Below are positions 1 to 27,593 of a stretch of DNA of 27,593 nt, one piece after another; within the stretch, counting starts at the first letter, position 1, and every line of letters starts with the position of its first letter. Made by a program: the position numbers and the translations under genes. Source of the stretch: a virus; the IMG/VR virus record IMGVR_UViG_3300045117_000340, positions 1 to 27,593 of that record. One strand, given 5' to 3'. The notes under the pieces were generated by a model. That model saw only the letters and a list, made by a program, of their open reading frames with translations. It was not told where the DNA came from and searched no databases.

Positions 1-154
1 GGTCGACCACAACGGTAGTAGTTCCGTCCTGGCACCATGAGAAGCCCCCTCGGAGTTCGCCCAGCAGCTTGCTGCCGCGGTTCGAGAGCAATGGCTCAAC
101 GGCGCCAAGACCTCCCACTACGCGCCGGATCGCACGGCAAAGCTCGGAGCGGAG
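1..154. other. probable flanking (host) DNA, fragment of a reading frame
   Basis: This stretch lies outside the proposed phage terminus at 155. Plus frame 2 is interrupted by TGA at 38-40. From 41 it then reads a protein-like run (AQQLAAAVREQWLNGAK and on) that stays open across the proposed junction to a TGA at 197-199. That fits a host gene interrupted by insertion, but no start codon or family is recognisable. It could equally be non-coding. No function is assigned. Confidence 0.3.
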
Positions 155-345
155 TGTGATACGACAGTCAGTTTGCACTTCCGGGACCAGCTGGGATGAT
201 GCGGCTCTTGCTGGGACGGCGGGCCGCATAGAGGGCGATCCGCTGCCTCCGTTTTTGGAGCGGTTTGCGACAGAGGTTTGATCACGCGGGAAGCCGGTTT
301 TCCACAACAATCCACCGCCGTGCGACAGCGGTTTGCAGTTTCGTG
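155..345 (+). repeat. candidate phage left end with three transposase-binding-site-like repeats
   Basis: The sequence starts TGTGAT at 155, like the TG terminus of Mu. A motif of the form CGACA-G-N-GGTTTGCA occurs at 162-177 (CGACAGTCAGTTTGCA), 268-281 (CGACAGAGGTTTGA, preceded by an extra half copy GAGCGGTTTGC at 259-269) and 323-337 (CGACAGCGGTTTGCA). The offsets of about 7, 113 and 168 bases from the terminus resemble the L1, L2, L3 layout of Mu, where MuA sites lie within the first ~180 bp. That these are transposase sites is inferred from spacing and repetition only. Confidence 0.5.
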
Positions 346-349
346 TTGA

Positions 350-361
350 CCTGAAAACAGG
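350..361. repeat. short inverted repeat CCTGAAAACAGG
   Basis: A perfect 4-bp stem with an AAAA loop just inside the third end-repeat and just before the end of the leftward cluster. It may mark the boundary between end sites and genes. It is too short to be a convincing terminator. Confidence 0.2.
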
Positions 362-371
362 ATCCGGCAGA

Positions 372-539
372 TCAGTGGCCGAGGTGCCAGAATCGGCAGA
401 AGTTGCACCGATATGGATGCATGCCCCGGTCGCCGGTGCGTCGCCGGTAGCCGATGACCGCCGTGATCGCCTGGGCCTGGTTCTCGTACTGGCGCTTGCC
501 GGTGCAGCCATTCCGGCGCAGGCGCCGTTTGCTGGCCAT
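372..539 (-). CDS. small zinc-finger phage protein (55 aa)
   Basis: The minus frame starts at ATG 537-539 and ends at TGA 372-374. The product is very basic at the N-terminus (MASKRRLRR) and ends in YRCNFCRFWHLGH, giving C45-x2-C48-x3-H52-x2-H55, a compact zinc-binding pattern. Many phages encode small proteins of this form, with a basic start and a C-terminal CxxC...HxxH. Their role is not established; nucleic-acid binding is a reasonable guess. It starts 3 bases after the stop of the upstream membrane-protein gene and has no clear ribosome-binding site, so it is probably translated by coupling. It is the last gene of the leftward cluster and stops about 35 bases from the outermost repeat of the phage end. 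Confidence 0.7.
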   Translation of the reverse strand: MASKRRLRRNGCTGKRQYENQAQAITAVIGYRRRTGDRGMHPYRCNFCRFWHLGH

Positions 540-542
540 AGA

Positions 543-1052
543 CTAGGGTGCAGGCCAGAGTGTTCCTACGGCCAGTAGCGCCACAGAGGCCGCGAAACAC
601 ACGAGAGCGGCCTTGAAGCGGGTGAGTTTCTGGCGCAGGATCGGCGTGTTCAGCTCGCACCAGTGCATCTGGTAGTCAGCTAACGTCTCGAGCAACTGGG
701 TCTCGGGAAGGCCTAGCATCTCTTCACGGAAGAAGGCTAGCTTCGGCGCCGTCTTAATCTGCGCCGTCCAATATGCAGCGACGGCCAAGCCGATCGCCAT
801 GGCGGTGACCACGACCCAGACAACCGCCAGCCACCCGGGGTTGAAGTCCTGGCCCAATCGCCCCACATAGAGGCTCGTGAAGCCCAAGAGGCCGGCGGAC
901 CGAAGATTCGCGCTCTTCACCTCGTCGATTTGCGTTGCAATGGCTCCCTTGGCCGTTTCGTAGTAGATCTTGATGGACGCAAGGTCACGGGCTCGTGTCG
1001 GGGTCTCCGGCTCGATTTCAGAGGGAGTAGTGTTCATGTCGGATTCGTCCAC
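543..1052 (-). CDS. membrane protein with N-terminal soluble helix, unknown function
   Basis: 169 residues from GTG 1052, chosen because AGGAGG lies 8 bases upstream; ATG 1037 is a weaker alternative without a spaced site. A charged helical region (residues about 10-45) is followed by a hydrophobic pair (around LRSAGLLGFTSLYVG and WLAVVWVVVTAMAIGLAVA). Then comes a soluble segment of about 50 residues and a last C-terminal membrane helix (ALVCFAASVALLAVGTLW). Family not recognised. The soluble/two-helix/soluble/helix plan is loosely like small membrane effectors or superinfection-exclusion proteins, but nothing specific supports that. It sits 4 bases after the upstream ORF and 3 before the zinc-finger gene. 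Its position between phage end and repressor suggests cargo not needed for growth. Confidence 0.7.
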   Translation of the reverse strand: MDESDMNTTPSEIEPETPTRARDLASIKIYYETAKGAIATQIDEVKSANLRSAGLLGFTSLYVGRLGQDFNPGWLAVVWVVVTAMAIGLAVAAYWTAQIKTAPKLAFFREEMLGLPETQLLETLADYQMHWCELNTPILRQKLTRFKAALVCFAASVALLAVGTLWPAP

Positions 1053-1056
1053 GTCA

Positions 1057-1290
1057 TCAACCTCCTGGGCGCAGACCACACGGGTTCCCGAGTCTACCGC
1101 CAAGGAGCAGCGGGTGCCCCCGCAGGTTCCGCCACCTGCTTCGGATTCCTGTGCGGAGTTCGCCGGGTACGACGGCGATGGCGTAGTCGCGTTCGAGTTC
1201 CCAGTTGAGCCCGGTCGCCACCCGTAGGATTCCGCCTACACCCACCTCTTGCAAGGCGCCTTCCTGGGTCGCCTGCGAGGTCGGGGTCAA
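1057..1290 (-). CDS. hypothetical small protein, start uncertain
   Basis: 77 residues from TTG 1288-1290, which overlaps the TGA of the upstream gene; an AGAGG motif lies 6-8 bases before it. The N-terminal two-thirds reads like protein (LQEVGVGGILRVATGLNWEL). The end is Gly/Arg/Leu-rich and less convincing. It fills the space between two well-supported genes, ending 4 bases before the next GTG start, which is the main argument for it. It may instead be a frame-shifted tail of the upstream gene. Function unknown. Confidence 0.4.
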   Translation of the reverse strand: MTPTSQATQEGALQEVGVGGILRVATGLNWELERDYAIAVVPGELRTGIRSRWRNLRGHPLLLGGRLGNPCGLRPGG

Positions 1291-1595
1291 CGTCCAGCCT
1301 CTGCGTGCCGGCACTCGGCCGGCCAGTGCCACGTGCCGGGTTTGCCGGTGGAGTCGTGGACCTTGGACGTCGCCCAGAGCAGCCCGCGGGCGCCGGCCTG
1401 GCCGGGCTCGAAGTCGTTGCCGAAGTCGGTGAACACGATCAGGTTGCTGTAGCCCTCGGCCGCGTGGATGCCGCGCCAGACGCGGACCGGCGTCCCCGGC
1501 CGGCAGGCGCCGACCCCGCCGATCTTGCAGCCGTCGTGCTCCCCGTAGACGTAGTGGACGACGCGGCCCTCGAGCAGGCCCGGCAATGCGCTCAT
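1287..1595 (-). CDS. small phage protein with GTWHWP motif
   Basis: 102 residues from ATG 1595. The protein begins MSALPGLLEGRVVHYVYGEH and has a central Ile/Val/Phe-rich core (YSNLIVFTDFGNDF). It ends near residue 93 with KPGTWHWPAE. Small proteins of unknown function with a C-terminal G-T-W-H-W-P motif are common in phages of GC-rich bacteria, which makes this a credible gene, but no biochemical role is known. It is the first gene of the leftward cluster and overlaps the next ORF by 4 bases. A late-promoter-like palindrome lies just upstream at 1633-1644. No strong ribosome-binding site is visible. Confidence 0.65.
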   Translation of the reverse strand: MSALPGLLEGRVVHYVYGEHDGCKIGGVGACRPGTPVRVWRGIHAAEGYSNLIVFTDFGNDFEPGQAGARGLLWATSKVHDSTGKPGTWHWPAECRHAEAGR

Positions 1596-1632
1596 ACACC
1601 CGAGACTGCCACGCCGACGCGAGAAGCTCGAT

Positions 1633-1675
1633 TAAAGCCCTTTACTCGCGGACGGCGCCGGTCGAGCGATATGCT
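1633..1675. promoter_or_regulatory. variant late-type palindrome in the left arm
   Basis: TAAAGCCCTTTA at 1633-1644 differs at one central base from the TAAAGCGCTTTA element seen three more times downstream. On the minus strand it reads TAAAGGGCTTTAATCG, preserving the ATCG flank of the other sites, so it could serve the leftward cluster. On the plus strand TATGCT at 1670-1675 lies with its centre 34 bases away, the same spacing as the other sites, and ATG 1682 follows at 49 bases. The direction is therefore undecided. Confidence 0.45.
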
Positions 1676-1681
1676 CGGGCC

Positions 1682-1972
1682 ATGAACTTCGCAGTGAGAA
1701 TCAGCCTCCCGAACTTCTTCCTGTCAGTGTCCTGCTCGGAACGGCAGGAGGGACCGAGCAAGGCGATGCCCGAACAGATCGAGTTCATCAGGAAGGAAAT
1801 CCTGGGGATCGACCCGGGCCCCAAAGCCGAGCCCGGGAAGCCAGGTGAATCCCCGGGCAATCCTCTCTATGTCCGCCCAGTCGGCCTGGCCGTGAATTTC
1901 ATGCCCCTTTTTCCTCCCGGAGGACAGGGGCCTGCAGCGGAAGGAATGGCTACGCCGGAGAATGGTGACTGA
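1682..1972 (+). CDS. doubtful ORF with a gp27-tail-like segment
   Basis: 96 residues from ATG 1682, with no ribosome-binding site; if the palindrome at 1633 is a rightward promoter the message would be leaderless. Residues about 30-44 (PEQIEFIRKEILGID) resemble the C-terminus of the gp27-like protein encoded at 16153-16671 (EEQVAFYRQEILGIVG). The remainder is Pro/Gly-rich and unlike any family I know. It overlaps the 3' end of the leftward gene at 1950-2291. It may be a relic carrying the tail of a small-terminase gene, or not coding at all. Confidence 0.25.
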   Translation: MNFAVRISLPNFFLSVSCSERQEGPSKAMPEQIEFIRKEILGIDPGPKAEPGKPGESPGNPLYVRPVGLAVNFMPLFPPGGQGPAAEGMATPENGD

Positions 1973-2291
1973 CGACGATACCGGCGGAAGCGAACAACGG
2001 CTCCAGTTCCTGTAGCAATGCCTCATTCGCGACCAAGGCGCCGATCTTCGCCACTTCCAGCAAGGCGGCCTTCTCGGCGTCCGCTTCCGAATTGCCGGCC
2101 GCAAATTCCTTCGATTTCACGGTCCTGAAAACCCGGCTCAACTCGGGGCGTCGCTTGCGGAGGGCTTTGAGGATGGCCGGCCCGGCGTTCACATCCCACA
2201 CCCTGGGACCAAACATCTCGGGGCCAAGCCGCTTGTCGTTCTCGCGTCTCAAATCCTCTTCCATCCGGCGTTTCCATTCCAGCTCTTCCAT
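1950..2291 (-). CDS. hypothetical charged helical protein
   Basis: 113 residues from ATG 2291, with GAAGGAAA about 9 bases upstream. The N-terminus is strongly charged and helical (MEELEWKRRMEEDLRRENDK). A middle region follows (GPAILKALRKRRPELSRVF), and then an Ala/Leu-rich C-terminal half. No motif or membrane segment is recognised. It stands alone between the leftward cluster and the regulatory region, transcribed in the same direction as the repressor, so it might be expressed in the lysogen. Function unknown. Confidence 0.6.
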   Translation of the reverse strand: MEELEWKRRMEEDLRRENDKRLGPEMFGPRVWDVNAGPAILKALRKRRPELSRVFRTVKSKEFAAGNSEADAEKAALLEVAKIGALVANEALLQELEPLFASAGIVVSHHSPA

Positions 2292-2557
2292 GGCATCACT
2301 TTCCTTCTCGGGCGCGTGAGCGGAGCCAGCCTAGCAGTCGATCTAGCACCTTGACAATCTAACGATGCGGTTGCGTATGGGGCGTTCTTTGGCGTCAGTT
2401 GCAAACCGTTGTCGTTTTCCACCATGTCACAAGGAGGAACAAAACTCACGTTTCATTCACGGATTGACATGGATCGGCGGGCGTTCGGCGTTCTATGTGT
2501 TTGAGGTTGTTTCGGCGGCCAAACTGACCTACGAAACCAGGAAATGGTTTCAGCGCA
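2292..2557. promoter_or_regulatory. AT-richer non-coding region with an inverted end-repeat copy
   Basis: This 266-base stretch has clearly lower GC than its surroundings and no convincing gene. It contains TTGACA at 2351-2356 and 2464-2469 without good -10 partners. It also holds one inverted copy of the end motif at 2400-2414 and a run of TTTCG/CGAAA words (for example CGAAACC near 2532). It separates the left arm from the repressor and may contain further transposase sites or promoters for the leftward gene at 1950-2291. Confidence 0.35.
2400..2414 (-). repeat. inverted fourth copy of the end motif
   Basis: TGCAAACCGTTGTCG on the plus strand is CGACAACGGTTTGCA on the minus strand, one mismatch from the copy at 323-337. 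In Mu, additional MuA contacts occur in an internal activation sequence near the repressor operators. This copy lies about 2.2 kb inside the terminus and 150 bases beyond the repressor stop, so such a role is only a possibility. Confidence 0.4.
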
Positions 2558-3331
2558 TCACATGCGTCTGCCTGACCAGACGATCCGCCCCACTATCGCT
2601 AGGTCCTGGCTTTCATCCTGCATGGAAACGATGAAGGGCTCATAGGCCGGATTGTCGCTCGCGACCTTGAGCTTCCCACCCGGCAACCACTGGAGCCGTT
2701 TCACCAGCAAAGCGCTGTTCAAGCGAAGCAGGTAGATGCCATCCCGCACGGACGTGTCGCTTCGGTTTACCAGGATCAGATCGCCTGGACGAAGGGTCGG
2801 CTCCATGCTCTCGCCTTCGACGTGGACCAGGGCCAAGTCCTCTGGGCGTACCCGAAGTTCGGTCAACAACCAGCTCCTCTTGAAGGCCAGGGTGTCTTCC
2901 ACCAGCTCGGCCTCGACGACAGCCCCGCCCCCCGCAGAGGCAGTCACGTCGAACAGCGGGACATACACATGGTCTGCGGTTAGGACCGGCGAGGAATCCG
3001 TGGGTTGTGCTTGTGCTGTCCCATCGTCCGGCCGGGTCGGCCCCTCACCAGTCGCAAGCCACTCGACCCGCACGCCTGAAGTCCGGGCGATCGCGATCAG
3101 CTTTTCGAGTCCCGGCAGAGACTCCCCAGCTATGTACTTTCGCAACAGGCTCTCATTGACTCCAGCTTTTTTGGCGAAGGCGTTGATGGAGGATCCCTTC
3201 GGAATGATCGAACCAATTCGCCTGGCAAATGCTGCTATTTCTTCAGGCGAAAGCCCCCGCCCGGAGTCTTCCTGGTCGGCTAACCCTGCGGGGTTTCCGC
3301 TTATTTGGCGAGGCTGTTCAGAAATTTCCAT
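2558..3331 (-). CDS. c: LexA/CI-type phage repressor (XRE HTH + S24 peptidase)
   Basis: 257 residues from ATG 3331. TTG 3346 would lie inside the presumed promoter TATAAT at 3347-3352, so the ATG is preferred. Residues about 48-85 form a helix-turn-helix (INAFAKKAGVNESLLRKYIAG). The C-terminal half is an S24 peptidase fold: putative cleavage site Ala133-Gly134 in TASAGGG, nucleophile Ser175 in EGESMEPTL, and general base Lys211 in LLVKRLQ. Such repressors are inactivated by RecA-stimulated self-cleavage, so SOS induction is expected. The Mu repressor itself has no peptidase. It is transcribed divergently from the Ner-like gene across a short shared operator/promoter region. Confidence 0.92.
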   Translation of the reverse strand: MEISEQPRQISGNPAGLADQEDSGRGLSPEEIAAFARRIGSIIPKGSSINAFAKKAGVNESLLRKYIAGESLPGLEKLIAIARTSGVRVEWLATGEGPTRPDDGTAQAQPTDSSPVLTADHVYVPLFDVTASAGGGAVVEAELVEDTLAFKRSWLLTELRVRPEDLALVHVEGESMEPTLRPGDLILVNRSDTSVRDGIYLLRLNSALLVKRLQWLPGGKLKVASDNPAYEPFIVSMQDESQDLAIVGRIVWSGRRM

Positions 3332-3360
3332 TGACAACTTCGCCAAATTATATGAATATC
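3304..3360. promoter_or_regulatory. divergent repressor/early promoters and candidate operator
   Basis: Minus strand: a perfect TATAAT (3347-3352) lies 15 bases before the repressor ATG, giving a very short leader. Plus strand: TTGACA at 3331-3336, 17 bases, then GAATAT at 3354-3359, which would start transcription within a few bases of the Ner-like ATG 3371; that gene has no Shine-Dalgarno. An inverted pair TTTGGCGA (3304-3311) and TCGCCAAA (3340-3347) flanks the early -35 and overlaps the repressor start, as expected of an operator. No binding evidence exists beyond position and symmetry. Confidence 0.5.
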
Positions 3361-3370
3361 GACCTCAATC

Positions 3371-3589
3371 ATGCTGGAACCTGAAACTAGTTTACCCGCC
3401 CTCCATCCCGAAGACATAAAGGCCGGTCTGCGGAAGCGCGGGTCTTCGCTGTCGAAGATCGCCCGTAGTCTTGGTCTTCATCGCACGACTATCTCGAACG
3501 TTCTGTACGGCCGCCAGTCCCGCCGCGTCCGAATCGCCATCGCCCAGCAACTCGGGATGAAGCCCGAGCAACTGTGGCCGAACCTGTAG
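3371..3589 (+). CDS. ner: Ner/Nlp-family regulator
   Basis: 72 residues. After a short N-terminal arm the protein follows the Ner/Nlp pattern: HPEDIKAGLRKRGSSLSKIA, then a recognition helix LHRTTISNVLYG, ending KPEQLWPNL (compare the WP near the end of Mu Ner and bacterial SfsB/Nlp). Ner in Mu binds the early operator and lowers both repressor and early transcription after induction, helping commit to lytic growth. It is the first rightward gene. The absence of a ribosome-binding site and the promoter at 3331-3359 suggest a leaderless message. Confidence 0.9.
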   Translation: MLEPETSLPALHPEDIKAGLRKRGSSLSKIARSLGLHRTTISNVLYGRQSRRVRIAIAQQLGMKPEQLWPNL

Positions 3590-3599
3590 GTACCTGCTG

Positions 3600-3725
3600 A
3601 TGCTGGACATCTCCCGGAAGCTCTACATCCTGGGCGCCATCCGCGTCCGATTCGGGAAGCCTCGCCTGAAGGCCCGCTACTGGCGGAAGGGCGCCCATAC
3701 CCGCTATGCCAGCCGCCTGATGTAG
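3600..3725 (+). CDS. tiny basic ORF upstream of the transposase
   Basis: 41 residues from ATG 3600 to TAG 3723-3725, rich in Arg/Lys/Tyr (RKLYILGAIRVRFGKPRLKA). It fills the space between the Ner-like gene and the transposase and ends 19 bases before the latter's ATG. CTGCTGATG carries no clear ribosome-binding site, but the upstream stop is only 11 bases away, so coupling is possible. It could be a nucleic-acid-binding peptide or a non-functional leader; no family recognised. Confidence 0.4.
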   Translation: MLDISRKLYILGAIRVRFGKPRLKARYWRKGAHTRYASRLM

Positions 3726-3744
3726 GCCAGTAAGGAAACGAGCG

Positions 3745-5973
3745 ATGGACCAGGATCATTACTTCTCGGCCGAAGAGATCGTGGAGGCGACAGGCGTCCT
3801 GCCCGAGATCCCCGGGACGTCGCGGGGCTTCGAGATGTGGGCAGAACGGAACGGCATCCCCAAGCGCGTTCGGGAAGCCCGCGGCGGCGGCTGGGAGTAC
3901 CTGGCGTCATCGCTGCCCAAGCGGGTCCAGGCCAAGCTGCGGGGCCACGTCGTGGCCGAGCAGCGCGAGGCGGCCCAGATCGAAGAGCGAGAGACCATCC
4001 CCTACTCGCCGGAGCAACTGCTGCTCGGGCTGGAGCAGGCGATCGAAGAGGAGCGCGAGCAGATCGCCGCCGAGGGCGGGGCCGCAACGGCCTTCAAGCT
4101 GCCCAAGGTGGCGGTCGAGCGGATGGAGGCCAGGACCGAGGCGGTCTGGGCGTTCCTCGAATGGCACAAGAACAACGAAGAGGCGCTGTCGCCGTCGCGG
4201 GTGCGGTTCTGCGAGATGTGGGCCGCCCGGTCGATCCCGACCGTGTCGCCCAAGACCTACGCGGCGCTGCCCGAGTTCCACCCCGCCAGCCTGCGGCGGT
4301 GGCAGGAGCAGGTGAAGAGCGAGGGCCTGGGGCGCCTGGCAGGCAACTACGGCCGGAGGGGCGAGCCCGACCTGATCAACGGCCAGACCAAGGTCCGGGA
4401 CACCATCTTCCAGCACCTGGTGCTCGAGCCCCGGGCCAGCGTGGCGAACCTGTACCGGTTCCTCGAAGCCAAGATGGCCGACGAAGCGGACATCGAGCTG
4501 CCGAGCAAGCGGTCGGTCGAGCGCTACATCGTGACCTGGAAGGCCCTCAACCCGGACCTGTGGCTCGCGATGTCGGACCCGCAGGGCTTCCGGGGCAAGA
4601 TCCAGGCCGCCTTCGGGAGCTACTCGGCGAACGTCAAGAGGCCGAATCAGCTCTGGGAAATCGACAGCACGGCCACCGACGTCCACACCGACGACGGCCG
4701 CCTGACCATCATCGTGCTGATCGACGTCTACACCCGGCGCGTGATGGTGCTGGTGTCGCAGACCAGCAAATCCACGGCCATCGCGACCCTGCTGCGGCGG
4801 GCGTTCCTGGAGTGGGGCATCCCCGAGACCATCAAGACGGACAACGGCAAGGACTACGTCAGCCGCCTGATAAAGCGGATCATCCGGGACCTGAGCATCG
4901 AGCACAAGCTCTGCGACCCGTTCTGCCCCTGGCAGAAGCCCCACGTCGAGCGCTTCAACCGGACGCTGCAGCACGGCCTGGTCGAACAGTACCCGACCTT
5001 CGGGGGTCACAACGTCAAGGACGCGATGACGCAGCGCGAGCGCGAGCGCCTGGTGGAGCGCCTCACGGTGAAGGTGAAGGCGCACAAGGGCGAGGACCAG
5101 GGACCGGTCGATCTCTGGGCCGGCACGACCCAGGAAAGCCTCCAGACGTTCTACAGCACCTGCGTCGACATCTACCACCACGAGCCGCACGAGGGCCTGG
5201 GCGGCAAGACGCCGTTCCAGGTGATGGCCGAGTGGGACGGGAAGGTCCGCAAGGTCCGCGACGAGCGCTACCTGGACGTGCTCCTGGCCGAGGCGCCCGG
5301 GGACGGTCTGCGGATCGTCCAGAAGAAGGGCGTCAAGGTGGACGGCGGCTACTACATCGCGCCCGAACTGGGCGAGTTCGTGGGCCACCAGGTGGCGGTT
5401 TTCTGGGATCCCGAGGACATCGGCCGCATCAACGTGCGGTCTCACACCGGCGACTTCATATGCTGGGCCGTCTGCCCGGAGCGGGGCGACCTGGGCATCT
5501 CGCAGCAGGAAGTCGCGGCCAAGGCCACGGCGATCCAGAAGGCCGCCATCAAGGCCAAGTTGGCCGAGATCAAGGCCTCCGGCAAGCTGACCAAGGCCGA
5601 CGTGATCGAGACGATCATCGAGTACAAGACGGGCCGGAACAGCAAGCTGACGCCCTTCCCGAAGGCCGAAGTCGAGTACGTCTCGCCCGGCCTGGAGCAG
5701 GCGGCCGAGGCCGTGGCGGCGGCCAATGCCGTCGACGCGCCCAAGACCCCGGAGCAGGACGCGGCCGACAAGGCGGCGACCGAAGCGGCGATGGGCGACC
5801 AGGGACCGTTGGAAGAGCCGCAAGACCGGTACCGCCGCTGCTTCATCGCCCGCCACCGGGAAGAGCCGGTGAGCGAGGAAGACCTGGCGTGGATGGCGGG
5901 GTTCGAGCAGTTGTCCTGGGGGCGCGGCCTCAAGGAAGCGCTCGAACTGGCCGCCGAACAGGGACAGCTTTAG
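3745..5973 (+). CDS. A: Mu A-type DDE transposase
   Basis: 742 residues (Mu A has 663). The N-terminal segment (about 8-65) has the HTH_Tnp_Mu_1-type fold: EEIVEATGVLPEIPGTSRG, then a Trp-containing helix. A DNA-binding region follows, and then an rve/DDE catalytic core: Asp307 in WEIDST, Asp366 in KTDNGKDY and Glu402 in HVERFN. The Asp-Glu spacing is 35 residues, shorter than the 55 of Mu A. A Mu-transposase C-terminal beta-barrel region follows (about 500-590). The tail is Ala/Glu/Lys-rich and should contact the B ATPase and ClpX in Mu-like systems. TAAGGAAACGAGCG precedes the ATG. The protein cuts the phage ends and joins them to target DNA for integration and replicative transposition. 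Confidence 0.96.
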   Translation: MDQDHYFSAEEIVEATGVLPEIPGTSRGFEMWAERNGIPKRVREARGGGWEYLASSLPKRVQAKLRGHVVAEQREAAQIEERETIPYSPEQLLLGLEQAIEEEREQIAAEGGAATAFKLPKVAVERMEARTEAVWAFLEWHKNNEEALSPSRVRFCEMWAARSIPTVSPKTYAALPEFHPASLRRWQEQVKSEGLGRLAGNYGRRGEPDLINGQTKVRDTIFQHLVLEPRASVANLYRFLEAKMADEADIELPSKRSVERYIVTWKALNPDLWLAMSDPQGFRGKIQAAFGSYSANVKRPNQLWEIDSTATDVHTDDGRLTIIVLIDVYTRRVMVLVSQTSKSTAIATLLRRAFLEWGIPETIKTDNGKDYVSRLIKRIIRDLSIEHKLCDPFCPWQKPHVERFNRTLQHGLVEQYPTFGGHNVKDAMTQRERERLVERLTVKVKAHKGEDQGPVDLWAGTTQESLQTFYSTCVDIYHHEPHEGLGGKTPFQVMAEWDGKVRKVRDERYLDVLLAEAPGDGLRIVQKKGVKVDGGYYIAPELGEFVGHQVAVFWDPEDIGRINVRSHTGDFICWAVCPERGDLGISQQEVAAKATAIQKAAIKAKLAEIKASGKLTKADVIETIIEYKTGRNSKLTPFPKAEVEYVSPGLEQAAEAVAAANAVDAPKTPEQDAADKAATEAAMGDQGPLEEPQDRYRRCFIARHREEPVSEEDLAWMAGFEQLSWGRGLKEALELAAEQGQL

Positions 5974-6014
5974 GCCCGGCCCCGCGGCCGGCGCCATCGC
6001 AAGGGAGGTAGTTC

Positions 6015-6776
6015 ATGCGCAGTCAGATCGCGATGGTCAAGAACCTCGAGAGCATGTTCGGGGCGTACAGCTCCGTCGAAGACGCGGCGCCCGGGTTCCC
6101 CAAGATGATGCTCATCCACGGGTTCACGGGCGCAGGGAAGTCCACCGGCACCGGGCTCATAGGCGTCAAGAAGAACGCCCTCTTCGTCCGGCTCACCGCG
6201 CTGATGTCGGCCAAGCCGTTCATGGGCGCCATGTGCAAGGAGGCCGGCATCGAGCCGGTGGGGACGCTATCCAACCAGTTCGAGGCCTGCGTCCAGATCA
6301 TCAGCAAGAAACGCCAGCCCCTGATCTTCGACGAGATCGACTACGGCATCGCGCAGCCGCGCATCATCGAGACGATCCGCGACTTCGCCGACGTGGCCGA
6401 CGTGCCGGTCATCCTGGTCGGGATGGAAGGCGTCGAGCGCAAGCTGGTCCACCGCTTGCAGCTCGCCCGCCGCATCACGCAGTGGGTGAAGTTCAAGCCG
6501 CTCGACACGGAAGACGCCCGGCGGCTGGTCGCGGCGGTCTGCGAAGTCGAGATCGCCGACGACCTGGTGGAGAAGGTCCACCAGAAGACGAACGGTTCCA
6601 TCGGCCTGATGACGCCCGTCCTCGCCCGCATCGAGGCGTATGCGAAGCAGCAGGGCTGGAGCGGCATCAACGCCAAGCAGTGGGGCGATCGCGAGATGTT
6701 CCTCTCGAAGGCCCCCCGGGTGACGGGCGCCCCGCCCGTCAAGCCGCCGGCGCCCGGCGAAGGCGAGGACCGGTGA
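6015..6776 (+). CDS. B: Mu B-type AAA+ transposition ATPase
   Basis: 253 residues. Walker A GFTGAGKST is at residues 36-44 and Walker B LIFDEID at 103-109, followed by a sensor region (VILVGMEGVERKL) and a C-terminal helical domain. Mu B is 312 residues and has an N-terminal helix-turn-helix; here the ATPase begins almost at once, so that appendage is missing. The family binds DNA as ATP filaments, selects target DNA and stimulates the A transposase. It follows A by 41 bases with GGGAGG before the ATG, and its stop overlaps the next start (TGATG). Confidence 0.94.
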   Translation: MRSQIAMVKNLESMFGAYSSVEDAAPGFPKMMLIHGFTGAGKSTGTGLIGVKKNALFVRLTALMSAKPFMGAMCKEAGIEPVGTLSNQFEACVQIISKKRQPLIFDEIDYGIAQPRIIETIRDFADVADVPVILVGMEGVERKLVHRLQLARRITQWVKFKPLDTEDARRLVAAVCEVEIADDLVEKVHQKTNGSIGLMTPVLARIEAYAKQQGWSGINAKQWGDREMFLSKAPRVTGAPPVKPPAPGEGEDR

Positions 6777-7174
6777 TGGGCCGCAAGGGGCAGCGGCGCA
6801 GGCGGATGGCGCCGGATAGCGCCAGGGCCCGGGTGTGGAAGGCGATGCGCATCATGCGGACGTTCACCCGGAGCGACCTGATGGCGGTCGCCGAGGCGAC
6901 CCGGGACAACCTGGACCGGTACATCCCGGCGCTCGAGCGGGCCGAGTACCTCATCCGCGCCCGGGACAAGCTCAACGGCGTCCCGGCCGGCCACATCATC
7001 TACCGCCTGGTGCGCGACACCGGGCCATCCCACCCGATCCCCTGGGTCGACGGTCGGGTGTTCGATCAGAACGAGCGGAAGATCTTCGGGACGGCCGCGA
7101 AGTGCGGGCAGTGCGAGGCCCGGCAGCCCGAGCGCGGTTGTCCGGACTGCCCGGACTGGGCGGCCGAGGCGTAA
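6776..7174 (+). CDS. winged-helix-like early protein with C-terminal zinc motif
   Basis: 132 residues from ATG 6776, overlapping the stop of B. The N-terminus is very basic (MGRKGQRRRRM). A helical segment follows (ARVWKAMRIMRTFTRSDLMAVAEATRDNLDRYIPALERAEYL), with the look of a winged helix-turn-helix. The C-terminus has CGQCEARQPERGCPDC, a likely zinc ribbon. Proteins of this shape follow B in other transposable phages; their function is unknown. DNA binding in early regulation or transposition is inferred. Confidence 0.8.
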   Translation: MGRKGQRRRRMAPDSARARVWKAMRIMRTFTRSDLMAVAEATRDNLDRYIPALERAEYLIRARDKLNGVPAGHIIYRLVRDTGPSHPIPWVDGRVFDQNERKIFGTAAKCGQCEARQPERGCPDCPDWAAEA

Positions 7175-7178
7175 CGCC

Positions 7179-7526
7179 ATGTTCCCGCGGATCTTGGAAT
7201 TCGGGCCAAAGAAGGGCCGCAAGAAGAAACCGGATGACGTGGCGTCCCTGAAGCGCGAACTCGCTCGGGTCCGGGAGCGCCTGGCGTTCCTGGAAGAGTA
7301 CCTGACCGAGGAGACGGCCGAGACGTGGGCCAAAGTCGATGGCGGCCTGATCATCTACACGGTCTGGGCGCGTTCGACGGTCCGCCGCCAGGCCGCCGGG
7401 ACCACGCCGCACATCGTGGCCTACGACCGGCTCGGCGAAGCCGAGAAGCGGATGTGGGAGGCCGCCGCCGCGATGCTCTACAAGCGGCTCGTGCGGCATA
7501 TCAGGAGCTTTGCGCCAAATGTCTGA
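7179..7526 (+). CDS. early coiled-coil protein, unknown
   Basis: 115 residues. The N-terminus is Lys/Arg-rich (GPKKGRKKKPDD), followed by a heptad-like coiled coil (VASLKRELARVRERLAFLEEYL) and a C-terminal region with aromatic and charged residues. It starts 4 bases after the previous gene and its last bases overlap the next start. No family recognised; it may be a structural partner in early complexes. Confidence 0.75.
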   Translation: MFPRILEFGPKKGRKKKPDDVASLKRELARVRERLAFLEEYLTEETAETWAKVDGGLIIYTVWARSTVRRQAAGTTPHIVAYDRLGEAEKRMWEAAAAMLYKRLVRHIRSFAPNV

Positions 7527-7836
7527 CTGGAGTGCCGCGCTTCGCGAGGAATGCGAAAAGACCAGCCAGGTCGCCGTGGCCCGGCGCCTGGGCATTTCCG
7601 CCTCGACCATCAACCAGATCTTGAAGGGCGTTTACAAGGGCAATCTGACCCGGTTTGAAACGCTCGTACGGGGGGAGCTGATGCGCGAGACGGTGGTCTG
7701 CCCTGTGATGGGCGAGATCACGAAGCGCCGGTGCCACGACGAGCAGCGCCGTCCCTTTGCGGTCACCAATCCGGTCCGCGTCGCGGTATGGAGGGCGTGT
7801 CGGGACGGGTGCCCGCACAGCACCATTCGCGAGTGA
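7519..7836 (+). CDS. helix-turn-helix protein with four-cysteine motif
   Basis: 105 residues from ATG 7519, preferred over TTG 7510 because AGGAG at 7503-7507 is correctly spaced only for the ATG. Residues about 12-45 form an XRE-like HTH (QVAVARRLGISASTINQILKG). The C-terminal half has four cysteines (CPVMGEITKRRC ... CRDGC) that could hold a metal. Similar HTH/cysteine proteins are frequent in the early region of Mu-like phages. Probably DNA binding; role unknown. Confidence 0.8.
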   Translation: MSDWSAALREECEKTSQVAVARRLGISASTINQILKGVYKGNLTRFETLVRGELMRETVVCPVMGEITKRRCHDEQRRPFAVTNPVRVAVWRACRDGCPHSTIRE

Positions 7837-7849
7837 AGGAATCACAGAC

Positions 7850-8845
7850 GTGGCATTGACATGGCTTGACGAAGAAGTACAGCACCTGGCCGCCAAGGCG
7901 GTTGCCGAAGAGATGGCCGCCCACAAACTGGCCAAGGACCAGAAACTGGCCAAGGACCAGAAACTGGCCAAGGTCCCGCAGGTCGAACTCGTGGCGTCGC
8001 TCCTGGCCCTCGGGGCCGGGGAGTTCTTCGAGTCGGAGCGGCAGGTCAATCCGGCGCGGGCCGTCCACCAGGCGCTCAAGGCGAACGCCCTGCTGCCATT
8101 CCTGGCGCCGCCCAAGGAACCGGCGCCCCTGGCGGTCCAGCTCCCGGCGGATCTCCTGGCGGACTTCATGGAAGCCAAGGCGCCGAACAACGGGCGGGCG
8201 CTCGAAATCCTGCGGGAGCGCCTGGCGTTCTACCTGGACATTCCGGCCGGCGCCGTGTTCCTGCCGGGCGGTCAGGAAGTCCGGGCGATCATCGTACGGA
8301 CGCTTGTCCCCTTTGCCGAGTTCGTCACGATGGCCTTCGTTCACGACGGGACGAAGCGGCTTAGCTTCGACTGGGCATGGGGCACCGGCGAGGTTTCCGG
8401 TGTGCTTGCGGATGAGCCGGAGCGCCAGGAGGTCGTGGGGCAGCTCGAGGACCTGGCCACCCTCGCGCTCCTGTACTGGGACACGTGCGAGGAGCCCCTC
8501 AAGACGCGGCTTCCGCATACGACCGAGCAGGAACTCGCGAAGCAATCCCAGAGCCGGCGGGAGCGGCACAAGGCGTCTCGGTCGCTCTTCAACGTCGTGC
8601 GGCTCTCGCCACCGGCGGACCGGTTCGGGCGGACGGCAGACGAGCGGTCAGCCGGCGGGACCTGGAAGCTCGGCGTCCGGATTCAGGTCCGCGGCCATTT
8701 CAAGATGCAGGCCTATGGCGAGGGCCGGAAGTTGCGGCGCCTGACCTGGATCGCGGCCTACGAGAAGGGCCCGAAGGAAGCGCCCTTCAAGCCCAAGTTG
8801 CACAAGTTGTCGGCCCCCGAGCGGGGCGAGAGGGAGGGACAGTGA
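7850..8845 (+). CDS. large early protein of unknown function with KLAKDQ repeat
   Basis: 331 residues from GTG 7850, with GAAGGA 9 bases upstream. The frame stays open further left but overlaps the preceding gene. Near residues 26-42 an 18-base tandem repeat gives KLAKDQ twice plus a partial copy. Two conserved-looking blocks follow: a central Leu-rich part (EILRERLAFYLDIPAGAVFL) and a C-terminal GHFKMQAYGEGRKLRRLTWI with a GH...Q..G.GR..RR..WI pattern that I have the impression recurs in uncharacterised phage and plasmid proteins. No catalytic motif is identified. Its stop overlaps the next GTG start. Confidence 0.8.
   Translation: MALTWLDEEVQHLAAKAVAEEMAAHKLAKDQKLAKDQKLAKVPQVELVASLLALGAGEFFESERQVNPARAVHQALKANALLPFLAPPKEPAPLAVQLPADLLADFMEAKAPNNGRALEILRERLAFYLDIPAGAVFLPGGQEVRAIIVRTLVPFAEFVTMAFVHDGTKRLSFDWAWGTGEVSGVLADEPERQEVVGQLEDLATLALLYWDTCEEPLKTRLPHTTEQELAKQSQSRRERHKASRSLFNVVRLSPPADRFGRTADERSAGGTWKLGVRIQVRGHFKMQAYGEGRKLRRLTWIAAYEKGPKEAPFKPKLHKLSAPERGEREGQ
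7925..7974 (+). repeat. 18-bp in-frame tandem repeat, about 2.7 copies
   Basis: AAACTGGCCAAGGACCAG occurs at 7925-7942 and again at 7943-7960. A third partial copy runs from 7961 and diverges at the GTCCCG end. It encodes KLAKDQ repeats in a helical, charged stretch and is likely to vary in copy number by slippage. Confidence 0.9.
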
Positions 8846-9018
8846 CACGCACCAAGTATTGGTTCACGCCGGCGGCCCGCGTCGCCGGCCGGGAGACCTT
8901 CAACCGGCTCCGGGTCCACATCGTGGCGCCGGAGCCCCGCCCGCGCTACCCGCGCCGGCTGCGGCTGACCGAGCGCCTCGCGGCCGCCTGGGCGGCGTTC
9001 TGGGGGGCGGCGCGATGA
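8842..9018 (+). CDS. small basic hypothetical protein
   Basis: 58 residues from GTG 8842, which overlaps the upstream TGA; GAGGGA precedes it. It is rich in Arg, with aromatic residues (YWFTPAARVAGRETFNRLRV), and ends in AAWAAFWGAAR. No family recognised. Tight overlap on both sides (GTGA, ATGA) supports translation within the early operon. Confidence 0.6.
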   Translation: MTRTKYWFTPAARVAGRETFNRLRVHIVAPEPRPRYPRRLRLTERLAAAWAAFWGAAR

Positions 9019-9242
9019 GCGCCCCGGCGCGGCTCGGCCTGACGGCCGACGAGTGGAACGCCCGGTTCCCCGTGGGCACGCCGGTCCGGTTCTGGCCCGG
9101 CGGCCGGCGCGGGCGGAACGACATGCCGGTGGACACCCGGACCACTGGCGAGGCCTTCCCGTTCCCGGCCGGCTTCACGCTGGTGGCGACCGAGGCCGCC
9201 GGGCTGGTCGCCCTGCAATTCGTGGAAGCGCTCGAAGCGTAG
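9015..9242 (+). CDS. small hypothetical early protein
   Basis: 75 residues from ATG 9015, overlapping the previous stop. The protein includes FPVGTPVRFWPGGRRGRNDM and a beta-rich end (GFTLVATEAAGLVALQFVEA). The pattern 'GTPVRFWPG...T...A' suggests a small SH3-like beta barrel, as in many phage-encoded small proteins that bind nucleic acid, but this is only shape-based. It ends 20 bases before Gam. Confidence 0.6.
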   Translation: MSAPARLGLTADEWNARFPVGTPVRFWPGGRRGRNDMPVDTRTTGEAFPFPAGFTLVATEAAGLVALQFVEALEA

Positions 9243-9262
9243 CAAGAAAGGAACCCGCGGAA

Positions 9263-9784
9263 ATGTCAGGCAGAGTCAAGACCGAAGCGGCCCGGTGGGT
9301 GCCGCAGACCCGAGAGGAAGTCACGGACGCGATCGCCGAGATCGGCGCCTTGCAACGCGACTTGCAGGACCTGCAGGTCCGGATGAACGACGAGCTGTCG
9401 GCGGTGAAGCTCTCGTACGAGCGCGAGGCCGAGGGGCCCGCGCTGCGCATCGACGCGCTCAAGGCCGGCGTCCAGATCTGGTGCGACGCCAACCGGCGCG
9501 AATTGACCCACGGCGACAAGACCAAGACGGCGCACCTGGGGTCGGGCGAGGTGTCGTGGCACCTCACGCCGCCCAGGGTGACGATCCGGGCGGCCGACGT
9601 CGTCATGGAGGATCTGCGCCGCCGCGGGCTGACGCGGTTCATCCGGACGGTCGACGAGATCAACAAGGAGGCCATCCTGGCCGACAAGGACGCCGTCGCC
9701 GGCGTCAAGGGCATCACCATCAGCCAGAAGGAAGAGTTCATCATCAAGCCCTTCGAGGCCCAGCTCGAGACGGGGGCGGCGTGA
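9263..9784 (+). CDS. gam: Mu Gam-like host-nuclease inhibitor
   Basis: 173 residues, matching Mu Gam (174). It is helical at the N-terminus (IAEIGALQRDLQDLQVRMND) and then follows the family signature KTAHLGSGEVSWHLTPPRVT, a Leu-rich helix, GLTRFIRTVDEINKEAIL and a closing PFEAQLE. Gam is a Ku-like dimer that threads onto double-stranded DNA ends and blocks exonucleases such as RecBCD. Here it would protect linear phage DNA. AAAGGA lies about 10 bases upstream of ATG 9263, and the stop overlaps the next start. Confidence 0.93.
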   Translation: MSGRVKTEAARWVPQTREEVTDAIAEIGALQRDLQDLQVRMNDELSAVKLSYEREAEGPALRIDALKAGVQIWCDANRRELTHGDKTKTAHLGSGEVSWHLTPPRVTIRAADVVMEDLRRRGLTRFIRTVDEINKEAILADKDAVAGVKGITISQKEEFIIKPFEAQLETGAA

Positions 9785-10026
9785 TGAGCGGGATGCACGA
9801 GATCCGGCTCGAGCTCAGGGGCTGTGGATTCCTCGACATCACGCGGGGCCACACCCAGTTCAACGACGAGAAGGGCCAGATGCTGTTCACCGAAGGGCGC
9901 TGGTCGGGCAAGGCGCCAGAAGGCGCCACCCAGACCGTGAGCATCCTGGGCGACGGCGGGTACCTGCGGCTGGCCCGGGCCGACGTGCCCGAGTTCATCA
10001 AGGCGCTGAAGGCGGTGGCGTCGTGA
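9784..10026 (+). CDS. small early protein downstream of gam
   Basis: 80 residues from ATG 9784, overlapping the Gam stop. It is beta-rich at first (HEIRLELRGCGFLDITRG), then has turns (GDGGYLRLARADVPEF) and a short C-terminal helix. No known family. Translational coupling to gam suggests a related early role. Confidence 0.65.
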   Translation: MSGMHEIRLELRGCGFLDITRGHTQFNDEKGQMLFTEGRWSGKAPEGATQTVSILGDGGYLRLARADVPEFIKALKAVAS

Positions 10027-10048
10027 TGCTGTTGGAGTCTTGGTTCTG

Positions 10049-10267
10049 ATGCGCACCTGCGAGATCGTCCCGGGCTGCCCCGCCGTGGTCCCCTCGACGA
10101 TGTTCGGCTGCAAGCGCCACTGGTTCATGGTCCCGGAGCCGATCCGCCAGGAAGTCTGGCGGACTTGGCAGGCCCGTCTTCGCGGCGATCCCGCGGAGCC
10201 CCACCTGGCCGCCAAGAAGAAAGCCCAGGAAGCCGTGGCGCGCGTGCTACCCGGGAGGCTCTTCTGA
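10049..10267 (+). CDS. small Cys-containing phage protein
   Basis: 72 residues from ATG 10049, with GGAG about 11 bases upstream; the longer TTG start at 10040 is less likely. The start MRTCEIVPGCPA, then MFGCKRHWFMVPEPIRQEVW, follows a small family seen in phages and mobile elements: C-x5-C, then C-x2-HW and a VP/R helix. It is probably a mini zinc-binding protein of unknown role. The stop overlaps the next ATG. Confidence 0.7.
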   Translation: MRTCEIVPGCPAVVPSTMFGCKRHWFMVPEPIRQEVWRTWQARLRGDPAEPHLAAKKKAQEAVARVLPGRLF

Positions 10268-10452
10268 TGAGCTCCCGCGCCGTGAAGTGCCGGTATTGCC
10301 CGGCGTTCATCATCTGGCTCAAGACGCCGCTCGGCCGGTCCATGCCCGTCGACGCCGAGACGGTGGGGTTCGGTGACTGGGTGTTCGACCCGAACCGTGG
10401 CCACCGAGCCCACTGGGCCACCTGTCAGAATCCCCCGCCGCGCAAGCGGTAG
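10267..10452 (+). CDS. small zinc-finger-like protein
   Basis: 61 residues. CRYC at 8-11 and HWATC near residue 53 form a CxxC...HxxxC metal site around a beta core (FIIWLKTPLGRSMPVDAE). It matches a recurrent phage type in which a CxxC pair is followed by 'I.W..T..G..MPVD' and a distant H/C pair. The family is probably nucleic-acid binding. It overlaps the previous gene. Confidence 0.75.
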   Translation: MSSRAVKCRYCPAFIIWLKTPLGRSMPVDAETVGFGDWVFDPNRGHRAHWATCQNPPPRKR

Positions 10453-10506
10453 CTGACCGGCGACTCCCCGATCGTAGCCCGACTCCCCAGTCCGAGGTAG
10501 CAGCCC

Positions 10507-10935
10507 ATGGTCATCTACGTCTGCAGCCCGCTCCGGTCCACCCACGACCGCAGCCAGGCCCAGCACCAGCAAGACGCCCGGCACTACATGGCCGAGGTTC
10601 TGAACCTGGGACACTCGCCGATCGTCCCGCACCTGCTCCTGACCCAGGTCCTCGACGACGACAGCCCGATCGATCGCGAGGTCGGCATCCGGGCCGGCCT
10701 CGAACTGCTGGGCACGGCCGACGAGGTCTGGGTCTTCGGGCCGTACCTGTCCGAGGGGATGCGCCGCGAGGTCCGGTTCGCCCGGGTCCGGGGCACGCCG
10801 GTGCGGTGGTTCCCCGGCGGGCGCGTGGCCGGGGGCCACGAGATCACGGTGGACTGGATCCACCTGCGGGGCGCGGACGGCAAGATCGTGGACGCCGAGG
10901 GCGATGCCCTGGTGCCCGCGGGGAGGCCGGACTGA
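10507..10935 (+). CDS. nucleoside 2-deoxyribosyltransferase-fold protein (DUF4406/DUF1937-like)
   Basis: 142 residues from ATG 10507, with GAGG upstream. It begins with a beta strand (VIYVCSPLRS) and a helix with His/Gln residues. SPIVPHLLLTQVLDD follows, then ELLGTADEVWVFGPYLSEGM and REVRFARVRGTPVRWF. This is the order of the deoxyribosyltransferase-like fold used by DUF4406/DUF1937 phage proteins: 'Y..sP.....', 'p..p.....', 'l..cd.v...g', 's.G...E...a'. The fold cuts or exchanges nucleobases in nucleotide salvage; activity here is not demonstrated, and the glutamate in RREV is the likely catalytic candidate. The stop overlaps the Crp-like gene. Confidence 0.65.
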   Translation: MVIYVCSPLRSTHDRSQAQHQQDARHYMAEVLNLGHSPIVPHLLLTQVLDDDSPIDREVGIRAGLELLGTADEVWVFGPYLSEGMRREVRFARVRGTPVRWFPGGRVAGGHEITVDWIHLRGADGKIVDAEGDALVPAGRPD

Positions 10936-11564
10936 TGCAGATCGGCACGTTGTGGTCAACCCTGACGCGGCTCGGCACCCCGCGGCGGGTGGCGCGCGGG
11001 GAGTTCTGCTTCCTGGAAGGCGACCGGGCGACGTCGGTCTTCGTGCTCGACGTCGGACGCATCCGGCTCTTCACCGGCAACGAGGACGGGCGGGAGCTGA
11101 CGCTCGCGATCGTCCGGCCGGGCGAGGTCTTCGGCGAGGTGGCGCCGGCCGCGGAGCAGCGGCGCGAGGCGTCGGCCCAGGTCACGAGCCCCCGGGCGCT
11201 GGTCCGCGAGATCCGCTGGGGCGAGCTGCTCGGGCACCCGAAGGCCGTCGAGATCACCCGGCACTTCCTGGGCCAGGTGTCGCGGCGCTGCGCCGAGCGC
11301 GACCGGCAGCTCCTGGCGATGGCGACGCTGGACGTCGCGGCCCGGGTGGAGCGCACCCTGGCCGAGCTGCTACGCCTGGATGGCACGCTGCTGGACATCA
11401 CCCACCAGGACATCGCGTGCCTGGTCGGCAGCAGCCGGGAGCACGTCACGCGGGCGCTGAACGCCCTGGCCGTCCGCGGCATCCTGCTGCTCAGCCCGAA
11501 GCGCATCCAGGTCCTGCGGCCTGACCTGCTGGGCGGCGCGGCAGCGTTACCCGGGGGGGCATGA
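10935..11564 (+). CDS. Crp/Fnr-family transcription regulator
   Basis: 209 residues. Residues about 18-95 form a cyclic-nucleotide-binding-type beta barrel (RGEFCFLEGDRATSVFVLDV, then PGEVFGEVA). A long dimerisation helix follows (about 105-140). A Crp-type winged HTH lies at about 154-184, where HQDIACLVGSSREHVTRALN matches the family helix. In the phosphate-binding cassette, the position of Crp Arg82 appears to be Ala (REASA), so cAMP binding is unlikely; there is no Fnr cysteine cluster. It sits where Mu has late-early genes, overlapping its neighbours, and so is phage-encoded rather than a trapped host gene. It probably tunes phage or host transcription. Confidence 0.88.
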   Translation: MQIGTLWSTLTRLGTPRRVARGEFCFLEGDRATSVFVLDVGRIRLFTGNEDGRELTLAIVRPGEVFGEVAPAAEQRREASAQVTSPRALVREIRWGELLGHPKAVEITRHFLGQVSRRCAERDRQLLAMATLDVAARVERTLAELLRLDGTLLDITHQDIACLVGSSREHVTRALNALAVRGILLLSPKRIQVLRPDLLGGAAALPGGA

Positions 11565-11568
11565 GGCG

Positions 11569-12015
11569 ATGGCGGGCAAAAGGGAAGAGGCGGATGCGAA
11601 GCGGAAGAACCAGATCGCGGCCATTCACGTCGCGAAGACTCAGCTCGGCATGTCCGACGGCGACTACCGCGCCATGCTGCGCAGCGTCGGCAAGGTCGAG
11701 TCGGCGAAGGACCTCGACTGGGCGGGCCGGCAGGCGATGCTCGACGCCCTGCGGAAGCTCGGGTGGAAGAACCGGCGGGCCAGGCCCCGCGGGCCGCAGG
11801 CCACGACCCAGAGCGACAAGATCAAGGCGCTCTGGCTGGAGCTGGCCCGGGTGGGCGGCACCAAGGACGCGTCAGAGGCGGCGCTGTCGGCCTTCTGCCG
11901 GCGGATGGTCCGGGTGGACCGTGCCGAGTGGATGACGGTGGGGCAGGCGCAGAAGGTCATCGAGTGCCTCAAGCAATGGCTGAAGCGGGTGCAGGATGAG
12001 CAGCCAGTACCCTGA
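11569..12015 (+). CDS. Mu gp16-like protein (DUF1018)
   Basis: 148 residues. It follows the gp16/DUF1018 pattern: KRKNQIAAIHVAKTQLGMSD, DYRAMLRSVGKVESAKDL and LDALRKLGWK. After a basic linker comes DKIKALWLELARVG and a closing helix that ends in the usual 'VIECLKQW' segment. The family is widespread in Mu-like phages just upstream of Mor; its function is unknown. The next gene starts inside its last 20 bases. Confidence 0.9.
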   Translation: MAGKREEADAKRKNQIAAIHVAKTQLGMSDGDYRAMLRSVGKVESAKDLDWAGRQAMLDALRKLGWKNRRARPRGPQATTQSDKIKALWLELARVGGTKDASEAALSAFCRRMVRVDRAEWMTVGQAQKVIECLKQWLKRVQDEQPVP

Positions 12016-12532
12016 ACTCCTGGCCGACATGGCCTTCAAGGTCTGCATGTTCCTGGCCGATCGCGGCGTGCCGGCGCAGACCGCCCAGGCCGCGAGCCGC
12101 GACCTGGCCGAGCATGTCCGCGGCGCCTGGGGCGGGCAAAGCCTTTATGTCCGCCGGCCCCAGGAGTCGCTCTTCGACGCGCCGGACCCGCCCTCGCCGG
12201 GCGGGCGATCCGGGATCATCGCCGACATCGAGGCGGTGGTGGACCGGCGCCTGGCCGCCGAGGTCGGGCCGACCCGGGCCGTCGAACTGGCCCGCGCCGT
12301 CGCCGGTCTCGTCGAGAGCGACTGGGCCGGCACGAGCTTCTACATCCCGCAGGGGCGGGACTACGACGTAGACCGGCTCAAGCACGAGATCTTCAACCGG
12401 TTCGACGGCACGAACCGGGAGCAGCTGTCCCGCGAGTTCGGCATCTCGAACGTGCGGATCTACCAGATCTGCGCCGAGATGCGGGCGCGGGCCATCTTCG
12501 AACGGAATCTGCGGCTCTTCGAGAGCCTGTGA
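11996..12532 (+). CDS. mor: Mor/C-type activator with duplicated N-terminal module
   Basis: 178 residues, longer than Mu Mor (129) or C (140). Residues about 73-165 form a complete Mor: a helical dimerisation segment, the strand motif SDWAGTSFYIPQG, then GTNREQLSREFGISNVRIYQ, the C-terminal HTH. Residues about 5-53 repeat the first part alone: a helical segment (PELLADMAFKVCMFLADRGV), then EHVRGAWGGQSLYVRR, lacking an HTH. Mor and C dimers bind dyad sites centred near -43 and recruit RNA polymerase. Only one such protein is seen here, so it is the best candidate for the TAAAGCGCTTTA sites. It overlaps the gp16-like gene. Confidence 0.9.
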   Translation: MSSQYPELLADMAFKVCMFLADRGVPAQTAQAASRDLAEHVRGAWGGQSLYVRRPQESLFDAPDPPSPGGRSGIIADIEAVVDRRLAAEVGPTRAVELARAVAGLVESDWAGTSFYIPQGRDYDVDRLKHEIFNRFDGTNREQLSREFGISNVRIYQICAEMRARAIFERNLRLFESL

Positions 12533-12560
12533 CGGTGCGCCCATCAGCGAGGGAGGAACG

Positions 12561-12860
12561 ATGCAGCAAGGCGGAATGTCGGCGATCACCGCGACGGTCG
12601 CACGGCGGTACGGGGTCCCGATCGAGGACATCCTGGGAGCGCGGCGGTTCAAGGAGATCGTCGAGCCGCGCCACGTCGCCATGTACCTGATGCGCGTGTC
12701 GGGCTACAGCTTCGGGCACATCGCCGACTGGGTGGGCCGCGACAAGTCGACGGTGATCCAGGGCGTCCGTAAGGTCGAGCGGCTGCTCGACGAGAGCGAG
12801 GACATGGCCGACCTGGTCGTGGACCTGCGCGGCGAGATCCGGGCCTGCGGGTGCGCGTGA
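12561..12860 (+). CDS. free-standing DnaA domain IV
   Basis: 99 residues (start at Met1, or Met6 as an alternative), with GGGAGG before the ATG. The sequence covers the whole DnaA DNA-binding domain: VARRYGVPIEDILGARRFKE, EPRHVAMYLMRVSGYSFGHI and GRDKSTVIQGVRKVERLL. The signature usually reads RDHSTV; here His is Lys at position 62. There is no AAA+ domain, so it cannot act as an initiator alone. It should bind DnaA-box-like DNA and could repress, or compete with host DnaA. Mu replicates by transposition and needs no DnaA initiator, which makes this gene notable. The stop overlaps the next ATG. Confidence 0.9.
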   Translation: MQQGGMSAITATVARRYGVPIEDILGARRFKEIVEPRHVAMYLMRVSGYSFGHIADWVGRDKSTVIQGVRKVERLLDESEDMADLVVDLRGEIRACGCA

Positions 12861-13129
12861 TGGCGATCGCCGCATCGCCGCCGTTCGCCGAGGACTACGA
12901 GGCGTTCTGCGCCATCTGGCGGCGCGACGTGGTGGACCTCTGGGTCAACCACCACGGCTTCGTCCAGGTCGAGCTGCGCGACAAGGGGGCGTGGCACGCG
13001 TGGCCGGCGTGGTTCCGCCGGACGCTCATCCGAATCGTCCACCGGCGGTACGGGCGGAATTGCCTCTGGGTCCTGCGCGGGCCTTCAAGCGCTTTGCTCG
13101 ACCACCCGGAGGCGCCTGGGCCAGACTGA
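12860..13129 (+). CDS. hypothetical Trp/Arg-rich protein
   Basis: 89 residues from ATG 12860, overlapping the DnaA-like stop. It has several Trp/His residues (AFCAIWRRDVVDLWVNHHGF, then AWHAWPAWFRRTLIRIVHRR). There is no recognised family. It closes the regulatory block; the palindromic core AAGCGCTT at 13087-13094 lies in its 3' end. A terminator-like hairpin follows. Confidence 0.6.
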   Translation: MAIAASPPFAEDYEAFCAIWRRDVVDLWVNHHGFVQVELRDKGAWHAWPAWFRRTLIRIVHRRYGRNCLWVLRGPSSALLDHPEAPGPD

Positions 13130-13159
13130 AGACTCATCCCCCCTTTTTGCCACGCAGGC

Positions 13160-13200
13160 CGCTGCCGGGATCTTCGCCAGGTCCCGGCGGCGACCGTTTT
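13160..13200 (+). terminator. probable intrinsic terminator after the regulatory block
   Basis: CGCTGCCGGGA (13160-13170) pairs with TCCCGGCGGCG (13182-13192), 11 bp with one G-T wobble and an 11-base loop. ACCGTTTT follows. It ends just before the palindromic promoter at 13208, which would separate middle from late transcription. Confidence 0.55.
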
Positions 13201-13207
13201 GGCCCAG

Positions 13208-13250
13208 TAAAGCGCTTTAATCGCCCCGGCGGGCGACGGACGGCGATGAT
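13208..13250 (+). promoter_or_regulatory. candidate late promoter before the lysis block
   Basis: A perfect palindrome TAAAGCGCTTTA (13208-13219) is followed by ATCG. GATGAT (13245-13250) lies with its centre 34 bases from the palindrome centre. That puts the palindrome near -44, as for Mor/C sites in Mu. A six-codon ORF (ATG 13258) begins at the predicted start of transcription. Confidence 0.6.
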
Positions 13251-13461
13251 GGGGACCATGGACCCCGGCGCGGACTGAACTGGGGAGTCCGGTCCGCCCC
13301 GGGGCGACTTCAGAGCCACGGATCCCAGAGAGCGAGAGCTCCGGTCCCACCGCGTCAGCAGCAGGTCGTTTGCCGACCGGCGTCCGGCCAGGCCGAGCCA
13401 ACAGGGCGAGAAGGAGGGACGGGCCTTCGCTCTTCGATCCGCTCCGGGAAAGGAGCCTGCC
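13251..13461 (+). other. about 200-base leader without a gene
   Basis: Between the candidate late promoter and the next gene. It holds only the mini-ORF at 13258-13278 (MDPGAD) and the ribosome-binding site AGGAG (13451-13455) of the following gene. No convincing stem-loop or RNA gene was recognised. Confidence 0.4.
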
Positions 13462-14439
13462 GTGAATTCCGACCGGTACCGCCTGGTCCGCACGATTTCG
13501 AACCAGGCGCTCGAGGCGATCCTCTCGTTCTTCGAAGCATGGGAGCCCGGGCGCGGGGATGTGCCGCTCGCCCTCGACCTGCTCGGGGCCGAACGCGAGG
13601 CCCGCATCGACGAATTGGCCGTCGCCAGGCAGGTCGCAGACCGCTCCTTCGTCGAAGCGGTCATCGACCGGGTGATGGTCGGGGAGCCAGCCGCCGCGCC
13701 GCCCGGGGACGTGATCCCCTTCGACCCGCGGCTTTGCCCGGGCGAGACGCACCGCTCTGGTGCAGGCTGCGACTGCATCGACATCCCGGTGGTCCGGAAG
13801 TCCCCGGCCGAACCGCCGGGGCCGAAGCCGGCGCAGAGCGCACCCCCCGCGCCGTCCGAGTTCGGCGCCGTGGCCGGGCCGAAGCGCTGTGACGAATGCG
13901 GCACGCCTGGCGCCAGGCTCTGCCACCGGTGCCGGTTCAAGCGTGGGCGGCAGGCCAAGGCCGCCAAGGCCGCGAAGAAGAAGGCCCCGAAGGAGCAGGC
14001 CGCCGATGCGGAGGGCGAGAGTCGTAGCCTGGTCACGCGGCAAGGCACCTGCCGGAAGTGTCGCAAGGGCTTCGAGTACACGACCGGCGCCCGGACCCAG
14101 GGTGAGCGAACCATCTGCCCGCCGTGCGACGGCCAGGTCCGGTGCGTCCATTGCGCCCGGTGGACCCGGGGCTCGGGCGGCATTTGCCCGACGTGCCGGG
14201 CACACGGCAAGACGAAGCTCGACTCGGCGATCGGCCGGCTCCTCGCCGAGCCGGTGCCGGTGATCGCCGAGGAGTACGTGACCGGCGACGGCAGCGGCGG
14301 CCTGGAGCGGGGCCGGACCTACAAGGTCACGCGCCTGGCGCCGGCCGGGTGGCGCGACGGGCAGGACGCCGTCGACCAGCTCGATGGTGAGCCAGACGTG
14401 GACGTCGAGGTGGAGGGCCTGGGTGGCCGGAAGCTCTGA
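13462..14439 (+). CDS. multi-CxxC zinc-ribbon protein in the late region
   Basis: 325 residues from GTG 13462, with AGGAG 6 bases upstream. The N-terminal part (1-100) is helical, with an early GDVIPFDPRLCPGE. A Pro/Ala-rich linker is followed by three cysteine pairs-of-pairs: CDEC..CHRC (about 141-155), CRKC..CPPC (about 196-218) and CVHC..CPTC (about 225-241). Each looks like a zinc ribbon. A Lys/Ala-rich stretch lies between the first and second. The C-terminus is acidic. Not recognised as a known lysis or head protein; probably nucleic-acid or protein binding. It is the first gene after the late promoter at 13208. Confidence 0.75.
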   Translation: MNSDRYRLVRTISNQALEAILSFFEAWEPGRGDVPLALDLLGAEREARIDELAVARQVADRSFVEAVIDRVMVGEPAAAPPGDVIPFDPRLCPGETHRSGAGCDCIDIPVVRKSPAEPPGPKPAQSAPPAPSEFGAVAGPKRCDECGTPGARLCHRCRFKRGRQAKAAKAAKKKAPKEQAADAEGESRSLVTRQGTCRKCRKGFEYTTGARTQGERTICPPCDGQVRCVHCARWTRGSGGICPTCRAHGKTKLDSAIGRLLAEPVPVIAEEYVTGDGSGGLERGRTYKVTRLAPAGWRDGQDAVDQLDGEPDVDVEVEGLGGRKL

Positions 14440-14665
14440 CCGGCCGTTCCGGTTGCCGTTCGATTCGCCGGTCGAGAGCGGCCTGCCGAATGGCGCCGTC
14501 CTGCGCGGTATGCATGCCGCGATATGGCGGGCCTACCAGATCGTCGGCGCCATCTGGCTGTGGGACCTGCGGCTCAATTCGAACCTGGCCCTGCGGGACG
14601 CGTACTACCGGGTGCACCAGGACCTCGAGGACCGCATCGGCCTGCACCTCTACCGCGATCCTTAA
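14423..14665 (+). CDS. small hypothetical protein before the endolysin
   Basis: 80 residues from GTG 14423, which has GGAGGG 6 bases upstream and overlaps the previous stop; ATG 14384 in the same frame has no such site. It includes LPNGAVLRGMHAAIWRAYQI and WLWDLRLNSNLALRDAYYRV, an amphipathic helical pattern. No membrane-spanning segment is clear. The stop lies within the next late-type palindrome region. Function unknown. Confidence 0.55.
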   Translation: MAGSSDRPFRLPFDSPVESGLPNGAVLRGMHAAIWRAYQIVGAIWLWDLRLNSNLALRDAYYRVHQDLEDRIGLHLYRDP

Positions 14666-14705
14666 AGCGCTTTGATCGCCCCCGCCGCCCCCCTTGAACG
14701 ACGAT
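14663..14705 (+). promoter_or_regulatory. candidate late promoter before the endolysin
   Basis: TAAAGCGCTTTG (14663-14674) is followed by ATCG. GACGAT (14700-14705) lies at the same 34-base centre spacing as the site at 13208. The endolysin ATG is at 14724, with AGGAGT at 14712. In Mu the equivalent position is Plys. Confidence 0.55.
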
Positions 14706-14723
14706 CGGCCCAGGAGTCCCACG

Positions 14724-15503
14724 ATGCCCAAGCCCCAGATCACCTGGCTCATCAGCCCGCACCACAACCTGCGGCCGGGCGGGGAAGCCGACGTCGACAC
14801 GATCGTCTTGCACCACACGGCCGGCACCGGCTCGGCGCGGAGCACCGCGCTGTACTTCGCCGACCCCAAGAGCAAGGTCAGCAGCCACTACGTCATCGGG
14901 AAGGACGGCGCGATCGTCCAGTGCGTCCAGGACGCGAAGCGGGCCTGGCACGCCGGGCAGAGCGCCTTCCGCGGCCGGGGCGACGTCAACGACTTCTCGA
15001 TCGGCATCGAGCTGGTCAACCGCGGGGACGGCAAGGACCCGTTCCCGGACCCGCAGTACTGGGCTCTCGCCGACCTGGTCGCCTACCTGATGCAGGCCTA
15101 CCGCATCCCCGCCGAGCGGGTGGTCGGCCACCGCGACGTCGCGCTTCCCCCGGGCCGGAAGACCGACCCTGCGAGCAACTTCGACTGGGCCCGGCTGCGC
15201 CGCCTGGTCGGCGACCGGCAGAAGCCGGCCGCGCCCAGACCCGTCTCGCCCGCCCCGCCGGCCGCCGCGCCGGCGCCAGCACAAGAGAGGACCGTCATGA
15301 ACCTGAATGCCAAGGCCATCCCCGTCGCCCTCAACGTCCTGGCCGGCGTCGCCGTGGCGGCCGAGGCCTCCACGGGTTTCCTGAAGACCTGCTGCGGCGA
15401 GGGCTGGTACTACGTCGCCGTCGGCGCCCTGGCGCTGCTCAACGGGATCTTCATCCTGGCGACCGGCAAGAGCAGCAAGCAACTGGCCGGCAAGGAGGGC
15501 TGA
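14724..15503 (+). CDS. amidase endolysin fused to a C-terminal two-helix membrane segment
   Basis: 259 residues. Residues about 20-165 form an Amidase_2 (AmpD-like) domain: VLHHTAG (His30/His31), VVGHRDVA (His136) and RKTDPASNFDW (Lys146, Asp148). These are the usual zinc and catalytic positions for N-acetylmuramoyl-L-alanine amidase. A Pro/Ala linker (168-188) leads to two hydrophobic helices at about 199-217 and 229-247. A strong internal start lies in frame at 15297. Such a membrane anchor is unlike classic soluble Mu endolysins and suggests a self-exported or holin-linked enzyme. AGGAGT precedes ATG 14724. Confidence 0.92.
   Translation: MPKPQITWLISPHHNLRPGGEADVDTIVLHHTAGTGSARSTALYFADPKSKVSSHYVIGKDGAIVQCVQDAKRAWHAGQSAFRGRGDVNDFSIGIELVNRGDGKDPFPDPQYWALADLVAYLMQAYRIPAERVVGHRDVALPPGRKTDPASNFDWARLRRLVGDRQKPAAPRPVSPAPPAAAPAPAQERTVMNLNAKAIPVALNVLAGVAVAAEASTGFLKTCCGEGWYYVAVGALALLNGIFILATGKSSKQLAGKEG
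15297..15503 (+). CDS. possible internally initiated holin-like protein
   Basis: ATG 15297, in frame in the endolysin, has GAGAGG (15285-15290) exactly 6 bases upstream. It would give a separate 68-residue protein starting MNLNAKAIPVALNVLAGVAV. It has two membrane helices and a charged tail (KSSKQLAGKEG), the size and topology of a class II holin or pinholin. That it is translated is inferred only from the ribosome-binding site. Confidence 0.5.
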   Translation: MNLNAKAIPVALNVLAGVAVAAEASTGFLKTCCGEGWYYVAVGALALLNGIFILATGKSSKQLAGKEG

Positions 15504-15850
15504 TGCTCCAGCTCCTGGCGTCGGGGGATGGAGCGCTCGTCATCCCCGTGAACTGGCAGGCCGTCGGCGTCCTGGCCACCGTGCTCGTCGGCTGGACCAC
15601 GGTGTTGCTATCGGCCATCAAGTGGCTGCTCGACCGGTACGTCAAGACGATCGAGCGGCGGCTCGGGGCGCTCGAAGAGCGCGTCGGAAGAGTCTCCGAT
15701 GTCGAGCGCGATCTGATGCACCTCAAGGCGTCGCTGGCGGACACCTACGTCCGGCGCGAGGACTGGATCCGCTTCATGACGTACATCGACGCCAAGTTCG
15801 ACAACCTGCGGGCCGCGCTCTTCGGGCAGGGAGGGATTTTCCATGGTTGA
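15503..15850 (+). CDS. membrane-anchored coiled-coil protein (DUF2730-like)
   Basis: 115 residues from ATG 15503, overlapping the endolysin stop. One N-terminal membrane helix (VGVLATVLVGWTTVLLSAIKWLL) is followed by a charged coiled coil (VKTIERRLGALEERVGRVSD). The arrangement, and position after the endolysin and before the gp26-like gene, match the DUF2730 family (Mu gp24-like). It could be a holin or spanin component; its exact role is unknown. Confidence 0.75.
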   Translation: MLQLLASGDGALVIPVNWQAVGVLATVLVGWTTVLLSAIKWLLDRYVKTIERRLGALEERVGRVSDVERDLMHLKASLADTYVRREDWIRFMTYIDAKFDNLRAALFGQGGIFHG

Positions 15851-16145
15851 GGAACTGACGCGCGAGCAGCGCGAGGAGGCCCGGTGGCGGCTGCTGCGGG
15901 CGATCTACTTCGGCCGGCCCCTGGCGACGGCCGACACGATCCTCTGGCGGGCGTTGCACGACATCGCGCTGCCGATCACGCTCAAGCAGGTGCGCCAGGA
16001 GCTGGATTACCTGGAGAGCCGGAAGCTGGTCGAGATCAAGAAGCGGCCCGACGTATGGCTGTCCGAGCTGACCTGGCACGGCGTGGACGTCGTCGAGTAC
16101 ACGGTCGACTGCGTGCCCGGCATCGCCCGGCCGCCCCAGGAGTGA
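15843..16145 (+). CDS. gp26-like small winged-helix protein (VpaChn25_0724 type)
   Basis: 100 residues from ATG 15843, overlapping the previous gene. LLRAIYFGRPLATADTILWR, then LKQVRQELDYLESRKLVEIK and a short beta hairpin before LTWHGVDVVE form a small winged helix. The final 'PGIARPPQE' is also typical of the family in Mu-like phages, always just upstream of the small terminase. Function unknown, perhaps in packaging. Confidence 0.85.
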   Translation: MVEELTREQREEARWRLLRAIYFGRPLATADTILWRALHDIALPITLKQVRQELDYLESRKLVEIKKRPDVWLSELTWHGVDVVEYTVDCVPGIARPPQE

Positions 16146-16152
16146 GGCCGCC

Positions 16153-16671
16153 GTGCCCCGTCGCAACTCCGTGTCGCAACTCCCGCCCGAGATCCGGGAG
16201 TGGCTCGACCAGGCCCTGGTCGCGGGGAACTTCTCGGACTACGAACTGCTGACCGAGGAGGTGAAGAAACGCGGCTACCTGATCTCGAAGTCGTCGCTCC
16301 ACCGGTATGGCCAGAGTTTCGAGGAGCGGCTGGGGACGATCAAGCGGACGTCCGAAATGGCCAAGGCCATCAAGGAATCGGTGGGCGACGACGCGGGCGC
16401 GATTGGCGAGGCCCTGACCGCCGTGATGCAGGAAAAGCTCTTCGAGATCGCGATGAAGATCGAGGACCCGGGCGACGTCGAGTTGCCCGCCCTGGTCCGC
16501 GCCATCGCCGACCTGAACCGGACGTCGGTCAGCCAGAAGAAGTGGGCCGCCGAGGTCAAGGCGAAGGCGAAGGCGGCGGCCGACCAGGTCGAGAAGGCGG
16601 CGCGGAAAGGCGGCGCGACCGAAGAGCAGGTCGCCTTCTACCGGCAAGAGATCCTGGGGATCGTGGGATGA
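16153..16671 (+). CDS. Mu gp27-like small terminase subunit (DUF3486)
   Basis: 172 residues from GTG 16153. The DUF3486 pattern is clear: SVSQLPPEIREWLDQALVAG, then helix-turn-helix-like SKSSLHRYGQSFEERL, a long helical middle (TAVMQEKLFEIAMKIEDPGD) and the usual tail EEQVAFYRQEILGI. The family is thought to be the DNA-recognition subunit of Mu headful packaging. Its last 4 bases overlap the DUF4258-like start, which separates it from the large subunit. Confidence 0.93.
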   Translation: MPRRNSVSQLPPEIREWLDQALVAGNFSDYELLTEEVKKRGYLISKSSLHRYGQSFEERLGTIKRTSEMAKAIKESVGDDAGAIGEALTAVMQEKLFEIAMKIEDPGDVELPALVRAIADLNRTSVSQKKWAAEVKAKAKAAADQVEKAARKGGATEEQVAFYRQEILGIVG

Positions 16672-17006
16672 AGTCCCCCGACGAGCCCGACCTGCAGGTC
16701 GGCGGGCTCTACTACCAGGTGTCGAACCACGCCGCCAGGCGGATGCGGCAGCGCGGCATCTCGCGATTCGCCGTGCTCACCGTGCTGATGTTCGGCGAGC
16801 ACAAGCCGGCGCCCGGCGCCGCGATGAGCGTGACCTTCCGCCGGTCCAACATCCCGGCCGGCTGCGAATCCGAGTACGAGCGCTACACCGGGCTCGAGCT
16901 GATCCTGCTGGGCAACGAGGTCATCACCATCTACCGGCGGCGGAAGCGGCTGGCGAAGCGGCGGTCGCCCGGCAAGCCCCACTGGGGCAAGCGGCACCGG
17001 CCATGA
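16668..17006 (+). CDS. DUF4258-like protein inserted between terminase genes
   Basis: 112 residues from ATG 16668. It reads YYQVSNHAARRMRQRGISRF near the start, giving the H-x3-RM-x2-RGI pattern of DUF4258. A beta-rich part follows (LELILLGNEVITIYRRRKR), with a basic tail. DUF4258 proteins have a RelE-like fold and often neighbour toxin-antitoxin genes or occur in phages; activity here is unknown. It overlaps both terminase genes by 4 bases, so it is likely expressed with them. Confidence 0.7.
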   Translation: MKSPDEPDLQVGGLYYQVSNHAARRMRQRGISRFAVLTVLMFGEHKPAPGAAMSVTFRRSNIPAGCESEYERYTGLELILLGNEVITIYRRRKRLAKRRSPGKPHWGKRHRP

Positions 17007-18484
17007 CCGCCGCCTTCGTCCTCCTCCCCTACCAGCGGAGCTGGGTTGCCGACCGGTCCGAAGTCAAGGTCGCCGAGAAGAGCCGGCGCATCGGCCTGTC
17101 GTGGGCGGACTCCTGCGGCGCGGTCCTGGCCGGCGCCCCGGCCGCCGGGTGGCAGGACACCTGGTACATCGGCTACACGAAGGACATGGCCGAGCAGTAC
17201 ATCCTCGACGCGGCCAACTGGGCGCGGGCGATGAACGTCGCGGCCCAGGCGATCGAGGATGCCGAGGACGTCCTGGATGAAGAGGATCGGAAGGCCGGCG
17301 TCAAGGCGTTCCGGGTCACGCTGTCGTCGGGCGCCCGCATCACGGCGCTGTCGAGCCGGCCGCGCAACCTGCGGTCCAAGAAAGGCCGGGTCACGATCGA
17401 CGAGGCGGCCTTCCACGACGACCTGGCCGAACTCCTCAAGGCCGCCCTGGCGCTGCTCATCTGGGGGGCGCAGATCAGCATCATCAGCACGCACGACGGG
17501 GTGGAGAATGCCTTCAACGAACTGATCGGCGAGATCCGGGCCGGGAAGTGGCCGTACGCCATCCACCGGATCACCTTCGACGACGCGCTGGCCGACGGGC
17601 TGTTCCGGCGCATCTGCCTGTCGAAGGGCCAGGAATGGTCGCCGGAGGCCGAGGTGGCCTTCCGCGCCAAGATCTTCGCGCTCTACGGCTCCAACGCCCA
17701 GGAGGAGCTCCTGTGCGTCCCGCGCAACTCGGGCGGCGCCTTCTTCTCGCGGGCGCTACTGGAGTCGCGGATGGTCGACGCCCCGGTGATCCGCAAGCAG
17801 TTCGAGGACGGCTTCGAGTTCAAGCCGGAGCCCGAGCGCGTGGCGGTCGTTCAAGACTGGCTCAACGATACCTTGAGGCCCCTTCTGGCGGCCCTCGAAG
17901 GCACGGCCCGGAGTTTCTTCGGGATGGACTTCGGCCGGACGGGCGACCGGTCGGTCATCGCGCCCATCGTCGCCGGCCAGGCGCTGTCGCGCCGCATCCC
18001 GTTCCTGGTCGAGCTGGGCAACGCCCCGTTCCGGGTGCAGGAGCAGATCCTGTTCTACATCGCGGACCGGCTGCCGATGTTCATGGCCGGGGCGCTGGAC
18101 GCCACCGGCAACGGCGCATTCCTGGCCGAGGTCGCCGCCCAGCGCTACGGCAGCACGCGCATCGCGCAGGTCAAGCTGTCCGAGGAGTGGTACCGCGAGG
18201 AGATGCCGCGCTACAAGGCGGCCTTCGAGGATGACCAGATCAGCATCCCGCGGGACGCCGACGTGCTCGACGACCACCGCGCCATCGTCGTGGTCAAGGG
18301 CGTGCCCAAGATCCCGGCCACCGGCCGCACCAAGGGATCGGACGGCAAGCAGCGCCACGGGGACGCGGCGGTCGCCTGCGCCCTGGCCTGGTTCGCGGCC
18401 CGGCTGGACGTGGCGCCCATCGAGTACCTGTCGCTCGGCCAGACGCGGGTCGGCATGACGCTCGCAGACTACCTGGGGGGATAG
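17003..18484 (+). CDS. Mu gp28-like terminase large subunit
   Basis: 493 residues. ATPase: a modified Walker A around Lys26 (EKSRRIGLSW) and Walker B VTIDEAAF with Asp133/Glu134. RNase H-like nuclease: Asp309 in FGMDFGRTGD, Asp366 in GALDATGNG and Asp454 in RHGDAAVA. The protein cuts and pumps phage DNA, with flanking host DNA in Mu, into procapsids through the portal. It overlaps the DUF4258-like stop and ends directly before the portal ATG. Confidence 0.95.
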   Translation: MTAAFVLLPYQRSWVADRSEVKVAEKSRRIGLSWADSCGAVLAGAPAAGWQDTWYIGYTKDMAEQYILDAANWARAMNVAAQAIEDAEDVLDEEDRKAGVKAFRVTLSSGARITALSSRPRNLRSKKGRVTIDEAAFHDDLAELLKAALALLIWGAQISIISTHDGVENAFNELIGEIRAGKWPYAIHRITFDDALADGLFRRICLSKGQEWSPEAEVAFRAKIFALYGSNAQEELLCVPRNSGGAFFSRALLESRMVDAPVIRKQFEDGFEFKPEPERVAVVQDWLNDTLRPLLAALEGTARSFFGMDFGRTGDRSVIAPIVAGQALSRRIPFLVELGNAPFRVQEQILFYIADRLPMFMAGALDATGNGAFLAEVAAQRYGSTRIAQVKLSEEWYREEMPRYKAAFEDDQISIPRDADVLDDHRAIVVVKGVPKIPATGRTKGSDGKQRHGDAAVACALAWFAARLDVAPIEYLSLGQTRVGMTLADYLGG

Positions 18485-19957
18485 ATGGCGGACAAGGAAC
18501 TGTTCACGGAAGTCGCGTCGATCGCCCGCGACATCACCTGGCCCGTCTATGGCGGCATCATCCGGCCGAACGACGATACCCTCATCCAGCGCGGCGGCGG
18601 CAAGGGCCTCAAGATCTACGACGAGATCGAGCGCGACGCCCGCGCCTACTCGGTGCTGCAGAAGCGCAAAGCGGCCGTCATTAGCCGCGAGTGGTACGTC
18701 GAGGCGGCCGACGAGTCGCGTGCCGCGAGAAAGGCCGCCGACCTGGTCGAGCGGCAGCTGAAGAACGCGAACTTCGATCGGGCGTGCGAGAACCTCCTGG
18801 ACGCCACGCTCAAGGGCTATGCGGTCGGCGAGTGCATGTGGCGCCGGGACGGCAGCGAGATCGTGCTGGCCCGCATCGAACCAAAGGAGCAGCGGCGCTT
18901 CTGGTTCGCGGACGATCGGAGCCTGCGCCTGAAGACCTGGGACAACCTGCTGCCCGGCCTGCCGGTCCCCGACCGGAAGTTCGTGGTGCACTCCTTCGGG
19001 GCCAAGGACGGCAACCCCTACGGGTTAGGGCTCGGGCGGGCGCTGTTCTGGCCGGTGTTCTTCAAGCGGCAGGACATCAGCTTCTGGCTGGTGTACGCGG
19101 ACAAGTTCGCGATGCCGACGCCGCTGGGCAAATACCCGCCGAATGCCCAGCCAGAGGAGAAGGCGGCACTGCTCGGCACGATGGCGGCCATCGCCCATGA
19201 CTCGGCCGTGGCGATTCCGGACGGCATGCTGATCGAGTTGCTCGAAGCGGCGCGGGCCGGCGGCGCGGACAGCTACGAGAAGCTCGCCCGGTACATGGAT
19301 GAGCAGATCGCAGAGATCGTGCTGGGCGAGACGCTGACGACGAATGTCGGCGACGTGGGCAGCAAGGCCGCCGCGTCGGTTCACGACGGGGTCCGGCTGG
19401 AACTCTGCAAGGGCGATGCGGACAAGCTGTCCGAGACGCTCAACGACAGCGTTGTGCGCTGGATCGTCGACCTCAACCTGCCCGGGGCGCCCTACCCCAA
19501 GGTCTACCGCCAGTTCGCCGAGGAAGAGGATCTCGGGAAGCGGGCCGAGCGCGACACCAAGCTCTACGGCCTGGGCTACGAGCCCACCGAGGACTACATC
19601 CGGGAGACCTATGGCGAGGGCTGGGTGCGGCGGCAAGGACCATCTGGCCCGGCGGCCGGAACGCCCCTGCCGGTCGGGACCGGGCCCGGCGACGGCCTGG
19701 CGTTCGCGGCCGGCGATGGGCCCGACCTGATCGACCGGTACGTCGACCGGGCCGATGCTCTGGCGGCCGACGCAATGGAGGCCATCGTCGCGCCCGTGCG
19801 CGAGATGGTACGCAACGCCGGCAGCCTGGAAGCCATCCGCGACGGCTTGCTCGACCTCTACCCCAAGATGGATGGCAAGGGCCTGGCCGAGCTGATGGCG
19901 CAGGCCACCGCCGCCGCGCATATGGCGGGCCGTTACGAGGTCAGCCATGGCACCTGA
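18485..19957 (+). CDS. Mu gp29-like portal protein (DUF935)
   Basis: 490 residues. DUF935 features in order: LIQRGGGKGLKIYDEIERDA, a YSVLQKRKAAVISREWYVEA block, GYAVGECMWRRDGSEIVLAR, PYGLGLGRALFWPVFFKRQD and LGETLTTNVGDVGSKAAASV. The C-terminal part is long and less conserved. The portal forms the vertex channel for DNA packaging and tail attachment. It overlaps F by 11 bases. Confidence 0.95.
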   Translation: MADKELFTEVASIARDITWPVYGGIIRPNDDTLIQRGGGKGLKIYDEIERDARAYSVLQKRKAAVISREWYVEAADESRAARKAADLVERQLKNANFDRACENLLDATLKGYAVGECMWRRDGSEIVLARIEPKEQRRFWFADDRSLRLKTWDNLLPGLPVPDRKFVVHSFGAKDGNPYGLGLGRALFWPVFFKRQDISFWLVYADKFAMPTPLGKYPPNAQPEEKAALLGTMAAIAHDSAVAIPDGMLIELLEAARAGGADSYEKLARYMDEQIAEIVLGETLTTNVGDVGSKAAASVHDGVRLELCKGDADKLSETLNDSVVRWIVDLNLPGAPYPKVYRQFAEEEDLGKRAERDTKLYGLGYEPTEDYIRETYGEGWVRRQGPSGPAAGTPLPVGTGPGDGLAFAAGDGPDLIDRYVDRADALAADAMEAIVAPVREMVRNAGSLEAIRDGLLDLYPKMDGKGLAELMAQATAAAHMAGRYEVSHGT

Positions 19958-21206
19958 CGTCCAGCCGGGAAACCTCGATTTCCCCGAGGCCGCCCGGTAC
20001 TTCCGGGACAAGGTCCGGCTCCCGAGCGACAAGTGGACCGACTACATGAAAGGCCAGCACGCGCAGGCGTTCGTCGTCGCCGGAGCCACGAAGGCCGAGC
20101 TGCTGAAGGATCTGCACGAGGAGATCCAGAAGGCGATCGACACGGGAACCGGCCTCGAAGAGTTCCGCGCCGAGTTCGACAAGATCGTCGACAGGCACGG
20201 CTGGTCGTACAAGGGCGGCCGAAACTGGCGGACGCGGGTCATCTTCGAGACGAACCTCCGCACTTCGTACCAGGTCGGCCGCTTCGCGCAGATGAAGGAG
20301 GCGATCGCGCTCCGGCCCTTCTGGCAGTACCGCCACGGCGACAGCCTCCACCCGCGGCCCTTGCACGTCTCCTGGGATCGCCTCGTATTCCGCCACGACG
20401 ACCCCTGGTGGGCCACCCACTACCCGCCGAACGGCTGGGGATGCAAGTGCACGGTCATGTCCCTGGCCGAGGAGGATCTCGCGGACCAGGGGAAGTCCGG
20501 GCCCGATGTGGTGCCAGAGGACGGCTGGGGACCGAAGCCCGACCCGGTCACCGGCGAGAGGGTGCCGGCCGGCATCGACCCCGGCTGGGACTATCACCCG
20601 GGCGAGACGGCGCATGGCAAGCGCCTGTCAGACGAGGCGATGGCAGAATGGGACGAGCGGTCGCGAGCCGATACCTACGAGCGGCTGACGCCCGGGGACT
20701 GGCAGACGGAGGGCCGGCCGGCGAAGATCCCCGAATCGCCGGTCAAGGCGAATCCGCGGCCACCGGCCCGCACGAAAGAAGAGTTCAAGGCGGGCATGCG
20801 GGACATCCTGGGGGACGAGAAACGCGTGTTCACGGTCGGCCAAGGGGACTGGGCGCAGCCGGTCGCGGTCGATGCGGAGTCGTTCGCCGACCACGTCGAT
20901 CTGGGGCGGTCGCCCTTCGCGCCCTTCATACCGGAAGTGCTCGAGGAGCCCTTCGAGGCCTGGCTCGGCTTCGAGCGCCACCGCGGTACGGGCAAGGTCG
21001 AGCTCAAGCTGACCGTCGTGAAGGCCCTGGCCGCCGAACACCGGCGGATGGTGATCGTCGCGAAGGCGAAGGACGGGCAGTTCGAGGGATTCACGATGAT
21101 CCCGATGACGAACGAGGCCTACGTCAACCGGCAGCGCTGGGGCAGGCTCATCCAGGCCGCTGCCGTCGAAGAAGGACCCTCACTCCCCACGCGGCGGGGC
21201 GGGTAA
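19947..21206 (+). CDS. F: Mu F-like minor head protein with C-terminal PBECR-like nuclease domain
   Basis: 419 residues. Residues about 1-195 form the Mu F/SPP1 gp7 head-morphogenesis domain: RVIFETNLRTSYQVGRFAQM, WQYRHGDSLHPRPLHVSWDR and HYPPNGWGCKCTVMSLAEED. A linker follows. From about 265 to 405 comes a domain with QPVAVDAESFADHVDLGRSP, PFEAWLGFERHRGTGKVELK and GFTMIPMTNEAYVNRQRWG. This is the layout of PBECR-type (barnase/EndoU/colicin/RelE-like) domains attached to phage head proteins. Such domains are predicted nucleases possibly delivered with the DNA; catalysis here is unproven. Confidence 0.92.
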   Translation: MAPDVQPGNLDFPEAARYFRDKVRLPSDKWTDYMKGQHAQAFVVAGATKAELLKDLHEEIQKAIDTGTGLEEFRAEFDKIVDRHGWSYKGGRNWRTRVIFETNLRTSYQVGRFAQMKEAIALRPFWQYRHGDSLHPRPLHVSWDRLVFRHDDPWWATHYPPNGWGCKCTVMSLAEEDLADQGKSGPDVVPEDGWGPKPDPVTGERVPAGIDPGWDYHPGETAHGKRLSDEAMAEWDERSRADTYERLTPGDWQTEGRPAKIPESPVKANPRPPARTKEEFKAGMRDILGDEKRVFTVGQGDWAQPVAVDAESFADHVDLGRSPFAPFIPEVLEEPFEAWLGFERHRGTGKVELKLTVVKALAAEHRRMVIVAKAKDGQFEGFTMIPMTNEAYVNRQRWGRLIQAAAVEEGPSLPTRRGG

Positions 21207-21282
21207 GCGGCGCGGACCGTAGGGGCCGCGTCCCGGCCCGCGCAACCGTGGTCTCATTCTAGCCCTCGGAGGTTAAGGTTAG

Positions 21283-21897
21283 ATGCCGTATGTCGAATTC
21301 GATATGAACGACACGGGCGCCCTGGCGCGGCTGAAGAAGATCGAGCAGCGCCTGGGCAACCTCAAGCCGCTCTATACCGGCATCGGTGAACACCTGCTCT
21401 TGCGGGCGCGTGAGCGGTTCGACACGACCCAGGCCGATCCCCAGGGCGCGAAGTGGAGGCCGCTGTCGAAGCGCTATGCCAGGTGGAAGGCCAGGAACTA
21501 CCCGGGCAAGAAGGTACTCAGCCTAGGAGGTGCCCTCAAGGGAAGCCTAGGCTTCAAGCTTCTCGGCGACAGCGTCGTCATCGGCACCGTCAAGGGCCTG
21601 GCGCCGAAGTATGCCCGCATCCACCAGGACGGCGGCACCATCAAGCAGAAGTCCCGGACGCAGGTGAACGCCCTCGATGAGCGCGGCAAGTTCATGTCCC
21701 GGAAGAGCGCCGGTGCCAAGTACGAGATGCTTCCAGGTGGCAAGCGCAAGCGGCGTGTCTCTACCCGCATCCACATCGCGAACATCGGGGAGCGGACGAT
21801 CGCCATCCCGGCCCGTCCTTACATCGGCCTGGGCGATCGCGACCGCGACCGGATCCGGAAGGACACCTTGAAGTACCTCGTCGCCCATGAGGGGTGA
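21283..21897 (+). CDS. G: Mu G-like virion morphogenesis protein
   Basis: 204 residues. A coiled N-terminus (ALARLKKIEQRLGNLKPLYT) is followed by RARERFDTTQADPQGAKWRP, KVLSLGGALKGSLGF and YARIHQDGG, the standard signature of the phage_tail_S/virion morphogenesis family. A basic insertion lies between about 120 and 165, ending with IPARPYIGLGDRD. In Mu, G is needed for tail/head assembly. GGAGG lies 12 bases upstream of ATG 21283. Confidence 0.93.
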   Translation: MPYVEFDMNDTGALARLKKIEQRLGNLKPLYTGIGEHLLLRARERFDTTQADPQGAKWRPLSKRYARWKARNYPGKKVLSLGGALKGSLGFKLLGDSVVIGTVKGLAPKYARIHQDGGTIKQKSRTQVNALDERGKFMSRKSAGAKYEMLPGGKRKRRVSTRIHIANIGERTIAIPARPYIGLGDRDRDRIRKDTLKYLVAHEG

Positions 21898-21908
21898 CCG
21901 CGCAGGCG

Positions 21909-21948
21909 CCCCAGGAAGGCCCCTGAAACCATCCGGACGGCCCTGGGG
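21909..21948 (+). terminator. possible hairpin terminator after G
   Basis: CCCCAGG (21909-21915) pairs with the CCTGGGG at 21942-21948. An inner GGCC pair at 21918-21921 and 21938-21941 can extend it with a bulge. No U tract follows, so intrinsic termination is doubtful. It does lie between two transcription units. Confidence 0.35.
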
Positions 21949-22030
21949 ACCTGAGACCCCCCGTTCGCAAAATTTAAATGGCTCTCAAATGGTTTTCCGG
22001 GGACATTTGGCGGACCTTCGAAGACGGCAG
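21949..22030 (+). promoter_or_regulatory. AT-rich segment upstream of the gene I promoter
   Basis: AAAATTTAAATGGC and AAATGGTTTTCC (about 21968-22000) form the only clearly AT-rich block in the late region. It ends just upstream of the palindrome, where a promoter UP-like element would lie. No gene is seen in it. Confidence 0.3.
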
Positions 22031-22073
22031 TAAAGCGCTTTAATCGAGTCCCGGGTCCCGGCCGCCCAAGATG
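22031..22073 (+). promoter_or_regulatory. candidate late promoter before gene I
   Basis: TAAAGCGCTTTA (22031-22042) followed by ATCG, identical over 16 bases to the site at 13208. AAGATG (22068-22073) lies at the same spacing but is a poor -10. ATG 22079 follows at 48 bases with no Shine-Dalgarno, so a leaderless message is likely. Mu has its C-dependent PI promoter in this position. Confidence 0.6.
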
Positions 22074-22078
22074 GGGTC

Positions 22079-23221
22079 ATGCCGAACGCCACCGCCAAGC
22101 CCCTCGAGATCGCCAGGCCCGGTACTTTCACGGCCTTCAACGGCCGGCGCTTCAAGCTCACCGAAGGCGATCTCAAGGCCATGGCCGCAGCCTACGACCC
22201 GGCCGTGCGCCGGGCGCCGATGGTACTCGGCCACCCGAGGCTCGACGCCCCGGCGGTCGGCTGGGTCAAGTCCCTGCGGTACGAGGGCGGCAAGCTCGTC
22301 GCCGAGCCCGACCAGGTCGAGGCCGCCTTCGCGGCGGCTGTCAACGACGGCCGGTACGGGACCGTCTCGGCCGCGCTGCTCGAGCCGTCCCAGAGCATCA
22401 ACCCGAAGCAGGGCAACTACTACCTGCGTCACGTCGGGTTCCTGGGCGCGATGATCCCCGGCATCGACAGCCTGAAGCCGCCCGAGTTCGCGGCGGGCGA
22501 AGAGTACCTCGAGTTCGCGGCCGGCGGCATGTCGATGCTGGGCCGGATGGCGGCGATGGGGCAGCGGATCGCCGGCATGATGCGGCGGCGCCGCGAGGCC
22601 GTGATCGAGAAGGACGGCATGGAGGCCGCCGACAAGGAAGTCCCGGCGTGGGACCTCGACATGCTCGAAGAGGACTGCCGGGACATGGCCAAGGAAGTCG
22701 ACGATGCCGGGCCCGGGTTCGCCGCGCCCGCGGACGTCCCGGCGCCGGTCGCCGGAGCGGATCTTGCCGCCCGCCTCCAGGCTCTCGAAGCAAGAGAATG
22801 TGCCATCACCGCCCGCGAGGCTGCCCTGGAGTCCCAGGCGGCCGAGTCCCGGCGTGTCGAGTTCGCTGCATACGTGGACGGCCTGGTGGCGGACGGCAAG
22901 GTTCTGCCGCCCTATCAGCCCGGCCTGGTGGCGATCCTGGCCGGCGAGGCGGGTGCGGAGTTCGCAGCCGGCCAGGACCGGTTCGAGTCCCACGCCCAGT
23001 TCATAACGACCTTCCTCGACCGGCACCTCACCCGCCAGTGGACGCCGGGAGAGGTCGCCAAGCCCGAGCCCGAGGCCCCCGCGGGTGCAACCTTCGCGGC
23101 GCCGCCCGGCTACACGGTGAGCGCCGAGTGGCTCGATGTCCACGAGAACGCCTTGCGCTACCAGGCGGCTCACCCCGGCACCAGTTACCTGGACGCTGTC
23201 CGCGCCGTAGGAGGGCGCTAG
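22079..23221 (+). CDS. I: Mu I-like prohead protease/scaffold
   Basis: 380 residues. The N-terminal 150 residues follow the Mu I protease: ARPGTFTAFNGRRFKLTEGD, RAPMVLGHPRLDAPAVGWVK, RYGTVSAALLEPSQSINPKQ and LRHVGFLGAMIPGIDSLKPP. His and Ser of these blocks are the likely catalytic residues. The rest (about 150-380) is the helical scaffold: Ala/Glu-rich, with a short coiled stretch. In Mu, I/Z acts as protease and internal scaffold, matured during capsid assembly. It follows the palindromic promoter at 22031. Confidence 0.93.
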   Translation: MPNATAKPLEIARPGTFTAFNGRRFKLTEGDLKAMAAAYDPAVRRAPMVLGHPRLDAPAVGWVKSLRYEGGKLVAEPDQVEAAFAAAVNDGRYGTVSAALLEPSQSINPKQGNYYLRHVGFLGAMIPGIDSLKPPEFAAGEEYLEFAAGGMSMLGRMAAMGQRIAGMMRRRREAVIEKDGMEAADKEVPAWDLDMLEEDCRDMAKEVDDAGPGFAAPADVPAPVAGADLAARLQALEARECAITAREAALESQAAESRRVEFAAYVDGLVADGKVLPPYQPGLVAILAGEAGAEFAAGQDRFESHAQFITTFLDRHLTRQWTPGEVAKPEPEAPAGATFAAPPGYTVSAEWLDVHENALRYQAAHPGTSYLDAVRAVGGR

Positions 23222-23224
23222 CCG

Positions 23225-23893
23225 ATGACCCTATCTGCCAAGAGTCTGCTCGACCTCACGGTGACCGCCACCGGCGCGATCACCAAGTACCGTGCCGTCA
23301 AGGTCGGCTCGGGCGCCCAGGCCACGGTTCAGGGCGAACGGGTCCTGGGCATCGCCCAGACCACGGCGGCCACGGGCGATGACATCAACGTCACCGTCAA
23401 GGGCACGTCGATCGCCGAAGCCGGCGCGGCCATCAGCAAGGGCGCCCGCCTCATCATCGACGCCCAGGGCCGCGTGATCACGGCCGGTACCTTCGCGGTG
23501 GCCAACCCGGCCATCGCCCGCGACGACACCAAGATCTCGGCGTCCGCGCCGGCCATCACCCGCGACGACACGAAGATCTCGGCCGCCGCGCCGGGCATCG
23601 CCGTCGACGACACCAAGCTCACCGTCGACGCCGGAGCGGTGCCTGTCACCTCGACGGCTGCCGACGGCGCCATCATCTCGGCCGCCGCCGGATTCCTCAC
23701 CCCGTCGGCCGGGGCCATCACCACCGTGGATGGGTTCATCACGGCGGCGGCGCCGGCGATCGCCACCCAGGCCGGCTTCATCACCGCCACCCAGGGAGCG
23801 CTGACGGGATCGGTGCTCCCCGAGCATGCCTTCGCCACGGCCCTGGAGGCCGCGTCCGGCGCGGGCGTCTTCATCGAGATCCTACTCGACTAG
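23225..23893 (+). CDS. DUF2190-like capsid decoration protein with repeat insertion
   Basis: 222 residues. The first 80 residues match the DUF2190 fold (ITKYRAVKVGSGAQATVQGE, VLGIAQTTAATGDDINVTVK). The closing SVLPEHAFATALEAASGAG is also typical. Between about 95 and 195 is an insertion of short repeats: AIARDDTKIS, AITRDDTKIS and GIAVDDTKLT, followed by Ala/Ile/Thr-rich stretches. DUF2190 proteins cement or decorate capsids, so the insertion is probably surface exposed. It starts 4 bases after I, with GGAGGG upstream. Confidence 0.85.
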   Translation: MTLSAKSLLDLTVTATGAITKYRAVKVGSGAQATVQGERVLGIAQTTAATGDDINVTVKGTSIAEAGAAISKGARLIIDAQGRVITAGTFAVANPAIARDDTKISASAPAITRDDTKISAAAPGIAVDDTKLTVDAGAVPVTSTAADGAIISAAAGFLTPSAGAITTVDGFITAAAPAIATQAGFITATQGALTGSVLPEHAFATALEAASGAGVFIEILLD

Positions 23894-23896
23894 TCG

Positions 23897-23911
23897 TCGC
23901 AATCCCCTGGT
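23897..23911 (+). repeat. 15-base repeat, copy before capsid gene
   Basis: TCGCAATCCCCTGGT, just after the TAG of the decoration gene, is identical to a copy at 24892-24906. CCCC here can pair with the GGGG at 23915-23918 in a short hairpin, 46 bases before the capsid ATG. Confidence 0.7.
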
Positions 23912-23964
23912 AGACGGGGTTCCCCGGTAGCCATACCCAGATCGCAAAGCAGGAGACTTACGAA

Positions 23965-24891
23965 ATGGCAGACAGCCTGTCTCAAGTCCGAGTCATCAAC
24001 CCGGTCCTGTCGACCCACGCGCAGGGCTACCGGAACGCCGAGCACGTCCACCACCTGCTCTTCCCGCGGGTGCCCGTCTACGTGTCGGGCGGCCAGGTGC
24101 TGGAGTTCGGGAAGGAAGCGTTCAAGGCCTACAGCACGCTGCGGGCCCCCGGCTCGACCACGCGGCGCCTCAACATCGGGTACACGGGCAAGCCGTTCGC
24201 CCTGAAGAACCACGCCCTGGAAGGCCAGGTGCCCCGCGAGCACTTGCGGGACGCGGCCGTCACGCCGGGCATCGACCTGGGCACGCGCAGTGTCAACACG
24301 GTCATGAGGGCGCTGCAGCTCGAACTCGAGATCGAGGCCGCGGACCTGGCCACCGACCTCAACAACTACGACGCCAGCCACAAGGTCACCCTGGCCGGCG
24401 GCGACAAGTGGTCGACCGCGACGGGGACGCCGCTCGACGACATCTGGACCGCCAAGGAAGCGGTCCGCACGTCGGCGGGCCTGTACCCCAACACCGCGAT
24501 CTTCGGTGCGGTCGCCTGGAAGGCGTTCATCCTCAACACCCAGGTCAAGGACCAGGTCAAGTACACCATCAACGACACGGTGACCGAGGAGCAGGCCGCC
24601 CGCATCCTGCAGCTCGACAAGGTGGCGGTCGGGAAGTGCGTGAAGGCCGCCGACGACGGCACGATGTCGGACGTCTGGGGCAACTTCGTGGTCCTGGCCT
24701 ACACCGAGCTGGGCAGCCCCGCCCAGGAGGCCCCGTCGTACGGCTACTGCTACACGATGGACGGCCATCCGCTGGTCGAGGAAGCCTACTACGACCCGAA
24801 CACGAAGAGCTGGATCTACCCGGTCGCCTACGAGCGCGTGCCGGTCCTGTCCGGCATCGTGGCGGGCTACGTCATCAAGGATCCCAACTAG
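23965..24891 (+). CDS. HK97-fold major capsid protein
   Basis: 308 residues. The protein has the general plan of a siphovirus-type HK97-fold capsid: an N-terminal arm (SQVRVINPVLSTHAQGYRNA) and an E-loop-like segment (VYVSGGQVLEFGKEAFKAYS). A helix region (TVMRALQLELEIEAADLATD) is followed by GVAWK-like segment FGAVAWKAFI and a beta-rich end (YEPVAYERVPVLSGIVAGYV-like). It follows the decoration protein and precedes connectors, as expected. It is not obviously of the Mu T type. GGAG precedes ATG 23965. The same 15-base repeat flanks it on both sides. Confidence 0.9.
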   Translation: MADSLSQVRVINPVLSTHAQGYRNAEHVHHLLFPRVPVYVSGGQVLEFGKEAFKAYSTLRAPGSTTRRLNIGYTGKPFALKNHALEGQVPREHLRDAAVTPGIDLGTRSVNTVMRALQLELEIEAADLATDLNNYDASHKVTLAGGDKWSTATGTPLDDIWTAKEAVRTSAGLYPNTAIFGAVAWKAFILNTQVKDQVKYTINDTVTEEQAARILQLDKVAVGKCVKAADDGTMSDVWGNFVVLAYTELGSPAQEAPSYGYCYTMDGHPLVEEAYYDPNTKSWIYPVAYERVPVLSGIVAGYVIKDPN

Positions 24892-24906
24892 TCGCAATCC
24901 CCTGGT
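24892..24906 (+). repeat. 15-base repeat, copy after capsid gene
   Basis: TCGCAATCCCCTGGT directly follows the capsid stop TAG. CCCC can pair with the GGGG that follows, as in the first copy. The copies are 995 bases apart. Confidence 0.7.
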
Positions 24907-24960
24907 CGCGGGGGCGGGCGGAACCCGTTCCCCGTCAGGATACTCCACGGGAGTACTGGA

Positions 24961-25383
24961 ATGCCCGAGAAGCAGGTCGTGGCCGTGCAGCCCATCAAGC
25001 ACGGCGGGGCGGTTCACCGCCCGGGCGAGACCTTCGTCTGCGACGAGCGCGTCGCGCTCGCCCTGGTCGGAGGCGGCGACGCGGAATGGCCCGCGGCGCC
25101 GGAGGCCGAGGAGCAAGATGCACCCCCCGATGACGCGGGTCTGGGCGGCGCGGCCAAGAGCGATGGGGCAGTAGTCGCCGAAGAGGGCAAAGCTACTGGA
25201 CCGGCGGACGCGAGCGCACCCGGCGACGGGGAAGCCGCCGAGCCCGCGCAGGCAGACGGCGCAGCAACGCCCGAGGACCCGCCGAGCGCATCCGGCATGG
25301 AGGGGTCCGAGGCGGCGCCGGAAGCCGATGGCGCGGCAACCGAGCCCGAGCCCAAAGCGAAGGGTAGGAAGGGCCGGAAGTAG
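24961..25383 (+). CDS. low-complexity head protein with basic tail
   Basis: 140 residues. A short beta-rich start (VAVQPIKHGGAVHRPGETFV) resembles the small DUF7210-type head protein. From about 45 the sequence is almost only Ala, Glu, Asp, Gly and Pro; it ends in KAKGRKGRK. The order suggests a Mu gp35-like protein. The acidic disordered region and terminal basic patch look like a tether; its role is unknown. Confidence 0.75.
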   Translation: MPEKQVVAVQPIKHGGAVHRPGETFVCDERVALALVGGGDAEWPAAPEAEEQDAPPDDAGLGGAAKSDGAVVAEEGKATGPADASAPGDGEAAEPAQADGAATPEDPPSASGMEGSEAAPEADGAATEPEPKAKGRKGRK

Positions 25384-25386
25384 GCC

Positions 25387-25818
25387 ATGCCCTACGCCAC
25401 AAAGCAGGATCTCCTCGATCGGTTCGGCCAGGCCCAGATCATCGAGATCAGCGACAAGGCCGGCGCAGGCTCGATCGATGACACGGTCGTGACTCGCGCC
25501 CTGGGCGACGCCGAGGCGACGATCGACTCATACCTCGGCGGTCGATACATGCTGCCGCTGACCTCGGTGCCGGACCGGCTGAAGATCGCCGCATGCGACA
25601 TTGCCCGGTACCAGATGTACGAGCGGGACGCCACCGAGGAGGTCACGACCCGGTACAAGGACCAGATCCGGTGGCTGGAGCTGGTGGCGCAGGGCAAGGT
25701 CAGCCTGGGGCTAGACGCGGCCGACCAGGTCACCGCGACTCCCTTCGTACCCGAGCTTTCCGGGCCCGACCGCGTGTTCAGCGACACGACGCTGTCGGAC
25801 TTCGTCGGGGGGCTCTGA
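25387..25818 (+). CDS. Mu gp36-like head-tail connector (DUF1320)
   Basis: 143 residues. DUF1320 features: YATKQDLLDRFGQAQIIEIS, VVTRALGDAEATIDSYLGGR and PDRLKIAACDIARYQMYERD. The C-terminus is typical (RVFSDTTLSDF). The family forms a ring joining the head and tail. It overlaps the next start. Confidence 0.93.
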   Translation: MPYATKQDLLDRFGQAQIIEISDKAGAGSIDDTVVTRALGDAEATIDSYLGGRYMLPLTSVPDRLKIAACDIARYQMYERDATEEVTTRYKDQIRWLELVAQGKVSLGLDAADQVTATPFVPELSGPDRVFSDTTLSDFVGGL

Positions 25819-26351
25819 TGGCCGTCCCGAGTCCGGCGACCTACCAGGACCAGGCGGTCCAGGCCATGAAGGCCGTGCTCGGGGCCAGCACCGAGTTCAT
25901 GGCGGCCTCGGCGCTGCCTGGCGCGACCGGCAAGGTGCTCCGGGTCGACGCCTACGACGCCTTCGTGCCGCGGGTGGCCACGTCGGGCGACGTCTACTGC
26001 GGTGTGTTCCTGCTGGGCGACCAGCTCGGCGGCACCAAGACGATCAACCGCCAGGAGCGTCTGACCGACGTGGCGGTACTGGTCTTCGGGAAGACGACAG
26101 TCGGGCAGGAGCAGCACCAGCGGACGGGCCGGCCGGTGCTCTGGCAGGACTGCGCCCGCGCAGCAAGCGTGGTCACCAAGCTCGTGGCCCAGGAGACCCA
26201 CGGCGGGGGCGGCCGGTTCGACGGCTTCGCGCCGATCGCCGACGTGCTCAAGACCGAGGTCGAGGAAGACCACGACGAGTCGAAGTCCCAGTACTCCGTG
26301 ACCGCCACCAGCGTGGTCCGGATGCACGTGTACCTGCAGATCGGAGCCTAG
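25818..26351 (+). CDS. likely head-tail/tail-terminator protein
   Basis: 177 residues from ATG 25818 (stop overlap with gp36). It has a helical start (ATYQDQAVQAMKAVLGASTE), then strands around YCGVFLLGDQLGG and TDVAVLVFGK, and a C-terminal strand (SVTATSVVRMHVYLQIGA). This order and position after gp36 match tail-completion or terminator proteins (Mu gp37-like position), but no firm family is recognised. Confidence 0.65.
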   Translation: MAVPSPATYQDQAVQAMKAVLGASTEFMAASALPGATGKVLRVDAYDAFVPRVATSGDVYCGVFLLGDQLGGTKTINRQERLTDVAVLVFGKTTVGQEQHQRTGRPVLWQDCARAASVVTKLVAQETHGGGGRFDGFAPIADVLKTEVEEDHDESKSQYSVTATSVVRMHVYLQIGA

Positions 26352-26353
26352 CG

Positions 26354-26602
26354 ATGGACGATGCCCAGACCAAGCCGGCGCCGCGCCGCGCCCCGCGCCA
26401 GGCGGAAGTCGGCAAGGCGGCCGTCCGGATGACCGAGGTCCGCGGGGCCGAGGCCTTCCCGGCCGGCGACCCTCGGGCCGGGGCCTTCGCGGCGAACACC
26501 CTGTACCGGGTGCCCGAGGACGTCCCCCCGGCCACCGCAGAGGCCCTGGTGGCGGGCGGCGGATACGAGTGGTGCGAGCGGCCGGCGCCGCAGGGAGAGT
26601 AA
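26354..26602 (+). CDS. small hypothetical head-tail protein
   Basis: 82 residues. It has a basic N-terminus (KPAPRRAPRQAEVGKAAVRM) and a C-terminal LYRVPEDVPPATAEALVAGG. The second half looks like the small proteins found between terminator and tube genes in Mu-like phages. It starts 2 bases after the previous stop and ends 3 before the next ATG. Function unknown. Confidence 0.6.
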   Translation: MDDAQTKPAPRRAPRQAEVGKAAVRMTEVRGAEAFPAGDPRAGAFAANTLYRVPEDVPPATAEALVAGGGYEWCERPAPQGE

Positions 26603-26605
26603 TCG

Positions 26606-27593
26606 ATGACGGTTCAAGTCGGGACCCGCAACCGGGTCGGCTTCAGCACGGCCGAGGTGACCTTCGGGACCAGCCCCGGCGTCACCGGGGCCAAGTCCTG
26701 GCCCTTCGAGGGGGAGCGGCCCAAGGTCATCCCGATCACCATCGACGACAACGGGAAGCTCATTGGCGTCTACGAGAAGGGCCGGCAGTCCGTCGTCGCG
26801 GGCTACCGCACGGAGTGGTCCGGCACGTTCGCCTTCGGGTTCGATTGCCTGGCCTACTGGCTGTTCCGCGCGTTGGGCACCCTCAACACGTCCGGCATGG
26901 GGCCGTACGACCACGTCATCACCAACAAGCAAGGCCAGCTCGACACGTTCACGATGTTCTGGCAGGACGCCAACACCACGGCCACCAAGCTCGAAGAGTT
27001 CACCGGCATGGTCTGCAAGTCGCTCGAAATCGGCGGACGGGCCGGCGGGGACATGTACATCCGGCCGACGCTCATCGGCCGAGGCAGCCATCCGGAGACC
27101 ATCCTGGCGATGCCCGGCCAGTCGACCGAGGCCATCAACCCGTTCAACAACATCACCGTGGTGAACCTCGGCGGGACCATCACCTGGGCGACCGGCGCCG
27201 TGGCAGGCGGGACCAGCTACGTCGACCAGCTCGAGGAGTGGTCGCTCACGATCACCAACGACCTGGTCGAGAACCGGTACGGGGCCAACAGCCTCTATCC
27301 GAAGTCGTTCCCCCGCACCGGCGTCAACTTCGCCACCAAGGGGCTCATCGACTGGGAAGAGAATGCCCTGGCGGGCAACCTCGCGGCCGTCGAGGCGCAA
27401 ACCACGAAGACCATGCTCATCAAGGCCGTCAACGGCACGTCGTCGGCCATCCTGGGCCTGTCCAAAGTGTTCTTCAAGGACCCGGGCGTCGGCGGGATGC
27501 GCGACGTCCTTAAGTGGGCCTTCGACGGCGAGGGCAAGTACGACGAGACGGCGGCCCTGGCCGCGAAGTTCTTCGTCACGAACGGCACCGCAT
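26606..27593 (+). CDS. tail tube-like protein, truncated by window end
   Basis: At least 329 residues, running off the window. It starts GTRNRVGFSTAEVTFGTSPG. A beta-rich pattern follows (EWSGTFAFGFDCLAYWLFRA, VCKSLEIGGRAGGDMYIRPT, VDQLEEWSLTITNDLVENRY), which resembles siphovirus major tail tube proteins. Mu has the sheath gene L here, and no sheath signature is seen. GGAGAG precedes the ATG. Confidence 0.65.
   Translation, partial: MTVQVGTRNRVGFSTAEVTFGTSPGVTGAKSWPFEGERPKVIPITIDDNGKLIGVYEKGRQSVVAGYRTEWSGTFAFGFDCLAYWLFRALGTLNTSGMGPYDHVITNKQGQLDTFTMFWQDANTTATKLEEFTGMVCKSLEIGGRAGGDMYIRPTLIGRGSHPETILAMPGQSTEAINPFNNITVVNLGGTITWATGAVAGGTSYVDQLEEWSLTITNDLVENRYGANSLYPKSFPRTGVNFATKGLIDWEENALAGNLAAVEAQTTKTMLIKAVNGTSSAILGLSKVFFKDPGVGGMRDVLKWAFDGEGKYDETAALAAKFFVTNGTA

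Follow-up and report, generated by a model that had tools for sequence, protein, structure and literature searches.

Endolysins with a membrane domain at their C-terminal end have already been published, and so have internal starts in endolysin genes. M4Lys, from phage BSPM4, requires its transmembrane domain (TMD) for lysis and lyses cells without a holin or Sec, and its authors already proposed a recombination of two domains (PMC7143992). In ORF39 of Enc34, the membrane domain at the C terminus consists of two helices (PMC8943055); phage AP1 likewise encodes an endolysin with a C-terminal membrane domain, LysAP (PMC8879335). Such C-terminally anchored enzymes are still a puzzle: no known route takes an N-terminal enzyme across the membrane from a C-terminal anchor (PMC8943055). 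Internal starts, for their part, are common in the endolysins of Gram-positive phages, such as the two-polypeptide enzymes CTP1L, Lys170 and LysIME-EF1 (PMC9430671). A natural holin-endolysin fusion of the TpeE type, in which the holin is N-terminal, has been reported in Clostridium sporogenes (PMC9527704). Finally, the lysis cassette of Mu comprises the SAR endolysin gp22, the spanins gp23/23.1 and the releasin gp25, and has no holin (PMC9239132). In the open PubMed Central literature, our searches turned up no endolysin gene in which an in-frame internal start frees a holin.

Here, we consider a gene that may combine these features. The window, that is, the whole stretch of DNA analyzed, spans 27,593 nt (IMG/VR record IMGVR_UViG_3300045117_000340, positions 1 to 27,593) and, judged by its neighboring genes, is that of a Mu/B3-like transposable phage. 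Its endolysin gene (Table 1) is a single frame running from an ATG preceded by a Shine-Dalgarno (SD) motif (AGGAG) to a stop at 15501-15503, which overlaps the ATG of the following gene (TGATG). It sits in the endolysin position of a Mu/B3-like cassette: as in Mu, the endolysin is followed by a protein with a transmembrane (TM) segment and a coiled coil in the gp25 position, and then by gp26, gp27 and gp28, in that order. The Mu endolysin is, however, a muramidase with an N-terminal SAR domain, whereas that of the window is an amidase with a C-terminal membrane part.

Table 1. Features of the fused endolysin gene and of the genes that follow it (positions in the window)
Feature	Coordinates	Strand	Evidence
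Fused endolysin gene: AmpD-type amidase, Pro/Ala linker and two TM helices, 259 aa	14724..15503	+	
Amidase_2 catalytic domain, residues 22-150	14787..15173	+	Pfam, alignments, Foldseek to AmpD
Pro/Ala-rich linker, residues about 166-191, KPAAPRPVSPAPPAAAPAPAQERTV	15219..15296	+	
Internal Shine-Dalgarno GAGAGG, 6 nt before ATG 15297	15285..15290	+	Duplex energy -7.5 kcal/mol
Putative separate 68-aa two-helix holin-like product (M192-G259), sharing the stop of the full-length protein	15297..15503	+	
TM helix 1, residues 199-219, Ala/Gly-rich, weakly hydrophobic	15318..15380	+	Hydropathy, model
TM helix 2, residues 228-247, more hydrophobic, then a basic C-terminal tail	15405..15464	+	Hydropathy, model
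gp25-position gene: one N-terminal TM and a charged coiled coil; B3 ORF28 homologue, phrog_462	15503..15850	+	
Mu gp26-like small protein, phrog_436	15843..16145	+	
Small terminase, Mu gp27-like	16153..16671	+	Synteny with Mu/B3
Mu gp28-like large terminase (44.5% identity with Mu gp28)	17003..18484	+	

The nature of the enzyme is clear. The catalytic domain matches Amidase_2 (PF01510) with E=1.1e-39 and a score of 136 bits (cut-off 26), and H31, E96, H136, K146 and D148, at the zinc and catalytic positions, are invariant in the amidase alignments. Their counterparts in AmpD are H34, E116, H154, K162 and D164, respectively. AmpD is also the nearest solved structure to this domain (phmmer 9e-25), and the predicted model of the fused protein matches its fold (Foldseek E=5e-14). 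The G+C content at third codon positions is coding-like in one and the same frame over the enzyme (0.97), the linker (0.88) and the tail (0.96). The layout described in the initial annotation, an amidase joined in frame through a Pro/Ala linker to a pair of hydrophobic helices, is thus exact in its coordinates, and Pfam, fold and codon-position G+C agree on it; sequence, fold and frame statistics all speak for the endolysin-hairpin fusion. An assembly or frameshift artefact that united two truly separate genes could be suspected, as related phages keep such genes apart, but three contigs share the junction, the coding periodicity runs in one frame through the linker, and a Pro/Ala composition is typical of genuine interdomain linkers. 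We therefore reject this most improbable explanation on the grounds of frame continuity and replicate contigs.

As they are >99.9% identical to one another, the three contigs that carry the fusion represent a single population. The initial annotation had proposed to look for the same dual-start layout in related phages, and there the outcome was negative, since protein and DNA-pattern scans of viral contigs returned only this population. The amidases of the viral relatives L174-L176 have no C-terminal TM hairpin, and a scan of genome contigs yielded myxobacterial amidases, none with a TM tail. A terminase search through 195 Myxococcota genomes yielded a single prophage of the Mu-like kind, no closer to the window than the viral relatives are. 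The window's amidase is closest to myxobacterial proteins (50-53%), and there is a weak hint in these sequences that the phage may have a myxobacterial host.

The two-helix tail is the distinctive part of the protein. Its hydropathy has two peaks, at about residues 198-219 and 228-247, with Kyte-Doolittle maxima over 19 residues of 1.67 and 1.89, respectively. An equally strong hairpin arises in 63 of 5000 shuffled tails, and a six-frame scan of the window revealed one other ORF with such a hairpin, in antisense orientation. The hairpin is real, and in the predicted structure the tail is modeled with low confidence (pLDDT of about 37-68). Positive charges lie at both of its outer ends (R189 and K197; K249, K252 and K257), with a nearly neutral loop in between; this pattern, read from the sequence, suggests that both ends may lie inside (N-in/C-in). 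The 68-aa product that would start at ATG 15297 fits the anatomy of class II holins, being short and having two TM helices predicted from hydropathy. The succession of a weakly hydrophobic, Ala/Gly-rich helix and a more hydrophobic one recalls, by analogy, the pinholin of phage 21. No homologue of the tail was found by phmmer among all related loci, by tblastn among 50,697 phage records, or in Pfam, NCBIfam and PHROGs, and the latter three gave no match to known holin families. Its designation as a holin consequently rests on anatomy and position.

The position of the internal start is also exact: ATG 15297 falls precisely between the linker and the first helix, and it is separated by the spacer ACCGTC (15291-15296) from the SD motif, so that the SD and spacer encode the last linker residues, QERTV. 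The claim that this start, with GAGAGG six bases upstream, would release the last 68 residues as a hairpin is borne out as far as coordinates and SD strength go. An SD of this strength is reached by 2 of 79 internal in-frame ATGs, 15297 included, by 6/197 internal in-frame ATG, GTG or TTG codons, and by 10 of the 19 presumed gene starts of the phage, some of which are starts of our own choosing. Local mRNA folding is weakest at 15297 among the five starts that were compared. Such an internal start is unusual (about 2.5-3%, or roughly 1 in 40), which amounts to moderate, not overwhelming, evidence. As there is no stop between the enzyme and the tail, the full-length protein must be made; for a second product, the only support is how strong the internal start is and where it lies, and we regard such a product as plausible, at roughly even odds.

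How this arrangement may have come about can be seen in related phages. We gathered related cassettes with terminase, gp26-like and amidase queries, and surveyed the slot just upstream of the gp25-position gene in 77 non-redundant cassettes with enough upstream sequence. A frame with at least two TM segments occupies this slot in 29 of them and a frame with one TM segment in a further 41, both counts being upper bounds because they include spanins and unverified ORFs beside holin-like genes. In L054, a 2-TM gene follows an M15-peptidase-type endolysin gene so closely that its ATG overlaps the endolysin stop. In the Mu-like Myxococcota prophage L192, the amidase gene ends with its own stop 7 nt ahead of a TM gene, after which come a gp25-position gene and a gp26-like gene; the junction of amidase and TM gene, CAGTGAGGGAACCATG, resembles that of the window, CAAGAGAGGACCGTCATG, except that the stop present in L192 is missing in the window. 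An unannotated family of 80-aa 2-TM proteins (MKW.QDSLTGKDNLTYDAAR...) also recurs before the gp25-position gene (L116:3297-3539, L118:3108-3395, L168:2725-2964 and others); the one member tested has no match in PHROGs, and the proteins are candidate holins of Mu-like phages.

Since relatives keep separate TM genes in this slot, the tail looks like a slot gene that was fused in frame and kept its start, and since the L192 junction resembles that of the window apart from the stop, a fusion of two neighboring lysis genes is the simplest history. We infer this history, rather than read it directly, because the tail has no detectable homologue, and for the same reason the tail is tied to the slot genes by position only. 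The suggestion that the tail is holin-like thus stands as regards anatomy, slot position and the lack of any other holin candidate, but finds no backing in sequence homology to any holin.

Our preferred reading, to which we assign a probability of about 0.48, is that of a slot-gene fusion that gives a tethered amidase and, probably, a free hairpin acting as a holin. In an ancestor, an endolysin gene and an adjacent small membrane-protein gene would have merged into one frame, with the ribosome site and ATG of the second gene being retained, this site now being read as linker residues. The gene would then yield the membrane-tethered 259-aa amidase, probably along with a certain amount of the 68-aa two-helix protein in free form. 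The hairpin would enter the inner membrane, its two ends most likely facing the cytoplasm, so that the amidase would be kept on that side; the holin or pinholin would be the short form, either by itself or in one assembly with the long form, and upon triggering the amidase would gain access to the peptidoglycan. The gp25-position protein may help, as the Mu releasin does for the Mu endolysin. More tentatively, and with some doubt, we consider that the nested starts could provide a tethered endolysin together with its own holin, which would co-assemble through their shared membrane domain, so that triggering and delivery would be one event; membrane opening would in that case be tied to enzyme release, as the initial annotation had it.

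If two forms are made, the long one could also act as a brake. Lysis time is governed by the ratio of long to short form in the S genes of lambda and phage 21, and the amidase-hairpin could by analogy be the antiholin-like partner of the short hairpin, their ratio setting the time of lysis. One gene with two starts and a short 68-aa two-helix product, whose first helix is only weakly hydrophobic and whose ends are basic, is consistent with known dual-start holin genes, of which there is mention in the literature (PMC9671378), but the long form would here differ by a whole enzyme rather than by a few residues. We regard a brake as unlikely.

The main rival is that there is a single product, the tail being a C-terminal membrane domain of the M4Lys, LysAP and Enc34 type that delivers the enzyme without a holin, and the internal ATG a fossil or a product of chance. 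It is quite possible, and it has experimental precedent, since endolysins with a C-terminal TMD have been described that lyse cells alone (PMC7143992, PMC8879335, PMC8943055). Because Mu itself uses no holin and relies on a releasin (PMC9239132), the full-length protein could act in the manner of M4Lys, perhaps assisted by the gp25-position protein. Two Mu-like cassettes, moreover, have endolysins with a TM tail and no internal start (L139:2524-3165 and L152:2527-3165). Their N-terminal domain resembles that of M4Lys (phrog_873), a TM segment lies at the C terminus, and they form a second type of TM-tailed endolysin in the Mu-like phage group. No start near the TM comparable to that of the window exists in the C-terminally anchored endolysins that we checked (M4Lys, L139 and L152), which counts against two products. 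Against a single product stands the internal SD and ATG, which beats 77/79 internal ATGs and is placed exactly between the linker and helix 1.

The gp25-position protein resembles a releasin in place and build: it comes after the endolysin and before gp26, and has an N-terminal TM followed by a charged C-terminal domain. Its sequence has no Pfam match to DUF2730 (PF10805), and a profile comparison with Mu gp25 alone gave a probability of only 28%. We do not call it a releasin because PF10805 does not match. In the window and in the further 10 kb or so covered by a co-linear contig, we found no other short multi-TM gene and no convincing spanin lipoprotein, in a genome that may be incomplete. 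The interval 14384-15850 has neither spanin genes nor room for them; Mu and B3 carry spanins there. Should the nested-start reading be true, this would be a phage in which neither a separate holin nor a spanin has so far been detected.

Compared with the described systems, the fused gene shares with M4Lys, Enc34 ORF39 and LysAP an N-terminal peptidoglycan-cutting domain, a C-terminal membrane domain of one or two helices and a phage of Gram-negative type, but their catalytic domains are PHA02564 or GH24 and not Amidase_2, M4Lys lacks a strong internal start, and in the M4Lys and AP1 phages a further candidate lysis or holin gene adjoins the endolysin, whereas none was found here. With CTP1L, Lys170 and LysIME-EF1 it has in common an in-frame internal start with a ribosome-binding site after the catalytic domain and a shared stop; their short product is, however, a cell-wall-binding domain, while the putative one here is a membrane hairpin. 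As in TpeE, a holin-like membrane part is joined to an endolysin in one protein, but in TpeE this part is N-terminal, consists of one helix and an amphipathic helix, and has no described internal start. An anchor that resembles a fused neighbor gene with its own start suggests that C-terminal endolysin anchors may be captured holins, and the start codons of the fused gene offer a simple genetic handle on lysis and its timing.

Further downstream, the cassette shows another particularity. Mu and B3 have no DUF4258-type gene between the small and large terminase genes; in the window, a DUF4258 domain (Pfam E=4.8e-6) lies between them at 16671-17006, within an ORF at 16200-17006.
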